64,000 nt of DNA from Niallia alba. GTDB lineage: Bacteria > Bacillota > Bacilli > Bacillales > Cytobacillaceae. Below the pieces are notes generated by a model. The model was given only the letters and a program-made list of their open reading frames with translations, was not told where the DNA came from and ran no database searches. Position numbers and translations under genes: made by a program. Below, piece by piece: positions 1-64,000 of the stretch. The stretch's first letter is position 1; each line of letters starts with the position of its first letter. Location of the stretch: positions 970,001 through 1,034,000 of the forward strand of contig NZ_JABBPK010000001.1 of the NCBI RefSeq assembly GCF_012933555.1. The letters are read 5' to 3'.

Positions 1-2
1 TT

Positions 3-488
3 TTTCAAAAGCCTAATTTATTCCCGATGAGTATTTTTGATAATGTTGCTTATGGACCTAGAATGCAAGGAATCAAAAATAAAAAGGAATTAAACAAAAT
101 TGTAGAAGAAAGCTTACGTGGCGCAGCTATTTGGGAGGAAGTAAAAGACCGTTTAAAAACATCTGCACTTGGTTTATCAGGTGGACAGCAGCAACGTGTT
201 TGTATTGCTCGCGCTATTGCAATGAAACCAGATGTTATTTTAATGGATGAGCCCACTTCTGCATTAGATCCCATTTCTACTTTGAAAGTAGAAGAGCTTA
301 TTACCAAAATGAAAAAAGATTATACGATTGTTATTGTTACACATAACATGCAACAAGCAGCAAGAATCTCCGATAAGACAGCCTTTTTCTTAAACGGAGA
401 AGTGGTTGAATACGATGAAACGAATAAGATTTTTTCTACACCAAGAGATCAGCGCACAGAAGATTATGTAACAGGTCGCTTTGGATAA
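3..488 (+). CDS. pstB: Phosphate ABC transporter ATP-binding protein PstB (5' truncated by window edge)
   Basis: This is the C-terminal part of the ATPase that powers high-affinity phosphate import by PstSCAB at the inner face of the membrane. The open frame already runs from base 3 and begins with the Q-loop FQKPN, so the Walker A region lies before the window. Visible motifs are the signature LSGGQQQR, the Walker B/D-loop stretch [12 protein letters not shown] and the switch histidine in VTHN. The C-terminal EYVTGRFG-like end (DYVTGRFG) is typical of PstB. The methionine at 27 is internal, not a start. phoU follows after 12 bases, as in most Firmicute pst operons, where PhoB/PhoP-type control of the whole operon is usual. 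Identity is very secure; only the N-terminus is unseen. Confidence 0.95.
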
Positions 489-500
489 TAGGAGGAGCAA

Positions 501-1160
501 ATGGTCATTCGTGAAAACTTTGAGAAGAAACTAGAAGAGTTAAAAGGAAAAATTTCAGAAATGGGTGAAATGTCGATTGCTTCTTTGGAAGAGGCTTTTG
601 ATGCATTAAAAACACAAGATGTAGAAATTGCTTTAAATGTAATAGAGGAAGATACAGACATTGACAATCTCGAATCGGAAATTAATCATTTTGCAATTTG
701 GTTAATGGCAAAAGAGCAACCAGTTGCAAGAGATTTACGCGTAGTAATTGGTGTAATTAAAATCTCTTCAGAAATCGAACGAGTTGCAGATTTTGCTGTA
801 AACATTGCAAAGGCAACGATTAAGATCGGAAAAACGCCTTCTCTTTTAGATATTACACAACTAGAAAGAATGAAGGAACTATCCATCGAAATGTTGAAAA
901 AAGCAATAAAATCTTTCATAGAGGAAGATATCGTACTTGCAAAAGAAATAAGTAAGTTAGAAGATCAAGTGGATGATTATTATTTGGAAACATATAAGAA
1001 ACTTACAGCATACTTAAGTGAGCATCCAGAAGAAACAAATCAACTTGTTCAATTATTATTTATCAATCGTTATTTAGAAAGAACAGCAGACCATATAACC
1101 AATATGGCGGAAAGCACAGGGTATTTGATTAAAGGGAAGATTTATGATTTTAATTCCTAA
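501..1160 (+). CDS. phoU: Phosphate signalling/transport accessory protein PhoU
   Basis: PhoU is a cytoplasmic helical protein that links the Pst transporter to phosphate-responsive regulation and limits excess uptake. The 219 residues match the usual family length (about 215-240). The sequence is a repeated three-helix bundle with acidic metal-binding patches: EIERVADFAVNIAK in the first half and ERTADHITNMAE in the second, the classic E-x3-D-x2-N signature of each bundle. The start follows GGAGG in a 12-base gap after pstB, so the two are co-transcribed. A strong terminator closes the operon downstream. Confidence 0.95.
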   Translation: MVIRENFEKKLEELKGKISEMGEMSIASLEEAFDALKTQDVEIALNVIEEDTDIDNLESEINHFAIWLMAKEQPVARDLRVVIGVIKISSEIERVADFAVNIAKATIKIGKTPSLLDITQLERMKELSIEMLKKAIKSFIEEDIVLAKEISKLEDQVDDYYLETYKKLTAYLSEHPEETNQLVQLLFINRYLERTADHITNMAESTGYLIKGKIYDFNS

Positions 1161-1190
1161 GAACAATAAATAGCAAAAACATTTAGGATA

Positions 1191-1241
1191 AGTCCAAAAG
1201 GAGAGAAAAGATAATAAGTTTTCTCTCCTTTTGGACTTTTG
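1191..1241 (+). terminator. Rho-independent terminator after phoU
   Basis: A perfect 19-base-pair stem (1191-1209 with 1219-1237) with a 9-base loop is followed by a T run. It closes the pst-phoU operon. Confidence 0.93.
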
Positions 1242-1336
1242 TTTAGTTAAATTGAAAAAACCTTTTTATTTCTAATATTTTGATATTTCTGATAAAATCG
1301 CTGTGATGATAATTCAATTTAAAGGGAGGAAGAGTT

Positions 1337-2467
1337 TTGCAGGAATATTTTGAGCAAGAAAAAAACAACATGCTTCAATTGCTAGAAAGAATAGTGAATA
1401 TCGATAGTGGTTCATATCAGAAAACGGGAGTGGATAAAGTAGGAGAAATTTTAATCAGGGAATTCGAGCAACTTGGTTTTATTGCAGAAGTACACGAGGT
1501 CGTAGATAGAGGCAATAATATCGTATTAAAGCATAAAGAGGCAACTACTCCTAGTGTATTATTGATTGGGCATATTGATACCGTTTTTCCAGCTGGAACA
1601 GTTCAAAAACGTCCATTTACAATAGTAGGAGATCAAGCCAAAGGTCCAGGTGTTTTTGATATGAAGGCAAGTCATGTTATGACACTGTATTCTTTAAAAT
1701 ACTTAATTTCGCAAAATAATGATGCTTATAAAAATGTCTTGATTATTATTAATACTGATGAAGAAATAGGATCCATTTCTTCGCGAGAATTGATAGAAGC
1801 TACTGCAAAGACAGTTAAACATGTGTTAATTATGGAGCCTGCTGATGTAGATGGGAATGTGGTGATTGGTCGAAAGGGTGGCGGCAAATTTTTTTTGAAG
1901 CTATATGGGATATCAGCACATTCTGGTGTTGCACCAGAGAAAGGGGCTAGTGCTATCCAAGAGCTTGCATTAAAGATAGTCCAATTGCATGAATTAACGA
2001 AATTAGAAGGAATTCATGTGAATGTTGGCTTAGTAAGTGGTGGTCAATCTGTGAACACGATTGCACCATATGCAGAAGCTGGCATTGATTTGCGTTTTGA
2101 AACACAGGAACAAGGGGAATTTGCACAATTAAAAATTTTAGAAATTTGTAATTGTACTGAAAATCCAAACATTCGTATAGAAATTAGTGGTGGTATTACT
2201 CGTCCAGCTTGGAAGACAGAGGGAAATAAAAGTAATTTATTTTTCCTAATAAAAGAAGCTGCCTCGGAATTAAATTTAGAGTTGGTAACAAAGTATAGTG
2301 GTGGAGGATCAGATGGAAACTTTACAGGAAATATAGGGATTCCAACCGTAGACGGTTTAGGACCAAGGGGAGGAAATGCGCATCAAGAGGATGAGTTTGT
2401 GATTGTGTCTTCACTAAGTGAACGTGGACAGTTACTAGTGAAAGCACTGGATAGGTTAAGCAAATAG
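1337..2467 (+). CDS. M20-family metallopeptidase (carboxypeptidase G2-like)
   Basis: Cytoplasmic zinc peptidase of the M20 family, 376 residues, which would cleave C-terminal or acyl-linked amino acids; the exact substrate cannot be read from sequence. The metal-ligand pattern is present: GHIDTVFP (His and Asp of the first site, about residues 77-84), the bridging Asp in FDMKAS, the catalytic DEEIGS, the second-site Glu in MEPAD, and the late GGGSDGNF region. A dimerisation domain starts near KGGGKFFLKLYG. The VFDMKAS motif in place of GVxDMK is the version seen in glutamate carboxypeptidase G2-like members. The TTG start is chosen because AAAGGGAGG lies seven bases upstream. The gene stands alone between terminators or gaps. 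Confidence 0.85.
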   Translation: MQEYFEQEKNNMLQLLERIVNIDSGSYQKTGVDKVGEILIREFEQLGFIAEVHEVVDRGNNIVLKHKEATTPSVLLIGHIDTVFPAGTVQKRPFTIVGDQAKGPGVFDMKASHVMTLYSLKYLISQNNDAYKNVLIIINTDEEIGSISSRELIEATAKTVKHVLIMEPADVDGNVVIGRKGGGKFFLKLYGISAHSGVAPEKGASAIQELALKIVQLHELTKLEGIHVNVGLVSGGQSVNTIAPYAEAGIDLRFETQEQGEFAQLKILEICNCTENPNIRIEISGGITRPAWKTEGNKSNLFFLIKEAASELNLELVTKYSGGGSDGNFTGNIGIPTVDGLGPRGGNAHQEDEFVIVSSLSERGQLLVKALDRLSK

Positions 2468-2625
2468 AAAATAAAAGGGAGTTTTGGAAAGCTTATTTTT
2501 TAAGAAATTTGGCAAAACTAAATAGTAATTATGTAATAAATAGTGTTTAAAATTAAAAAGACATGTAGTAAAATGAGATCGTACGTTCGATATTGTGCAT
2601 ATTTAAAAGAATAAGAGGTATATTT

Positions 2626-3054
2626 ATGATTTTAGGAGTTCATGCATATTTACGAATGAATGGGAATTGCAAAGAAGCTGTCAAATTTTATGAAAATGCA
2701 TTAGACGCAGAAAACCTTGGACTACAAACATATGGTGATATGCCAGATAACCCAGAATTCCCGCTTTCTGAGGAAATGAAAAATCTTGTTTTGCATGCAA
2801 ATTTAAGAATTGGTAATACTTTTCTAATGTTATCCGATAATCTTCCTGGACAACCTTATCAAGTTGGTTCCCAAGTGGACGTAGCAGTTCTTTTAAATGA
2901 TCCAGAAAAAGCAAAAGAAGTATTTGAGAAACTAATAGATGGCGGCGAAGTAGTCATGCCTCTTCAAGAAACTCCTTGGAGTCCATCCTATGGACAAGTT
3001 AAAGATAAGTTTGGAATTACATGGCAGATTTCTACAGTGGTAGAAGGACAATAA
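2626..3054 (+). CDS. VOC-family protein of the PhnB/YjdN type
   Basis: A 142-residue vicinal-oxygen-chelate (glyoxalase/bleomycin-resistance fold) protein. The opening VHAYLRMNGNCKEAVKFYE is characteristic of the PhnB/3-demethylubiquinone-methyltransferase-like group, and the C-terminal WSPSYGQVKDKFGITWQIS is the usual end of that group. Its biochemical role is unknown; members range from metal-dependent enzymes to proteins without known activity. The ATG at 2626 follows AAGAGG at suitable distance. An in-frame TTG at 2593 would add 11 residues that are atypical for the family and has no ribosome site, so it was not used. It appears to be monocistronic, with a hairpin downstream. Confidence 0.82.
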   Translation: MILGVHAYLRMNGNCKEAVKFYENALDAENLGLQTYGDMPDNPEFPLSEEMKNLVLHANLRIGNTFLMLSDNLPGQPYQVGSQVDVAVLLNDPEKAKEVFEKLIDGGEVVMPLQETPWSPSYGQVKDKFGITWQISTVVEGQ

Positions 3055-3146
3055 ATATATCGGAATAAAACCTAAAAATTGGAAATGTATAAAAGAATAG
3101 GATAATAGACCTCTATCTCTTAATCGTTTGGAGTTCTTATTCTACT

Positions 3147-3185
3147 AAAGTCACCATTTCAGAAGAAGAAATGGTGACTTTAATA
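3147..3185 (+). terminator. Hairpin terminator after the VOC gene
   Basis: A perfect 14-base-pair stem (3147-3160 with 3168-3181) and a 7-base loop, followed by a short AT-rich tail. The weak T tract makes termination less certain than elsewhere. Confidence 0.6.
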
Positions 3186-3331
3186 TTGACAAAAGCATAA
3201 AAATAAATAGAAAATATTGTTAACAATTATCTTGTTTCATCGTCTTATGATGAAAATAGGTAAAGCAAATGCAACAAAAAAACATATTCTAAAGAGAGCG
3301 GAACGAAAGCTTTTTAAAAAGAGGAAATAGT

Positions 3332-3359
3332 TTGAGTAAAAATTAGTACCAGGTAATAG
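3332..3359 (+). promoter_or_regulatory. fabH promoter with overlapping FapR-type operator
   Basis: A candidate -35 TTGAGT (3332-3337) and -10 TAATAG (3354-3359) are 16 bases apart. The 17 bases at 3343-3359, ttagtaccaggtaatag, match the Bacillus FapR inverted repeat (TTAGTACC-W-GGTACTAA) at 15 of 17 positions and cover the spacer and -10. FapR represses fatty-acid genes until malonyl-CoA binds it, so this box predicts malonyl-CoA-responsive expression of the downstream fabH. Confidence 0.75.
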
Positions 3360-3404
3360 TAATTGGTGGTGAAATATAAATAAATAAAAGAAGAGGTGAT
3401 GTGA

Positions 3405-4388
3405 ATGACAACATCCAAAGCAAGTATTACGGCAATAGGTTCATACGTTCCTGAACGTATTTTAACAAATAATGATTTAGAAAAAATGGTAGAGACAAAC
3501 GACGAATGGATTGTAAAGCGAACAGGTATCAAGGAAAGAAGAATAGCGAATGAAAAAGAGTTTACCAGTGATCTTAGCTATAAAGCAGTTCTCAATTTAA
3601 TGGAACGATACGACAAATCAGTTGATGATGTTGATTTAATAATTGTTTGTACAATGACTCCTGAATATAAAACACCGAGTGTAGCTTCCAGCCTTCAGGC
3701 TAAATTAGGAATAAAGAATACGGGAGCAATTGATTTAAATGCAGCCTGTGCAGGATTTACTTATGGATTATATGTGGCAAATGGATTGATTACTTCAGGA
3801 CTAAATAAAAAAGTTCTTGTTGTAGGAGCGGAAACATTATCAAAAATTACGGATTTCACCGATCGTACGACTTGTATCCTTTTTGGTGATGGAGCAGGAG
3901 CCGTTCTTTTAGAATATGATGAAGCAGAGCCAAGCTTTATCTCTTCTCATATAGGTTCAGAAGGAGAAGGCGGGCATCATTTATATTCTACAAGTCTAGC
4001 TACGCAAATGAACGGCATGGACTTATTAGGGAATGGCTGTATCGTCCAAAATGGTAGAGAAGTTTATAAATGGGCCATTAAAACGGTTACGAACGGTATG
4101 AAAACTGTTGCGGAAAAAGGAAGTATGAACCTAAATGAGGTGGACTGGTTTGTACCCCATAGTGCCAATTTAAGAATGTTAGAATCAATTTGTGAGAAAA
4201 GCAACTTTCCAATAGAACAAACATTATATAGCTTAGTTCATTATGGAAATACCTCTTCAGGAACGATCCCATTGTCATTAGATATAGGAGTAAAAGAAGG
4301 GAAATTAAAATTCGGTGACCATGTATTATTATATGGATTTGGCGGCGGCCTAGCCCATGCAGGATTATTGATTAAATGGACGGTTTAA
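3405..4388 (+). CDS. fabH: Beta-ketoacyl-ACP synthase III (FabH)
   Basis: FabH condenses an acyl-CoA primer with malonyl-ACP to start fatty-acid synthesis; in bacilli the primers are mostly branched-chain acyl-CoAs. The 327-residue protein has the Cys-His-Asn triad: Cys115 in NAACAGF, His252 in VPHSANLRM and Asn282 in YGNTSSG, with the C-terminal GFGGGLAHAG loop. It is a stand-alone gene rather than part of a fabH-fabF operon, which resembles the second Bacillus paralogue FabHB. The ATG follows GAGGTGAT. The FapR-type box upstream supports a lipid-synthesis role. A hairpin terminator follows at 4453. Confidence 0.93.
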   Translation: MTTSKASITAIGSYVPERILTNNDLEKMVETNDEWIVKRTGIKERRIANEKEFTSDLSYKAVLNLMERYDKSVDDVDLIIVCTMTPEYKTPSVASSLQAKLGIKNTGAIDLNAACAGFTYGLYVANGLITSGLNKKVLVVGAETLSKITDFTDRTTCILFGDGAGAVLLEYDEAEPSFISSHIGSEGEGGHHLYSTSLATQMNGMDLLGNGCIVQNGREVYKWAIKTVTNGMKTVAEKGSMNLNEVDWFVPHSANLRMLESICEKSNFPIEQTLYSLVHYGNTSSGTIPLSLDIGVKEGKLKFGDHVLLYGFGGGLAHAGLLIKWTV

Positions 4389-4452
4389 GAGAAAGCAGAA
4401 ATTGTGCTTTTTTTATCAGATAAAACGAAGCATGCGTATAAAAGTCGAGACT

Positions 4453-4479
4453 GAGCACTTGAAAAAGTGCTCCTTTTTT
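4453..4479 (+). terminator. Rho-independent terminator after fabH
   Basis: Stem of 8 base pairs (4453-4460 with 4465-4472), GAAA loop, followed by six T residues. Confidence 0.85.
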
Positions 4480-4515
4480 GTGTTGCAAGGGGATGGTTCT
4501 TTATAAAGAGAGGGA

Positions 4516-4795
4516 GATGTTTGGTTATTTTGTCTGTTACCGTTGTAGACAAGAGAAAGGGGGAAAAGGTAACAGAGAGAACTGCTCAGTGACCGTTGCA
4601 GCAAGGGAAAAGAGGAAAAGGTAACAGAGAGAACTGCTCAGTGACCGTTGCAGCAAAGGAAAGGAGGAAAAGGTAACAGAGAGAACTGCTCAGTGACCGT
4701 TGCAGCAAAGGAAAGGGGGAAAAGGTAACAGAGGAGGCGCATCAGTGACCGTTGTAGCAAAACAAAAGAACAAAAGGTAACAGAGCAATCTGAAA
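4516..4795 (+). repeat. Tandem repeat array, 52-bp unit (family A, copy 1)
   Basis: Five to six contiguous copies of a 52-base unit. The landmark ggtaacagag begins at 4568, 4620, 4672, 4724 and 4776, each exactly 52 bases apart; the first and last units are degenerate or partial. Each unit carries ggtaac, cagtgaccgttg and a purine-rich stretch with ggaaa and ggaaaa. The ggtaac and gtgacc segments are imperfect inverted repeats. A diverged fragment (ggtaacagaatgaattg) lies at about 4926. No reading frame is kept, since 52 is not a multiple of three. The same family recurs near 62.2-62.4 kb. It fills most of the 614-base gap between fabH and the first MFS gene. Confidence 0.93.
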
Positions 4796-4955
4796 AAACC
4801 TCATCTCCATAAAAATTACTTCTTTTAAACTAAAAGCAAGAAAATAACTCATTTATGATAAGATGAATGTAACAAAATCTTGTGATAGGCCTCTATCCCC
4901 CTGGCTTATCCGCTTATAAGGAGCAGGTAACAGAATGAATTGTCCAATTTAAAAG

Positions 4956-4996
4956 TCTCCCACTAACTAATAAAGAATTTATTAATTAATGGGGGA
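4956..4996 (+). promoter_or_regulatory. Imperfect hairpin covering the Shine-Dalgarno of the MFS gene
   Basis: A long imperfect stem-loop pairs tctccc near 4956-4961 with the ribosome site ggggga at 4991-4996; the inner stem taataaa/tttatta around a GAA loop is perfect. The start codon follows at 5003. If it forms in the mRNA, it would hide the ribosome site of the exporter gene. No uORF was identified next to it. Confidence 0.45.
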
Positions 4997-5002
4997 TAAA
5001 TC

Positions 5003-6223
5003 ATGAAACTAAATAAAAACTTTTCATTGTTACTGATCGGGCAGTCTTTTGCAAATATAGGGGACGTCCTCTATACGGTAGGTGTTATTAGTATTATCTA
5101 CGAGATAAAGGGATCGGCAACGACAGCATCTTTCGTTCCTTTTATAATCACAACCTGTATGTTTATATCAAGTATTATAACACCCCTTTTCGTTGGAAAA
5201 GTTCCATTGAACCGGTTATTAGCAGGTTCGCAAATTGGAAAAACAGTATTCCTTTTACTCTTAGGCCTATTCTTACCAGGGATAACGGAATCAAATTATT
5301 ATGTCGTCTTTATGGTGATAGCTTGCATTGCCTTTCTTGATGGCTGTGCAAATCCAATCAGACAAACATTAATACCTTATTACGTTAAACCGGAAAAATT
5401 AATGAAAGCAAATGGAATCACAGAAACAGCAACACAATTAATCCAAGCAGCAATGTGGTTTGTAGGAAGTATGTTTCTCCTTTTTTTTAGTCCACAGCAA
5501 TTAATTTGGTTTGTTGGCGGATTATTTCTTATTTCAAGTACCTTACTATGGTTGTTGGAAAAAGTATCTGCCCAAGTTATCGGTACAGCAGGGAAGATAG
5601 AACAAATCAAAGAGGGATGGAAGACATTATTTCATACGCCTGTTTTACAGAAATTGGCTTTGGTTGAATGTTTAGAAAGCCTTGCTGGAACAGTATGGAT
5701 TGCGGCTGTTTTATATGTATTTATTCAGGATGCTTTAAAGGTAGACCAACAGTGGTGGGGATTTATAAATGGAGCATTCTTTTTAGGATTAATTTTGGGA
5801 AGTCTCTATTGCATGAAGTATTCTTCCTTAGTAGGAAGAAAATTGGAGTCATTTCTAATAGTAGGCTCTTTTTTAAGTTTTCTTCTCACGATATTATTTA
5901 GTTTAAATAGCATTCCCATCCTTGCTTTAGCAATATCATTTGGAGTCGGTATTTTTACACAAGTAAAAAATATCCCTCAACAAACGGTCATTCAAACAAG
6001 TGTTCACAAAGAAAAACTATCGACGGTATATACTTCGCTAGGAGCAATTAGTACCGGGATTTTTGGACTTGGCTCTTTATTAATGGGAATATTAACAGAT
6101 ATATTTGGAGTAAGAACAGTCTTTGTTTTCTCAGGTTTCCTCCTTGCGTTTGTCAGTATGATAATTTATAAAAATAAATCTTTGTTTATTCGTCAAAATT
6201 ATTTAGAAAAAGAACGAAACTAA
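5003..6223 (+). CDS. MFS transporter, 12-helix exporter (EntS/MefA-like group)
   Basis: A 406-residue major-facilitator permease with about 12 hydrophobic segments and few charged residues outside loops; a central cytoplasmic loop near residues 185-215 separates the two halves. The N-terminal layout (short cytoplasmic tail, then LLIGQSFANIGDVLY) and the pattern DGCANPIRQTLIPYYV in the loop after helix 4 are typical of the drug/siderophore efflux group with macrolide-efflux-type proteins. Substrate cannot be assigned. It is followed by a terminator, so it is a single-gene unit. Its ribosome site may be masked by the hairpin just upstream. A related transporter lies at 7670, with an ArsR-type regulator between them. 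Confidence 0.85.
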   Translation: MKLNKNFSLLLIGQSFANIGDVLYTVGVISIIYEIKGSATTASFVPFIITTCMFISSIITPLFVGKVPLNRLLAGSQIGKTVFLLLLGLFLPGITESNYYVVFMVIACIAFLDGCANPIRQTLIPYYVKPEKLMKANGITETATQLIQAAMWFVGSMFLLFFSPQQLIWFVGGLFLISSTLLWLLEKVSAQVIGTAGKIEQIKEGWKTLFHTPVLQKLALVECLESLAGTVWIAAVLYVFIQDALKVDQQWWGFINGAFFLGLILGSLYCMKYSSLVGRKLESFLIVGSFLSFLLTILFSLNSIPILALAISFGVGIFTQVKNIPQQTVIQTSVHKEKLSTVYTSLGAISTGIFGLGSLLMGILTDIFGVRTVFVFSGFLLAFVSMIIYKNKSLFIRQNYLEKERN

Positions 6224-6231
6224 TCCTCGGA

Positions 6232-6264
6232 AACTCGACCTCGACTATATTGGTCGAGTTTTTT
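6232..6264 (+). terminator. Rho-independent terminator after the first MFS gene
   Basis: Perfect 9-base-pair stem (6232-6240 with 6252-6260) with an 11-base loop, followed by five or more T residues. Confidence 0.88.
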
Positions 6265-6338
6265 GAATTATCAGTTCGAAAATTATTGAATAAATAATTC
6301 GAATAATTTAAAATGTGAATAAATGGAGATGTTTTCCA

Positions 6339-7382
6339 GTGAAAGTTTTTAGCACAACAGGTCGGAAACAAGAGAAGTATCAAGTTGAAATAAAGCATTC
6401 GATTTTATGGGAATGTGCTCTAGGGATAGCCGCTATCACAAATGATCGTCTACTGGATTCATTAGAAAAACCTGAGAGCTATTGGAAAGATATTAGATTA
6501 AGCCTTTCTAAAGATTTACAAGCACACTTAGACTACGTAGAAACGAATAATACATGGAAAGCGCTGCTTCAATTGCTTCATCAAAAGGATTTTTCCAGCC
6601 TAGAAGTATTTACCGAATATATCGATAAACTTACAGAAAGAGAATTAATCTATCAATGTATTCCATTCATAAGTGAAAACTATCAGCCTATTAGAGAGCA
6701 GGCTGCTGATAAAAACGAATCTGCGATAGAGCAGTTAAGAGAAGCAACAAAAGATAACCCTTTTTTTCCAAGCTATATTTCTTTTATTTGCAAAGTGGAT
6801 GAAAAGCAATTAAAGCAGCATCTAATAACGGTCATGAGTGGATGGTTTGAATCAGTCGTACAACCTGAATTAAATAAATTAACATCGATCTTACAAACAG
6901 ATGCCCAAGCAAAAGAAAAGATGAAACAGAAAATGGAACCAGAGGAATTTGTAGAATGGGCTACGGGAGGGATAAGTTATTTGCCAGAACCAAGCGTTTA
7001 TAAGGTATTGCTCATTCCCCAGTACATATATAGACCATGGAATATAGCTGCAGATTTAAAAGGAATAAAAGTCTACTATTATCCGGTTTCAAATGAAAGT
7101 ATATCTCCAAGTGATAAATATATGCCGAGTAATTTTCTTGTTTTGAAACATAAAGCCTTAGGGGATGAGTTTCGTCTAAGAATGGTAAAATTACTGTTTG
7201 AAAAAAGTCGAACCTTACAAGAAATAACGGAAAAATTAGAAATGGGAAAGTCCACGATTCATCATCATTTAAAAATTTTGAGATCTGCACAGCTAGTAGG
7301 AATAGAAGATGGAAAATATGTGTTAAAGAATAGTGCTATCACATCTATAGCAAAAGAATTGGAGCAATACATTCAGCAATAA
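6339..7382 (+). CDS. ArsR-type winged-helix regulator with long N-terminal region
   Basis: A 347-residue transcription regulator whose DNA-binding domain is C-terminal (about residues 265-345): ALGDEFRLRMVKLLFEKSRTLQEI followed by the recognition-helix region KSTIHHHLKILRSAQLV, a standard ArsR winged helix. The N-terminal 260 residues are mainly helical, without a motif I recognise, and presumably sense a ligand. The GTG at 6339 is chosen because GGAG lies ten bases upstream; the longer frame to 6315 has no ribosome site. It is flanked by two MFS exporters on the same strand, so a local repressor of efflux is the natural inference, but no operator was identified. Confidence 0.78.
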   Translation: MKVFSTTGRKQEKYQVEIKHSILWECALGIAAITNDRLLDSLEKPESYWKDIRLSLSKDLQAHLDYVETNNTWKALLQLLHQKDFSSLEVFTEYIDKLTERELIYQCIPFISENYQPIREQAADKNESAIEQLREATKDNPFFPSYISFICKVDEKQLKQHLITVMSGWFESVVQPELNKLTSILQTDAQAKEKMKQKMEPEEFVEWATGGISYLPEPSVYKVLLIPQYIYRPWNIAADLKGIKVYYYPVSNESISPSDKYMPSNFLVLKHKALGDEFRLRMVKLLFEKSRTLQEITEKLEMGKSTIHHHLKILRSAQLVGIEDGKYVLKNSAITSIAKELEQYIQQ

Positions 7383-7433
7383 TAGATTTTGAAGTAAAAT
7401 CACTTAGTATATGATCAAGACTTAGCATATACA

Positions 7434-7655
7434 AGCTAAAACAAGGAGGATATTAGCTAAAACAAGGAGGAAATCAGCCAAAATGAGGGGGATATCAGCC
7501 AAAGCAAGAGGATATCAGCCAAAATGAGGGGGAAATCAGCCAAAGCAAGGAGGAAATCAGCCAAAATGAGGGGGAAATCAGCCAAAGCAAGGAGGAAATC
7601 AGCCAAAATGAGGGGGATATCAGCCAAACCAGTGAGGATATCAGCCAAAACAAAG
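7434..7655 (-). repeat. Tandem repeat array, ~21-bp half-units (family B/D)
   Basis: About ten copies of a 21-base half-unit alternating as a 42-base unit. On the plus strand each half-unit carries atcagccaaa followed by either atgaggggg or gcaagagg-type text; on the minus strand the core reads TTTGGCTGAT. The first copies (agctaaaacaaggagg) are diverged. The array fills most of the gap between the regulator and the second MFS gene and ends at that gene's ribosome site. Long open frames across it are by-products of a period divisible by three. An array with the same TTGGCTGA core in the opposite orientation closes the window. Confidence 0.9.
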
Positions 7656-7669
7656 AAAGTGGTGTTCGT

Positions 7670-8884
7670 TTGAATATTTTCCGAAATAAATCATTCACTT
7701 TCATGTGGATTGGAAATGGCATGTCGGAGTTGGCGGGAGCTTTTGGAACTTTTTGCAACTCTCTATTAATCTATGAAATCACCGGTTCTTCTTGGGCGTT
7801 AGGAAGTATGTGGCTATTATATTTCATACCATCCCTCACACTTCAACTTTTTATTGGCCCATACATTGATCGCTGGAGTAGAAAATGGATGATGATTTTC
7901 GCTCTTTGGAGCAGAGGATTAGTATTTCTATTTCCGCTCATCAGCTATATTACTAACTCATTAGTTCCATGGCATATTTATATTGTCCAACTTATCATTG
8001 GGTTAATAACCCCCATATACTCCCCAGCCAACCAAGCGATATTGCCTAGTCTTGTTTCGAAACAACAATTAAGCACTGCAAATGCTTATGTTGAAGGAAT
8101 GGCAAGATTAATGACGTTTACAGCACCAGTTATAGCAGGGATTGTCATTGAATCTATTGGTATTGGCAGTACTTTATCTTTTATTTGTATTGCGCTAATT
8201 ATTAGTGGAAGTCTTTTACTAGGCATTAATGAGGAAAGAGAAGATAAAGCAGAGAGAAAAGCATGGGTAACTGAATTTATGGAGGGAATTAGCTACTTTT
8301 TTCAACAAAGAACAATTGTATGGCTAGGTATTTTTCTAGCATTTGTTCAATTTGGAGTAGGGGTTACTATGGTTATCAATATTCCTTATATCAAAACGGT
8401 ACTAGACGGAAATAATGCTATGTATGGGTATTTTATGGCAGGTTTTCCTTTAGGTTATATGCTAGGGACATTGTTTGTTGGAAAAATAAAATTTCAATCG
8501 AGGAGGCGATTAATGCTAGGGGCTCTATTTATTGGAGGATTGACCTACATTAATCTCGGGATTATAAGTTCTATCATTATTGCTATCATTACAGAAATAA
8601 TTGCTGGTATAGGAATGGCATTTTTTAGCATCCATAATATAACGATTTGTCAGCAAATCGTACCCAATCATTTAATGGGGAAAATTATTTCGGTCAGATC
8701 CTTCATTATTCGAGCAATGATGCCATTTGGCGTATTAATAGGCGGGGCATTAAGTGAACTATGGGGCATTCGACCTTTATATGTTTTCATTGGGGCGGTA
8801 ATTGTGACCACCTCTTTATTGGGAATAACGCTTCCATATTTTGCATTTCTTGATAAAGAGCATAAAAAGAAGCTTACTGCTTAA
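7670..8884 (+). CDS. MFS transporter, 12-helix exporter (MefA-like group)
   Basis: A 404-residue major-facilitator permease with about 12 transmembrane helices. The N-terminus (FRNKSFTFMWIGNGMSELAG) and the GPYIDRWSRKWMM segment between helices 2 and 3 are the MFS motif A region of macrolide-efflux-type exporters. Substrate is unknown. The TTG start has a weak ribosome site (AAAGTGGTG) that lies at the very end of the preceding repeat array, so the array is part of the 5' untranslated region or promoter. A strong bidirectional terminator separates it from the convergent fabF. Confidence 0.83.
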   Translation: MNIFRNKSFTFMWIGNGMSELAGAFGTFCNSLLIYEITGSSWALGSMWLLYFIPSLTLQLFIGPYIDRWSRKWMMIFALWSRGLVFLFPLISYITNSLVPWHIYIVQLIIGLITPIYSPANQAILPSLVSKQQLSTANAYVEGMARLMTFTAPVIAGIVIESIGIGSTLSFICIALIISGSLLLGINEEREDKAERKAWVTEFMEGISYFFQQRTIVWLGIFLAFVQFGVGVTMVINIPYIKTVLDGNNAMYGYFMAGFPLGYMLGTLFVGKIKFQSRRRLMLGALFIGGLTYINLGIISSIIIAIITEIIAGIGMAFFSIHNITICQQIVPNHLMGKIISVRSFIIRAMMPFGVLIGGALSELWGIRPLYVFIGAVIVTTSLLGITLPYFAFLDKEHKKKLTA

Positions 8885-8891
8885 GTTCAGA

Positions 8892-8937
8892 TAGAAAAGA
8901 CTAGGAAAACTTATCGTTGTTTTCCTAGTCTTTTCTA
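8892..8937. terminator. Bidirectional terminator between MFS gene and fabF
   Basis: Perfect 19-base-pair stem (8892-8910 with 8919-8937) with an 8-base loop. It sits immediately before the fabF stop codon on the opposite strand and can serve both convergent genes. Confidence 0.88.
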
Positions 8938-10173
8938 TTAATATTTTTTTAATACAATGGCTGAATTATGACCACCAAAGCCAAAGGAATTGGATAGACC
9001 AATGGATAAGGACGCTTTTCTAGCTCCTTCAGGGATGTAATCTAAATCACAGGCAGGGTCTGGATTTTCTAAGTTAATTGTTGGTGGGATAATGCCTTCT
9101 CGCAAACTCTTTACAAGAGCAATTGCTTCAGCCCCACCAGCAGCACCAAGCATATGACCAAGCATCGACTTATTTGCGGTTACTGGGATTTTATAGGCTT
9201 GTTCTTCAAATAATCGCTTAATAGCTAATGTTTCCGATAAATCTCCCACTGGTGTACTCGTTGCATGGGCGCTAATCACATCTACGTCAGCAGGAGTAAT
9301 ATTTGCTTTTGCTAAAGCATTTTTCATGGCAAGAAAAGCACCTCTTCCTTCTGGATGGGTTGCAACCATATGATGGGCATCTGAGCTTGCTCCATATCCG
9401 ATGATTTCAGCTAATATAGGAGCATTGCGTTTAATGGCATGTTCTAAGTCTTCAATTACTAAAATAGCTGCACCTTCACTCATTACAAAACCATCACGAT
9501 TTATATCAAAAGGTCTACTTGCTGATGTAGGTTCCTCGTTTCTTGTAGATAATGCTCTTGCATTTCCAAAACTCGCTAAAGATAAATTTGTAACAGCAGC
9601 TTCTGCACCGCCAGCAAACATAACATCAGCATCGCCATTACGAATCGTATGAAAAGCTTCCCCAATCGATGTATTTCCGATTGAACAGGCAGTTACAGGA
9701 GAGAGAGAAGGACCTTGAGCTCCAAGTTTGATGCTAATTTGTGCAGCAGCAGCATTAGAAATCATCATGGGCACTAAGTTAGGGCTAACTCGATTTGGTC
9801 CTCTTTGATTTAAAGTATTGACGTTATCAATAAGGGTTGTCAAACCGCCGATTCCTGATCCAACATAAACACCTAGACGTTCTTTATCTACTAATTCGAT
9901 ATTTAACTGCGAGTCTGTTAACGCTTCTTCAGCTGCAGCTAAAGCAAACTGGCTAAACCGATCGAGTTTCTTCGCTTCCTTTGCTCCCCATCTATCTTCT
10001 GGATGAAAGTCTGTTACAATTCCAGCTATTTTAGTTTTAGAATTAGAGACATCTAAATGTTCAATAGGACGGATTCCAGATTCCCCTTTTAGGAGGCGCT
10101 GCCAATAATCACCTACATTGTTTCCTAACGGTGAAATAATCCCCATTCCAGTTATCACAACTCTTTTCACCAT
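8938..10173 (-). CDS. fabF: Beta-ketoacyl-ACP synthase II (FabF), variant paralogue
   Basis: FabF elongates acyl-ACP with malonyl-ACP during fatty-acid synthesis. The 411 residues carry the complete Cys-His-His set at the positions used in E. coli FabF: Cys163, His303, Lys335 and His340, with the C-terminal NSFGFGGHNS loop. Two motif details are unusual: the nucleophile region reads TACSIGNTSIG rather than TACATGTNAIG, and the first histidine lies in SAHATST rather than NAHGTST. This suggests a second, possibly specialised KAS II rather than the housekeeping copy next to fabH. The ATG follows GGGGG. It is divergent from an MmyB-type regulator 103 bases away. Confidence 0.9.
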   Translation of the reverse strand: MVKRVVITGMGIISPLGNNVGDYWQRLLKGESGIRPIEHLDVSNSKTKIAGIVTDFHPEDRWGAKEAKKLDRFSQFALAAAEEALTDSQLNIELVDKERLGVYVGSGIGGLTTLIDNVNTLNQRGPNRVSPNLVPMMISNAAAAQISIKLGAQGPSLSPVTACSIGNTSIGEAFHTIRNGDADVMFAGGAEAAVTNLSLASFGNARALSTRNEEPTSASRPFDINRDGFVMSEGAAILVIEDLEHAIKRNAPILAEIIGYGASSDAHHMVATHPEGRGAFLAMKNALAKANITPADVDVISAHATSTPVGDLSETLAIKRLFEEQAYKIPVTANKSMLGHMLGAAGGAEAIALVKSLREGIIPPTINLENPDPACDLDYIPEGARKASLSIGLSNSFGFGGHNSAIVLKKY

Positions 10174-10232
10174 TTTTCCCCCATTCCTTTTTTCTTTATT
10201 GTATTCTTTTATTATCCTATTACAAGTTGTAG

Positions 10233-10248
10233 TTTATACTAGTATAAA
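10233..10248. promoter_or_regulatory. 16-bp palindrome between fabF and the MmyB-type regulator
   Basis: The perfect palindrome tttatactagtataaa lies in the 103-base divergent spacer, 29 bases before the regulator start. It is a good candidate operator for that regulator; no published box was matched. Confidence 0.5.
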
Positions 10249-10276
10249 TAGTACTAGCTTAGAAAGGATAATACAT

Positions 10277-11110
10277 ATGAATAGAGATATAAGATTAGAA
10301 GCGCTATCTGATTTTCTAAAAACAAAGCGTTCAAAAATCCAGCCACAAATGGTCGGTCTTCCTGTTGGGAGTAGAAGGAGAACAGCGGGACTTCGGCGTG
10401 AAGAAGTAGCACAGTTAGCGGGAGTAAGCACTACTTGGTACACATGGCTAGAGCAGGGAAGAGATATTAAAGTGTCTATCTCCGTTCTCGATGCAGTAGC
10501 AGACGCCCTGCAATTAAATTTGGATGAGAGAAAATATGTATATGGATTAGCTTTTGAAGAGGGAAATTCCTTTTTTCCTAAGGAAGAGGAAGAAGGCATC
10601 ATTACCCCTTCCTTAGAGCGAATTTTAAAAGAGCTTCGTTATTGCCCTACTATTATTACCGATCGCCGGTCTTTTATTGTAGGATGGAATGAAGCTGCTA
10701 AACAAGTATTCTTGGATTTCGAAAAGCTCCCGCTTGAAAAAAGAAATCTGATTGAATTGCTTTTTTCGAGGAAGGAGCTACGAGCATTGGCAGTCAATTG
10801 GGAGGACTTTGTCAAAGGATTTATCTCTATCTTTCGTACGTATTTAGGTCAATATATGGCAGATGAATGGTATGGAGAATTTATTGAAAATATGAAAAAG
10901 AACTATCCTGTTTTCAATAAGATGTGGAATGAAAGTGAAATAAGCTCTGCTCCTGAGGTATTAATTGAATTTCGTCATTCTAAGGCAGGCAAAATGATTT
11001 ATAATTTAACTTCTTTACAGGTTCATGGTGCGAATGATTTAAGATGTAGTATTTACACACCAGTTGATGGAACAGGTACAGAGGAGAAGATTAAGCATTT
11101 GATTAAATGA
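10277..11110 (+). CDS. XRE-family regulator with MmyB-type ligand-binding domain
   Basis: A 277-residue transcription factor. Residues 10-85 form an XRE helix-turn-helix with the family hallmark RRRTAGLRREEVAQLAGVS followed by TWYTWLEQGR. The rest, from about residue 105, is the PAS-like MmyB/MltR ligand-binding domain (YCPTIITDRRSFIVGWNEAA). Family knowledge: one structurally studied member of this domain held a fatty acid. The ATG at 10277 is preceded by AAAGGA; the frame extends 53 hydrophobic codons further upstream, but these run into the fabF start region and are not family-like. Divergence from fabF and tail-to-tail order with an NmrA-like reductase make local control of either gene plausible. 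Confidence 0.85.
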   Translation: MNRDIRLEALSDFLKTKRSKIQPQMVGLPVGSRRRTAGLRREEVAQLAGVSTTWYTWLEQGRDIKVSISVLDAVADALQLNLDERKYVYGLAFEEGNSFFPKEEEEGIITPSLERILKELRYCPTIITDRRSFIVGWNEAAKQVFLDFEKLPLEKRNLIELLFSRKELRALAVNWEDFVKGFISIFRTYLGQYMADEWYGEFIENMKKNYPVFNKMWNESEISSAPEVLIEFRHSKAGKMIYNLTSLQVHGANDLRCSIYTPVDGTGTEEKIKHLIK

Positions 11111-11170
11111 GTGTAAACATCCAAATAAGGGACACAGCCATTGGTTGTGTCCACTAGACTATTGTATAAA

Positions 11171-12025
11171 TTAATCAATAAGCTGTTTAATCCCATCCAC
11201 AATAGGAGTTTCAGAACGTCCAAGCAACTTCTCAAAATCATTGCTTTCAATTTCTAATGAACCTTCACGAATATCCTTTTGGATAGCAACAAGCATTGGA
11301 ACAAGAAAGTCTGGTACGCCAGCTTGTGTTATTATGTCTGCATAAGTTGTGTCATCTACTTGTTGGACAGGTACTTCTTTTCCAATTACCTGGCTAACAG
11401 CAGCAGCGATTTCTTCCTGAGTCAATAGTTTACCAGAAAGCTCATAAATCGTATTTTCGTGTCCATCTCCTGTAAGGACGGCGGCTGCAGCTTCTGCATA
11501 GTCTTGTTGTAAAGCCCAGCCAACTTTTCCATTTCCAGCAGCGGTAACCCATGGGGCACCAGCAAGGACGCCTTGAATAGTGGATAGTTCATTTTCAAGA
11601 TACCAGTTATTGCGCAAGAAGGAATATGCGATACCAGATTTAAGAATGGCTTCTTCTGTTGCTTTGTGAACTTTGGCAAGAAAGTTTGTGCTTTCTTGGG
11701 CGTTCGCAATACTTGTATATGCGATAAAGGAAACACCAGCGTTTTTAGCTGCTTCAACAGCATTGTTATGTTGGCGAATTCTTGTTTCCGTATCGCCATC
11801 TGCTGAAATAAATAATAAGCGGTCAATTCCTTTAAAGGCTGCCTCTAATGTTTCTGGACGGTCGAAATCCCCTTGGCGAACGTCAACACCTTGTGCACGT
11901 AGTTCTTCTGCTTTTTCAGGATTACGGACACTAACAGCAAGCTGATCAACAGGAACTGATTTTAATAAAACATTCACTATTTTTGAACCGAGTTTGCCAG
12001 TTGCACCTGTTACTAATAGTTTCAT
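11171..12025 (-). CDS. NmrA-like SDR family NAD(P)-binding oxidoreductase (QorB/YtfG type)
   Basis: A 284-residue atypical short-chain dehydrogenase. The N-terminal nucleotide-binding motif is GATGKLG (residues 7-13), followed by RNPEKAEELRAQGVDVRQGDFD, which marks the NmrA/QorB branch; the tail with ELSGKLLTQEEIAAAVSQV is also typical. The E. coli relative QorB is an NADPH quinone reductase, so quinone or electrophile detoxification is likely but unproven. It is divergent from an HxlR-family regulator at 12216, the same arrangement as qorB and its HxlR-type regulator gene in enterobacteria. The ATG follows GGAGGG on the minus strand. Confidence 0.85.
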   Translation of the reverse strand: MKLLVTGATGKLGSKIVNVLLKSVPVDQLAVSVRNPEKAEELRAQGVDVRQGDFDRPETLEAAFKGIDRLLFISADGDTETRIRQHNNAVEAAKNAGVSFIAYTSIANAQESTNFLAKVHKATEEAILKSGIAYSFLRNNWYLENELSTIQGVLAGAPWVTAAGNGKVGWALQQDYAEAAAAVLTGDGHENTIYELSGKLLTQEEIAAAVSQVIGKEVPVQQVDDTTYADIITQAGVPDFLVPMLVAIQKDIREGSLEIESNDFEKLLGRSETPIVDGIKQLID

Positions 12026-12215
12026 TCTAAATTCCCTCCTAATTGTTTTGCATTTACATTATAACCAAGTCAATCTTTCTTCATTGATACAGGATGATTG
12101 GTTACTTGTTGTATATTAGTTATAGGTATATAGTATATTTATAGTAACAAAAATAAAAGTAGTTATTTTTTTATGACATAGTCACATAAATAGTACCATG
12201 GGAAGGAGAGATAAA

Positions 12216-12563
12216 ATGGCACGTTATTTTGTTCAAGGGGAACCTTCATCGAATGAAGAGGAAGGTTTCTGTCCTGTAACGTATACGCAAAATTTAACAG
12301 CAGGAAGATGGAAAATTATTATTTTATGGCATTTAAGTCAGGGAACAAAACGTTTTAATGAACTGCAAAGGCTTTTACCTGGCATTTCAAAAGGAATTTT
12401 AACAAGACAGTTGAGGGAATTAGAAGCAGATCAAATGGTGCACAGAGAAGTATATAAAGAGGTGCCGCCTAAGGTCGAGTATTCTTTAACAGAAAAAGGA
12501 GTTAGCTTTATACCGATTCTTGATTTAATGGGGGAGTGGGGGAAGAGGCATTATAAGGATTAA
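12216..12563 (+). CDS. HxlR-family winged-helix transcriptional regulator
   Basis: A 115-residue regulator of the HxlR/DUF24 family. It shows the family pattern [22 protein letters not shown] with a cysteine near residue 19, followed by [24 protein letters not shown] and a winged hairpin [14 protein letters not shown]. In many family members (QorR, YodB, HypR) the N-terminal cysteine senses quinones or electrophiles, which fits the divergent quinone-reductase-like gene. The ATG at 12216 is used because GGAAGGAGAG precedes it; an in-frame ATG at 12198 lies before that ribosome site. Confidence 0.87.
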
Positions 12564-12566
12564 AAA

Positions 12567-12600
12567 ATGGGGACAAATTATTGTCCCCATTAGCTTTTTA
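12567..12600. terminator. Bidirectional terminator between hxlR-type gene and amino-acid ABC ATPase
   Basis: Perfect 10-base-pair stem (12567-12576 with 12581-12590), 4-base loop, with a T-rich stretch on the plus side and a T run on the minus side, serving both convergent genes. Confidence 0.85.
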
Positions 12601-13326
12601 TAAAACTTTATTCAAGAAGTCTTTTGTACGCTCATTTTGTGGATTTCCGAAAATTTCTTGTGGTGTACCTTCTTCCACAATATATCCGTTATCCATAAAG
12701 ATAACGCGGTCTGCCACTTCTCTAGCAAAGCCCATTTCATGTGTTACGATAACCATTGTCATTCCTTCTTGTGCCAACTGTTTAATAACATTTAATACTT
12801 CTCCAACCATTTCTGGGTCAAGAGCACTTGTTGGTTCATCGAATAGCATAATATCAGGGTTCATCGCAAGGGCACGTGCGATTGCTACCCTTTGTTTTTG
12901 ACCACCTGATAATTTAGCCGGATTTTCGTTCGCTTTCTCTTTCAAGCCTACACGTTCTAATAGCTCTAACGCTTTTTCTTTTGCTTGCTGTGGTGTAGCC
13001 TTTTTTAAATCAACTGGTGCAAGTGTGATATTTTCCAATACTGTTAAGTGTGGGAAAAGATTAAAGTGCTGGAACACCATACCGATATTTTCTCTAATTT
13101 TGTTAATATCATTTTTCTTATCTGTTAAATTAAAATCGTTTACTACGACTTCACCACTTGTAACTTCTTCTAACATATTTAAGCAGCGGAGAAGGGTACT
13201 TTTTCCGGATCCAGAAGGACCGATTAAGCAAACAACTTCGCCTTCTGTTACCTGTAAATCAATTGATTTCAATACTTCAAGATTACCATATGATTTTTTC
13301 AGATTCGTCACTTTAAGCTTGGCCAT
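12598..13326 (-). CDS. Amino-acid ABC transporter ATP-binding protein (GlnQ type)
   Basis: A 242-residue polar-amino-acid importer ATPase. Walker [10 protein letters not shown] starts at about residue 36, the Q-loop is [10 protein letters not shown], the signature is LSGGQKQR and Walker B is [14 protein letters not shown], with the switch histidine in VTHEMG. Length and motifs match GlnQ/ArtM/YxeO-type proteins. Its start overlaps the end of the binding-protein/permease gene by 14 bases, so translation is coupled. The transported amino acid cannot be told from the ATPase. Confidence 0.92.
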
Positions 13327-14764
13327 TTTTAATCCTTCTTTCTAATACATTTGATACTTTTGTTAGAATCATGATCACAATAAAGTACATAATACCGACG
13401 ATTAGCCACATTTGGAATGATTCTAAGTTTCTTGCAATAATAATTTTTCCGCTTTGTGTCAATTCGTTAATACCGATGATGGAAAGAATAGACGTATCTT
13501 TTAATGTAATAACAAATTGGTTAATAAATGCTGGAATCATTAATTGAATAGCCTGTGGAAGCACTACTTTTCTCATTGCTTTTCCATAAGGAAGACCTAG
13601 ACTGCGTGCAGCCTCCATTTGACCTTTATCAACTGACTGAATTCCTCCACGAACTATCTCCGCCATGTAAGCACCAGCGTTTAAGCTTAAGGTAATAAGA
13701 CCGGCAGCAACAGCTGAAATTCGGAAATCAAGGGCTGCTGGGATTCCAAAGTAAATAAAGAATGCTTGAACAATTAATGGTGTTCCTCGGAAGATATCGA
13801 TATAAATAACAGCAATAGTGCTCAATACTTTATTTTTTGCAATACGTAATAAGCCGAAGATAATCCCAAGTACTGTTGCAATTAAAAGGGAAACGACTGT
13901 TAAAATCAGTGTCATTTTTAGACCAGACAATAAGCTTGGAAAGCTCTCTTTTAATAGACCGAAAAAGCCGTTTCCTTCTTCCGCCTCTGAACCTGTTTCT
14001 AAGTATTTATCTAATATTTCTTGATATTCACCAGATGCTTTTAAATTAGCTAGACCTGCATTAAACATTTCAAGAAGCTCTGTATTTTGACCTTTAGAAA
14101 CAGCAAAACCATATGATGCTCCCGCTTCTTTGTCTGTTACAATTTTCAAGCCATTGCCTTGCTTGATTCCATAAGCTAATACAGGATAGTCATCAAATAC
14201 AGCAACAGAATTTCCTGTTCTTACTTCTTCGTACATATTAGCAGAGTCGTCAAAAGTTACGATTGAAAATCCGTATTCATCTTTGATGCTGGCAGCAAAG
14301 CTAGCACCCTCTGTTCCTGTTTTAACAGCAACCTTTTGTCCTTTTAAATCATCATAAGAAGCAACTGTATCATTATCACTGTCCACTGCCATTATGATAC
14401 CAGAATCAAAGTAAGGTTCTGAGAAATCAAACTTTTTCTGTCTTTCTTCTGTAATACTCATTCCGGCAATAACCGCGTCCACTTGTTTCGATTCCAATGC
14501 TTGTACAGCAGCATTAAATCCAAGTGGCTTCATTTCATATTTGAAACCTTGATCTTTTGCAATTGCAGCGATTAAATCCATATCGATTCCAACGAAATCA
14601 CCACTTACATCCTGAAATTCAAATGGTGCAAATGTAATATCTGTAGCAATCTGATAAACTTTCTCCTTAGCTTCTGCTTTTGTTATAGGAGAAATAATAT
14701 TCAACATAGTTAAGACAACTATAAAGAATAAAATTAATTTAGACATCCTTTTCTTTTGCTTCAT
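13313..14764 (-). CDS. Fused amino-acid-binding protein and ABC permease
   Basis: A 483-residue fusion that combines two parts usually encoded separately. Residues 1-30 are a signal/anchor segment, about 35-265 a solute-binding domain ([16 protein letters not shown], the canonical opening of family 3 binding proteins), and about 285-480 a HisM/GlnP-type permease with the [17 protein letters not shown] coupling loop. Such fusions are known in Firmicutes (GlnP of GlnPQ). With the downstream ATPase it makes a complete importer for a polar amino acid, perhaps glutamine, glutamate or arginine. The ATG follows AAGGAG. A 17-base palindrome lies 57 bases upstream. Confidence 0.92.
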
Positions 14765-14820
14765 TCGTGTAACTCCTTTTCGCTTTTTTCTTGATATTTA
14801 TAAAGTCCTTCGTATTCATA

Positions 14821-14837
14821 TGTTAGATAATCTAACA
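14821..14837. promoter_or_regulatory. 17-base palindrome upstream of the amino-acid importer
   Basis: tgttagataatctaaca is a perfect inverted repeat (8-base arms, one central base), 57 bases before the importer start. A second shorter inverted repeat (acaatct/agattgt) lies at 14862-14877. Either could be an operator; no known box was matched and no S-box or T-box leader is visible. Confidence 0.4.
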
Positions 14838-14990
14838 AACACATAATTAAAATAATACTAAACAATCTTGAGATTGTACAGATAGGAATATATAGAGAAA
14901 ATTTACCAATTTTTCTTGAGGCAGTGGATTACATAACGGAAAGTATGTTATACTTTAGGTACTTAGAACGAAAGGGATGATGGGTGAACG

Positions 14991-15002
14991 ATGAAGAACT
15001 AA
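14991..15002 (+). CDS. Candidate 3-codon leader peptide (MKN) of the ABC-F attenuator
   Basis: ATG AAG AAC TAA preceded by GGTGA at short spacing. Its stop codon lies inside the left arm of the first leader hairpin, so a ribosome stalled here would melt that hairpin. Too short for any homology evidence; the call rests on position alone. Confidence 0.5.
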   Translation: MKN

Positions 15003-15187
15003 TCTTATTTTTCAAAAATTTGAATGAAATAAATTTCAAATTAAACAAAAATAGGATTAGTCTGCCCATTTCCATAAATCGCTTTTCTGTGTGTATCTCT
15101 AATGGTATGCGCACAATTATTGATCGATATGCACAGTTTTTTTGTATGCGATCGCGATTATGAACGAGCAAATAATTAGGTATGGCT

Positions 15188-15222
15188 AATCCTTCCAACG
15201 ATAATTGGGAGGATTTTTTTCT
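15188..15222 (+). terminator. Attenuator terminator upstream of the ABC-F gene
   Basis: An 11-base-pair stem (15188-15198 with 15205-15215, one G-U) with a 6-base loop and a run of seven T, ending about 25 bases before the ABC-F start codon. Its left arm can be captured by the upstream segment aggattag. Confidence 0.85.
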
Positions 15223-15245
15223 CCCTTCTGAAGGGATTTGATACG

Positions 15246-16877
15246 ATGATAGAACTTTTAAAGTTAGTAAATGTAGGTTATGAAGTGCTGGATACAACTA
15301 TTTTTGAAAAAATAAATGCCAGTGTACAACAGGGAGAGGTTATTGGGATTATTGGTAAAAATGGTGCAGGTAAATCGACCTTATTGCAATTAATAAATAA
15401 AGATATGGTTCCGACTGAAGGACACATCAAGTGGGTGAAGGACGATACAGTGGCTAAAATGGTCGAACAGGAAACAGAAAACTACGCTTTCAAGGAAGAA
15501 AATCCTGTGGAAAAGAAACTACTGGAAAAATGGCAAGTGCCTATAAATGATTTTCAGAAAATGAGTGGCGGGGAAAAGTTAAAGGCGCGTCTTGCCAAAG
15601 GGTTTGCGTTTGAGACTGATCTCTTGTTATTAGACGAACCGACAAATCATTTGGATGAACAAAGTATGAAACTGCTGCAGGAACAAATAAAAACATATAA
15701 GGGCACGGTTATTCTTGTATCCCATGATCGCTATTTTTTAGATGAGGTCACGTCAAAAATTTGGTCGATTGAAAATAAAAAGCTTATCGAACATAAAGGG
15801 AATTATACGAGTTATATGGAAGTTCGAGAGCAAAAGAGATTAACGATGCAGCGGGAATATGACAAACAGCAGAAGAAAATCAAGCAAGTGGAAGGGCAAA
15901 TGAAGGAGCTTACTTCTTGGTCCCATAAAGCACATGCACAATCAACGAAACAAGAGTTTCCAAAAGAATATTATCGGTCAAAGGCAAAACGAATGGATGC
16001 CCAAGTAAAATCAAAACAAAAGCGTTTAGAAAAAGAATTGGAAAAAAACAAAGTAGAGCGGATAGAAGAGGACTATAAGGTAATCTTTTCGATTGAAGCA
16101 AATAAAAAGGTTGGCAAACGCTTTTTGGAAATAAAGGATTTATCCAAAACATTTGGCTCACGTGTGTTGTTTGAAAAAGGGAATGTCATGATTAAACATG
16201 GTGAGAAGGTTGCCATTATAGGACCGAATGGAAGCGGAAAGACAACCTTATTAAACATTATACTAGGAAAGGAAAAGGCTGAAGGGGAAGTATGGATTTC
16301 TCCAACTGCTAATATTGGATATTTAACACAGGAAGTATTTGATCTCCCATTAGAGCAAACACCTGAACAGCTATTTTTTAAAGAGACGTTTGCAGAAAGA
16401 GGAAAAATACAAACGTTAATGAAACATTTAGGGTTTATGGCATCTCAATGGAAGGAACCGATAAAAAATATGAGTATGGGGGAACGGGTAAAGTGTAAGC
16501 TAATGGCTTATATTTTAGAAGAAAAAGATGTGCTGATTCTCGATGAGCCAACCAATCATCTTGATTTACCATCCCGTGAACAATTAGAAGAAACATTATC
16601 TCAATATAACGGAACGCTTATCATTGTATCCCATGACCGTTATTTTCTAGAAAAAACGACAACGACTAAGTTAGTCATAGCGGAAGGTACAATCCAAAGA
16701 CAATGGACGGAGTCTCCAAAACAGGAAAGAGATAATAAAGAAGAACTTCGCTTGAAACTAGAGACAGAAAGACAAGAAGTTTTAGGAAAATTAAGCTTTA
16801 TGACTCTGAAGGATAAAGACTATGCAGAATTAGATAGAAAGTTTCTTGAATTGACAAGGCAATTAAAGGAGTTGTAA
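15246..16877 (+). CDS. ABC-F ribosomal protection protein (VmlR/Vga/Lsa-like)
   Basis: A 543-residue soluble protein with two ABC ATPase domains and no membrane domain. First domain: Walker A GKNGAGKST (37-45), signature MSGGE (106-110), DEPTNHLD (130-137). A long charged helical linker spans about 185-285, the antibiotic-resistance domain that reaches the peptidyl-transferase centre. Second domain: GPNGSGKTT (326-334), signature MSMGE (409-413), DEPTNHLD (433-440). Length and linker resemble VmlR of B. subtilis (lincosamide, streptogramin A and pleuromutilin resistance) more than housekeeping EttA-type proteins. The attenuator leader supports antibiotic induction. Exact spectrum depends on the linker tip and cannot be read here. 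Confidence 0.88.
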   Translation: MIELLKLVNVGYEVLDTTIFEKINASVQQGEVIGIIGKNGAGKSTLLQLINKDMVPTEGHIKWVKDDTVAKMVEQETENYAFKEENPVEKKLLEKWQVPINDFQKMSGGEKLKARLAKGFAFETDLLLLDEPTNHLDEQSMKLLQEQIKTYKGTVILVSHDRYFLDEVTSKIWSIENKKLIEHKGNYTSYMEVREQKRLTMQREYDKQQKKIKQVEGQMKELTSWSHKAHAQSTKQEFPKEYYRSKAKRMDAQVKSKQKRLEKELEKNKVERIEEDYKVIFSIEANKKVGKRFLEIKDLSKTFGSRVLFEKGNVMIKHGEKVAIIGPNGSGKTTLLNIILGKEKAEGEVWISPTANIGYLTQEVFDLPLEQTPEQLFFKETFAERGKIQTLMKHLGFMASQWKEPIKNMSMGERVKCKLMAYILEEKDVLILDEPTNHLDLPSREQLEETLSQYNGTLIIVSHDRYFLEKTTTTKLVIAEGTIQRQWTESPKQERDNKEELRLKLETERQEVLGKLSFMTLKDKDYAELDRKFLELTRQLKEL

Positions 16878-16889
16878 AGACTAGTTATG

Positions 16890-16926
16890 GTGGGATGAGG
16901 AGGAAAACTCCTTGTCCCACTTTTTT
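16890..16926 (+). terminator. Rho-independent terminator after the ABC-F gene
   Basis: A 13-base-pair stem (16890-16902 with 16908-16920, two G-U pairs), GAAAA loop and six T residues. Confidence 0.9.
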
Positions 16927-16929
16927 ATA

Positions 16930-17685
16930 GAAAAGAAAACCCTGGGCTATGCCTAGGGTTCCAAAAAGCTTACAGCGTGGTATTAAAAAAACTTCCTCGT
17001 GGTGCTAAAATATTTTTTGGTTCGCCAACCGAAAATAAATAGCCAGGAGGAAGTCCTTATGTCAAAAGACAATAATAGTTTAGCACACACAACTTGGAAT
17101 TGTAAGTATCACATAGTATTTGCACCAAAATATAGAAGACAAATAATTTACGGGAAAATAAAGAAAGATATTGGGCAAATCTTACGTACCTTGTGTGAGA
17201 GGAAAGGCGTAGAGATAATAGAAGCAACTGCGTGTAAGGACCACGTACATATGTTAGTGAGTATTCCGCCAAAATTAAGTGTATCAGCATTCGTAGGATA
17301 TCTAAAAGGAAAAAGTAGCTTGATGATATTTGATAGACATGCACAACTGAAATATAAGTATGGAAATCGAAAATTTTGGTGTACAGGATATTATGTAGAT
17401 ACGGTAGGAAGAAACAAGAAGGTAATTGAAGAATATATCCGTAATCAAATACAAGATGATCTAGTCGCAGAACAATTAACGATTATGGAATATATTGATC
17501 CATTTACAGGGGAAGAAGTGAAGAAAAAGAAACGAAAAAATTAGGAGAGAAGGCCTTTGAGGTCTGGCCAGTAGAAGTAGTACAATTGGCGAACCTTTCA
17601 GTAGCCCTTTAGGGTTTGGTCAGTAACAAAGGCTTTCAGCCGCAGAGAAAACCACCCGTTCTCACGGGTGGTCCTTATTTAGATT
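16930..17685 (+). mobile_element. IS200-like element of the IS200/IS605 family (approximate ends)
   Basis: A single-gene element carrying an HUH (Y1) transposase. The left part has a hairpin at 16938-16960 (10-base-pair stem, TAT loop). The right part has a hairpin at 17651-17672 (9-base-pair stem, TCTC loop). These subterminal hairpins are what TnpA recognises in this family, which has no terminal inverted repeats and no target duplication. The segment ggttcgccaa (17019-17028) upstream of the gene recurs inverted at 17586-17595. The element sits directly behind the ABC-F terminator. Exact cleavage sites could not be fixed. Confidence 0.8.
17059..17544 (+). CDS. tnpA: IS200/IS605-family TnpA transposase (Y1, HUH)
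   Basis: A 161-residue single-strand transposase. It begins with the family opening HTTWNCKYHIVFAPKYRRQ and carries the HUH motif HVHML at about residues 70-74; the catalytic tyrosine is in the C-terminal helix region (EEYIRNQIQ). Length is normal for the family, so the gene looks intact. The ATG at 17059 follows AGGAGG; an in-frame upstream extension to 16999 is not family-like. The leader segment aacttcctc near 16990 can pair with gaggaagt at 17047-17054, hiding the ribosome site, as is known for IS200, which keeps transposition low. Confidence 0.93.
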   Translation: MSKDNNSLAHTTWNCKYHIVFAPKYRRQIIYGKIKKDIGQILRTLCERKGVEIIEATACKDHVHMLVSIPPKLSVSAFVGYLKGKSSLMIFDRHAQLKYKYGNRKFWCTGYYVDTVGRNKKVIEEYIRNQIQDDLVAEQLTIMEYIDPFTGEEVKKKKRKN

Positions 17686-17768
17686 GATTTAGGCATGGAT
17701 TGTGAGTGGGGAGACTAGGACAATAAAACGAAATTTTGGAGTATATCTTAATTACAGTTCATAGGAAT

Positions 17769-17981
17769 TTAATTTGTTAAATAATAAATAATCGCTGCTA
17801 TTGCCAGTGAGACAATAGCAGTTAAACCAGTTATCGTCGAAAGTTTCACTTTTAAAGTACGGTCCTCTTTTGTTTCCGTAAAATGATGGTTTCTATGCTG
17901 ACGTCCATCTGTCCAGGCCCCAATAAAAATACCAGAAATGAATATAGCAATGATGCCAACTATCAGAAAAAAGTTAAACAT
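17769..17981 (-). CDS. Small two-helix membrane protein (DUF5316-like)
   Basis: A 70-residue protein with two hydrophobic segments, one at the N-terminus (FFLIVGIIAIFISGIFIGAW) and one at the C-terminus, separated by a polar loop with histidines. The GIFIGAWTDG turn followed by ETKEDR is the pattern I associate with DUF5316, a small Bacillus membrane-protein family of unknown function; the family name is from memory and only moderately sure. The ATG at 17981 follows GGGGG; an in-frame TTG at 17999 lies before that ribosome site. It is monocistronic, between the IS200-like element and an LD-carboxypeptidase gene on the other strand. Confidence 0.72.
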   Translation of the reverse strand: MFNFFLIVGIIAIFISGIFIGAWTDGRQHRNHHFTETKEDRTLKVKLSTITGLTAIVSLAIAAIIYYLTN

Positions 17982-18099
17982 GTTTTTCCCCCATTCCAAA
18001 TCGTGCAGTTCTTTTCAAAATATACGGTTTCCTCCACCTAAAAGTTACAGAAATATATGATTATTTATGCTTTAATTAGAATAAAGAGGAGGAATGGAC

Positions 18100-19065
18100 A
18101 TGAGAATACCTGATAAGCTACAAAAAGGTGATGAGATTAGAGTAATAGCCCCTAGTCGAAGTGCGACAATTTTATCCGAAGAGGGAATAGCGCAAGCAAA
18201 GAAAAGATTAGAAGACCTTGGATTTATGGTTACGTTTGGCAAACATATTTTCGAATCAGATTTACAGTTTTCAGCGACAATTGAGCATCGGGTTGAAGAT
18301 ATTCATGATGCTTTTCGGGATAAAAAGGTGAAAGGGATTTTAACTGTAATTGGTGGTTTTAACTGCAATGAGTTATTGCCTTATTTGGATTATGATTTAA
18401 TAAAAGCCAATCCAAAGATACTTTGTGGGTATAGTGATATTACTGCTTTAGCAACAGCCATCACAACAAAGGCTGATTTTATTACATATTCAGGACCGCA
18501 CTTTTCTAGCTTTCAAATGGATAAGTTACAGGAATACCAAACGGAGTATTTCCAGAAATGCTTGATGGAATCAAAGGAATTTATTGTAGAGCCTTCTGAT
18601 GTATGGACAGATGATGCATGGTATTTGGATCAAGAAAATCGCCAATTCGAACCAGGGGGATGGAATGTATATCAAGAGGGGGAAGTGAAAGGGCAATTGT
18701 TTGGTGGAAATCTTTGTACTTTAAATTTGCTGCAGGGAACAGTGTATATGCCGAATCTTGCAGATAGCATCCTATTTGTAGAAGATGATGAATTAACCAT
18801 TCCAGAAACGTTTGCAAGAGACTTAACTTCTTTATTACAGACTGCTGGCTCCATAAAAGCGCTAGTAATTGGGAGATTTCAAAAAGCTTCAAAAATGTCA
18901 GAGGAGCAGCTCCTATTCATCCTAGATAAGCATCCTAGTTTGAAAAAAATTCCTGTTCTATATAATGTTGATTTTGGCCATATTCAACCATTCTTTACTT
19001 TTCCAATTGGAGGGGAAGTAGAGATTGATACGATGACACATGGAATGAAGATAACTACTTTTTAA
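18100..19065 (+). CDS. S66-family LD-carboxypeptidase / MccF-like serine peptidase
   Basis: A 321-residue cytoplasmic serine peptidase. The Ser-Glu-His triad of the S66 family is visible: Ser112 in CGYSDITAL, Glu228 in LFVEDDE and His294 in DFGHIQPF. Family members either trim the tetrapeptide of recycled muropeptides (LdcA) or cleave microcin C-like compounds (MccF). The length and the FEPGGWNVYQEG-type loop region resemble the MccF-like branch, so self-immunity or peptide-antibiotic cleavage is also possible. The ATG at 18100 has AGGAGG at seven bases; the ATG six bases earlier is too close to it. Confidence 0.85.
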   Translation: MRIPDKLQKGDEIRVIAPSRSATILSEEGIAQAKKRLEDLGFMVTFGKHIFESDLQFSATIEHRVEDIHDAFRDKKVKGILTVIGGFNCNELLPYLDYDLIKANPKILCGYSDITALATAITTKADFITYSGPHFSSFQMDKLQEYQTEYFQKCLMESKEFIVEPSDVWTDDAWYLDQENRQFEPGGWNVYQEGEVKGQLFGGNLCTLNLLQGTVYMPNLADSILFVEDDELTIPETFARDLTSLLQTAGSIKALVIGRFQKASKMSEEQLLFILDKHPSLKKIPVLYNVDFGHIQPFFTFPIGGEVEIDTMTHGMKITTF

Positions 19066-19087
19066 ACGATCCAGAGGAGGAATCAAC

Positions 19088-19714
19088 TTGGAGCTTAAAG
19101 AAAAAATAAAAAATCTGCCAACATCTCCAGGGGTGTATTTAATGAAAGACTCCTCTGGTCACATCATTTATGTTGGCAAATCAAAAAAATTAAAAAACAG
19201 AGTTTCCTCTTATTTTCAGCATTCGAAAAATCGACTGGGTAAAGTGGAAAAGCTTGTAAAGCATATAAAGGATTTCGACTTTATCCTAACAGATACGGAA
19301 TTTGAGGCATTGATGCTGGAATGTAAACTAATAAAGGAAATTCAACCTATGTACAATAGGATGATGAAAACGACAAAGGCTTATAATTACATCGTTTTTC
19401 GCTGGAAGAAGGGCATCTACCATATGGAGATTGCTAATGAGATGGATAAGGACGACGTTCATTATTACTTTGGCCCTTTCACTAGTAAAGGAACAGTAGA
19501 AAATGTGATAAATGGAATAAAAGCATTTTATAAAATGGATTGCTCCCAAGAGAAGTGGAGTCAAGGTCCGTGCTTGAATTATTCCATCGGAAAGTGTATG
19601 GGTATTTGTTTTGACCCAATAGCCAAAGAAGCTCACCAACAAATTATTCATCGGCTTATCGCTTTATTGAATAAAAAGAGTAATAGTGTACTAGAAGAGA
19701 TGTCCACAAAATGA
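19088..19714 (+). CDS. UvrC-like GIY-YIG nuclease, N-terminal part (possibly frameshifted)
   Basis: A 208-residue protein beginning with a UvrC-type GIY-YIG endonuclease domain: SPGVYLMKD...HIIYVGKSKKLKNRVSSYF (residues about 13-41), with the catalytic glutamate in MLECKLIKEIQPMYN. A cysteine pattern GPCLNYSIGKCMGIC, as in UvrC, lies near 160-175. It stops at TGA within an ATGA that also starts the next frame. In UvrC-like proteins the region that follows is the UvrB-binding motif, which is exactly what the next frame encodes, so the two were probably one gene of about 347 codons. Restoring one A in the AAAA run before the stop would join them. Confidence 0.75.
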   Translation: MELKEKIKNLPTSPGVYLMKDSSGHIIYVGKSKKLKNRVSSYFQHSKNRLGKVEKLVKHIKDFDFILTDTEFEALMLECKLIKEIQPMYNRMMKTTKAYNYIVFRWKKGIYHMEIANEMDKDDVHYYFGPFTSKGTVENVINGIKAFYKMDCSQEKWSQGPCLNYSIGKCMGICFDPIAKEAHQQIIHRLIALLNKKSNSVLEEMSTK

Positions 19715-20130
19715 TTGAGGCTTCCAGTAATGTTGAGTTTGAGAAGGCAGCGGAAATTAGAGATACGATAGCAAAAATTAAGGCAATTTTACAAACAGAA
19801 ACAGTCATCCATTTTATGAAGAAAAATCAACTAATAATTGCAGCAGAGTACTTAGATGATTTTCGTATAAAGGTGTTTTTCATTAGACGAAATGAAATTA
19901 TCGACCGGGAAATATATATAGCAAATAATGTTGATAGGCAAGATGTAGTGCGGAAGATAAACTCACTCCTTTCGATGGACATTCAACATATCAGTACATT
20001 GGAAAAAGAAGAAATGGACGAAGCTTATATTATTTATAAATATTTAAACAGTGGTGATTGTAAGTATACGATTATATCGCAGGAATGGAACAAGAATATG
20101 GATAACCTATGGACCAATTTAGTGAAATGA
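19711..20130 (+). CDS. UvrC-like protein, C-terminal part with UVR motif
   Basis: A 139-residue continuation of the preceding frame. It opens with the UvrB/UvrC-interaction helix pair (SSNVEFEKAAEIRDTIAKIKAIL), then a region similar to the middle of UvrC that lacks the RNase-H-like nuclease domain. The start codon overlaps the upstream stop (ATGA), so coupled translation is possible, but no good ribosome site precedes it. The simplest reading is a one-base deletion in an A run of a former single gene; programmed slippage or a sequencing error are alternatives. Confidence 0.65.
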   Translation: MIEASSNVEFEKAAEIRDTIAKIKAILQTETVIHFMKKNQLIIAAEYLDDFRIKVFFIRRNEIIDREIYIANNVDRQDVVRKINSLLSMDIQHISTLEKEEMDEAYIIYKYLNSGDCKYTIISQEWNKNMDNLWTNLVK

Positions 20131-20217
20131 CTCTTCCTCAACGAAGAGCAGCTTATTTTTAGATTTATTCTTTTCGGAATAAGAGATAGATCCCCCAAAG
20201 CAGAGGAGGAAATAAAC

Positions 20218-21045
20218 ATGCTGTCAAAAGAACAAATTTCAGAAATTAAAGAGCTAAAGGACGTTTGTGAGAAAAAGGAAGGCTATGAATTAAAGCTTAA
20301 CTTCGATATGCTAGAAAACCGAAATGAGGATAATAAAGAGGATTTTTTCCATTATGAAGACGGTAAACTAGTTGGGTTTTTGGGAAGTTACTACTTTGGT
20401 AGAAAAGTAGAGTACTGTGGAATGATCCATCCAAATTATCGAAGAAAAGGGATATTTACGAATTTGTTAAATCAAGGATTGGAAGAGGCAAGAAAGAGAG
20501 GCGCACAGAACATCTTATTTAATGCCCCTGCTGCATCGCAGAGTGGAAAGGATTTTCTAGTAAGTATTCCATGTACTTATGCTTTTTCTGAACATCAAAT
20601 GAAATGGCATCAGACAGAGTTAATGGAGGATACAACGATTTCGCTAAGAGCATATGATTATGCTCGAGACAAAGAAATAGAAATTCAGCTTGATGTTTTA
20701 GGATTTGGTATGGCGGAAGAGGATGCTCGAGAGTATGTGGAAATACTAAAAGAACAAAATGATAATCAGCGAATGATTATTGAGATAGATGGAAAAGCAG
20801 TCGGAAAAATCAGAGTTTCTGAATTAGATGGAGAAGCTTGGATTTATGGTTTTGTGATATTTCCAGAGCTTCGCGGGCAAGGAATTGGCAGAAGGGCTTT
20901 AACTAAAGTGGTAAAAATGGAAGAAGCAAAGGGTTTGCCGATTTTTTTAGAAGTAGAAGCCAAAAATGCTCGTGCGCTTAAGCTTTATGAGTCTTGTGGA
21001 TTTAAAAGCTACCATTCTCAAGATTATTACGAATTTAATATGTAG
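20218..21045 (+). CDS. GNAT-family N-acetyltransferase with two GNAT domains
   Basis: A 275-residue protein with two acetyl-CoA-binding folds in tandem. The N-terminal domain has HPNYRRKGIFTNLLNQGLEEARKRG (about residues 68-92), the C-terminal one has FPELRGQGIGRRALTKVV and ends with ARALKLYESCGF. Both carry the R/Q-x-x-G-x-G/A-type motif A, so both may bind acetyl-CoA. The substrate is unknown. The ATG follows GGAGG. A 10-base-pair inverted repeat (21042-21051 with 21062-21071) overlaps the stop and may act as a weak terminator. Confidence 0.87.
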   Translation: MLSKEQISEIKELKDVCEKKEGYELKLNFDMLENRNEDNKEDFFHYEDGKLVGFLGSYYFGRKVEYCGMIHPNYRRKGIFTNLLNQGLEEARKRGAQNILFNAPAASQSGKDFLVSIPCTYAFSEHQMKWHQTELMEDTTISLRAYDYARDKEIEIQLDVLGFGMAEEDAREYVEILKEQNDNQRMIIEIDGKAVGKIRVSELDGEAWIYGFVIFPELRGQGIGRRALTKVVKMEEAKGLPIFLEVEAKNARALKLYESCGFKSYHSQDYYEFNM

Positions 21046-21124
21046 GTATCCTAAGAAATTGGGATACCTACACTATATTTATATAACTCTTATCGGGCAA
21101 TAAAACCCCACCGATAGAAGTTTC

Positions 21125-21661
21125 TTATGTTAAAGGAAGAGTGGTAATACAAGTATTATCATCTTTAAAAGTAGTAAATTCAGTCTTAGTTGTTTTACCA
21201 TCATAGGAGATGGTAATTTGAAAATCCTTATTGCGAGGAAGCCAAACATCAATAAAACCGTTTTGTTGAGACGTTAGAAGTTCATCTACATAAACATTTC
21301 CCTCTTGATCTTCAATATATACAGCAAATTCCTTATTAGCTAATTCCCCGCGGCAACCTGCTAGATTATGGATTGCACATGGATGCGTTTCAGTTAAGTA
21401 AGGAGCAAATGAAACGAAAAATTCATCTTTTGGTAAGCGATAGATAAGCTCATCGTTTTCAAGCGTATTTACTGTTAATGTATCAGAACTAATGGAAGCA
21501 GTGGTTGCTGACTTCTTACCAGCACTATAATCTTGGACCAGTTGCTTTAGCTCTTTGCCGTCCGTTTTTTCATATCGATTATTTTGATTGATGATCAACA
21601 GGACGGTTACAGCAAATATTATTGTAATAAATATCGGAATGATAAGTTTCTTTTTCTTCAT
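21125..21661 (-). CDS. cueP: CueP-like periplasmic/extracytoplasmic copper-binding protein
   Basis: A 178-residue protein with an N-terminal membrane anchor (residues 6-25) and an exported domain. The three conserved CueP cysteines are present: Cys95 in HPCAIHNL, Cys103 in GCRGEL and Cys171 in the C-terminal TCITT. CueP in Salmonella binds copper in the periplasm and helps reduce or deliver it; in Gram-positives it would sit outside the membrane. No copper regulator or pump is adjacent, so regulation is unknown here. It is a single gene between convergent and divergent neighbours. Confidence 0.85.
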   Translation of the reverse strand: MKKKKLIIPIFITIIFAVTVLLIINQNNRYEKTDGKELKQLVQDYSAGKKSATTASISSDTLTVNTLENDELIYRLPKDEFFVSFAPYLTETHPCAIHNLAGCRGELANKEFAVYIEDQEGNVYVDELLTSQQNGFIDVWLPRNKDFQITISYDGKTTKTEFTTFKDDNTCITTLPLT

Positions 21662-21911
21662 TTTAATCGCATTCTCCCTTTCAAGTTTGACTGCTTTTTA
21701 TAAAGATAACAAAAATAAATCGAGAAATTATGGATGAAAAATGGAGATTTTGTGAATTTTTCGATTCAACTGAAGAAGAGGATAGGTTAGTTATGTAAAA
21801 AAAATGTGAAAAAAGTCCTTTCTCTCTCTTGTTTCTCTAACTATTTTCCTATAAAATTTGTAATAGAAGAAAAAGGAAATACATATATTTCATTATTTAA
21901 ATAGAATAATA

Positions 21912-22040
21912 TGATAAAGGCAAATTCATCGAAAGGTGAAGACGCAAAGCTATAGGGACTAAGATCTTGGAGATTAAGTCAGCCAGTTACCGATTTATCT
22001 TTATAAACGGAAGGCTAATCGGTAGAAGATTAGCCTTTTT
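21912..22040 (+). ncRNA. c-di-GMP-I (GEMM) riboswitch with downstream terminator
   Basis: The conserved core lies at about 21919-21990: gcaaa, then the GAAA tetraloop hairpin atcgaaaggtga, then gacgcaaagctatagggact, and the closing cagccagttaccg. P1 can form between gataaa (21913-21918) and tttatc (21994-21999). An intrinsic terminator with a 10-base-pair stem (22011-22020 with 22028-22037) and a T run follows. The segment taccgatt (21988-21995) can pair with aatcggta (22017-22024), which would disrupt the terminator; it overlaps the P1 strand. This predicts that ligand binding favours termination (OFF), an inference from pairing only. The gene downstream encodes a diguanylate cyclase. Confidence 0.9.
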
Positions 22041-22103
22041 CCATTATTAGGATAGCAGTAATATGCAGATGATAGTCTCACTAATGATAAGGTGAGGAGA
22101 AAG

Positions 22104-23075
22104 ATGGGGATATTCTATTTTTGCTGCGGAATAATGTGTGGTATTTTCTTGTGGATATTAAATGATAAGCGGAAATATAATAAATGGAAATCGAAAATAG
22201 AGAAAGAAGATGTTATGTTTCGCTTAGTGGAAAGCTCGAAAGATATCATTTACAGATATGAAGTAAAGCCGCAAATGCGACATTCGTATATTAGTCCTTC
22301 TGCCAATTCTATTTTAGGAGATGGCATGGTCAAAGAAATCTATCGAAATCCGTATGTTCCCTTAGAGATTATTCATCCAGATGACTATGATATTATGTAT
22401 AAAAAACTTCATGGAAAAATTGATTATAGCAAACCTTTAATTCAACGAATGAGATGCTTGGATGGAACTTATAAATGGTTTGAGGAATATGCTACCCCTA
22501 TATATGAATATGGCGAATTAATAGCTATTCATGGAATCATTCGAAATATTGACGAGAAAGTTATACTACGACAGAATTTAGAGTATCAACTGATCCATGA
22601 TGCATTGACAGAAGTACATAATCGTTTTTACTTTGAACAGAAGATGGAAGAGTTTGATACAAAAACAGATGAAGCAATCGCCATTATTTTATGTGATTTA
22701 GATGAACTAAAGCAAGTAAATGATAAATATGGTCATAAACAAGGTGACGACCTAATCAAAGAAGCTGGAAAATTACTAAACGCTTTTTCTTCTCCGTACA
22801 TAACGGTCTCAAGAATCGGTGGGGACGAGTTTGTTTTATTAATTCAAGGTATGATAAAGGAAGAAATGGAAGAATTGTATAATAGGATGTCCAGTGAATT
22901 AAACGGAAAGGAAGCAAATAGTACGGTGAAGATGTCCATTGGCTTCGCATTCACGCTAAGCTCTCTTGGGAAAATGACAGCATTATTTACACAAGCGGAT
23001 AAAAATATGTATGAGAATAAGATGGCAAAAAAGAAAAGAGCAAGAGATAATCAACTGGATGTTTCCTTAAAATAA
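22104..23075 (+). CDS. Membrane-anchored PAS-GGDEF diguanylate cyclase
   Basis: A 323-residue enzyme that makes c-di-GMP from two GTP. An N-terminal transmembrane helix (residues 2-19) is followed by a PAS domain (about 35-150, with HPDDYDIMYKKL and the RCLDGTYKWFEE strand) and a GGDEF domain (155-315) with an intact RIGGDEF (237-243) and DALTEVHNRFYF. The product-inhibition I-site (RxxD five residues before GGDEF) is absent; the position reads SPYI. The start at 22104 follows GAGGAG; the in-frame GTG at 22092 lies before it. Expression is under a c-di-GMP riboswitch, and a PilZ-containing polysaccharide synthase lies just downstream on the other strand. Confidence 0.92.
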   Translation: MGIFYFCCGIMCGIFLWILNDKRKYNKWKSKIEKEDVMFRLVESSKDIIYRYEVKPQMRHSYISPSANSILGDGMVKEIYRNPYVPLEIIHPDDYDIMYKKLHGKIDYSKPLIQRMRCLDGTYKWFEEYATPIYEYGELIAIHGIIRNIDEKVILRQNLEYQLIHDALTEVHNRFYFEQKMEEFDTKTDEAIAIILCDLDELKQVNDKYGHKQGDDLIKEAGKLLNAFSSPYITVSRIGGDEFVLLIQGMIKEEMEELYNRMSSELNGKEANSTVKMSIGFAFTLSSLGKMTALFTQADKNMYENKMAKKKRARDNQLDVSLK

Positions 23076-23123
23076 TTTATAAGACTTATAAGAGGCTGGA
23101 ACAAAAGTATTCCAACTAAATAT

Positions 23124-23190
23124 AAACCCAAACAATTATACGTAAATGCTGATTGATAAAACTTCCGTATAATTGTTTGGGTTTTTTATT
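23124..23190 (+). terminator. Rho-independent terminator after the diguanylate cyclase
   Basis: Perfect 19-base-pair stem (23124-23142 with 23166-23184), a 23-base loop and a T run. Confidence 0.85.
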
Positions 23191-23219
23191 AATTTTAAGA
23201 AAGAAGATTTGTGGTTATT

Positions 23220-23348
23220 ACCCGCAGACTGAATACACTTCGCTTTCCATGGGGCGAGCGCCAAGCCTCCTCGTCACTGCGTTCCTGCGGGGTCTCGGAC
23301 TTTCTCGCAGCTCCCATAGGAGTCTACGTGTATTCAGTCTGCTCCGTT
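23220..23348. repeat. GC-rich intergenic imperfect palindrome (Bacillaceae dispersed-repeat type)
   Basis: A 130-base element much richer in GC than its surroundings, bounded by perfect 15-base inverted ends: gcagactgaatacac at 23224-23238 and its complement at 23328-23342. Inside it has cgctttccatggggcg, cctcctcgtc, tcctgcggggtctcg and aggagtctacg blocks. I recognise this general pattern (cgctttcc...cctcctcgtc...ctgcggggtctcg...aggagtctacg) as a dispersed intergenic element common in Bacillaceae; its role is unknown. It is not coding. It fills most of the 408-base gap before the cellulose-synthase-like gene. Confidence 0.8.
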
Positions 23349-23483
23349 TTTCCTACTAATTATATTTTCTTTTGAAAAGAATTAGGAAACTTATTGGTTT
23401 CGCTAATAAATGAGAGATAGTTCGTTTTACCCATTAGATATTTTCTTTTGTCTCAGTCTCTTATTTTCGGATAAAAAAATGAT

Positions 23484-25727
23484 TTATGCTCCAATACGAT
23501 TCTTGATGTGATTAGATCCGAAGCTCGTTCCATAATAATAATGTCTTCCTTTTTTCTTTTCCCAATGCAATTGAACGGATGTTTTCTTTCCATCCTCTGT
23601 CTCGATAAGGAACGTATCTTGATCAATTCTTCTTCTAGTCTTAACTTGACAACCAGTATTGCTAATATCAACAATATTTCCATTAATCGTTTTTTTAGCT
23701 AGATGTATACAGATATCCATACTTGTTTGTTCTCTGATTGTTTTGCGAACTAATTTTTTGGGTTTGTGTTCAGTCTTAAAGAAAAATTGAATAAGTGCGC
23801 CAAGTACAGAAGCCTTTGCATAGACCCTACTTGAATAAATATCACTTGATTCAACGAATAATAAGGAAATCAGTCCTTTATATTGGTCAGAATTGATATC
23901 CACAAAGGAAACACCTAAGAAATAAGAGTCTTTTTCTTTTGTAACCCATTGTTTCTTTACTTTGATGTCTTTCGCCTTGCCGACATTCAGATATATATCT
24001 TCTTTCTGTAACTGTAATCTGTCATATTCCTTTTTATTTAACCTAATCCGTCCACCCGTTTCACTCAGGTCCATAACAGTACAAGGAATTTCTAAGCCGT
24101 GGTTATTTGCGATGGTAGCACTTCGTTTGACGGTAAATCTTTCCGTTCCTCTAAATCGAGGTCTTTCAACCGTAATAAGTAAAGCAATAAGAATAGCCAA
24201 TGCGTTATAAACAACCCAAAATATATTAATGATTAGCATTTCTGTATTTTGATATATCTGAATAGGTGTAAACAGATGAATACCAATCATACATAACGAA
24301 ACAACAGTCATCAGTAATAGAACAAAGTAGGGAATTGTAAGTTTCCAGTGGAAGTTTCGACTGTCATTTTGAATTCCTTTACTTGTCACATTAAATTTAC
24401 CTCTCTCTTTGAGGAATACCTCTGACAGTACGGAATATGCCATAAATGGAGCTAGTGATACTTCGTAAATATGACTCCATATAACACTTCTTTTATTATC
24501 AGCCATTCTTTTAAAAGCAAGCATGGAAGAGAAGAAGGCTGGAAACCAAAAGATAAGCAATGTTTTAAAATCTGTTTGTATACTGTAAATAGAAAATAGT
24601 AAAAATAACAGTGGTGCCAGTAAATAGACCATCTTATAAATTCCGAAGAACCAATAATGAATTCCATCTAAATATAATAATTTTTGCATAAACGATAATC
24701 CTTTTATTTTTAAAGGATTCCATTTACGAGCAACTTGAATATTTCCTCTTGCCCATCTGTCTCTTTGTTTAAGCAATTCTGGGAATGTTTCAGCAGATAA
24801 TCCAACAGCTAACGTTTCATTTACAAACACCGTTTTTTGATTATCAGTCTGTAAGAACATCCCTGTAGCCATATCTTCTGTTATCACACCAGTGGCAAAC
24901 CCACCGATATCTTCTAATGAAGATCTTCGAAATAATGCATTGCTTCCCACATACATTGTGGCGTTGAAGCGGTCTTTTCCTTCTTCTAATCTACGCATAA
25001 AGAAATCTTGTTCATTTGTTAATCGTTGTTCATAGAAAAGATTATATTGAAAAGGGTCTGCATTATAAAAAACTTGTGGTGCTTGTACAAAGGAAACGTC
25101 TTTATCTAGAAAGTGACCAACTGTACGTTCCAGAAAATTGATCTTTGGAACCATATCAGCATCCATTGTGACAATGATATCCCCATTTGTAATACTCATG
25201 GCATGATTTAAATTACCAGCTTTTGCGTGTTTATTATCTTCTCTTGAAATATAGTATGCTCCAAGCGATTCCGTTAATGCCTTAATTTCCGGTCTTTTGC
25301 CATCGTCACATACATATACCTTTACCTTATCTTCGGGATAACGCATTAAGAGACTGCCAGTAATGGTTCTCTTTAATAAGTCTTCTGGTTCATTATAAGT
25401 AGCTATAAATACATCAACTGTTGGTAATTCTCGGAAGGAATGTAATGGAATGGTTTTTCTTTTAAATGGTTTCCATGACAGGATAGTAAAAATAATGGAC
25501 TGTGTGAATCCAGCCCACTCTGTAAATAAAAGTAAAAGTCCGAAAATAAAACTTATTATTCCCACGGTTGGAAGTGTGTAGAAAGTTCGCCAAATTAAAT
25601 AGACTCCATTTAGCAGAATAAAGGAAAACAAAAGAATGTATTTGGACCAAAGATGTTTTTTTGCTGACATATATAGAAGGAATAGGATAACAGCTAAACC
25701 TGCTAAATAATAAAGTTCTATTTGCAT
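23484..25727 (-). CDS. Cellulose-synthase-like glycosyltransferase (BcsA type) with two PilZ domains
   Basis: A 747-residue membrane glycosyltransferase family 2 enzyme. Two N-terminal helix pairs are followed by the catalytic domain with the processive-synthase signature: DDG (141-143), DAD (189-191), TED (283-285) and QRDRW (321-325). More transmembrane helices span about 350-520. A PilZ domain follows with RGTER (526-530) and DLSETG (553-558), the c-di-GMP-binding pattern RxxxR...DxSxxG. A second PilZ-like module at the C-terminus has RKTIR and DISNTG, which is unusual. It should make a beta-glucan or similar exopolysaccharide when c-di-GMP is high. No bcsB or cellulase gene is adjacent. 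The ATG follows AAAGGAGC. Confidence 0.88.
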   Translation of the reverse strand: MQIELYYLAGLAVILFLLYMSAKKHLWSKYILLFSFILLNGVYLIWRTFYTLPTVGIISFIFGLLLLFTEWAGFTQSIIFTILSWKPFKRKTIPLHSFRELPTVDVFIATYNEPEDLLKRTITGSLLMRYPEDKVKVYVCDDGKRPEIKALTESLGAYYISREDNKHAKAGNLNHAMSITNGDIIVTMDADMVPKINFLERTVGHFLDKDVSFVQAPQVFYNADPFQYNLFYEQRLTNEQDFFMRRLEEGKDRFNATMYVGSNALFRRSSLEDIGGFATGVITEDMATGMFLQTDNQKTVFVNETLAVGLSAETFPELLKQRDRWARGNIQVARKWNPLKIKGLSFMQKLLYLDGIHYWFFGIYKMVYLLAPLLFLLFSIYSIQTDFKTLLIFWFPAFFSSMLAFKRMADNKRSVIWSHIYEVSLAPFMAYSVLSEVFLKERGKFNVTSKGIQNDSRNFHWKLTIPYFVLLLMTVVSLCMIGIHLFTPIQIYQNTEMLIINIFWVVYNALAILIALLITVERPRFRGTERFTVKRSATIANNHGLEIPCTVMDLSETGGRIRLNKKEYDRLQLQKEDIYLNVGKAKDIKVKKQWVTKEKDSYFLGVSFVDINSDQYKGLISLLFVESSDIYSSRVYAKASVLGALIQFFFKTEHKPKKLVRKTIREQTSMDICIHLAKKTINGNIVDISNTGCQVKTRRRIDQDTFLIETEDGKKTSVQLHWEKKKGRHYYYGTSFGSNHIKNRIGA

Positions 25728-25910
25728 ATATCTTTGCTCCTTTTATTAGATGTATTTCTTAAATAACGAAACGTATTTTTACCCTTATTGGTAAATCCAT
25801 CGATTCATTATATAGTGATTCGCCAAATTTTGCATGGATAAAAAAATGGAAAAAGAAAATGGATATTAAAAAAATACAGAAGATATTAAAAGAATACTAT
25901 TGTTAACGCT

Positions 25911-25924
25911 TACAAACAGATGGT
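25911..25924 (+). promoter_or_regulatory. CcpA cre box before the xylose-type ABC operon
   Basis: tgttaacgcttaca fits the cre consensus TGWNANCGNTNWCA at every position. It lies just after a possible -10 (tactat, 25905-25910), 61 bases before the xylF-like start, where CcpA would block transcription when preferred sugars are present. Confidence 0.85.
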
Positions 25925-25984
25925 TTTTCTTCTACAATTTTAACTGTAAGACAAAAGGAAGAACAAATTAAGGGGGAAAAATCA

Positions 25985-27097
25985 ATGAAAAGATGGAAAT
26001 CCATATCCTTATTACTTGTTGTAATGCTAATTGCGGCTCTGATGGGAGCTTGTAGCAATAGCACAGGTGGTAGCAGTAATAAAATCAGTGTAGGTATTGT
26101 CTTGCCAACAAAAGATGAGCCACGTTGGGTTCAAGATGAACAGCGCTTTAAAGATGCGTTAAAAGATTCTGAATACACAACTGAAATTTTATTCAGCCAA
26201 GGTTCCTCTGCAAAAGAAAAAGAAAATGTGGAAACATTAATCAATAAAGGTATTGATGTACTTATCATTACACCGCAAGACGGGGCAGCGGCAGCAGCTG
26301 CAGTAGAAGCTGCAAAAAAAGATGATATTAAAGTTATCTCCTATGATCGTCTGATTACAGACACAGATGCAGTTGATTATTATGTCACTTTCGATAGTGT
26401 AGCTGTTGGTGCAGCTCAAGGGCAGTATTTAATTGATCACTCAGAAGGAAAAGAAGTACCGTTGTATCTTTATGCGGGAGCGGCATCAGATAACAATGCC
26501 TTCTTATTCTTTGAAGGAGCATGGAGTGTACTTCAACCGAAAATTGCCGATGGTACATTCAAAATCGCTAACTCAAGTGAGGCAGAAAAGGTAAAAGATA
26601 AGCAGGAGCTTAGCCGCGATGAAATGAGTAAAATCCTTGGACAGGTTACGACAAACTGGGATCCAAATGAAGCGAAAAATAAAGCCCAAACACATTTAAC
26701 TGCAGTTGATACCGAGATGAAGGGTGATGTCGCTGTATTAGCACCAAACGATGGTACAGCACGTGCAATCGCAGATGTATTTGCTTCAGATGGTGATATT
26801 TCAAGCTATTTTGTAACAGGTCAAGATGCAGAAAAAGCATCTATTCAATATGTGATTGATGGAAAGCAATCCATGACTGTATTTAAAGATGTTCGCACAT
26901 TAGTAACCGATGCAATGGGAATTGCCATTGATATCTTAGATGGAAAAACACCAGAAACTACAGGTTCTTATGATAATGGAGAGATCGATGTAAAAGCAAA
27001 ACAAACAGACGTTATCGTCGTGGATAAAGATAATGTCCAAAAAGAATTAATTGACTCTGATTATTACGAAGCAAGCGAATTTACAGGATTAAAGTAA
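25985..27097 (+). CDS. xylF: Sugar ABC transporter substrate-binding lipoprotein (XylF type)
   Basis: A 370-residue lipoprotein that binds a sugar outside the cell and delivers it to the XylG/XylH-type membrane complex. The signal peptide ends in the lipobox ALMGAC with Cys23. The mature protein is a family 1 periplasmic-binding fold: ISVGIVLPTKDEPRW, INKGIDVLIITPQDG, KVISYDRLI and VLAPNDGTARAIADVF, the pattern of D-xylose-binding XylF/ChvE relatives. D-xylose is the best guess; arabinose or another monosaccharide is possible. It heads a three-gene operon under a perfect cre box. A hairpin between it and the ATPase gene may raise the amount of binding protein relative to the transporter. Confidence 0.88.
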   Translation: MKRWKSISLLLVVMLIAALMGACSNSTGGSSNKISVGIVLPTKDEPRWVQDEQRFKDALKDSEYTTEILFSQGSSAKEKENVETLINKGIDVLIITPQDGAAAAAAVEAAKKDDIKVISYDRLITDTDAVDYYVTFDSVAVGAAQGQYLIDHSEGKEVPLYLYAGAASDNNAFLFFEGAWSVLQPKIADGTFKIANSSEAEKVKDKQELSRDEMSKILGQVTTNWDPNEAKNKAQTHLTAVDTEMKGDVAVLAPNDGTARAIADVFASDGDISSYFVTGQDAEKASIQYVIDGKQSMTVFKDVRTLVTDAMGIAIDILDGKTPETTGSYDNGEIDVKAKQTDVIVVDKDNVQKELIDSDYYEASEFTGLK

Positions 27098-27121
27098 TTT
27101 TTAAAAGGGATTAACCAAAAA

Positions 27122-27183
27122 GTCGACCTCACTTGATGTAATCCATGGAAATTATAAAGTGGATAGATTAAGTGGGGATCGAC
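27122..27183 (+). promoter_or_regulatory. Intercistronic hairpin between xylF- and xylG-like genes
   Basis: Imperfect long stem pairing gtcgacctcactt (27122-27134) with aagtggggatcgac (27170-27183), with further pairing inside. Such structures after binding-protein genes commonly protect the upstream mRNA or partly terminate transcription. The lack of a T run argues against full termination. Confidence 0.6.
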
Positions 27184-27223
27184 CCTTTAACCCATTCCCA
27201 TTAAGATGCAAAGGAGGAAGAAA

Positions 27224-28744
27224 ATGAGTGAATATATTCTCGAAATGAATGGGATTACAAAGGAATTTACAGGAGTTAAGGCATTAAGTGATGTGAATTT
27301 CAAAGTTGAAAAAGGAGAAATACATTGTTTAATCGGGGAAAATGGTGCGGGCAAATCGACTTTAATGAAAGTTTTAAGTGGAGTACATCCCTATGGAACA
27401 TATGATGGAGACATTGTGTTCGAAGATGAAATTCAGCAGTTTCATCGAATTAGTGACAGTGTAAAAACAGGTATTGTTATTATTTATCAAGAGCTTGCAT
27501 TATTTCCAGATTTAACGGTATATGAAAATATTTTTGCCGGCAATGAAGTCAAACAGGGTGGAGTTATTAACTGGAATCAAACAATTGTACAATCAAAGAA
27601 ATTATTAGAAAAGGTGAAATTAGATGTCGCTCCAGACACGCTTGTTAAAGATTTAAGTGTAGGAAAAAGACAGCTAATTGAAATTGCAAAAGCATTAAGT
27701 AAAGATGTAAAACTTCTAATTTTGGATGAACCGACAGCAGCATTAAACGAAGATGACAGTGACAACTTACTCCAATTATTAAAGGAACTAAAGAAGCAAG
27801 GGATTACCTGTATTATGATTTCCCATAAGTTAAAGGAAGTTATCTCGATAGCAGACAAAGCAACTGTTCTTCGTGATGGGAAAACAATTTGTACATTAGA
27901 TGCTGCACAAGGAGAAATTACAGAAAATATTATTATAAAAAATATGGTTGGTAGAGAAATAGAAGATATTTATCCGAAACGAGATAAGAAGGTAAAAGGA
28001 GAATCTGTTTTAGAGTTGAAAAATTGGAGTGCTTATGATCCTCAAATAGGGCGGGAAGTAGTAAAGAATATTAACCTTCATGTAAAGAAAGGTGAAATTG
28101 TTGGAATTGCAGGCCTAATGGGATCAGGACGAACAGAACTCGCATTAAGTATTTTTGGTAATGCTAAATCGTATAAAATTCAAGGGGAAATGTTGCTGGA
28201 TGGGCAGACGCAAAAGCTTAAACACACGAGTGATGCCATTCAAGCAGGAATTGCATATGTAACAGAAGACCGTAAAGGAGATGGATTATTCTTGCTGCAA
28301 GACATTAAGAGTAATATCTCCGCTGCTAATTTGAAAGGAATTGCGCAAAAGGGAGTCATTAATCAAAACGAAGAAATTAAGATTGCAGATTCCTATAAAA
28401 AGTCGCTTCATATAAAAGCTTCATCTCTTGAACAGCTAGCTGGTAATTTAAGTGGAGGAAACCAGCAAAAAGTATCCCTTGGTAAGTGGCTATTTGTGGC
28501 TCCGAAACTATTAATCTTAGATGAACCGACTCGCGGAATTGATGTCGGAGCAAAATTTGAAATTTATAGTGTGATGAATAAGTTAATCGAAGAGGGGTTA
28601 AGCATCATCATGATTTCATCAGAGTTAGGAGAGGTACTTGGCATGAGTGACCGAGTATATGTCATGGCGCAAACAGAGATGAAAGGTGAATTGAATATAG
28701 AAGAAGCAAATCAAGAAAAAATTATGCAGCTGGCCACACAATAG
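27224..28744 (+). CDS. xylG: Sugar ABC transporter ATP-binding protein (XylG type, two ATPase domains)
   Basis: A 506-residue duplicated ATPase of the monosaccharide (CUT2) importer class. The first domain has GENGAGKST, a Q-loop in IIYQELALFPD and DEPTAALNEDD; the second has GLMGSGRTE, the signature LSGGNQQK and DEPTRGIDVG. The degenerate second Walker A is normal for CUT2 ATPases. The ATG at 27224 follows AAAGGAGG; an in-frame ATG at 27206 precedes that ribosome site. It is 15 bases upstream of the permease gene. Confidence 0.92.
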   Translation: MSEYILEMNGITKEFTGVKALSDVNFKVEKGEIHCLIGENGAGKSTLMKVLSGVHPYGTYDGDIVFEDEIQQFHRISDSVKTGIVIIYQELALFPDLTVYENIFAGNEVKQGGVINWNQTIVQSKKLLEKVKLDVAPDTLVKDLSVGKRQLIEIAKALSKDVKLLILDEPTAALNEDDSDNLLQLLKELKKQGITCIMISHKLKEVISIADKATVLRDGKTICTLDAAQGEITENIIIKNMVGREIEDIYPKRDKKVKGESVLELKNWSAYDPQIGREVVKNINLHVKKGEIVGIAGLMGSGRTELALSIFGNAKSYKIQGEMLLDGQTQKLKHTSDAIQAGIAYVTEDRKGDGLFLLQDIKSNISAANLKGIAQKGVINQNEEIKIADSYKKSLHIKASSLEQLAGNLSGGNQQKVSLGKWLFVAPKLLILDEPTRGIDVGAKFEIYSVMNKLIEEGLSIIMISSELGEVLGMSDRVYVMAQTEMKGELNIEEANQEKIMQLATQ

Positions 28745-28759
28745 GAGGGTGGGAAGAAG

Positions 28760-29926
28760 ATGTATCAAGAAGCAAAGACACTTATTCGAGCAAATATTCG
28801 TGAATACGGAATGTATATTGCTTTGTTTGTTATTATTCTAGTATTTACAATTATGACAGACGGACTATTTATTTCTTCACGTAATATAAGCAACTTACTA
28901 GATTCAGCAGGATATATAGCAGTGCTCGCTGTTGCAATGACGCTAATAATTGTTATTCGTCATATCGATTTATCTGTTGGATTTGTTGCTGGATTTCTCG
29001 GTGCTATTGCAGCGATTCTATTAACACAGGCAGGTGTTCCTGTCTATATCGCGATTCCGATTATTCTTATTCTTGGAATTTTAGTAGGTTTGTTTAATGG
29101 CCTTTTAGTAGCCCAAGTAGGAATACCGTCATTTGTTGCAACCTTAGCTGGTATGTTGATTTTTCGCGGTGCGTTGCTACAGGTGACAGAGAAGACGGGA
29201 ACGATTATTATTCAAAATGATGCATTCAATGCGATTGGTAATGGATATATTCCATCGTTATTGGAAGTAAATGGATTGCATCTGTTATCTCTATTAGTGG
29301 GATTAGCTGGAATTCTTGTTTATATTTATAGTGAAATATCTAATAGAAATAATAAGCTGAAGTATAAGTTCGATGTTCTTTCTAAACCAATGTTCCTTTT
29401 AAAACTAGCATTTGTTTCTGTCATTATTGCCTATATTACATGGATTCTTGCAGGATATAATGGATTTTCATGGACTGTCGTTATTATGCTTGCCGTCGTA
29501 TTTGTATATCACTTCTTAACAACGAAAACAGTGCTTGGCAGACATATTTATGCAGTTGGAAGCAATCCGGAAGCAGCACATCTTAGCGGAATCAATGTGA
29601 AAAAGATTACTTATATTGTTTTCGGATCGATGGGAATGATGGCAGCATTGTCTGGTATTTTATTCACGGCCCGACTCCAATCTGCAACTACTACAGCGGG
29701 TACCTTATTCGAGTTAGACGCCATTGCAGCTGCTTATGTGGGAGGCGTTTCAGCAGCTGGAGGGGTTGGAAAAGTAACAGGAGCGATTATCGGAGCAATC
29801 GTAATGGCATCTCTTTCAAGCGGAATGAATTTACTAGGAGTTGGTATCTCTTATCAATATATGATTAGAGGAGGCGTTCTTGCAGGGGCAGTTATTTTTG
29901 ATGTAATGACAAGAAAGTCAAAATAA
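28760..29926 (+). CDS. xylH: Sugar ABC transporter permease (XylH type)
   Basis: A 388-residue integral membrane protein of the CUT2 permease family, about 10-12 helices. It has the conserved RHIDLSVGFVAGFLGA near residues 70-85 and the C-terminal ISGI/ AAAYVGGVSAAGGVGKV block characteristic of XylH/RbsC. XylH-type length (about 390) rather than RbsC length (about 320) supports the xylose subfamily, as does the long central loop near residues 190-210. It is the last gene of the importer operon; an 8-base-pair inverted repeat follows at 29931-29951 without a strong T run. Confidence 0.9.
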   Translation: MYQEAKTLIRANIREYGMYIALFVIILVFTIMTDGLFISSRNISNLLDSAGYIAVLAVAMTLIIVIRHIDLSVGFVAGFLGAIAAILLTQAGVPVYIAIPIILILGILVGLFNGLLVAQVGIPSFVATLAGMLIFRGALLQVTEKTGTIIIQNDAFNAIGNGYIPSLLEVNGLHLLSLLVGLAGILVYIYSEISNRNNKLKYKFDVLSKPMFLLKLAFVSVIIAYITWILAGYNGFSWTVVIMLAVVFVYHFLTTKTVLGRHIYAVGSNPEAAHLSGINVKKITYIVFGSMGMMAALSGILFTARLQSATTTAGTLFELDAIAAAYVGGVSAAGGVGKVTGAIIGAIVMASLSSGMNLLGVGISYQYMIRGGVLAGAVIFDVMTRKSK

Positions 29927-30105
29927 TTAGAGGAGAGACTAAGTCTCTCCTATTTCTGCTAAAACCTCGTTTTCTATCCATTAATCTTGTAATTCTTCAC
30001 TAGGCTAGACATTTCTTATTCCATTGATTATAAGTATTGTACTATTTAAAAAGGATGCTATGATTTAGTTTGTAGGATGTATTTAATTGGAAGGAGATCG
30101 GTGTA

Positions 30106-31089
30106 GTGCGAAAAACGAGCATGATTGTATTATTAACAGCTATTTTAATTCTTTGTTATTTTACCTTTATTACGGCAAAAAATGTTTTTCGCGCAGATTG
30201 GCAGTTTCCCTCTGATCGTGTTACGACTCAAAACCAGCAACGCCTTGTGTTAATCACCCAAGAGAGAGATACTCCCTTTTGGGACAAAGTTGCAGCTGGT
30301 GCAAGAAAGCAAGCAGAAGCTGAAGATGTAAGTTTTGAAGTGTGGGGAAGCTATGGCAATAATGAGGAAGATTTTTTGAAAAGTATTGAAATAGCGATCC
30401 AATCGAAAGTGGATGGAATAATCGTGCAGGGATTGGATACGGATGAATTTAAAAATTTAACGAAAATAAAAGCATCCTTTTATGGAATTCCTATTATTAC
30501 GGTTGCCAATGATATACCAATTGCTGATAGTTTACGACGAACCTATGTAGGTTCCGATCAGTTTCTAGCAGGGAAAGAAATTGCCGAACAACTAGTACAA
30601 GATATGGGGAAGAAAGGAAAGGTTGTTCTTATGTTTGATTCCAAGGAGGAATATTTTCAAAAACAGCGATTAAATGGTATAGAGGAAATATTTAAACAAT
30701 ATAAAGATATTAACGTTGTCTATGCAAAAACGATTGATACGTCGAAAGAACAAGTAGTTGTTGCAACACAAGATATTTTAAATCGGGAGCCGGATACAAA
30801 TGCATTCATAGCTATTAATGCGAATGTGCTAGGAACTTTAATTAAAGAAATAAGTAAGCGTTACCAAATAGAGCCGTATTATTTGTATTCTTTTGACGAT
30901 GGGCCGGAGTCAATCTCTCTTTTAGAAGCGGGAACCTTAGATGCGATGGTGGAGCAATCCCCAGAAGCAATGGGAGAAATGAGTGTGCAGTTGATGATGG
31001 AATGGCTAAATGGAGAAAAAGTTCCTTTAGATAAGAATGGCTATTTAACAGACATTAAAGTTCAGAAAGCGAACAATACATATGAATAG
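30106..31089 (+). CDS. Membrane-anchored sugar-sensing binding protein (XylFII-like)
   Basis: A 327-residue periplasmic-binding-fold protein held by an N-terminal transmembrane helix (residues 5-23) and lacking a lipobox. The binding fold is clear: LVLITQERDTPFWDKVAAGARKQAE, VDGIIVQGLD and TYVGSDQFLAGKEIAEQL. It overlaps the start of the histidine kinase by eight bases, so it most likely acts as that kinase's sensor rather than as a transporter part. The precedent is XylFII-LytS/YesN in solventogenic clostridia, where XylFII binds xylose and activates LytS. The GTG start is preceded by AAGGAG at nine bases. Confidence 0.83.
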   Translation: MRKTSMIVLLTAILILCYFTFITAKNVFRADWQFPSDRVTTQNQQRLVLITQERDTPFWDKVAAGARKQAEAEDVSFEVWGSYGNNEEDFLKSIEIAIQSKVDGIIVQGLDTDEFKNLTKIKASFYGIPIITVANDIPIADSLRRTYVGSDQFLAGKEIAEQLVQDMGKKGKVVLMFDSKEEYFQKQRLNGIEEIFKQYKDINVVYAKTIDTSKEQVVVATQDILNREPDTNAFIAINANVLGTLIKEISKRYQIEPYYLYSFDDGPESISLLEAGTLDAMVEQSPEAMGEMSVQLMMEWLNGEKVPLDKNGYLTDIKVQKANNTYE

Positions 31090-32512
31090 TATTCAAAAAA
31101 AAATCCTTTTGCTTACAACCATCGTATTGATTATCATGTCTATTATTTGGATAGCACTTACTTATTACAATCATAAAACACAGCAGCAGTATAATGAAAT
31201 TTTGCAACGCTATTTAAAGTTAAATGAAGTCACCTCTAGCAGTCAAAATATAGTTGCGGATTTAAATAATTATATGATCAATCCATCGGAAGAAAATATG
31301 TCAAAGCTTACTCAAAGTAAGAAAAGAATGGAGGACGCAAAACAAGGAGTAATTACGTTAAGAAACGCTGAGAATAATTTCACTCTAACAAATTATGTTC
31401 ATCTCATGGACAGTTTTATTGAAACCACAAATAGACTTCTTTTATTTTTATCGGAAAATGACGGGGAAGCCGCTGCTCAAGAATTTTCGGAAGTGACGAG
31501 AATATCAACATATATCTCAGAGATGTCTCTATCTTTAGTAGATACAGAACTCAAAACCTATGACCGCTTTTACCGCGGAATTATTAAGCAGTCAGGTGAA
31601 GTAATGAAACTAGGAATCTTCCTTTTATTATTAATTATGTGTGTGCTCTTTTTTGTGACATACTGGTTTTCGTTAACCATCACAAGACCAATATCGAAGC
31701 TAACCCAGGCAGCAAATGAATTATCGAAAGGACGATTTGATTTGCAGGTGAAAGTAGACACAAAAGACGAAATTGCCTTTTTAGCAAGAACTTTTGATCG
31801 GATGAGAAAAAATATTAATATGCTTATATCCGAAATAAAGCATAAAGCACAGCTAGAGCACGAATTGCAGCAGAGTAAAATATTGTTGCAGGAAAGTCAG
31901 TTTAAAAGCTTACAAAGCCAGATAAGCCCTCATTTTCTCTTTAATACATTAAATACGATATCAAAAAAGGCTTATTTAGAAGGTTCAGAAGAAACAAGTG
32001 ATTTGTTAGTTAGTGTTGCAGGAATCCTTCGGTACAATTTAAAACAACTAGATCGGTCCGTGACGCTTCGAGAGGAAATAATGGTTTTAAAGCAATATAT
32101 GGATATTCAAAAAGCAAGATTTACAGATAGACTTCAGTTTTTCATGGAGATAGATGAATGTTGCCTAAATAGAAGAATTCCGTCATTAACTTTACAGCCG
32201 ATAATTGAAAACGCTGTTATCCATGCGGTGGAACCGAGTGAGGATGGCGGAACGATTTGGATACGAGTAAAGGATGAGATGGAGGAAGTTCTAATTGAAA
32301 TTGAAGATGATGGGATTGGTATTCCGCTAGAAAAAATACAACAGTTACTAGCAGAAAATTTACATCCTTTTGAAAAGGAATCAAAGGGCATCGGAATAGG
32401 CTTTAGCAATGTGGTAAAAAGACTGCGACTTTTTTATGGTGATGATGATGTAATAACGATTAAGAGTCAGGTGGGCTCAGGAACTAAGGTGATCATTCAA
32501 ATAAAAAAATAG
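31082..32512 (+). CDS. LytS/YesM-type sensor histidine kinase
   Basis: A 476-residue two-transmembrane kinase. Helix 1 spans residues 8-28, the extracytoplasmic part 30-170 is helical, helix 2 is 177-198, and a HAMP domain follows (TRPISKLTQAANELSKGRFD). The His_kinase domain has the phospho-acceptor His284 in ISPHFLFNTLN, and the ATP-binding part has the N-box LQPIIENAVIHAV, G1 EDDGIGIP and G2 KGIGIGFSNV. It is flanked by the binding-protein sensor and an AraC-type response regulator, which together form a three-component sugar-sensing system. Confidence 0.92.
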   Translation: MNSIQKKILLLTTIVLIIMSIIWIALTYYNHKTQQQYNEILQRYLKLNEVTSSSQNIVADLNNYMINPSEENMSKLTQSKKRMEDAKQGVITLRNAENNFTLTNYVHLMDSFIETTNRLLLFLSENDGEAAAQEFSEVTRISTYISEMSLSLVDTELKTYDRFYRGIIKQSGEVMKLGIFLLLLIMCVLFFVTYWFSLTITRPISKLTQAANELSKGRFDLQVKVDTKDEIAFLARTFDRMRKNINMLISEIKHKAQLEHELQQSKILLQESQFKSLQSQISPHFLFNTLNTISKKAYLEGSEETSDLLVSVAGILRYNLKQLDRSVTLREEIMVLKQYMDIQKARFTDRLQFFMEIDECCLNRRIPSLTLQPIIENAVIHAVEPSEDGGTIWIRVKDEMEEVLIEIEDDGIGIPLEKIQQLLAENLHPFEKESKGIGIGFSNVVKRLRLFYGDDDVITIKSQVGSGTKVIIQIKK

Positions 32513-32520
32513 GGTGTGGG

Positions 32521-34071
32521 ATGATGATAAAACTCCTCATTGTAGATGACGAACAATTAGAGAGAGAAGGAATGGAGGCGATTATTAAGAAGGGCTTTCC
32601 TGATACAAAGATAATGCAAGCGAAAAATGGAAAAATGGCAATTGAATTAGCGAAAACATTTCAACCGGATTTAATCCTAATGGATATTAAAATGCCTGGT
32701 CTCAATGGATTAGAAACAATTGAAAGGATTACGGCTCTAAATTCGATGATTCGCTTCATTATGGTAACTGCTTTTGATACATTCGAATATATGCGCCAAG
32801 CGATTAAGCTAGGAGTAAAGGATTATATTCTTAAACCGAGTCGAGCAAGTGAAATAATAGCAACAGTCGGCAAGACATTTCAACAAATTAAAGAGGAACA
32901 AAGAGAAGCTGTGATGAGAAAGTTTCAAGAAGAGGCATTCCAAAAAGCACTCTCGCTTGTTGAAACAGATGTGGTGACACAATTGTTATTTGATCATGTT
33001 CATGAAGTGCATGTTGATATGCTTGTTGAAATGTTAGAGACACCGTCCACGAATGAAATGTTTATCATGCTAGTGTTGATGCCAACGGGAGCAGAGTCCC
33101 TTTATCCTATTATAAAAGAAAAAATCAGAGAAACGAAAAGCTGTTGGATAGGTGCACTATATGGTAGTCATCTTCCAATTATTGTGTTTAGAGATGAAAA
33201 GCATTCTTTTCGCACACAAGCAACAGTATTGGCTCATCAATTACTATCCATTCTTAAGCGAACGCAGGGAGCAGAGTACTTTATTGGAATCGGCAATGTC
33301 TCCTCTTCCCTGGAGAAAGTTCGTCAATCGTATCACGAAGCCCTTTTTGCAACAATGGATGTTTCATCTCCAGTAAAATATCGATTTTATTCAGATGAAA
33401 TGTCGGCTACCAATGATTCAATAACTGGAAAGCTTGTAGAGCATCGGAAAAAGGAATTCGCTGATCAAATTCGAATAGGGCAATGGGAAAATGTACGAAA
33501 ATATATTTTATATATTATACAGTACTACGAAAAGGAAGGGGCAGATGTACTCCATACACAGCAGCGAATATTAGAGATTCTTTGGATTGTGTCACGAGTG
33601 ATGGATGAGATGGGCATAGAATCAGATATTCCTTTATATGCATATAAGCCATTGAATTTTCGCCAACTGCAATTAGAAACGACGAGATTGCTTGATAAGA
33701 TGATTCATTCCTTCAAACAAAGAACAGATCGATTAGAAGCAGATGCGATTCATCAGTTGAAACAATATATTCTAACGCATTCCCAAGAAGATATTTCTTT
33801 AGAGTCATTGGCAAGGAAAGTTGGTCTGAGTCCCATTTATATAAGCAAGATTTTTAAAGAAAAACAAGGAATTAATTACATTGATTTTTTAACAGAGTGT
33901 CGAATTGAAAAAGCAAAAGAATTAATACGAGATACAGATAAGAGTATCAAAGAAATTACCTTTGAAGTCGGTTACCACGATCCGAATTATTTTAGTAAAG
34001 TCTTTAAAAAGCTTTGTAATATGTCACCAAAGGAATATCGGAAATTATTATTAGTGAATAAATCATTATAG
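32521..34071 (+). CDS. YesN-type AraC-family response regulator
   Basis: A 516-residue response regulator. The receiver domain has the acidic pair DDE (9-11), phospho-acceptor Asp55 in LILMDIKMPG and Lys near 104 (YILKPSR). A long central region of unknown fold (about 130-400) is followed by a C-terminal AraC helix-turn-helix pair: LARKVGLSPIYISKIFKEKQG and VGYHDPNYFSKVFKKLCNMSPKEYR. ATG ATG at the start leaves a one-codon ambiguity. It would activate the upstream sugar importer and perhaps the downstream lipoprotein gene in response to the kinase. Confidence 0.92.
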   Translation: MMIKLLIVDDEQLEREGMEAIIKKGFPDTKIMQAKNGKMAIELAKTFQPDLILMDIKMPGLNGLETIERITALNSMIRFIMVTAFDTFEYMRQAIKLGVKDYILKPSRASEIIATVGKTFQQIKEEQREAVMRKFQEEAFQKALSLVETDVVTQLLFDHVHEVHVDMLVEMLETPSTNEMFIMLVLMPTGAESLYPIIKEKIRETKSCWIGALYGSHLPIIVFRDEKHSFRTQATVLAHQLLSILKRTQGAEYFIGIGNVSSSLEKVRQSYHEALFATMDVSSPVKYRFYSDEMSATNDSITGKLVEHRKKEFADQIRIGQWENVRKYILYIIQYYEKEGADVLHTQQRILEILWIVSRVMDEMGIESDIPLYAYKPLNFRQLQLETTRLLDKMIHSFKQRTDRLEADAIHQLKQYILTHSQEDISLESLARKVGLSPIYISKIFKEKQGINYIDFLTECRIEKAKELIRDTDKSIKEITFEVGYHDPNYFSKVFKKLCNMSPKEYRKLLLVNKSL

Positions 34072-34147
34072 TTTCTTCTTTCAAAAACAAGTTCCTTATG
34101 AAAAAAAGCTAAAGGGAAAACAGCGAATATAAATAGGAGAGAAATGA

Positions 34148-35230
34148 ATGAAACAGATTGGAAAACATTCATGGTTAGTTCTTGTAGTACTATGCTTGGT
34201 GGGGGTCATTTCTGGCTGTTATAAGGAAAAAGAAACGGAAGTCAGTCGTCCGCTAGCTACTCCTTCTGCCAATAACAAGAATTCAGAAGAAGGAAACAAG
34301 AAACTTAAAATAGGCTTTTCAATGGACACATTAAAGGAAGATAGATGGCTGAGAGATAGAGAGTTATTTAGAGAAGCAGTAGAAGAATTAGGAGCAGAAG
34401 TAGAAATCTATGCTGCAAATGGAGACGATGCCCTGCAAATTCTACAGGCAGAAACGTTAATCAGTAAGGGAGTAGATTTATTAGTTGTCGTTCCACATAA
34501 TGCAGAAGCAATGGCTACAATTGTAAAAAAAGCACACTCTTCTGGAATAAAGGTGCTCTCTTATGATCGCTTAATAAAAAATGCTGATGTTGATTTATAT
34601 ATTTCTTTTGATAACGAAATGGTTGGAGTATTACAAGCAGAAGCAATTACTAAGATAGTGCCGAAAGGAAAATATGTCTACATTGGTGGGGCCGATACAG
34701 ATAATAATGCCCATCTTATTAAAAAAGGTGTATTTCATGTATTGCAACCTTATATAGATAAAGGGAATATTACGGTCGTTTATGATCAATGGTCAAAAAA
34801 TTGGGATCCAGAATATGCTTACAGCAATATGGAAGCAGCCTTAAAGGCAAATAATAAAGATATAGATGCTGTTATTGCAGCAAATGACGCAACAGCAGGG
34901 AGTGCAATTAAGGCACTTGAAAAGTATGGCTTAGCTGGGAAAATTCCAGTTGCTGGACAAGATGGTGATCTTCCAGCAGCACAACGCATCATACAAGGCA
35001 CTCAGACAATGACTGTATATAAGCCAATCAAAGCATTAGCAGAAGAAGTAGCACAAATTGCAGTTCAGATGGCCAATGGAAAAACGATCTCTGTTGAGAA
35101 TAAAGTAAATAACGGAAAAGTCGAAGTGCCGACTATCTTGCTTTCTCCTATTGCTGTCACAAAAGAGAATATGGATGCAACCATCATCAAGGATGATTTT
35201 CATTCAAAAGAAGAAGTGTATAAAAAATAA
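34148..35230 (+). CDS. xylF: Second sugar-binding lipoprotein (XylF type)
   Basis: A 360-residue lipoprotein with a signal peptide ending in VISGC (Cys24) and a family 1 binding fold: LKIGFSMDTLKEDRW, SKGVDLLVVVPHNAEA, KVLSYDRLI, DAVIAANDATAGSAIKAL and PVAGQDGDL. The VSYDRLI and VAGQDGD motifs are hallmarks of D-xylose-binding proteins, so this copy looks even closer to classical XylF than the first one at 25985. No transporter genes accompany it; it probably feeds the XylG/XylH-type complex upstream or widens its substrate range. It follows the regulator gene by 76 bases and may be co-transcribed with it. Confidence 0.88.
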   Translation: MKQIGKHSWLVLVVLCLVGVISGCYKEKETEVSRPLATPSANNKNSEEGNKKLKIGFSMDTLKEDRWLRDRELFREAVEELGAEVEIYAANGDDALQILQAETLISKGVDLLVVVPHNAEAMATIVKKAHSSGIKVLSYDRLIKNADVDLYISFDNEMVGVLQAEAITKIVPKGKYVYIGGADTDNNAHLIKKGVFHVLQPYIDKGNITVVYDQWSKNWDPEYAYSNMEAALKANNKDIDAVIAANDATAGSAIKALEKYGLAGKIPVAGQDGDLPAAQRIIQGTQTMTVYKPIKALAEEVAQIAVQMANGKTISVENKVNNGKVEVPTILLSPIAVTKENMDATIIKDDFHSKEEVYKK

Positions 35231-35319
35231 TCAGCTGCTTTTTGCAAAGCGTCATTGCATGTTCCACACTGTGAAAAGGGTATAATAGGAATATAAAATA
35301 CGATTGGAAGGGAGCCAAT

Positions 35320-36792
35320 ATGAGTAGTAATGAGTTGAAAAAAGATACAGGCTGGAATTTTGATAATAGCTATGCTCGACTTCCTGAAGTTTTCTATTCT
35401 AAGATGACATTAAATCCAGTCAGTTCTCCTCGTTTAGTTAAGCTTAATCAGGATTTGGTAGAGTCATTAGGATTGAATAAGGAACAATTACAACGCCAAG
35501 AGTCGATACAAGTATTAAGCGGGAATGATATTCCAGAAGGCGGCTTTCCCCTTGCTGAAGCTTATGCAGGTCATCAATTTGGCCATCCAACCATGCTTGG
35601 TGATGGAAGGGCTATGCTGATTGGAGAACAGATTACTCCAGCTGGGGAAAGGTTCGATATACAATTAAAAGGTTCTGGCCGCACACCATACTCTCGAGGA
35701 GGCGATGGTAGAGCAGCGCTTAAGCCGATGCTAAGAGAATATATTATTAGTGAAGCGATGCACGGCCTTGGCATTCCGACAACTAGAAGTTTAGCTGTTA
35801 TTGCAACTGGAGAACAGATTGTCCGGGAGAAAGATTTGCCAGGTGCCATTTTAACGAGAGTCGCAGCAAGCCATCTGCGAGTAGGAACTTTTCAATATGC
35901 AGCTTCTCTTGATTCTAAAGAGGATCTTAAAGCTCTCGCGGATTATGCAATTGATCGACATTTCCCAGCAATTGCGAAAGATGAGAATCACTACGTAGAA
36001 ATGTTTAAAGAAGTAATTAAACGTCAAGCAGCCTTAATCGCCAAATGGCAGTTAGTTGGTTTTATTCACGGTGTTATGAACACAGATAACATGACCATTA
36101 GCGGAGAGACGATTGACTATGGCCCCTGTGCCTTTATGGATAGTTTCCATTTAGATACCGTATTTAGCTCTATTGATGTCCAAGGTCGTTATGCGTATGG
36201 AAATCAACCGAAAATGGCTGGTTGGAATCTGGCTAGATTTGCTGAAAGCTTACTTCCCTTATTCCATGATGATGTTGAAAAAGCAGTGGAACTTGCTCAA
36301 GCAGAATTATATGAATTTAACACCTTGTATCAACAACACTGGCTTGATGGTATGAGAGGAAAGCTAGGATTAGAAGGGGAAGAAGACAAAGATGCAGAGC
36401 TAATGGAAAAGCTCCTTGGGATTATGCAAAATAATCGTGCAGACTTTACGGATACCTTTCGTTCTTTAACGTTAGGGGAAATAGACAAAATGGAACTTAG
36501 CAACAATCCAGCATTTATGGAATGGTATAAGGCTTGGAAGGAAAGAATCGACCGTCAAGAAGGCGGAGAAGAAAATGCTCGTGAGCAAATGAAAAGACAT
36601 AATCCAGTTGTCATTCCTCGAAATCATCGTGTAGAAGCAGCCCTTCATGCTGCAGAAAACGGAGATTTAAGTGTGATGGAAGAATTATTACAGATGCTGT
36701 CCAATCCTTATGCTTATACAAAGGAACAAATAGAATACGGAGTAGCACCACAACAAGTGAATCCTTCTTATCAAACATATTGTGGGACGTGA
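35320..36792 (+). CDS. selO: SelO/YdiU-family protein adenylyltransferase
   Basis: A 490-residue pseudokinase-fold enzyme that in studied homologues transfers AMP from ATP to protein hydroxyls. Family motifs are clear: [41 protein letters not shown], the MRE in PMLREYI, and [25 protein letters not shown], which contains the metal-binding Asn and Asp. The end [10 protein letters not shown] is the usual bacterial C-terminus with a Cys. In E. coli the protein takes part in redox stress adaptation. It is a single gene with a terminator downstream. Confidence 0.93.
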
Positions 36793-36812
36793 TTTTAACA
36801 ATATGTAAATGA

Positions 36813-36855
36813 AAAAGTTTCCCTTTTCTACTTAAGAAATGGGGAACTTTTCTAT
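36813..36855 (+). terminator. Terminator hairpin after selO
   Basis: An 11-base-pair stem (36813-36823 with 36841-36851, one G-U) with a 17-base loop; the right arm ends in TTTT followed by CTATT. Confidence 0.65.
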
Positions 36856-37023
36856 TATTATTAAAGAATGCACATCGATAATTAAAAGTGCTTTCATCAA
36901 TTTTTCCCCTGATAAAAACTGGTACCCCTTGTCCATTTCCCCTTTTTTCCCTTTTCTTTCATTATCCCATTTATCTTTGCAAAAAAGAATAAGGAACTAT
37001 TAGTCGAAGGCAATGTTTGAAAA

Positions 37024-37049
37024 TGAAACTTTTTTTAATCTAATCAGTA
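37024..37049 (+). promoter_or_regulatory. Sigma-W-like promoter before the ydjGHI operon
   Basis: A perfect -35 TGAAAC (37024-37029) followed by a T run and, after 16 bases, agta (37046-37049) in place of the sigma-W -10 CGTA. Known B. subtilis precedent: the pspA-ydjGHI operon is in the sigma-W regulon. The rest of the 356-base gap before ydjG holds only the selO terminator and AT-rich sequence. Confidence 0.5.
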
Positions 37050-37148
37050 TATGTATATATCGGAAATTTTTCACGGCAACAAAGCAGGAAGTGAATAAAT
37101 ACGTTATGATTAATATAGTCAAAGATAAATAAATTGAGGTGATTTAAC

Positions 37149-38177
37149 GTGATCCTTCATTATAAATGCCCAAATTGTGGGGGAGATATGAGTTTTAATG
37201 CAGATACTGGGAGTTTATCTTGCCCTAGCTGTGGAAATGAAGAGAATATCGAGAGCTATCCAGAAAATTTAATGTCTGCATCCTTTGAGGATAATGAGGT
37301 TAAGGAGTACCATTGTGACAATTGTGGTGCGGTATTAATAACGGAAGCAGATACGACTGCAACAAATTGTAGTTTTTGCGGTACAGGAATAGTCATTGCC
37401 GATCGATTGGCAGGCGTGCTTGCCCCTAAAAAAGTAATTCCTTTTACAATTAGCAAAGAAGAGGCAGTAGCAGCGTTTCAAAAATGGTGTAGGAAAGGGC
37501 TTTTGACTCCGAAAGGGTTTATGAATGCAGATCGTATAAAAAGTATTACTGGTATGTACGTTCCTTTTTGGTTGTATGATCTTAACAGCAACGTTGACGT
37601 GACAGCTGTTTGTACAAAAGTTCGTACCTATACAAGCGGAGATTATATTTATACGGAAACGAAGTATTATGAAGCATATAGGCAAATAAATTTAGATTAT
37701 GTGAAAATCCCGGTGGATGCCTCAGAAAAAATGAATGATCAGTTAATGGATAAATTAGAGCCCTTTCCATATGAACAGCTAAAAGAATTTAAAACGCCTT
37801 ATCTTGCTGGTTTCATTGCGGAAAAATATAATTACACAGATTCAGAATTACTGCCAAGGGCAAAAAATAAAGTGAGTGATTATATTGATTCATTTGTTCA
37901 TTCTACTTTTGCTGGGTATCATTCGATTAATTATCGAGACAAAAATATTGATACGAAGGCTGTTCGCAGTGATTATGTGTTACTTCCTGTCTGGATGGTA
38001 AGCTATGACTACGAGAACCAGGAGCATATTTTTGCAATGAATGGGCAGACAGGAAAGGTAGTAGGAAAACCGCCAATTAGCAAAGGGAAAGTCGCATTAT
38101 GGTTTAGTGGGATTGCAAGCGGTACATTTCTTGCATTGAAATGTGTCTCCTACTTTATGGGAGGTGGTTTCTTTTGA
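37149..38177 (+). CDS. ydjG: Zinc-ribbon membrane protein YdjG
   Basis: A 342-residue protein with two N-terminal zinc ribbons (CPNCGG...CPSCGNE at about 8-28 and CDNCGAVL...CSFCGTG at about 56-78) and a hydrophobic C-terminal helix (about 317-337). The middle is the beta-rich domain typical of the family (SITGMYVPFWLYDL, YVLLPVWMVSY). Together with the next two genes it matches the B. subtilis ydjG-ydjH-ydjI set, whose products recruit PspA to the membrane under envelope stress. pspA itself is not next to it here. GTG start with GAGGTGA at eight bases. Confidence 0.85.
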   Translation: MILHYKCPNCGGDMSFNADTGSLSCPSCGNEENIESYPENLMSASFEDNEVKEYHCDNCGAVLITEADTTATNCSFCGTGIVIADRLAGVLAPKKVIPFTISKEEAVAAFQKWCRKGLLTPKGFMNADRIKSITGMYVPFWLYDLNSNVDVTAVCTKVRTYTSGDYIYTETKYYEAYRQINLDYVKIPVDASEKMNDQLMDKLEPFPYEQLKEFKTPYLAGFIAEKYNYTDSELLPRAKNKVSDYIDSFVHSTFAGYHSINYRDKNIDTKAVRSDYVLLPVWMVSYDYENQEHIFAMNGQTGKVVGKPPISKGKVALWFSGIASGTFLALKCVSYFMGGGFF

Positions 38178-39034
38178 GAAACTGGTTAACAAAGTATAGT
38201 ATATTCCTCCTTATCTTTATTACGATACTAGCTGCTTTTTCAGGCGGGACGGTCAAAGCAGCTTCAGAAAACCAAAAGCAATTTATTTTCGACGATGCAC
38301 AACTTTTAACAGATACGGAAAGAATGGATCTTGAGAATTTAGCTGAGGAACTAGGGGAAGAAACGGAAACAGCATTATTGATTCTTACACTAGATGGTAC
38401 AGATGGTAAAGATATCAAGAAATACGTTCAGGATTATTATGATGAAGAGGCTCCAGGTTATGACCAGCCTTTTGGAAATACGGCTATCTTAGCAATTGAT
38501 ATGGAAGAAAGGGACATATATTTAGCTGGTTTTAAAAAAGCGGAAGATTATTTGGATGATTCAACGTTAGACTATATCCGGGAAGAAATAACGCCTGCTT
38601 TATCAGCTGGGGATTATTTTGAGGCTTTTTCGACTTTTATGCAGGAATCTGCTTATTACTTGGTTGATGATCCAACAGCTTTCGAAAATGAGTATGGTTA
38701 CAGTGGAAATGCTGATGCTGAAAATGGGTACACAGAAGATAGTACATCGGGTGGAATGCCAGCATTTTTTTATCATTGGGGCTTTCAGCTAATCATCTCG
38801 CTCGTGCTTGCCGGAATTGTTGTAAGTATTATGGTCTTCCAATCAGGCGGGAGAGTAACGGTAAATGGAAATACGTATATGGATAAAAGGAATTCTAAAA
38901 TTGTAAATAGACACGACCGATTTATTCGTAAAACAGTGACAAAACAAAGAAAGCCGCAAAACAATAATCCAGGTGGCGGTGGAGGAATCACTGGTGGTGG
39001 TCACTCCCATAGCGGAAGCAGAGGGAAATTTTAA
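38174..39034 (+). CDS. ydjH: TPM-domain membrane protein YdjH (YgcG family)
   Basis: A 286-residue exported protein: signal peptide (residues 7-30), TPM domain (about 38-165; FDDAQLLTDTERMDLENLAEEL, then PFGNTAILAIDMEERDIYLAGF), a transmembrane helix (about 203-223), and a Gly/His/Ser-rich tail GGGGGITGGGHSHSGSRG, the classic YgcG/TPM ending. The TTG start is chosen because GGGAGG precedes it by about six bases, and it overlaps the ydjG stop (TTGA); the longer frame from 38141 has no ribosome site. Middle gene of the ydjGHI operon. Confidence 0.86.
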   Translation: MRNWLTKYSIFLLIFITILAAFSGGTVKAASENQKQFIFDDAQLLTDTERMDLENLAEELGEETETALLILTLDGTDGKDIKKYVQDYYDEEAPGYDQPFGNTAILAIDMEERDIYLAGFKKAEDYLDDSTLDYIREEITPALSAGDYFEAFSTFMQESAYYLVDDPTAFENEYGYSGNADAENGYTEDSTSGGMPAFFYHWGFQLIISLVLAGIVVSIMVFQSGGRVTVNGNTYMDKRNSKIVNRHDRFIRKTVTKQRKPQNNNPGGGGGITGGGHSHSGSRGKF

Positions 39035-39068
39035 ACAGTTATTTTGAATATTGAAAGGGGACAAAAAA

Positions 39069-40064
39069 ATGTCATTTTTTCGCAATCAATTTGCAAATGT
39101 AGTGGAATGGGAAGAATTTAGGGAAGATATGATTTTCTATAAATGGAAAAACCGTGAAATCAAGAAAGGGAGTAAACTGATTATTCGCCCTGGGCAGGAT
39201 GCTATCTTTCTAAACAATGGTAGTATGGAAGGAGCTTTTCAAGAGGACGGGGAGTATGATATTGAGTCGCAAATTATCCCGTTTCTTTCTACTTTAAAAG
39301 GCTTTAAATTTGGATTTAACAGTGGAATGCGAGTGGAAGTATTATTCGTAAATACGAAGGAATTTACGGTGAAATGGGGGACAAAAAATGCAATAAACAT
39401 CCCTGCAGTTGGACTTCCTGGAGGAATGCCAATTCGTGCGAATGGAACGTTTCAATTTAAAGTAAATGACTATATCGCTTTAATTGATAAAATTGCCGGA
39501 ATTAAAAACCAATATTTAGTGGAAGATGTAAAAATACGAATTACCTCCGTTCTAGATCAATTACTTATGAAGTGGATTGTCACAGAAGGAAAGGATATGT
39601 TTAATCTTCAGGCGAATGCTTTTGAAATTGCGAAAGGTATTAGAGAAGATTTAGATAGCCAAATGGTAGAAAGTGGACTTACGATTACTGGCTTCCAAAT
39701 TATGAGCTTTAGTTATCCAAAAGAAGTTCAGGATATGATTAATAAAAATGCTTCGCACGGAATGGTAGGAAATATTGATAAGTATCAGCAAATTTCTATG
39801 ATTGATAGCATGGCCAGCGGGAAAAATTCTGGTGGCGGAACTGCATCTGATATGGCTGGAATGATGATGGGCATGAATATGGCCAATCAAATGATGGAAA
39901 AAATGAATAAGCAAAATCAGAATCAAGAGCAAACACCAAATCAACAACCAGCACCAGAAGTAGCACAGAATCAGGAGAAAAAGCGACCAAATTTCTGTCC
40001 AAATTGTGGGGCGAAAACAGGCGAAGGAAACTTCTGCTCGAATTGTGGGCATAAGCTAGTATAA
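39069..40064 (+). CDS. ydjI: SPFH-domain protein YdjI with C-terminal zinc ribbon
   Basis: A 331-residue protein with an SPFH/virion-core-like domain (about residues 5-220: ANVVEWEEFREDMIFYKWKN, KKGSKLIIRPGQDAIFLNNG, LPGGMPIRANGTFQFKV), a methionine- and glutamine-rich linker (MAGMMMGMNMANQMMEKM...) and a C-terminal zinc ribbon (CPNCGAKTGEGNFCSNCG). It matches B. subtilis YdjI, a membrane-microdomain protein that helps localise PspA. The ATG at 39069 follows AAAGGGG. Terminator follows at 40073. Confidence 0.88.
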   Translation: MSFFRNQFANVVEWEEFREDMIFYKWKNREIKKGSKLIIRPGQDAIFLNNGSMEGAFQEDGEYDIESQIIPFLSTLKGFKFGFNSGMRVEVLFVNTKEFTVKWGTKNAINIPAVGLPGGMPIRANGTFQFKVNDYIALIDKIAGIKNQYLVEDVKIRITSVLDQLLMKWIVTEGKDMFNLQANAFEIAKGIREDLDSQMVESGLTITGFQIMSFSYPKEVQDMINKNASHGMVGNIDKYQQISMIDSMASGKNSGGGTASDMAGMMMGMNMANQMMEKMNKQNQNQEQTPNQQPAPEVAQNQEKKRPNFCPNCGAKTGEGNFCSNCGHKLV

Positions 40065-40072
40065 TAATGGAT

Positions 40073-40113
40073 ACAGGACGGTTCTAGTAATAGAGAGCCG
40101 TCCTGTTTATTTT
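40073..40113 (+). terminator. Rho-independent terminator after ydjI
   Basis: A 13-base-pair stem (40073-40085 with 40094-40106, one G-U), 8-base loop, T-rich tail. Confidence 0.88.
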
Positions 40114-40194
40114 TTGTGGGAAATTTCTTAACAAATAATAAGCTTAAGGAGATAATAGTTACATAACTGAAATAAGCAATAAAGAGGGAAGCTA

Positions 40195-41961
40195 ATGAGC
40201 AGCGAGAATAATATGGAGCGGCGATTAAATACATTTATACAAGTTTCAAAAAATATTACGACAAATGATAGTTTAAAGGAATTAATTCAGCAGATTATCG
40301 AAGACGTCATTGGAGCTATTGATAAAGCAGATGCAGGTTTTTTATTACTATGGAATGAGGAAAGTCAGTATCTAGAAATTGAGGCTGCTGTCAATTTTAA
40401 GGAAGATATCTACTTGCAGAATAAGCTTCTAGAAGGAGAAGGAATTAGCGGAACTGTTTTTGCAGAAGGTAAAAGCATGCTAATTAATACAATCGAAGAA
40501 ATTGAAAAAGCGATGTCTAATATGCGTAATAAGACACTTCAATATTATTTGAAGTCGACAGTTCATGCTTTAATGCCAGTTAGCTGTATGTCTGTTTTAC
40601 TTGTTTATCAACAGCAAAAAATTGGCGTTCTTACAATTGATAACTTTAAAAATGACGGATTTTTTACAGAGGAGGATTTGCGTTTTTTAGAAGCAATTGG
40701 TAGTCAGATAGCAATCTCTATTGTAAATGCCCGTGCTTTTTATGAAAAACAGCAAAGAGCTCTGCAATTAGAAACCATTCTTGAACTGCATAATCAATTA
40801 AATGAGACAGTGCTGGAAGGGAATGGGATGCAATCGCTCGTAAAAAGTCTAGCTCGTAATCCCAATGACTGTATTTATTATTTTGATTCATTAGGGCGTC
40901 TTGATATTTCTCATCCAATCTCTAGTGTAGAAATTCCTTTTTTAAGTGACTGGATTAGACAGAATCGGATAAACTTGCAAACACAACAATTACAGAAAAT
41001 ATATAAAGACGAGGAGTTGTTTGGACAGGCTTTATCGGTCCAATCTTCATTTGGAACCATTGGATATTTGGTGATTACAGGAAAAAGCGTTCCTCTCGAT
41101 ATTGTGGGTGAGCTTTCCTTTCAACATGCAGCTTCTATTATTGCCATTGAGCAAATAAAGCTTCAGGAGCAACTGAAAAATAGGCAAGCGGAAAAGGAAG
41201 CTTTATTAAAGGATATTTTAAATAGCCACTTCACACCAGAGGTTCAAAGCTATTTGAAGAAGCAGGAGATGATTCCTGCAAAGTACTTTGTTTTTCTAGT
41301 AATCAAAAGCAAACAGCATTCCTTTGATGAATTGAATCAGCTTAATTTGTTAGAAGAAGGGATGCGGCAAGTATTCAAAAAGGAATTTTCGGTGATGATT
41401 TTTCCAAACCGGAATAAACTGTTTCTACTGTTAGGAGCAAAGAAGAAAGAAGCGGGGAATGTTCAAGTCATTAGACAATATGTAGAACGATTACAATCCA
41501 TCTATAAGGAAATAGTCGTATATATTGGCCGTCCAGTATACTCCATGCGCCATCTACCCATGTCGTATAAAGATGCGGAATTGTTAGAGAAAGAAATGGA
41601 AAGTCATCAAAGAGAAGAATCCGTATTTGATTTTCAATCCCTTGGCTATAAGCGCTACTTATTTAATGTTCCAGAAGAAGAAGCTGAATACTTTGTAGAG
41701 AATATATTGGGCCCTATTCTCTCTAAGTCGAATAATCGAACGAAAAATGAATGGTTAAGTACATTACAAAACTACTTACAATCAAATAAAAATGTAACAA
41801 AAACAGCAGAATCTATGCATCTTCATCAAAATACAGTTTATTATCGTCTTCAGCAAATACAGGAGAAATTAAATTGTGACTTTGATGATTTAGATGATGT
41901 AACGAATTTAAAGGTAGCGTTGTTTTTATATGAACGGCGAGAACAAAATGGGGAGCGCTGA
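40195..41961 (+). CDS. GAF-domain PucR/CdaR-type transcriptional regulator
   Basis: A 588-residue regulator. The N-terminal GAF domain (about residues 25-180) has FLLLWNEESQYLEIEAAVNF and LPVSCMSVLLVYQQQKIGVLTID-like strands; the C-terminus is the PucR-type helix-turn-helix (TLQNYLQSNKNVTKTAESMHLHQNTVYYRLQQIQEKL, about 520-560). Such regulators usually control catabolism of purines, sugar acids or amino-acid derivatives. It is convergent with an amidohydrolase and AbgT transporter pair, its likely targets, though no binding site was identified. The ATG follows GAGGGAAG. Confidence 0.85.
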   Translation: MSSENNMERRLNTFIQVSKNITTNDSLKELIQQIIEDVIGAIDKADAGFLLLWNEESQYLEIEAAVNFKEDIYLQNKLLEGEGISGTVFAEGKSMLINTIEEIEKAMSNMRNKTLQYYLKSTVHALMPVSCMSVLLVYQQQKIGVLTIDNFKNDGFFTEEDLRFLEAIGSQIAISIVNARAFYEKQQRALQLETILELHNQLNETVLEGNGMQSLVKSLARNPNDCIYYFDSLGRLDISHPISSVEIPFLSDWIRQNRINLQTQQLQKIYKDEELFGQALSVQSSFGTIGYLVITGKSVPLDIVGELSFQHAASIIAIEQIKLQEQLKNRQAEKEALLKDILNSHFTPEVQSYLKKQEMIPAKYFVFLVIKSKQHSFDELNQLNLLEEGMRQVFKKEFSVMIFPNRNKLFLLLGAKKKEAGNVQVIRQYVERLQSIYKEIVVYIGRPVYSMRHLPMSYKDAELLEKEMESHQREESVFDFQSLGYKRYLFNVPEEEAEYFVENILGPILSKSNNRTKNEWLSTLQNYLQSNKNVTKTAESMHLHQNTVYYRLQQIQEKLNCDFDDLDDVTNLKVALFLYERREQNGER

Positions 41962-42004
41962 ATCGTCTAAGCAATAGTTAAATGTGCAAAAGAATTTTTA
42001 ATGA

Positions 42005-42042
42005 AAATAGCTGTTCCTAATAAAAGATAGGAACAGCTATTT
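42005..42042. terminator. Bidirectional hairpin between the PucR-type gene and the amidohydrolase
   Basis: Perfect 14-base-pair stem (42005-42018 with 42029-42042) with a 10-base loop, between convergent genes. T tracts on both sides are short. Confidence 0.72.
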
Positions 42043-42046
42043 CCTG

Positions 42047-43258
42047 TTATTCGTTGATTAAGCTTTCTTGTTTATCTTGTACAGATTCATTACTTAAATA
42101 GTTTAATGTCGCAGAGCCTAATGTCTTAGCTGCGATCAAAAGAGAGTGTTCATCAATATTGAATTTCGGATGATGATGTGGATAGACTTCCTCCCAGTTA
42201 GGATCCATTGCACCTGTAAAGAAGAAAGCACCTTTTACATGCTGCAAGTAATACGCAAAATCTTCTCCGCCCATAATTGGATCGCAAATTCTTACTTGTT
42301 GAACTTCCTCAATTTGTTCTGCATGCTTGATGATAAAGTCTGTTTCTTCTTTATGATTTACAACAGCAGGATAGCCACGTTTAAAACGATAATCATAAGA
42401 TGCGCCAACCATCTGGCATGATGCCTGAATGACATTTCCGATTTCCTTCTCAATTAAGTCACGAGCCTCATCGTGGAATGTACGTGCTGTTCCACTTAAT
42501 TTTACTGTATCGGCAATAACATTGAAGGGATTTTGAGCTACAAAATTACAAACAGAAACAACAGCAGGATGTAATGGATTCACGCGTCTTGATACAATTT
42601 GCTGCACATTGGTGATAAATTGTGCACCGATCATAATCGCATCTTTTGTCATATGTGGTTCCGATCCATGACCACCTTTTCCTTGAATGGTAATATCAAA
42701 TTGGTCTGCAGCTGCCATTAGAGGACCAGCGTTAATCATGATATTTCCAACTGGTTCTGTTGCCCATAGATGGGTTCCAAAAATCACGTCTACACCTTCT
42801 AAACAACCATCCTCAATCATCGCAATGGCACCACCTGGAGATAATTCCTCTGCAAATTGATGAATAAACACGATGTTTCCTTCTATGTCTGCTTGCAGCT
42901 TGTTCAATGCTTTTGCTAACACTAATAAAGTAGCCGTATGACCATCATGACCACAAGCATGCATAACGCCGTCTACCTTGGATTTATAAGGGATATCATT
43001 TTCCTCTTGGATAGCAAGTGCATCAAAGTCCGCACGTAATGCAACGGTTTTACCAGGTTTGCTGCCTCTAAGTGTAGCAACAACCCCACGACCGCCGACG
43101 CCAGTTCTTACTTCATGCCCTAATTTTTGATGATATTCTGCAATATAAGCAGGTGTATATACTTCATGATAGGATAATTCCGGATGTTCATGGAGATGAC
43201 GTCGAATCTCAATCATCTCTTGTTCATATTCTTTTAATAGCGAAAATAAAGCTTCCAT
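42047..43258 (-). CDS. M20-family amidohydrolase (N-acyl-amino-acid / aminobenzoyl-glutamate type)
   Basis: A 403-residue metal-dependent amidohydrolase. The metal-site motifs of the YxeP/AbgA/IAA-amino-acid-hydrolase group are clear: LRADFDAL, VMHACGHDGHTATLL with the ligand Cys, FAEELSPGG and the late GGEDFAYYL. It would remove an acyl or aromatic-acyl group from an amino acid. The gene lies 85 bases downstream of an AbgT transporter on the same strand, which suggests import and hydrolysis of p-aminobenzoyl-glutamate-like compounds. The ATG follows GAGGGG. Confidence 0.88.
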   Translation of the reverse strand: MEALFSLLKEYEQEMIEIRRHLHEHPELSYHEVYTPAYIAEYHQKLGHEVRTGVGGRGVVATLRGSKPGKTVALRADFDALAIQEENDIPYKSKVDGVMHACGHDGHTATLLVLAKALNKLQADIEGNIVFIHQFAEELSPGGAIAMIEDGCLEGVDVIFGTHLWATEPVGNIMINAGPLMAAADQFDITIQGKGGHGSEPHMTKDAIMIGAQFITNVQQIVSRRVNPLHPAVVSVCNFVAQNPFNVIADTVKLSGTARTFHDEARDLIEKEIGNVIQASCQMVGASYDYRFKRGYPAVVNHKEETDFIIKHAEQIEEVQQVRICDPIMGGEDFAYYLQHVKGAFFFTGAMDPNWEEVYPHHHPKFNIDEHSLLIAAKTLGSATLNYLSNESVQDKQESLINE

Positions 43259-43343
43259 GTTTACCCCTCATTTCAATTTTTTTAAAATTATATGTAGCAC
43301 GGCAACCAAAAGATTCAGGTTGCACGTAGTGAATCGTCTAAAA

Positions 43344-44900
43344 TTATTTTAAGAAGATAGGATCCCCTGGTCCTAAAGGAAGTCCGCATAAGTACCAAAT
43401 AGCGAATAAGAGAATCCATGTAATGGCAAAGAAGATGGAATAAGGAAGTAAAGCAGATATTAAGGTTCCAATCCCAATCGACTTATCGTGTTTTCTTGCA
43501 AAGGCTAAAAGAATCGCAAAGTAAGCAAGCATTGGCGTGATTGGATTTGTGATAGAATCTCCAATTCGATAAGCCATTTGTGTTAATGCTGGACTATAGC
43601 CTAAATACATAAACATTGGTACAAAGATTGTAGAAAGTAATGCCCATTTTGCAGATGCGCTAGCAATTAATAGATTAATAAAGGAACAAATAATGATGAA
43701 GCCAATAATCATTGGCAGTCCAGTAAAGTTCATCGCTTGAAGCAATTCGGCACCTTTAATCGCAAGAATCGGACCAATATTACTCCAGCTAAAGTAAGCA
43801 ATCATTTGTGCAGCGACAAAAGCTAGCACGATAAACGGTGCTAAGTCCGCAATGGATTTAAATAATTTTTCTGCCACATCTTTATCATTTTTAACCGTTT
43901 TGGAACCAATACCATATGCTAAAGCAGGTAATAAAAAGAAAAATAGCATAATCGGAACGATAGAAGACATAAATGGTGAGTTAATAACAGAGCCTGTCTC
44001 TAAATCACGTAACCAACCATTTCTTGGAATAACCATTATTAAAATGACAGCAAAATAGATGATTAGGGTAATACCTGCAAAACGTAGACCTCTTTTTTCA
44101 TTGGCAGTTACTTGATCTAGTTTTTGTACCACTCCGGTGTATTTTCCAAAGCGCGGTTCCACAAATTTCACCGTAACCCAAGTAGTGACAGCAACTAATA
44201 CAAAGGTAGAAATGATTAAGAAATAATAATTCATTGTCGGATTTCCCACATAATTTGGATCTACTACCTTTGCTGCTTGCTCCGTAATTCCCGCGAGCAG
44301 GACATCTAAGGAATTTAGAATTAAGTTAGCACTATATCCACCAGCGATCGCTGCATAGGTAGCAATAAGACCGACAATTGGACTTCTTCCTACGCTCATA
44401 AAGATGAGGGCTGCGATAGGAGGAAATACGATAAATGCTGCATCGGCAGCAATATTGCCAAGAACCCCAGTGAAGACAATGACAGGCAGTATTAATTTTT
44501 TAGGTGCACTTAACACCGTTCTTTTCATAACAGTTTGGATAAGACCTGTCGTTTCTGCAAGACCTACACCTAGCATAATGACTAATACTAGTCCAAATGG
44601 AGGGAAGGACGTGAAGTTGCTCACCATACTTGTTAAGATTTGAATAATGCCTTCGCGATTCAGTAAATTAACTACTTCAATTGTTTCGCCTGAGCTCGGA
44701 TTCGTAGCAGAGACGCCAAGTAACGATAGTAAATAAGAAGCGATTAAAATAATGGCAGACATGATGACAAATAACGTAATAGGATCAGGTAACTTATTAC
44801 CTGCACGTTCAATGACGTTTAAAAATCTGTCCGCTAGTTTGGTTTTACTAGGCGGAGTTGGTTCTGCGTAATTTGGCCGTTTTTTTGCAAGTTCGCTCAT
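43344..44900 (-). CDS. abgT: AbgT-family transporter
   Basis: A 518-residue membrane protein of the AbgT family with about 11-13 helices. Conserved stretches include the N-terminal GNKLPDPITLFVIMS, FPPFGLVLVIMLGVGLAE, AADAAFIVFPPIAALIFM and the C-terminal GDSITNPITPMLAYFAI. Family members import p-aminobenzoyl-glutamate (AbgT) or export sulfonamides by proton antiport (MtrF, YdaH). Pairing with an M20 amidohydrolase favours the import-and-cleave role. Start is ATG with GGAGG nine bases upstream. A 7-base-arm palindrome lies 100 bases upstream. Confidence 0.9.
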   Translation of the reverse strand: MSELAKKRPNYAEPTPPSKTKLADRFLNVIERAGNKLPDPITLFVIMSAIILIASYLLSLLGVSATNPSSGETIEVVNLLNREGIIQILTSMVSNFTSFPPFGLVLVIMLGVGLAETTGLIQTVMKRTVLSAPKKLILPVIVFTGVLGNIAADAAFIVFPPIAALIFMSVGRSPIVGLIATYAAIAGGYSANLILNSLDVLLAGITEQAAKVVDPNYVGNPTMNYYFLIISTFVLVAVTTWVTVKFVEPRFGKYTGVVQKLDQVTANEKRGLRFAGITLIIYFAVILIMVIPRNGWLRDLETGSVINSPFMSSIVPIMLFFFLLPALAYGIGSKTVKNDKDVAEKLFKSIADLAPFIVLAFVAAQMIAYFSWSNIGPILAIKGAELLQAMNFTGLPMIIGFIIICSFINLLIASASAKWALLSTIFVPMFMYLGYSPALTQMAYRIGDSITNPITPMLAYFAILLAFARKHDKSIGIGTLISALLPYSIFFAITWILLFAIWYLCGLPLGPGDPIFLK

Positions 44901-44999
44901 ATGTAACCTCCGTGTTGTAATGTGTTTTTGGATTTTTTTAAATTATACGAATATTTAAGAAAATAATCTATGGAATAAATTCTAAATTTATTCATTATT

Positions 45000-45017
45000 T
45001 TTGTGTTGGGACACAAA
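45000..45017. promoter_or_regulatory. Inverted repeat in the abgT / corA-leader intergenic region
   Basis: tttgtgttgggacacaaa: 7-base arms around TGGG, 100 bases before the abgT start. It could be an operator for the abgT-amidohydrolase unit. No known box was matched. Confidence 0.4.
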
Positions 45018-45049
45018 GATAGATAGGTAGAAAAGTTTCACCTTTTCTG

Positions 45050-45078
45050 TTTACAATAAATAAATTATAAAGTAGTAT
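45050..45078 (+). promoter_or_regulatory. Candidate sigma-A promoter of the corA leader
   Basis: -35 TTTACA (45050-45055) and -10 TAGTAT (45073-45078) separated by 17 bases. The transcript would start about 34 bases before the small leader ORF. Confidence 0.5.
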
Positions 45079-45118
45079 GTAATAGGTTTAAAGAATACTA
45101 GTGAGGAGTTGAATTTTT

Positions 45119-45250
45119 ATGAGTAATCGAATGTGTATGGAACCTGAACCGGAACCCACGGCCATGAAAGAGGAAGTCATGAATAACCCTTCCTTTAGAA
45201 GTTTGAATACTGATAAAGATTCAACTTTATTTGGCAGAGAATTTTTTTGA
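45119..45250 (+). CDS. Small 43-codon leader ORF with Glu-Pro alternation upstream of corA
   Basis: An open frame of 43 codons, ATG to TGA, preceded by GAGGAG (45103-45108). Residues 7-14 read MEPEPEPT, an uninterrupted run of three Glu-Pro pairs; the rest is polar, without a signal or membrane segment. The stop codon lies one to three bases before a hairpin that hides the corA ribosome site. In enterobacterial mgtL, an EPDP stretch near the N-terminus destabilises ribosomes at low magnesium and so controls the MgtA transporter. This ORF shares that logic and position, not the sequence. I do not recognise the peptide itself; it could also be an ordinary small protein. Confidence 0.6.
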   Translation: MSNRMCMEPEPEPTAMKEEVMNNPSFRSLNTDKDSTLFGREFF

Positions 45251-45272
45251 TTTCCTCTATAACTAGAGGAGG
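45251..45272 (+). promoter_or_regulatory. Hairpin sequestering the corA Shine-Dalgarno
   Basis: tcctcta (45253-45259) pairs with tagagga (45264-45270) around a TAAC loop; the right arm includes GAGGAGG, the corA ribosome site. Upstream, agaggaag (45169-45176), inside the leader ORF just after the Glu-Pro codons, is complementary to tttcctct (45251-45258) at seven of eight positions and could compete for the left arm, freeing the ribosome site. Confidence 0.55.
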
Positions 45273-45279
45273 TAAAAGC

Positions 45280-46218
45280 ATGAAAAAAATTTATATTTCT
45301 ACGGAAGAAGGAATGCTGAAAGAAACGGATAGCATGATGAATGGCTGCTGGATCAATTTAATTGCCCCAACAGAAACCGAAATAACGGAAATTGCTACCG
45401 GTTTAGATATTCCATTTGCGTTTATGAAAGATCCATTGGATGAAGAAGAGCGTTCAAGAATTGAAAAGGATGGGGAAAATGTATTAATAATTGTTAATCT
45501 TCCTCTTGTTTCCTTTGATGAGAAAAATATGCCAATTTATGACACCATCCCATTAGGCATGATTATTGCGAAGAATTGCTTTATTACGGTTTGCTTAAAG
45601 GATAATCCGATATTTCATCAATTTTCAGAAGGCAGAATGAAGAGCTTTTTTACGTATAAAAAAACACGATTTTCTTTGCAAATCCTATATTGTATGGCAA
45701 CTGCTTATTTAAAATATTTAAAGCAAATCAGCAAAAAGACAGATAGTATTGAAAAGGAACTTCACCAGTCCATGAAAAATAAAGAGCTATTTTCTTTGCT
45801 TAATATAGAAAAAAGCTTAGTATATTTTACTACTTCCTTAAAATCGAATAATATTGTCATGCAAAAAATGCTTAAAAGCAATTATTTGAAAATGTATGAT
45901 GATGATCAAGAATTATTGGAAGATGTTATTATTGAGAATCAGCAGGCAATTGAGATGGCAGAAACTCATATGTCTATTTTAAGTGGGATGATGGATGCTT
46001 TTGCTTCGGTTATATCTAATAATGTTAATATTGTGATGAAATTCTTAACATCCTTTACGATTATATTGTCATTGCCAACAATGGTTGCAAGCTTCTATGG
46101 AATGAATGTTCATATCCCATTTCAAGATGTACCCTATTCTTTTACAATCGCGATTATGATTTCCTTCTTACTATCAGGCGTAACGGCTTTGGTCTTTTGG
46201 AAGAAGAAGTTTTTTTAA
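45280..46218 (+). CDS. corA: CorA-family divalent cation transporter
   Basis: A 312-residue CorA-type channel for magnesium (or cobalt/nickel). A soluble N-terminal domain with a long helical stalk is followed by two C-terminal transmembrane helices joined by the signature YGMNV loop (about residue 274; SFYGMNVHIPF), and the tail ends in KKKFF. Length fits the pentameric family. The ATG at 45280 has GAGGAGG at seven bases; the in-frame upstream extension (to 45247) overlaps the leader ORF stop and is not family-like. Control is probably at the RNA level through the leader ORF and hairpin. No M-box riboswitch is visible. Confidence 0.92.
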   Translation: MKKIYISTEEGMLKETDSMMNGCWINLIAPTETEITEIATGLDIPFAFMKDPLDEEERSRIEKDGENVLIIVNLPLVSFDEKNMPIYDTIPLGMIIAKNCFITVCLKDNPIFHQFSEGRMKSFFTYKKTRFSLQILYCMATAYLKYLKQISKKTDSIEKELHQSMKNKELFSLLNIEKSLVYFTTSLKSNNIVMQKMLKSNYLKMYDDDQELLEDVIIENQQAIEMAETHMSILSGMMDAFASVISNNVNIVMKFLTSFTIILSLPTMVASFYGMNVHIPFQDVPYSFTIAIMISFLLSGVTALVFWKKKFF

Positions 46219-46271
46219 TAAGGAAGCCCAGCTCAAATGTTGCACTAGTTGCTTCTATATAATATATTATT

Positions 46272-46302
46272 AACTCCTCCTTTTGAAAGGGAGGAGTTTT
46301 TT
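46272..46302. terminator. Terminator between corA and the AraC-type gene
   Basis: A 9-base-pair stem (46272-46280 with 46290-46298) with a loop that can add pairs, followed by six T residues on the plus strand. It can also serve the convergent AraC-type gene. Confidence 0.85.
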
Positions 46303-47118
46303 CTAATAAAAAGTGCGGAATTCCTTAGGGGTATATCCTGTTTCTTTTTTAAAGGTGGCTACAAAATGACTTGTATCATTGAATCCGGTTAGAAATGTAA
46401 TGTCTTTTATTTTCAAATCGCGATTTGTGACTAAAATTTCTTTTGCCATTTTGATGCGATAAGCAAGGACATATTGATAGACAGAGACACCGATAAATCG
46501 TCTAAAAAGTTTATTTAAATATTGTGGTGAAATAAAGAGACTTTTCGCTAAATCAGCGATGGCACATTTTTCTCTGTAATTGGATTGGATCCATTGAATA
46601 CTTGGCGATATATATTGATGATATAAATCATTTGTTTGAAAGGTTCGGTGTAACCCATGATCTCTAATGTTTAATAAGAAGGTATACACATCAATAGACA
46701 GCTTTTGATGGATGGAATTTTTGTTTTCGTTTTTTATATGGGACAACATTCTTTTCGTCCACTCACTATAGGAAAAATCAGGACAGTCATTTGCAAGATA
46801 AAAGGAATCTGTACCAAGTATTTTGGCTATGCTTGGAGCGAATGTACCGTTAATAGTCAAAAAATTTGTCTTCCATCCTTTAGCGGATATAGCTTCATAA
46901 TAATGGGAAACAAATGGGGCTATTAGAATCCCTTCAGAAGGCTTTAACCGAATTTTCTGCTGTTCAATAGTAACTTCTCCTAACCCTTCCTCTGTTTGTA
47001 GCCAATGATAATAGGGATAGCCTTCTTCTCTTATAACCATTTCCTGTTCCCATTTATAGCCAATACTTTCAATCGAAAAAGGATTGAAATCATCCAATAA
47101 ATTAAAATGAACCTCCAT
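46303..47118 (-). CDS. AraC-family transcriptional regulator
   Basis: A 271-residue regulator with an N-terminal cupin-like sugar-sensing domain (about 1-150; LKPSEGILIAPFVSHYYEA) and a C-terminal AraC helix-turn-helix pair (IADLAKSLFISPQYLNKLFRRFIGVS and ITFLTGFNDTSHFVATFKKETGYTPKEFR). It is divergent from a GH42 beta-galactosidase gene with 117 bases between the starts, so it very likely activates that gene in response to a galactoside or its breakdown sugar. The ligand is unknown. Confidence 0.9.
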   Translation of the reverse strand: MEVHFNLLDDFNPFSIESIGYKWEQEMVIREEGYPYYHWLQTEEGLGEVTIEQQKIRLKPSEGILIAPFVSHYYEAISAKGWKTNFLTINGTFAPSIAKILGTDSFYLANDCPDFSYSEWTKRMLSHIKNENKNSIHQKLSIDVYTFLLNIRDHGLHRTFQTNDLYHQYISPSIQWIQSNYREKCAIADLAKSLFISPQYLNKLFRRFIGVSVYQYVLAYRIKMAKEILVTNRDLKIKDITFLTGFNDTSHFVATFKKETGYTPKEFRTFY

Positions 47119-47235
47119 TTATGTATCCCCTTACAATAGTTTCGTATTTTTATATAAACTAGTTACTCTTATTATACTTTTTCTCCGTTGTCCTATCTAT
47201 AATGAATGTATGAAAATGACGACGGAGGGATGGAA

Positions 47236-49242
47236 ATGGAGAAGAAATTCTTTAATCGTATATTATATGGTGGAGATTATAATCCGAATCAATGGCCTAA
47301 GGATATTTGGGAAGAGGATATGCGCATCTTTAAAAAAGCAGGCATTAATTCGGCAACGATTAATGTTTTTTCTTGGGCGAAAATTCAGCCTTCAGAAGAA
47401 GAATATTATTTTGAGGAGCTGGATGAAATTGTCGAAATGCTAAGTAAGTATAAGTATGATATTATTCTCGCTACATCAACAGCAGCCTTGCCAGCATGGC
47501 TGGTAAAAAGATATCCTGAAGTCGCTAGAACTGATTATGAAGGAAGGCACCATAAGTTTGGACAAAGACATAATGCGTGTCCCAATAGTCTTGTTTATCA
47601 AAAGTTTGCGAGCAAACTGGCTGGTACATTAGCAGAAAGATATGGAAGTAATCCTCATGTTACCTGTTGGCACATCAATAATGAATATGGTGGGGAATGT
47701 TATTGCGAAAATTGTGAGAAGGCATTTCGTGTATGGTTGAAAAAGCGATATAAAACAATAGAAGCATTAAATCAAGCATGGAATTTAGAATTTTGGGGTC
47801 ATACCATTTATGAATGGGATGAAGTAGTTCTGCCCAACGCATTAAGCGAAGGAATTGGTAGTGATAAAACTGCTTTTGCGGGAATATCGATTGATTATCG
47901 CCGATTTAACTCGGATAGTATGCTGGAAAATTACAAGATGGAACGAGATGCCATCCGAAAATTTGATTCGCATACACCAATCACCACAAATTTAATGGGT
48001 ACTTATAAAAATTTAGATTACTTTAAATGGGCAAAAGAAATGGATCTTATTTCATGGGACAATTATCCAAGTTATAATACACCATTAAGCTATACGGCGA
48101 TGTGTCATGATTTAATGCGTGGTCTTAAGGACGGTCAACCATTTATGTTAATGGAACAAACGCCTAGTCAACAAAACTGGCAGCCATATAATTCCTTAAA
48201 ACGCCCAGGGAAAATGCGGGCACAAAGTTATCAGACACTTGCACATGGAGCAGATACTATCCAATTTTTCCAACTGCGTCGTTCGATAGGTGCATGTGAA
48301 AAATTTCATGGTGCAGTAATAGAGCATGTGGGACATGAAAATACACGAGTGTTTCGAGAAGTTATGGAACTTGGAAAAGAACTTCAAGGATTAGGGGAGG
48401 AGATTTTAGGATCTACGATTAATAGTAAAGTCGGCATTATTTTTGACTGGGAAAATTATTGGGCACTTGAGTATACAAGTGGACCAAATAAGGACTTAAA
48501 GTACGTAGATCAAATCCATCAATATTATCAATATTTTTATAATAAAAATATTCCGGTGGATATAATATCGGTTGATAGTGATCTTTCTAAGTATGAGGTG
48601 GTCGTTGCGCCAGTTCTCTATATGATGAAGGCTGGTTTGGCGGAGCGGATTACAGCCTTTGTTGAAAACGGAGGCCAATTTGTTACTACCTTTATGAGTG
48701 GTATTGTTAATGAATCAGATAATGTTTACCTTGGTGGTTACCCAGGTCCATTGCGTGAAATAGCAGGAATATGGGTAGAAGAAATTGATGCATTAGCACC
48801 AGAGCAGAAAAATGGAGTTGAATTTCATGATGGAAATGCATACACATGCCAGTTGCTATGTGACATTATCCATCTCGAAGGAGCAGAGACGGTTGCATCC
48901 TATAAGGAGGATTTTTACGGCGATACGCCGGCGATTACGAAAAATTCATTCGGACAAGGCAAGGTATGGTATGTCGGTACACAAGTGGAACAAGCGGGAA
49001 TTGCCCATTTGTTCAATCAAGTGATAGCAGAAACAAATGTGAAACCAATCTGTTCTAACGGAGAAGGATTAGAAATTACGCAAAGAGACACAGCAGATGC
49101 ATCTTATTATTTTGTTATTAATCAAAATACAAAAAAGCAACTATTGCCAGAAGAGTTAATTGGAAAGCTTAATCTTTTAACAGGAGAAGTAGTAAACGAA
49201 GTAGTCGAACTTGGGCAATTTGATGTGCTTTTATTGAAATAA
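47236..49242 (+). CDS. Beta-galactosidase, glycoside hydrolase family 42
   Basis: A 668-residue GH42 enzyme without a signal peptide, hence intracellular. It opens with the family signature YGGDYNPNQWP; the acid/base glutamate is Glu150 in HINNEYGGECYC and the nucleophile Glu307 in LMEQTPSQQNW. The four zinc-site cysteines are present (Cys115 in RHNACPN, Cys155, Cys157 and Cys160 in ECYCENC). The C-terminal beta-sandwich is complete. Substrates are probably plant-derived galactosides rather than lactose. The ATG at 47236 has GGAGGG at seven bases; earlier in-frame ATGs (47206, 47230) are badly spaced. An AraC regulator is divergent. Confidence 0.92.
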   Translation: MEKKFFNRILYGGDYNPNQWPKDIWEEDMRIFKKAGINSATINVFSWAKIQPSEEEYYFEELDEIVEMLSKYKYDIILATSTAALPAWLVKRYPEVARTDYEGRHHKFGQRHNACPNSLVYQKFASKLAGTLAERYGSNPHVTCWHINNEYGGECYCENCEKAFRVWLKKRYKTIEALNQAWNLEFWGHTIYEWDEVVLPNALSEGIGSDKTAFAGISIDYRRFNSDSMLENYKMERDAIRKFDSHTPITTNLMGTYKNLDYFKWAKEMDLISWDNYPSYNTPLSYTAMCHDLMRGLKDGQPFMLMEQTPSQQNWQPYNSLKRPGKMRAQSYQTLAHGADTIQFFQLRRSIGACEKFHGAVIEHVGHENTRVFREVMELGKELQGLGEEILGSTINSKVGIIFDWENYWALEYTSGPNKDLKYVDQIHQYYQYFYNKNIPVDIISVDSDLSKYEVVVAPVLYMMKAGLAERITAFVENGGQFVTTFMSGIVNESDNVYLGGYPGPLREIAGIWVEEIDALAPEQKNGVEFHDGNAYTCQLLCDIIHLEGAETVASYKEDFYGDTPAITKNSFGQGKVWYVGTQVEQAGIAHLFNQVIAETNVKPICSNGEGLEITQRDTADASYYFVINQNTKKQLLPEELIGKLNLLTGEVVNEVVELGQFDVLLLK

Positions 49243-49258
49243 AGAATATAGGTTTTTG

Positions 49259-49289
49259 AGCTACACCGATCGATTCGGTGTGGCTTTTT
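49259..49289 (+). terminator. Rho-independent terminator after the GH42 gene
   Basis: An 11-base-pair stem (49259-49269 with 49275-49285, one G-U), 5-base loop, T run. Confidence 0.87.
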
Positions 49290-49321
49290 GGTATGTGGGG
49301 GAGGATAGTGATGTTCGAAGC

Positions 49322-49720
49322 TGGGTGAAAGCCGAAATTGTTGGTGAAAGTGGGGAAAGTGGTGATCATCGGGAGGATGAAAGCCGAAATTGTTGGAGGA
49401 AGCAGGAAAAGTGGTGTTCATGGAGAGGATGACTCCGAAATTGTTGGAGGAAGCGGAAAAAGTGGTGTTCATCGGGAGGATGAAAGCCGAAATTGTTGGA
49501 GGAAGCAGGAAAAGTGGTGTTCATGGAGAGGATGAAAGCCGAAATTGTTGGAGGAAGCGGGAAAAGTGGTGTTCATCGGGAGGATGAAAGCCGGAATTGT
49601 TGGTGGAAGCGGAAAAAGTGGTGTTCACCAAAGTAATGAAAGCAGAAATCCATGGTAGCAGCTAAATAAATGACGTTCACCAAAGAATTGAGAGCCGGAA
49701 AGGAGTGCCAAATAAACTGT
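49322..49720 (+). repeat. Tandem repeat array, 52-bp unit (family C)
   Basis: About six copies of a 52-base unit, with a diverged tail. The landmark ggatga starts at 49375, 49427, 49478, 49530 and 49582 (spacings 52, 51, 52, 52; the 51 is one base lost in the third copy). Core text per unit is gaaagccgaaattgttgg, ggaagcgg/caggaaaagtgg and tgttcat. After 49630 the repeats decay (49632-49720). The 633-base gap between the GH42 gene and the next regulator holds the terminator and this array, and no gene. The open frames across it are repeat artefacts. Confidence 0.92.
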
Positions 49721-49875
49721 GTTTTACGACTTATACACTTTATTTGACAACCCCAAACCCCAACCGGAATTTCCAACTTTCAAAGAAAAAGCGTCTGTCA
49801 TAAAAACCTTTTCTTTGAAACCGAAGATCTATTTACTCCTTCATTCTCAAAAGAAGTACGTTTTCTCCTCTCCTA

Positions 49876-50790
49876 TCATACAGGATTACTATAATAAGTA
49901 ATAAAATTTATATCTTGATCGTAATTCCCGAATCCTTTTCCGAATAAGGTAACGCCACCGACATTTTCTGCATCTTCTTTAATTTCTACTTTTAAATCCC
50001 ACATACCGCTTTGTTCTTCTCGAAATTGATCAATCGTGAGATCAGATAATTTTTTTCCATCAGCATAAACGCCATGTTTGGTAATGCGGATAGTAAGCAA
50101 GATTCCGTATTGATTGGTTTCATTTGGCCACCAATCAGGGGTAAAGCGACCTCTTGTATCAGAAAAGTCTCCTGGGCTGGTCCAGGTGCATAGTTCTTTT
50201 CCATTTAAGGAAAAAGTAATATCAGACGGCCAAACATTATTGGAAAAAGGAAACTCCGATGATGCTTCCAATACAATATCAATCATCTCAAGCTTATCCG
50301 TCTCTTTTAAAATAGATGGAATGCGATATTCGATAAACCCTTTCGTAAACCAAAGAATAGCTGCTTGATTCTTTTGCGGATCCATAAAGTATTTAGGATC
50401 ATCATATTCACCAATCGTTTTTGTAGTTGTAGCAAGTCCACAGGTCGGGTGAACATCAAAATGAAAATAGTGTCCAACGGGGATTTCTTGTTTATAGCTT
50501 TCATAAGCAGAGTAAATCTTTTGTGGAAACTGGATTTCGATTCGATCCACTTTTAAGATAACGACTTTTTGCAGCCCAGACTTACCAGGTACAATTTCGG
50601 TTTTCACTAAACCTGCATCATTCATTTTCGTGATATGTCTACTGACAATTGCACTACTTATATTCAGTTCTTTAGCTAATTCTCCAATATTCATCTTCTT
50701 CTTAGATAATAATTTAATAATGTTTATTCGAGTAGGACTAGATAGAACTTCATATACAGGGATAGAATTTTCCGATATATCTAATTGCAT
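49876..50790 (-). CDS. ArsR-type regulator with C-terminal beta-sandwich sensor domain
   Basis: A 304-residue regulator. Residues 8-90 are an ArsR winged helix (VLSSPTRINIIKLLSKKKMNIGELAKELNISSAIVSRHITKMNDAGLV). Residues about 95-304 form a separate beta-rich domain with many aromatic residues (HFDVHPTCGLATTTK, WPSDITFSLNGKEL, WTSPGDFSDTRGRFTPDWW, KEDAENVGGVTLFGKGFGNY). I do not recognise this domain by name; its aromatic content suggests a carbohydrate ligand. It is divergent from a GH51 arabinofuranosidase gene, 293 bases apart, so it probably controls arabinoside use. Confidence 0.8.
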   Translation of the reverse strand: MQLDISENSIPVYEVLSSPTRINIIKLLSKKKMNIGELAKELNISSAIVSRHITKMNDAGLVKTEIVPGKSGLQKVVILKVDRIEIQFPQKIYSAYESYKQEIPVGHYFHFDVHPTCGLATTTKTIGEYDDPKYFMDPQKNQAAILWFTKGFIEYRIPSILKETDKLEMIDIVLEASSEFPFSNNVWPSDITFSLNGKELCTWTSPGDFSDTRGRFTPDWWPNETNQYGILLTIRITKHGVYADGKKLSDLTIDQFREEQSGMWDLKVEIKEDAENVGGVTLFGKGFGNYDQDINFITYYSNPV

Positions 50791-50918
50791 TTGTGATACC
50801 CCCCTTTATTACTTTTATATTACTATATGAATAAACTAATAGCAAAAAGAATTAATTTATATAACTAATTGGTTAAATAAAAAGAATAAAATTATTAAAT
50901 TAGTATACTGTTAAGTTA

Positions 50919-50947
50919 TTGACAACGGTTTCATTCTATAATATATT
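50919..50947 (+). promoter_or_regulatory. abfA promoter with overlapping CcpA cre box
   Basis: -35 TTGACA (50919-50924) and -10 TATATT (50942-50947), 17 bases apart. tgacaacggtttca (50920-50933) fits the cre consensus TGWNANCGNTNWCA at every position and covers the -35, predicting catabolite repression of the arabinofuranosidase gene. The start codon is 137 bases downstream. Confidence 0.75.
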
Positions 50948-51083
50948 TTATTCGTAAGTTTATCTTTTAGGTAAGTAACTAGCAATGAATGAATAAGTTA
51001 AAACGCAAAGGAGGCATTGATACATAAATTAGCTTATTATCTATTCATATTTTTCTAAAAAATGACAATGGAGGAATCATAAT

Positions 51084-52535
51084 ATGCAAGTGAATTTATT
51101 ATTAGATAAACAAGGACCGACAATTAGTAAATATATATATGGGCAATTTGCAGAGCATCTAGGCAGATGCATTTATGAGGGAGTATGGGTTGGAAAGGAT
51201 TCGGATATCCCAAATGTTAATGGAATCCGCAAAGATGTAGTGGAAGCACTAAAGAATATCCAAGTTCCCGTCGTTCGCTGGCCAGGTGGCTGTTTCGCCG
51301 ATGAATATCATTGGAAGGATGGAATTGGTCCAAGTGAGAAAAGAAGTACTATTGTGAATACTCACTGGGGTGGTGTGACGGAGAATAATCATTTCGGAAC
51401 ACATGAATTCTTTGAATTAATTCGCCAGTTAGAATGTGAAGCATATATTAACGGGAATGTTGGTAGTGGAACTGTTCAAGAAATGCAGGAATGGGTAGAA
51501 TATATGACAATGAACGGGGAATCACCAATGGCAAATCTTCGCAGAGATAATGGCCAAGAAGAAGCTTGGAAAGTGGAATTTTTCGGAGTAGGCAATGAGT
51601 CTTGGGGGTGTGGCGGAAATATGCGCCCAGAATATTATGCAGATTTATATCGCAGATACCAGACTTATGTACGTAAGTATGGGGAGCATACTATTTATAA
51701 AATAGCTTGTGGTCCGAATGTAGATGACTATAACTGGACGGAAGTATTAATGAGAAATGCGGCTAATTACATGGATGGACTTAGTCTTCATCATTATTCT
51801 ATTCCAACAAGAGTATGGCAGGATAAAGGAAAGGCGTGGGATTTCCCGGAAGAACAATGGTATTCCGTTTTAGAGCATGCACAGTATATGGATGAGTTGA
51901 TCACGAAGCACAGTACTATTATGGATAAATACGATCCAGAAAAACGTGTTGGCTTAATCGTAGATGAGTGGGGTGCTTGGTACAATGTAGAACCAGGAAC
52001 GAACCCAGGCTTCTTATATCAGCAAAATACGATTCGAGATGCAATGTTAGCTGCTATTACACTAAATATTTTCCATAAGCATGCAAATCGAGTACATATG
52101 GCGAATATTGCTCAAATGGTTAATGTATTACAGGCGATGCTTTTAACAGAAGGAGAAAAAATGATAAAAACGCCTACTTATCATGTTTTTGATTTGTATA
52201 AATACCATCAGGATGCAGAGTTAATAGATTCCTATGGTGATGAAATTACTCATGTAACATACACTGTCTCCAAGAAGGATGGAAAAGTAACTGTTTCCCT
52301 ATGTAATTATGATTTAACAGAAACAAGAGAAATTACACTTTCTAGAAAAGAAGGAGAATTTGTTGTCCTAGAAGCAGAATATCTTACAGCTGATGTAATG
52401 GATGCCCATAATACATTTGAAGAACCGGAAGCGGTGTCTATACAACCATTTACTCGTTATAAAACAGATAAAAATAGTTTAATTGTTACCTTACCACCAA
52501 TGAGTGTTGCGAGTATCATCATAAAGGAAAATTAA
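51084..52535 (+). CDS. abfA: Alpha-L-arabinofuranosidase, glycoside hydrolase family 51
   Basis: A 483-residue intracellular GH51 enzyme that releases arabinose from arabino-oligosaccharides. The (beta/alpha)8 domain has the family motifs [15 protein letters not shown], the acid/base Glu172 in [13 protein letters not shown] and the nucleophile Glu295 in [11 protein letters not shown]; the C-terminal beta-domain is complete. No signal peptide is present, so substrates must be imported. The ATG follows GGAGG. The cre-box promoter and a divergent ArsR-type regulator give both general and specific control. A small cysteine protein follows one base after the stop. Confidence 0.94.
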
Positions 52536-52536
52536 G

Positions 52537-52773
52537 ATGGCCTGCATTGGTTGCGAGCTAAAGGAACAGGTTAGTCAAATGGATGTTGATACGCTTGTAC
52601 AAGAACAACTTTCCTTTGAAACAGATTTAGCGATGGAGGAAGTAAGAGATCAGCGATTGCAAATATGTCATCAATGTGAGCAACTGAATCAGCATACATG
52701 TGGAAGATGCGGATGCTTCGTTCGTTTTCGTGCCAGTTTAAAGCAGAAAAGCTGTCCTGATAGAAAGTGGTAG
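52537..52773 (+). CDS. Small DUF6171-like cysteine-rich protein
   Basis: A 78-residue protein with CIGC at the N-terminus and CHQCEQLNQHTCGRCGCFVRFRASLK...SCPDRKW at the C-terminus, a zinc-ribbon-like cysteine array that I associate with DUF6171 (name from memory). Function unknown. It starts one base after the abfA stop, so it is probably co-transcribed; the short spacing has no separate promoter. The usual ending CPDRKW is present. Confidence 0.78.
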   Translation: MACIGCELKEQVSQMDVDTLVQEQLSFETDLAMEEVRDQRLQICHQCEQLNQHTCGRCGCFVRFRASLKQKSCPDRKW

Positions 52774-52961
52774 CATCAGAGTCAACTGAATATAGTGCAA
52801 GAAATGTGAAGGTTGCCTATTGCTGCCTTCTTTTTTTATAAATAAAAAAGAAGTGTAATATACTTGAGATGCGGGAAAGAAAAAAGGAATATTAAGCAAA
52901 AGCAAAAAATTGTATGGAAAAAAATTTGCTGCAACCTTATAATGAATTATTGAATTTATGT

Positions 52962-54364
52962 CACTAGTGTTGCATTAATTTATTTTCACTATTAAAAATA
53001 CTTAAAATGTTCAATTTTATTATTTTATGCAAAGAAAAAGTCCTTTATAATGGATAAGTCAGGTGGTAACCCGTCCAAATCCACTAAAAAAGGACCAACT
53101 CATGGACAAGATTACACGAAAAACTTCATTTGGACAATGGTTTTCACCAATAAATCTTCAACTTTTTGAAGAAACCGTGAAAACGTTGAAATTAGATTAC
53201 TATACGAAAAAACTAAAAACAGACTCATTTCTAAAATTACTCCTTTTTGCACAGCTACAAGAAGTCGAAAGTTTGCATGAGCTAAGCGATTGTCTTTTCG
53301 ACGACCAACTACAAAAAGGCATTGATCTTGATTCAATCAGTATTTCTCAGCTCTCACGCCGATTAAACGGTATAAATCCAGATTTATTTCAAAGGCTTTT
53401 CCTTGATTTAGTCGCACAAATTCATGCAAAAACACATTATACAAAGCTTATTATGCCGTTAAAAATCATTGATTCAAGCACATTGCCACTTAATTTGACC
53501 AATCATAAATGGGCAAAGTTCCGCAAAACAAAAGCGGGTGTCAAGTTGCATTTGAGACTTGTGTTTATGGAAAAAGGGAGTTCCTATCCTGAAAAGGCTG
53601 TTTTAACAACGGCAAAAGAACATGATCGTGGTCAGCTTGAAATCATGGTTGATGATAAAGAATGCATGTATGTGTTTGACCGTGGCTACCTAGATTACGA
53701 GCGCTTTGACCGAATGACAGATGATGGTTACTTTTTTCTTTCAAGGCTACGGAAAAACGCAGTCATACGGGAAGTTTATAATTTTAAACTACCCGAGAAT
53801 TCAGCTGTTTTGTCAGATCAAATGGTGTTGATTGGTACGACTCAAAACCGTGCTGAAAATTACTTTCGTCTTCTAAAAGTGATGGATTCAAAAGGAAATG
53901 AACTGCATTTAATTACCAATCGTTTTGATTTGAGTGCCGAAGAAATTTCAGAGATGTACAAATCACGGTGGGCAATTGAGTTGTTCTTTAAATGGATCAA
54001 ACAGCATCTCAGCATCAAAAAGTTCTACGGTCAAAGTGAATGGGCGATTCAAAACCAAGTGTTTATCGCACTGATTGTTTTTTGCCTACATGTTCTCGTA
54101 CAACTTGAAACAAGAAGTAAGCGAAAAACCTTACAAATTAGCCGTTATTTAAGGGCTGCATTGTGGAAACCAGCCCATATCTGGCTTCGAAAGATTGAAG
54201 GGAAAGCCATCCCTTAATAAGCAAATTGTTGTTGTCGCACAAGTCTAATTGTAAAAAAAACCCAAATGGATGGAGCCACCTTTGAATAGGTATTTACCTT
54301 TTTGGCTCTAAACAAGGAGGATAATCAGACTGAAAATTGCGACAATATTTATGCAACACTAGTG
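52962..54364 (+). mobile_element. IS4-family insertion sequence with target-site duplication
   Basis: A 1403-base element with perfect 14-base terminal inverted repeats (cactagtgttgcat at 52962-52975 and its complement at 54351-54364) and one transposase gene. It is flanked by the direct repeat aatttatgt at 52953-52961 and 54365-54373, a 9-base target duplication (10 if the boundary G is counted). Intact ends, duplication and gene mean a recent insertion. It split the spacer between the DUF6171-like gene and the nrd operon, well upstream of the nrd promoter. Confidence 0.93.
53102..54217 (+). CDS. IS4-family DDE transposase
   Basis: A 371-residue transposase. DDE residues: Asp124 in KIIDSST, Asp193 in VFDRGYLDYERF and Glu293; the IS4 signature Y-x2-R-x3-E-x6-K is Tyr286, Arg289, Glu293 and Lys300 (YKSRWAIELFFKWIK). 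Full length and uninterrupted, so the element should be active. ATG at 53102 preceded by AAAGGA; the longer frame from 53063 starts before that ribosome site. Confidence 0.94.
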   Translation: MDKITRKTSFGQWFSPINLQLFEETVKTLKLDYYTKKLKTDSFLKLLLFAQLQEVESLHELSDCLFDDQLQKGIDLDSISISQLSRRLNGINPDLFQRLFLDLVAQIHAKTHYTKLIMPLKIIDSSTLPLNLTNHKWAKFRKTKAGVKLHLRLVFMEKGSSYPEKAVLTTAKEHDRGQLEIMVDDKECMYVFDRGYLDYERFDRMTDDGYFFLSRLRKNAVIREVYNFKLPENSAVLSDQMVLIGTTQNRAENYFRLLKVMDSKGNELHLITNRFDLSAEEISEMYKSRWAIELFFKWIKQHLSIKKFYGQSEWAIQNQVFIALIVFCLHVLVQLETRSKRKTLQISRYLRAALWKPAHIWLRKIEGKAIP

Positions 54365-54530
54365 AATTTATGTAAAAAAAATAATGGTTTTTATTTTGTA
54401 TAAAATTAATATAATTAGTTTTTTCGAAGAAAAGTCTAATGAGGCCGGTCCTTATCAGACTTTATTTATATTCATGATAAATCTTTCGACAAAGAAATTT
54501 AAAAATCTATCATTTTTAAGCGATAATTGT

Positions 54531-54610
54531 TGACAAAAAAACTCAAAAGTACGTTATTGACTCTCGTTTCAAAAAAGGATTATATTGTCTTAGACACAAT
54601 ATATTGAAGC
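54531..54610 (+). promoter_or_regulatory. nrd operon promoter region with NrdR-like inverted repeat
   Basis: Candidate -35 TTGACT (54557-54562) and -10 TATATT (54581-54586); another TTGACA is at 54531-54536. The inverted repeat tatattgt...acaatata (about 54581-54602, 7-base spacer) overlaps the -10 and start site, and its right half acacaatatattg resembles the NrdR box (ACACWATAT). NrdR represses ribonucleotide reductase genes when dATP/ATP is high. The match is partial. The rest of the 54365-54722 stretch is AT-rich and holds no gene. Confidence 0.5.
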
Positions 54611-54722
54611 AGAATATCGACATCTATCTATATTTAGTAGACTTTGTAAGAAATAGAGCGTATTGCTTAGAATATAGCTTTTTTTCTTTTTTTTATTCAA
54701 GTCTTTCAAGGAGGGAGAATTT

Positions 54723-55124
54723 TTGCTTATTGTTTATGACAGTAAGACGGGAAATGTACGCAGGTTTTTTAATAAATTAGGACTTCCAGCGAATAAAGGA
54801 ATCGAGATAAGTGCTGGATTAAAAGTCTATGAACCATATATATTATTAACTTACACAACTGGGATGGGACAAGTTCCTCAAACAACATTAGACTTCCTTA
54901 AAACAAATAATAGGAACCTTCATGCTGTAGTATCCAGTGGAAATAAAAACTGGGGCCAAAATTTCGCTTTAAGTGCTAACAAAATATCAATTATGTACGG
55001 GGTACCAATCTTACATAAGTTTGAGATGAGCGGTATGCCTGAAGATGTGGAGATAGTTAGAGAAAGGGTGCAAAATATTAACTATGAGACATATAGAACT
55101 AAACAACGAAGTGACACAGCTTAA
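54723..55124 (+). CDS. nrdI: Flavodoxin-like ribonucleotide reductase maturation protein NrdI
   Basis: A 133-residue flavodoxin-fold protein that supplies oxidant to assemble the manganese-tyrosyl radical of NrdF. The FMN phosphate loop is at the N-terminus (VYDSKTGNVRRFFNKL), followed by ILLTYTTGMGQVPQTT and SGNKNWGQNFALSANKI, the NrdI hallmarks. TTG start with AAGGAGGGAG upstream. It overlaps the start of nrdE by 41 bases, so translation is coupled, as is usual in Bacillus class Ib operons. Confidence 0.93.
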   Translation: MLIVYDSKTGNVRRFFNKLGLPANKGIEISAGLKVYEPYILLTYTTGMGQVPQTTLDFLKTNNRNLHAVVSSGNKNWGQNFALSANKISIMYGVPILHKFEMSGMPEDVEIVRERVQNINYETYRTKQRSDTA

Positions 55125-57177
55125 TGAGAAGGGCTTTTTCCGACTCGAAAAAGATAAAGAAGCTGTCGCTGAATTTCTAGAATCTGAAATCAATCCGAAG
55201 CTAATTCGTTTTGACTCTATTGAACAAAGATATACGTATATGGTGGAAGAGGATTTCTATTATCCACAGGTATTAGAACAATACAAAATCTCGGAAATCG
55301 AGGAAGTTACAAAGCTTGTTTATAATTATCAATTTGAGTTTCAATCTTATATGGCTATTTCGAAATTTTATAAAGATTATGCTTTAAAAACGAATGATAA
55401 GAAGAACTACCTTGAAACTTATGAGGATCGAATTATTATTGTTGCTCTATTCTTGGGTCAAGGAGATTTCGAAAAAGCAAAGAAAAACGCAATCGCAATG
55501 ATTGAACAGCGTTACCAGCCAGCTACTCCAACTTTCTTGAATGCGGGGAGAAGCCGCCGTGGTGAGATGGTCTCTTGCTTCTTATTAGAAATGGACGACT
55601 CCTTAAACTCGATTTTCCATAATATTAATACATCTGGACAGCTATCGAAAATAGGGGGAGGCGTAGCCCTTAACCTTTCGAAGCTTCGTGCCCGCAATGA
55701 ACAGATAAAAGGGATCGATAACGCTGCATCAGGTGTGGTGCCTGTCATGAAGCTTTTAGAAGATACATTTTCTTATGCCAATCAATTAGGGCAGCGAAAA
55801 GGAGCTGGAGCTGTCTACTTAAATATTTTCCATTGGGATATTGTGGAATACTTGGATACAAAGAAAATCAATGCTGATGAGAAGTCACGTATCCAAACAC
55901 TTTCAATCGGCTTAATTGTGGAAAATAAATTTTTCCAATTGGCGAAAGAGAACAAAGAACTATATGTATTTGCACCTTTCAGTGTGTATAAGGAATATGG
56001 TATTCATTTGGATGATATGAGAATGGATGAGATGTATGAAGAGCTTGTTGCTAATCCGAACGTGAAAAAGCGTGTGGTGATGTCAGCGCGTGAAATGCTG
56101 ACGAAAATAGCACAAATCCAGCTGGAATCTGGTTATCCATATTTTATGAACAAATCAAATGCCAACAAAGGACATGCACTTAAAGATATTGGACAAATTA
56201 AAATGAGTAACTTGTGTACAGAGATTTTCCAACTTCAAGAGACATCGGAAATCACTGATTATGGACAAGCCGATATTATCCGTCGTGACATCAACTGTAA
56301 CTTAGGTTCCCTAAATATCCCGAATGTGATGAAGCCTGGTGAGGTTTTCAGAGATTCTGTACATGTTGGAATTGATGCATTAACAACCGTGTCAAATATT
56401 TCGGACATTCAAAATGCTCCATCTGTTAAAAAAGCAAACGAAGAGCTTCATGCAGTCGGGTTAGGAGCGATGAATCTTCATGGATATTTAGCGAAAAACA
56501 AGATTAGCTACGAATCAGATGAAGCAAAAGACTTTACGGCTACTTTCTTTATGATGATGAATTTCTATTCCATTGAAAAGAGTATGCTCATTGCAAAGGA
56601 AAGAGAAGAAACATTTAAAGAGTTCGAAAAATCGGAGTATGCAAAAGGAACTTATTTTGAAAAATACAAACAAGTAAGCTTTGCGCCTAAAACAGACAAG
56701 GTAAAAGAACTGTTTGAAGGCATTTATATTCCTACGTGTGAAGATTGGACAGAATTAGCTGCACTAGTGCAAGAACATGGGATGTATAATGCGTACCGTC
56801 TGGCTGTTGCGCCAACTCAATCAATAGGCTATATTCAAAATGCGACAGCATCAGTAATGCCGGTTGTTAACCAAATTGAGTCTCGTACCTATGCTAACTC
56901 TACAACTTATTATCCGATGCCTTATATGGATGAAACAAACTTTTGGTTTTATAAATCAGCGTTTGATATGAACCAATTCAAGGTAATGGATTTAATTGCT
57001 GCAGCTCAAGAGCATGTAGACCAAGGAATATCAACGATTCTTTACGTAAACTCAGATGTGTCTACAAAAGAATTGGCCCGTTATTATATTTATGCAAATG
57101 AAGTTGGATTAAAATCACTTTACTATACAAGAACTCGCAATCTAGCAATTGATGAATGTATTGCATGTGCCGTTTAA
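55084..57177 (+). CDS. nrdE: Class Ib ribonucleotide reductase large subunit NrdE
   Basis: A 697-residue catalytic subunit that reduces ribonucleoside diphosphates. Key features: the substrate-site Cys in GEMVSCFLLEMDDSL, the radical/second-Cys region RRDINCNLGSLNIP with NLCTEIF before it, and the C-terminal redox pair in DECIACAV that accepts electrons from NrdH. The ATP-cone is absent, as expected for class Ib. Start at 55084 lies inside nrdI; no other good start was seen. nrdF follows after 68 bases. Confidence 0.95.
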   Translation: MRHIELNNEVTQLNEKGFFRLEKDKEAVAEFLESEINPKLIRFDSIEQRYTYMVEEDFYYPQVLEQYKISEIEEVTKLVYNYQFEFQSYMAISKFYKDYALKTNDKKNYLETYEDRIIIVALFLGQGDFEKAKKNAIAMIEQRYQPATPTFLNAGRSRRGEMVSCFLLEMDDSLNSIFHNINTSGQLSKIGGGVALNLSKLRARNEQIKGIDNAASGVVPVMKLLEDTFSYANQLGQRKGAGAVYLNIFHWDIVEYLDTKKINADEKSRIQTLSIGLIVENKFFQLAKENKELYVFAPFSVYKEYGIHLDDMRMDEMYEELVANPNVKKRVVMSAREMLTKIAQIQLESGYPYFMNKSNANKGHALKDIGQIKMSNLCTEIFQLQETSEITDYGQADIIRRDINCNLGSLNIPNVMKPGEVFRDSVHVGIDALTTVSNISDIQNAPSVKKANEELHAVGLGAMNLHGYLAKNKISYESDEAKDFTATFFMMMNFYSIEKSMLIAKEREETFKEFEKSEYAKGTYFEKYKQVSFAPKTDKVKELFEGIYIPTCEDWTELAALVQEHGMYNAYRLAVAPTQSIGYIQNATASVMPVVNQIESRTYANSTTYYPMPYMDETNFWFYKSAFDMNQFKVMDLIAAAQEHVDQGISTILYVNSDVSTKELARYYIYANEVGLKSLYYTRTRNLAIDECIACAV

Positions 57178-57245
57178 AAAAGAAGATGATGGAGTAGGAG
57201 GAGTGAGGACTCCTCCTGTTTTCTGGAATTACTGGGGGTAATGAA

Positions 57246-58214
57246 ATGACAAAGTATGCTGTTAACTGGAATCAGCATGAAGATGATTTCACACAAATGT
57301 TTTATACACAGAATACTAGACAGTTTTGGCTGCCAGAAGAAATCAGCCTTTCTTCTGATAAAAATACATGGGTAGAATTGTCGAAAGAAGAGCAAGATAC
57401 TTACAAAAAGGTGCTTGGTGGACTAACATTGCTGGATACAGAGCAAGGTGGCGAAGGAATGCCTCTAATCGGTATGCATATAGAAGGATTGCAGCGTAAG
57501 GGCGTTCTTTCTTTTATGGGGATGATGGAGCAAATTCATGCTAAATCCTATTCGACAATTTTTACAACATTAGCGACAGAGGAAGAAATTGACGAAGTTT
57601 TTAATTGGGTACATAATCACCCACAGTTACAAGCAAAGGGAAACCGTATCTCAGAATATTATCAGAAGCTGTTTAGCCCGAAAATAAATAAATATGATCT
57701 TTACATGGCAATGGTTGCTTCCGTGTATTTGGAGTCATTCCTTTTCTATTCTGGGTTCTTTTATCCATTGTTCTTGGCTGGTCAAGGAAAGTTAACTGCT
57801 TCAGGAGAAATTATTAACTTAATCATCCGGGATGAGAGCATTCACGGTGTATATGTAGGTCTCATCGCTCAAGAGTTATATGGACAATTAACACCAGAGG
57901 AACAAGAAAAAGCGACTCACGAAAGATTAGAATTACTAAACACACTATACGAAAATGAATTAGAATATACACAGGATTTATATCAGCAAATAGGGTTGGT
58001 AGATGAAGTGAATAAATTCATCCGCTACAACGCGAATAAAGCTTGTATGAATCTTGGCTATGAACCTGTCTATCCGTCCGAGCCAATCAACCCGATTGTT
58101 GAAAATGGCATGAAGACAGATACGAAGAACCATGACTTCTTCTCTGTAAAAGGAAACGGTTATGTAAAAGCTACAAAGGTAGAACCGTTGACAGATGAGG
58201 ATTTTATTTTTTGA
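57246..58214 (+). CDS. nrdF: Class Ib ribonucleotide reductase small subunit NrdF
   Basis: A 322-residue subunit that carries the manganese(or iron)-tyrosyl radical. Metal ligands are Asp64 (LLDTEQ), Glu95 and His98 ([14 protein letters not shown]), Glu163 ([10 protein letters not shown]), Glu197 and His200 ([11 protein letters not shown]); the radical tyrosine is probably Tyr102. The C-terminal tail ends in the NrdE-docking peptide (DEDFIF). ATG with GGGGG before it. Terminator follows. Confidence 0.95.
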
Positions 58215-58262
58215 TTGTAGATAAAAGTTGATTGATCTAGTTTTGACTCATTTCAATTTTAG

Positions 58263-58291
58263 CCTTCTCCACTAAAGTGGAGGAGGTTTTT
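58263..58291 (+). terminator. Rho-independent terminator after nrdF
   Basis: A 10-base-pair stem (58263-58272 with 58277-58286, one G-U), 4-base loop, T run. The rest of the 314-base gap up to the ABC exporter is AT-rich, and nothing else was seen in it. Confidence 0.85.
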
Positions 58292-58528
58292 GTATTTTTA
58301 GCTTTTGGGAGCATAAATAAATGTTTGATCCTTTTTATCAACTTATACAAAATCTTCTTCTTAAATGATTAATGCAATTTTATTTTCTATAAACCAGAGT
58401 ATATGAATAGTTACAAGTATAGTGACATAAATTCACAAAAAAACTTCAAAACTCGAAATTTTTTTGTATATTATAGTGAATATTTTCATTATTTGTAATA
58501 CAATAACTCTTTGTGGGGAGGAGAAAGA

Positions 58529-60268
58529 ATGAACTTATTAACAATTACTTTACAGCATTTTAAACCATATTGGCGCAAGCTATCACTTGCCTTATTTTTC
58601 TCATTAGTTGGCGGTGCGTTTACGATTTTACCTCCGATTTTAGTAGGGAAATTGGTGGACGAAGTAATCGGTGATAAAGCAATAGCTTTTATACTATGGA
58701 TTGTTTTCGGAATATTAGCAGCATTTCTCGGAAAAGCGGTATTTGAATCCTTGCAGGAATTTGTACAGGTGAAAATTGGCTTTGATGTGATTACGGATAT
58801 GCAAATTCGTGCGTTTAAAAGACTACACAGAACACCAATGTCTTTTTTTTCGACGACGCCTCGTGGAGACATGTTATACCGACTAACCCATGATGTGGAA
58901 TCAATTCAAAACTTGAATAATACGGTCGTACCGCGTATTCTTCAACAAGTAATTAGTGCAGTTGCAGCTTTTATTACGGTGTTTGCAATATATTGGCCTG
59001 CTGCAATAGTGATGTTCATTGTATTTGCCATTTATATTTTCCCATCCTTTAAACTAGGCAAAACAATGCGAAAAATGAGCGCTGTACAAAGAGATATGAG
59101 CGCAGATATGTATCAGCATCTGCAGGAAAGTATTGAGAGTGTTCGCTTAGTAAGAACATATCAAACACAAAAAGACGAAATAGCTACACAGGAAAGAAAA
59201 TTGGCGAATTGGAAAACTTATTCTATTCGAGCAGCCTTAATTGGAAAAGTGAATTGGCGTTTGGGGAATTTATTTAATATAGCTACACCTGGTGTTGTAA
59301 TGCTGATTGGTGGATTGGCAATTTGGCAAGGGAATATTACCATTGGAACGCTCGTTTCTTGTTTGAACTTTATTCCGATTATGTTTCAGCCTGTTCGTTC
59401 CTTAGCGGAAAATGCCTTGACAATTCAACAGGCAATTCCAGCACTACAAAGAATTTACGAATATTTTGATCTGCCAGAAGAGCATGAGCAAAGTCTTCCG
59501 GATTTTGGTTTAGTTCGAGGGAAAATAGCTTTACATAATATTGGGTTCTCCTATCCAGGAAGTGAAAAGCAAGTTTTGAAAGGTGTATCTGTTTCGGTGG
59601 AAGAAGGGAAACATATCGGAATCGTCGGAACGAGTGGTGGAGGAAAAAGTACACTTATTCAAATATTGCTGGGACTTTATGAACCAGAGAAAGGTTCAGT
59701 CACCATTGATGGCAAAGATTTATTTAAGTATAACCGCAATAGTTTTCGCAGACAGGTAGGAGTAGTCTCACAGGAAACCTTTCTATTAAATAGTACGCTT
59801 CGCAATAATCTTTTATACGGTAAACCAGATGCAACGATGGAAGAGTTAGAGGAGGCTGTTGAAGCAGCAGGATTAAAAGAGCTGATTGACTCTTTGGAGG
59901 ATAAATATGAAACGATAGTTGGCGAGCGCGGCTTGAAGCTTTCTGGAGGACAAAGACAAAGGGTTGCCCTTGCAAGAGCCATTCTCCGCCAGCCACCGGT
60001 GTTGATTTTTGATGAAGCTACCTCTTCTTTAGATGGTGAAACAGAAGAAAAGGTCCAAGAATCATTGGAACAATTAATACCAGGGCGAACAACCATTACA
60101 ATTGCTCATCGATTGATTACAGTTAGAAAGGCGGACACAATCCTGCTGCTAGATCAGGGGATGGTTGCCGAACAAGGAACACACGAAGAACTGTTAGCTT
60201 TAAAAGGGCAGTATTATCAACTATATCGAGCACAATATAGCGAGCTAGAGAAGGAGATGATTGGATGA
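58529..60268 (+). CDS. ABC exporter half-transporter (heterodimer subunit 1, YfiB-like)
   Basis: A 579-residue type IV ABC half-exporter with six transmembrane helices (about 15-310) and a C-terminal ATPase. The ATPase has Walker A GTSGGGKST, the Q-loop VVSQETFL, the signature LSGGQRQR, Walker B VLIFDEATSSLD with the catalytic Glu, and an H-loop in IAHRL. The ATG at 58529 follows GGGAGGAG; the in-frame TTG at 58511 lies before it. Its stop overlaps the start of a second half-exporter (ATGA), so the two form a heterodimer, of the type represented by B. subtilis YfiB/YfiC. Substrate unknown; multidrug or lipid export is typical. Confidence 0.88.
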   Translation: MNLLTITLQHFKPYWRKLSLALFFSLVGGAFTILPPILVGKLVDEVIGDKAIAFILWIVFGILAAFLGKAVFESLQEFVQVKIGFDVITDMQIRAFKRLHRTPMSFFSTTPRGDMLYRLTHDVESIQNLNNTVVPRILQQVISAVAAFITVFAIYWPAAIVMFIVFAIYIFPSFKLGKTMRKMSAVQRDMSADMYQHLQESIESVRLVRTYQTQKDEIATQERKLANWKTYSIRAALIGKVNWRLGNLFNIATPGVVMLIGGLAIWQGNITIGTLVSCLNFIPIMFQPVRSLAENALTIQQAIPALQRIYEYFDLPEEHEQSLPDFGLVRGKIALHNIGFSYPGSEKQVLKGVSVSVEEGKHIGIVGTSGGGKSTLIQILLGLYEPEKGSVTIDGKDLFKYNRNSFRRQVGVVSQETFLLNSTLRNNLLYGKPDATMEELEEAVEAAGLKELIDSLEDKYETIVGERGLKLSGGQRQRVALARAILRQPPVLIFDEATSSLDGETEEKVQESLEQLIPGRTTITIAHRLITVRKADTILLLDQGMVAEQGTHEELLALKGQYYQLYRAQYSELEKEMIG

Positions 60269-62067
60269 GTAAGCAAAATGTCTCCAAACAAAAGAAAATC
60301 GGTGATGGCAAGCGAGTCATTCAATTTTTAATGCCTTATAAAAAATGGGTTATTGGGGATTCCATTGTTATTGCCATTAGCCAGGTTTTTTCTGCATTAA
60401 TCCCAACCTTAGCCCTAAGCTGGCTGATTGATACAATCCTGCCGAGTGAGAATAATACTTGGTTATGGGGATTAATGTGGCTGTTGGTATTATCTGCTGT
60501 ATTAGATTTAGGAATGATGATCATTGATGAGTATTTTTGCCATATTACAGCGAAGTCAGTGACAAATAGACAGAAGCTAAGACTATTTGGACATTTGCAA
60601 GTATTGCCTTTCTCGTTTTATCAAAACAATTCTTCTGGAGAATTACTAGCACGAGCTTCCGATGATCCAGATACCCTTCATAATTTTTTAGCATGGGAAG
60701 GGTCAACCTTTATGGCAAGTGCACAAGGGGTAGTGATTTATAGTATTGTTCTGTTTTTCATCCATCCTTATTTGATGATTACGAGTGTTGTTCTAGGAAT
60801 TGTTTTTTACTGGGCGTCGAACTATGTAGGGGCAAGAACAAGAGCAGCATCGGCTGACGCTCGTGCAGAAGCGTCCAAATATTTAGAGAGATTAAGAGAA
60901 TCAGTGACAGGCATTCATCTATCACGAGTGATGGGTGTTTCTGATAGTGAAGTGGAAAGTGTTGTTTCCATTAGGGACTCTTTCGTAAAACATTCTTTAA
61001 GAGAGCTAAAAGCAAGGATGCAATCCGTAGTGGTGATTGCAAGCTATAACGGTTTTGCACTAGGACTTGTCTATTTTATTAGTACACTCCTTATTTGGAA
61101 TGCTGATTTAACAAGTGGTCAAATGCTGACTGCAGGTGGGTTAGTAACGATTGCGGCAAATGAAATGCAGCGCCTTCTCCGAAATTGGCTATCTGTTAGA
61201 AGAACAGGTCCTGCTTTGGATCGTTCCGAAATTTTGCTTTCACAACCTGTATCAGAAGCAGAAACAAAGCAAGGAATGAAAGGAGAAAGAGCAAAGGGAG
61301 ATGTCCGTTTGAAAGATGTTTCCTTCGTTTACCCTGATAAAGAGGAAAATGTATTAAAAGGTGTATCTTTTGATATTAAGGCAGGAGAGAAAATAGCGTT
61401 GGTAGGACCAAGTGGTTCAGGAAAATCCACAATTATTGATTTGCTCTTTCGATTGTATGATACAACAAAAGGTTCGATCGAAGTGGATGGACGAGAGATA
61501 AGAGATTGGGATACAGATTGGCTTCGTTCCCAAATGGCAATTGTCACACAGGATGTACTAATGCGAAGTGGAACTTTGGCAGATAACTTACGAATCGGAA
61601 AATCAGATGCTACAGAGGAGGAGTTGTATGAAGTTCTCCGTGCGAGCGGTTTAGGTGAATTAGTAGAAACACTCCCAGAAGGTCTAAATACAAAAGTCGG
61701 AGAAAGAGGAAGCCTGCTGTCTGGTGGCCAAAAACAGCGTCTGTCCTTAGCAAGAGCGATTTTAAAAGATGCGCCAATTCTTGTTTTGGATGAAGCGAGT
61801 TCAGCACTGGATCCCATTACAGAAGCGAAGATTAATGAAGCAGTGCTGAAGACGACGAAAAAACAAACGATTTTCATCATTTCACATCGGTTATCAACCG
61901 TACTAGCTGCAGATCGTATTATCGTATTAGATAAAGGCGTAATCGTCGAAGAAGGCACACATCAAGAATTATTAAATGATAATACTGGTGTGTACACACG
62001 ACTATTCAAACGCGAAGCAGATATTGGAGAAGCAACGGTTAATCAGACAGATGCTCAGCTGATATAA
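60265..62067 (+). CDS. ABC exporter half-transporter (heterodimer subunit 2, YfiC-like)
   Basis: A 600-residue partner half-exporter: N-terminal extension, six transmembrane helices (about 30-325), then an ATPase with GPSGSGKST, a Q-loop [16 protein letters not shown], Walker B ILVLDEASSALD with catalytic Glu, and ISHRL. Both subunits have a consensus catalytic Glu, so neither ATP site looks degenerate by that residue. Translationally coupled to the upstream subunit by a 4-base overlap. Terminator hairpin at 62079-62107. Confidence 0.88.
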   Translation: MSKQNVSKQKKIGDGKRVIQFLMPYKKWVIGDSIVIAISQVFSALIPTLALSWLIDTILPSENNTWLWGLMWLLVLSAVLDLGMMIIDEYFCHITAKSVTNRQKLRLFGHLQVLPFSFYQNNSSGELLARASDDPDTLHNFLAWEGSTFMASAQGVVIYSIVLFFIHPYLMITSVVLGIVFYWASNYVGARTRAASADARAEASKYLERLRESVTGIHLSRVMGVSDSEVESVVSIRDSFVKHSLRELKARMQSVVVIASYNGFALGLVYFISTLLIWNADLTSGQMLTAGGLVTIAANEMQRLLRNWLSVRRTGPALDRSEILLSQPVSEAETKQGMKGERAKGDVRLKDVSFVYPDKEENVLKGVSFDIKAGEKIALVGPSGSGKSTIIDLLFRLYDTTKGSIEVDGREIRDWDTDWLRSQMAIVTQDVLMRSGTLADNLRIGKSDATEEELYEVLRASGLGELVETLPEGLNTKVGERGSLLSGGQKQRLSLARAILKDAPILVLDEASSALDPITEAKINEAVLKTTKKQTIFIISHRLSTVLAADRIIVLDKGVIVEEGTHQELLNDNTGVYTRLFKREADIGEATVNQTDAQLI

Positions 62068-62078
62068 ATATTAAATGG

Positions 62079-62113
62079 AACAGTAATTTCTTTAGGAGAT
62101 TACTGTTTCTTTT
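62079..62113 (+). terminator. Terminator after the ABC exporter operon
   Basis: A 9-base-pair stem (62079-62087 with 62099-62107) with an 11-base loop, followed by a T-rich tail. Confidence 0.8.
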
Positions 62114-62169
62114 AGTAGTTTTGATTTTTTTGAGAAAACAAGTTAGCTGGAAATAAAGGGTTTCTTAGT

Positions 62170-62400
62170 TACCGTCTTGTGATTAGAGCATGGGGAAAGG
62201 GAGAAGGTTTGTCGTCAGTGACCGATTCGACCTTGGAGGAAGCAAAAAGGGAACAGAGAAAGCTCGTCAGTGACCGTTTCACCATCAAAGGAGAGCAAAA
62301 GGGAATAGAGAAGGCCCCTCCGTTACCATTACATCATCAAATCAAGCAAAAAGGGAACAGAGAAATTTTGAAACACCCATTTGTGATGAGAGAAGAGGGT
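62170..62400 (+). repeat. Tandem repeat array, 52-bp unit (family A, copy 2)
   Basis: About four diverged copies of the same 52-base family as at 4.5-4.8 kb: cgtcagtgaccg-type text and gcaaaagggaacagag-type text alternate. The landmark ggaacagag/ggaatagag begins at 62250, 62302 and 62354, each 52 bases apart. The open frame from 62179 to 62439 crosses it and is not credible as a gene: no ribosome site, and repeat-derived sequence. The array fills most of the 450-base gap between the ABC exporter operon and the aldolase-like gene. Confidence 0.88.
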
Positions 62401-62517
62401 ACACTTACTTTTGAAAAAAGCAAGAGAATAAACGGATAAAAAATACATGGCTGAATTTAAAAAAGTGCTATAGTTATCATATGTCGAAATATTCTGAGCA
62501 AGAGTGGGGGAAAAGGA

Positions 62518-63615
62518 ATGGCAAATACATTAAGAGAATCCTATAACAAAACAAATTATAAACTAGGTAATCATGGTAAAAGAAATGTCCAAGTATTAAA
62601 AGAAGCATTACAAGAAATAGACGAAAATGTGGAAAGCGATATTTATGGACAAGGAAAAATAATAGAAGATTTTCAGGAAAAGATGGCTAAGCTTTTAGGC
62701 AAAGAAACAGCAGTCTTTTTTCCAAGTGGGACAATGGCCCAGCAAATCGCCCTCCGAATATGGTGTGATGAAAAAGATTTAGGGAAAGTCGCCTATCACC
62801 CATTAAGTCATTTGGAAATACATGAGCAAGACGGATTAAAGAAGCTTCATAAAATAGAAACAATCTTATTAGCTGATGAAACAAGAGTAATAGAATTAGA
62901 AGATATTAAGGAGATGGAGAATGGAGTTGCCTGTGTACTGTTAGAATTGCCACAACGAGAAATTGGCGGGCAATTGCCAAGCTTTGAAACACTAGTACAA
63001 ATTTCTTCTTATTGCAAAGAACAAGGAATTAAACTTCATCTTGATGGAGCAAGATTATTGGAGGTACTGCCCTTCTATCAAAAAACAGCAGCAGAAGTAA
63101 GTGCTTTGTTTGATAGTGTCTATATGTCATTTTATAAAGGAATTGGCGGTATCGCTGGGGCAATATTAGCGGGAAGCAGAGAGTTTACTAGTCAATCAAA
63201 GGTATGGAAACGAAGATATGGTGGTGATTTAATCAGTTTGTATCCATATATTCTGTCTGCTGATTATTATTACGAAAAACGAGCTTCTAAAATGGCTGAA
63301 TACTATGAATCTGCTAAAGAATTGGCAGCATTTTTTAATGAGTGCGAAGGAATCCACACCCTTCCAATTGTGCCAGTTTCTAATATGTTCCACGTTCATT
63401 TTGAATTGGAAAAGGCAGAAGCAGAGGCTATCCTAACAGCTGTTCAAAAAATGACGGGAATCGGGATAAGTGGCTATATAAATGTAATTAATGAAAATGC
63501 CTCCGCTTTTGAAATTAGCCTTGGTGATGCCTATAAAGACATTCCGACAGAAATAGTGCGAGAAATGTTTGGAGTCTTATCGGGAAAAATAAGCGAGGTT
63601 AGGAGGGAGAAGTAA
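62518..63615 (+). CDS. PLP-dependent beta-eliminating lyase / threonine-aldolase family protein
   Basis: A 365-residue fold-type I pyridoxal-phosphate enzyme. The Schiff-base lysine is Lys207 in SFYKGIGG, the cofactor-ring Asp176 is in HLDGAR, and the N-terminal phosphate/cofactor segment has FPSGTMAQQIAL. This is the low-specificity L-threonine aldolase/beta-eliminating lyase family, which cleaves threonine or related beta-hydroxy amino acids to glycine and an aldehyde. The longer N-terminal region (residues 1-40) differs from standard LtaE, so a related activity cannot be excluded. ATG with GGGGGAAAAGG upstream. Confidence 0.85.
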   Translation: MANTLRESYNKTNYKLGNHGKRNVQVLKEALQEIDENVESDIYGQGKIIEDFQEKMAKLLGKETAVFFPSGTMAQQIALRIWCDEKDLGKVAYHPLSHLEIHEQDGLKKLHKIETILLADETRVIELEDIKEMENGVACVLLELPQREIGGQLPSFETLVQISSYCKEQGIKLHLDGARLLEVLPFYQKTAAEVSALFDSVYMSFYKGIGGIAGAILAGSREFTSQSKVWKRRYGGDLISLYPYILSADYYYEKRASKMAEYYESAKELAAFFNECEGIHTLPIVPVSNMFHVHFELEKAEAEAILTAVQKMTGIGISGYINVINENASAFEISLGDAYKDIPTEIVREMFGVLSGKISEVRREK

Positions 63616-63630
63616 TGGAGGTTATCCAGC

Positions 63631-63726
63631 AATGATGGCTACGAAGTGTTCGGTAAATTAGATAACTTCCCAGCAGGTGTTAAACAATACTTCTTGCAGA
63701 AAAGATTAGTTGGGCAGGAGAAGTAA
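63631..63726 (+). pseudogene. Remnant C-terminus of a GNAT acetyltransferase
   Basis: The frame after the aldolase-like stop encodes about 31 residues, NDGYEVFGKLDNFPAG, then VKQYFLQKRL, and a stop at 63724-63726. NGYEVFG.LDNFP.G...YF..K.L is the standard C-terminal end of small GNAT acetyltransferases. No start codon or upstream acetyltransferase sequence exists, so this is a decayed fragment left by deletion. Confidence 0.72.
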
Positions 63727-63732
63727 AGATGG

Positions 63733-64000
63733 TTTGGCTGATAAACGAGTAGGTTTGGCTGAAAAAAGAAAAGTTTGGCTGATAAACGAGTGAGTTTGGC
63801 TGAAAAAAGAAAAGATTGGCTGAAAAACGAGTGGGTTTGGCTGAAAAAAGAAAAGATTGGCTGACAAACGAGTAGGTTTGGCTGAAAAAAGAAAAGATTG
63901 GCTGACAAACGAGTAGGTTTGGCTGAAAAAAGAAAAGATTGGCTGATAAGTGAGTAGGTTTGGCTGAAAAAAGAAAAGATTGGCTGATAAGTGAGTAGGT
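63733..64000 (+). repeat. Tandem repeat array, ~41-bp unit of two ~20-21-bp half-units, running off the window
   Basis: Alternating half-units: ttggctgaaaaaagaaaaga (20 bases) and ttggctgacaaacgagtagg-type (21 bases). About six and a half 41-base units are visible and the array is cut by the window end. The TTGGCTGA core is the same as on the minus strand of the array at 7.4-7.7 kb. Confidence 0.92.

Follow-up and report, generated by a model that had tools for sequence, protein, structure and literature searches.

An acidic-proline leader ORF and competing RNA helices before corA in Bacilli point to a probable ribosome-dependent magnesium switch

A short ORF with alternating acidic and proline residues lies before corA in the window (the whole 64,000-nucleotide stretch of DNA that was analysed). 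By analogy with known leaders, the region carrying it probably acts at the level of translation, as a nascent-peptide switch of a Mg2+-type transporter in which the ribosome would be destabilised at the acidic-Pro codons when Mg2+ is low. This reading is given a probability of roughly 0.64. As far as the searches reached, the leader switch is real, widespread and undescribed; no description of a corA uORF in Bacillota was found in a literature whose coverage was partial, with most subscription journals outside it. A wider formulation has about even odds: a Bacilli-wide, independently evolved Mg2+ gauge, convergent with that of a second phylum, working as a one-shot three-helix switch in which the helix P1 closes the leader start, and controlling both CorA and DUF1003.

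The genome holding the window measures 5.24 Mb, and its genus was sampled with 13 genomes. The features of the locus are as follows.

45050-45078, + strand: possible promoter, TTTACA, 17 nt, TAGTAT; a weak consensus match (9/12)
45103-45108, + strand: leader Shine-Dalgarno (SD) GAGGAG; AGGAGTTG is largely kept here in homologues
45105-45120, + strand: P1 5' strand, at the leader SD and the beginning of the start codon
45119-45250, + strand: leader ORF, 43 codons, MSNRMCMEPEPEPTAMKEEVMNNPSFRSLNTDKDSTLFGREFF, conserved among homologues
45140-45157, + strand: EPEPEP codons (leader codons 8-13), the conserved [D/E]P[D/E]P motif
45169-45179, + strand: P3 5' strand, AGAGGAAGUCA; its GGAAG core lies 14 nt past the last Pro codon
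45213-45228, + strand: P1 3' strand, within the leader ORF
45248-45258, + strand: P3 3' strand, UGAUUUCCUCU; holds the leader stop and most of the P2 left arm
45250-45259, + strand: left arm of P2, the corA SD hairpin
45264-45273, + strand: right arm of P2, which holds the corA SD GGAGG
45268-45272, + strand: corA SD GGAGG, within the right arm of P2
45280-46218, + strand: corA, 312 aa (Pfam CorA PF01544, 4.3e-59)
46272-46298, + strand: terminator-like site after corA

The original prediction had placed a 43-codon ORF with a ribosome site and EPEPEP before corA, and its positions were confirmed, as was the corA SD in a hairpin arm; P2 is a 10-bp hairpin at 45250-45273. The competing segment predicted at 45169-45176 is also present, but its pairing is 11 bp long (45169-45179) instead of 8. 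This pairing, P3, consists of 11 contiguous pairs with one G-U among them, and the leader stop codon UGA falls within its 3' strand. P2 and P3 are mutually exclusive, because P3 takes the left arm of P2. A further helix, P1, was absent from the prediction; its 16 bp cover the leader's own SD and start. The window leader folds with a z of -3.35, and an equally good fold was obtained in 2 of 200 shuffles.

Promoter scanning was uninformative in this region (8 sites vs 7.5 expected by chance), and a stretch like the possible promoter occurs in the nearest relatives (L002-L007) and in none further away. The scan showed no terminator-like site before corA or within the leader. At the second corA of the genome, C1:1296461, no acidic-Pro ORF was seen in the 250 nt searched upstream. 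Pfam and NCBIfam searches with the leader peptides gave no match.

A lack of conservation of the ORF or of its Glu-Pro run had been set beforehand as the refuting outcome. It was not observed: the ORF was found in 12 of the 13 genomes of the genus and in 86 of the 105 CorA-bearing genomes of the order sample. In the genus the leader precedes corA in all 12 and reads MS(N/T/S)...EP(E/D)PE(P/S); the thirteenth genome (G005) is without this corA. The order figure refers to 397 genomes, 105 of which have this CorA subfamily (E <= 1e-60), with the leader absent in 18 and one genome (G413) not judged, as only part of the gene lies at the searched place. These 19 leaderless or unjudged genomes were assigned by hand; among those counted as present, the leaders of G094 and G122 rest on a model match, and L307 and L324 were counted by reading. 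Eleven of the leaderless CorA genomes fall in one genus, g47, and ten of these eleven have the same scaffold before DUF1003.

Two covariance models were used, R1, built from 11 leaders, and a broader one, R2. Among 193 genomes of the family R1 matched in 111, and among the 397 of the order sample in 54. When 96 R1 hits were read individually, 82 lay before CorA and 11 before a DUF1003-type gene, and three (L118, L120, L123) were dropped before counting; L118, the same place as L275, has an EPDPDP ORF with neither CorA nor DUF1003 behind it. R2 gave a single strong match in the window genome, the remaining matches having E values of 0.0178 or more. In the class sample R2 matched in 32 of 398 genomes, 16 of them genuine by a reading that covered all but four places, those without a locus. 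Genuine leaders outside the order came from four families (L269 before CorA; L270, L272 and L276 before DUF1003), and neither gene lies behind the class-sample matches L275, L279, L281-L284 and L286-L293. In the phylum sample (299 genomes) the hits other than the window itself numbered ten (L294-L303), with E values of 3e-4 or weaker, and CorA, DUF1003 or a motif ORF was found at none of the ten.

A pattern scan of named genomes listed at least 80 loci from 105 stretches. Among the 80 listed, 66 have CorA downstream, six are Paenibacillus leaders without CorA and eight are chance; six of the 72 non-chance loci, in which no downstream start codon was found, were excluded from the leader set. 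At L168 the CorA match is only short and at the locus end, and at L177 CorA lies downstream and no motif ORF was found by the script. The leader loci bear the names Niallia, Neobacillus, Mesobacillus, Rossellomorea, Metabacillus, Peribacillus, Priestia, Cytobacillus and Paenibacillus, which are members of the class Bacilli. An earlier wide pattern gave seven hits outside the genus; of these, L029 and L032 were homologues and five were the start sites of other genes, and homologues beyond these two came from the covariance models. Conservation confined to the genus was rejected by the leaders of the order sample and of the named genomes. Judged from these matches, the leader is an element of Bacilli, and as far as sampled none was found outside the class.

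Selection on the peptide was examined in leaders of limited similarity. In a set of 59, whose members are less than about 80% alike, the start codon is at the same place in every leader (ATG in 27, TTG in 32), and the ORFs are 25-47 codons long. The motif [DE]P[DE]P occurs in 45 of them as EPDP, EPEP, DPDP or DPEP, and in 51 of 69 dissimilar leaders vs 0.39 expected when N-terminal residues were shuffled. Of 84 order-sample leaders read, 55 have the exact motif; it is missing in 29, with DPDT, GPEP, NPDP, KPGP, NPGP and DSDAHP among them (the leader ORF of G233 reads MDPDAHSR). Over the four motif codons in the 69 leaders, without conditioning on the motif, entropy is 0-0.59 bits at positions 1 and 2 and 1.75-1.92 at the third, and the Glu/Asp codons and all four Pro codons interchange freely. 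Since the first two positions are nearly fixed and the third nearly saturated, it is the peptide, at its acidic-Pro-acidic-Pro codons, that by this codon evidence is under selection. A chance ORF was rejected by this codon-level selection and by conservation across genus and order. Past the motif the frame matters less, being changed before P3 in 2 of 59 leaders, and the ORF ends vary; the position of the stop codon was rejected as a conserved feature, as it varies among the 59.

PxP, found within the first 20 residues in 52 of the 59, is more widely kept than the acidic residues, and a few lineages have KPGP or NPGP with no acidic neighbours. Both would suit a proline-codon attenuator, a leader sensing charged tRNA-Pro (or EF-P activity) on which ribosomes wait when proline is short; in the available part of PMC8092293 the Salmonella mgtCBRU leader is described as responsive to charged tRNA-Pro. 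A sensor of tRNA-Pro has no need of the two successive Pro residues, each after Asp or Glu, that the 45 leaders with the motif share. The leaders usually have two Pro codons only, with all four synonymous forms in use, and the downstream gene at the loci read is CorA or DUF1003 and no proline gene. An attenuator of this kind is considered distinctly unlikely, and destabilisation at acidic-Pro codons is preferred.

Covariation in both pairings had also been proposed as a check, and it was observed. In a sequence-only MAFFT alignment of the 69 leaders, P3 is paired in 93.9% of 690 cells, with two-sided change in 8 of 10 pairs and in 32 cells; shuffles gave means of 3.7 and 8.6, and none of 500 reached either value. 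Controls with one strand slid were 43-60% paired and had up to 26 two-sided cells (observed 32), reached 22 pair types vs the 21 observed, and scored at most 0.123 in covariation vs 0.280 for P3. Because the slid controls reach 26 cells and 22 types, P3 is best separated by its pairing percentage and covariation score. Compensated examples were read by eye as GAGGGGGUC:GGCCCCCUC in L276, GAGGGAGUCGUG:CAUGGCUCCCUC in L270 and AGGCAGU:ACUGCCU in L318. P2 is paired in 95.7% of 552 cells and changes on both sides in 5 of 8 pairs and in 10 cells, vs a shuffle mean of 1.9; one slid version gave 11. P1 was the best helix with p<=0.05 in 49 of the 59 leaders. By fixed columns it is paired in 81.4% of 467 cells and has 18 two-sided cells vs 8.7 in shuffles, and its count of pairs changed on both sides does not exceed that of shuffles (310/500). 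From these compensated changes, the leader RNA itself is under selection. P2 and P3 compete for one strand, and the conservation of both is therefore what a switch predicts.

In their topology P1 and P3 could coexist as a pseudoknot, and a direct effect of Mg2+ is plausible for a tertiary RNA. An RNA-only metal switch would use this pseudoknot to sense Mg2+ directly, with the ORF either incidental or of minor help. Selection on the motif at codon level and an ORF that starts at the same place in all 59 leaders speak against it, as does a P3 strand that starts at ribosome-edge distance, and an aptamer-like conserved unpaired core was not seen by eye in the A4/A5 alignments. Such a switch is given a slim chance, and the translating ribosome is retained as the probable sensor.

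By toeprint distance, the front edge of a ribosome is about 15 nt ahead of the first base in the P site. The GGAAG core of P3 is 14 nt from the last Pro codon in 33 of the 59 leaders and 11 nt in 15, the other distances being 15 nt in two, 8 in five, 2 in three and 20 in one. With the last Pro in the A site, 4 nt are free before the core in 14-nt leaders and 1 nt in 11-nt leaders; once this Pro is in the P site, the edge is 1 nt before the core in the former and 2 nt into it in the latter.

Folds were computed on the RNA ahead of the ribosome, with pseudoknots left out. Across the 69 leaders mean openness of the corA SD was 0.35 when the edge stood 4 nt short of the core, 0.16 at the core (median 0.05), 0.03 at 3 nt into it and 0.02 at 9 nt; for the whole RNA the mean was 0.10 and the median 0.01. 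Openness 4 nt before the core exceeded that 9 nt past it in 68 of 69 leaders (by >0.1 in 50), and openness at the core did so in 66 (by >0.1 in 24). In view of this steep drop with ribosome position, a ribosome whose P site holds the last Pro would already hide too much of the RNA, especially in 11-nt leaders; the profile implies that the switch needs a ribosome that either leaves or halts early in the motif, before the last Pro has reached the P site.

Exposure of the competing segment had been proposed to free the corA SD. P3 does covary, but in the window equilibrium opening is just 0.08 before the core vs 0.03 after it, because P2 and a local hairpin compete, and a kinetic argument is therefore needed there. 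When the right arm of P2 was still unmade and a ribosome stood 4 nt upstream, P3 had a mean probability of 0.89 (>0.5 in 66 of 69 leaders) and of 0.997 in the window. At the same stage with no ribosome the mean was 0.45 (>0.5 in 32 of 69), and in the window P3 was about 0, P1 forming instead. For the full leader with a waiting ribosome P3 averaged 0.66 over the 69 leaders and was 0.27 in the window. As equilibrium opening is weak and early P3 strong, the modelled folds suggest that the window switch is likely decided during transcription. By the same modelling, P3 could form briefly without a ribosome in about half of the leaders.

The folds also bear on plain translational coupling, in which a terminating leader ribosome would open P2, with P3 and the motif merely tuning leader output. 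With the edge 8-12 nt into the P3 3' strand SD openness is about 0.5, and in all 59 leaders the stop codon falls between -26 and +22 nt relative to that strand, in 17 exactly at it. Some of these stops, however, are 11-22 nt past the start of the strand, where the ribosome would be on or near the corA SD, and others are 10-26 nt before it. Coupling sits poorly with the frame changes between motif and P3, and it leaves the motif and the covariation of P3 unexplained; it is held to be quite unlikely as the whole account.

In the mechanism proposed for the acidic-Pro switch, a ribosome would load onto the leader while P1 is still open. At low cytosolic Mg2+ it would drop off or pause at the acidic-Pro codons. 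Drop-off, or a pause no later than the arrival of the last Pro in the A site, would leave the P3 5' strand available to pair with the left arm of P2 as that arm is transcribed; with P3 formed, the corA SD would be exposed and CorA made. When Mg2+ is sufficient, the ribosome would traverse the P3 5' strand and block P3, so that P2 would form and corA be off. After the first ribosome(s), the leader start would be shut by P1, and a ribosome-free, full-length leader would adopt the P1+P2 fold, again with corA off. DUF1003 genes in other Bacilli would be under the same switch. Counted against the switch are the 29 of 84 leaders that lack the exact motif and the GESDNLP-like DUF1003 leaders of g47, the 18 of 105 CorA genes without a leader, and the opening of P2 (about 0.5) that a ribosome at a stop near the P3 3' strand would also cause.

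In erm-type translational attenuators, the position of the ribosome on a leader ORF frees a downstream SD; their cue is an antibiotic and they have no acidic-Pro motif. The general traits of ribosome-dependent translational attenuators, peptide-level selection and exclusive folds at the downstream SD, are found in the corA leader. The original prediction of mgtL-like sensing holds for the EPDP-type motif near the N terminus, which the leader shares with mgtL, the enterobacterial mgtA leader (PMC11282234, available part), but the closest precedent is the translation-level mgtQ of Salmonella, with its release of a ribosome-binding site (PMC8092293, available part). There, mgtQ is an 8-aa ORF of the mgtC-mgtB intergenic region whose acidic codons free the mgtB RBS through a 2:3 stem and raise translation of the target; target expression is low when the ORF is untranslated, and loss of the start codon lowers mgtB. 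Switches of the mgtQ type are further marked by dependence on the acidic codons and on ribosomal protein L31. The corA leader resembles it in having a short acidic-codon ORF before a Mg2+ transporter gene, and a target RBS hidden in a stem that alternative pairing dissolves (P2 and P3 here; same source). It differs in its Bacilli hosts, in a target that is corA or DUF1003, in its 25-47 codons and in the alternation of acidic residues with Pro, and no sequence relation is seen. A counterpart of mgtQ stem 1:2 is also lacking, as the competitor strand sits in the loop of P1 and is not paired with ORF region 1; in P1 the leader start is paired with a stretch that lies 3' of the competitor.

For mgtL, ribosome dissociation at low Mg2+ is described as turning the transporter on (PMC11282234, available part). 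Unlike mgtL, which acts by Rho-dependent transcription termination, the switch here would act on the corA SD, and the architecture of the leader points to translation-level control. The corL uORF before corA of E. coli and Salmonella likewise has a UUG start, a stem over the uORF SD and exclusive ON and OFF folds, but its peptide contains only one Pro and it works together with Rho; for the E. coli leader, with its stem A, loading of ribosomes is argued to have to take place during transcription (PMC11552253, available part). The gammaproteobacterial corA motif is reported, in the available part of PMC6429828, from Gammaproteobacteria and metagenomes only. The stated want of homology to mgtL was borne out, the leader having no gathering match in Rfam and, up to E 5, matching only one snoRNA and one microRNA family. 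On the best reading of these analogies, the switch would have evolved independently and would work most like Salmonella mgtQ/mgtL.

The M-box (RF00380) controls Mg2+ transporters in Bacillus, but as a direct RNA aptamer. It had been described beforehand as not seen here, and none was found genome-wide by a search that was positive in B. subtilis and L. lactis. This bears on a further alternative, the same switch with another cue, in which CorA would move Co2+, Ni2+ or Zn2+ or the leader would report ribosome-stability stress. The window corA lends it something, its match to TIGR00383 (Mg/Co CorA) being below the cut-off and that to ZntB weak. Besides the missing M-box, two published observations favour Mg2+ instead: acidic-Pro drop-off on MgtL is tied to low Mg2+ (PMC11282234, available part), and in B. 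subtilis deletion of yfjQ (a corA homologue) together with mgtE and yloB gives a defect in Mg2+ transport (PMC4072509, available part). Another cue is regarded as unlikely, and low Mg2+ is, by analogy, the likely cue of the leader switch.

If this is true, Bacillota, like enterobacteria, would gauge Mg2+ by how stable the translating ribosome is, and would have reached the motif independently. The mechanism would then suggest a general property of ribosomes, tapped at least twice by evolution, and the leaders would form a natural sequence set for dissecting Mg2+-dependent ribosome destabilisation in Gram-positives. It could also account for Mg2+ control in a genome where the M-box was not found.

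The leader also precedes a DUF1003-type gene of about 180 aa, from an uncharacterised family of membrane proteins; a search of the genus of the window found DUF1003 in none of its 13 genomes. As the switch would be common to corA and DUF1003, a shared cue is predicted, and the shared leader is a lead towards a role of DUF1003 in cation homeostasis. There is precedent in the M-boxes, which pointed to new Mg2+ transporters (PMC4072509, available part). In the literature searched no report linking DUF1003 with magnesium was found; if the switch is true, it would supply a functional lead for DUF1003 as a component of Mg2+ homeostasis. Before DUF1003 the leaders of g47 and of G251 read GESDNLP or the like, and those of three families of other orders, where the gene was assigned by similarity, read VPEP, NPDP and DPSP. 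The Paenibacillus leaders before DUF1003 read EPEPD, EPDPD or EPEPE; of the six Paenibacillus loci with the leader and no CorA, five have DUF1003 by Pfam, the exception being L241.

The leader scaffold, a short ORF with an acidic-proline motif and the helices P1, P2 and P3, is also found before genes other than corA. At the Paenibacillus loci L181, L189, L190, L201 and L233, and at L270, L272, L276, L102, L104 and L107-L115, the same scaffold is followed by a gene of the DUF1003 membrane-protein family (PF06210) in place of corA. The motifs of these leaders read EPEPD, NPDP, VPEP or DPSP, and GESDNLP in one genus. This arrangement suggests a role for DUF1003 in cation homeostasis. In ten genomes of one genus, g47 (G214, G368, G393, G416, G437, G478, G497, G517, G536, G572), corA carries no leader and the scaffold, with an altered motif, is situated before DUF1003. 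It is possible that control was transferred or lost within this one lineage.

Variation was also seen within the leaders themselves. The corA leaders of family f32 (L313, L316-L318) share a recurring CTGTTCGTAA stretch and differ in the sequence of P3 (GGCAG:CUGCC), the pairing of the segment after the motif codons with the left arm of P2; they look like a diverged subclass. At L065 and L233 the reading frame shifts after the EPEP codons and before the P3 strand is reached, and the peptide after the motif thus seems free to vary.

In three genomes, G500 (L084, L125), G038 (L061, L126) and G562 (L099, L338), corA occurs twice and the leader differs from one copy to the other; these provide natural pairs for motif comparison.

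A leader-like ORF with EPDPDP (L118/L275, G312:C39:5699-5843) has neither CorA nor DUF1003 downstream and may be a remnant, a chance occurrence or a third target. At L138 the leader is intact and the corA frame behind it appears broken in that genome. Leaders and corA that nearly match Mesobacillus and Neobacillus loci occur at L207, in a record with the title Chryseobacterium, and at L170, where the title gives Paenibacillus; these record names may be wrong.

Other features of the window are as follows.

14959-15220: ncr1575 Bacillus sRNA (Rfam match)
21909-21994: c-di-GMP-I riboswitch (Rfam match)
42047-44900, minus strand: AbgT-type transporter (Pfam, 2.1e-200) and adjoining ORF

The ORF adjoining the transporter resembles an M20 amidohydrolase by eye only, and this region is oriented divergently from the corA leader.
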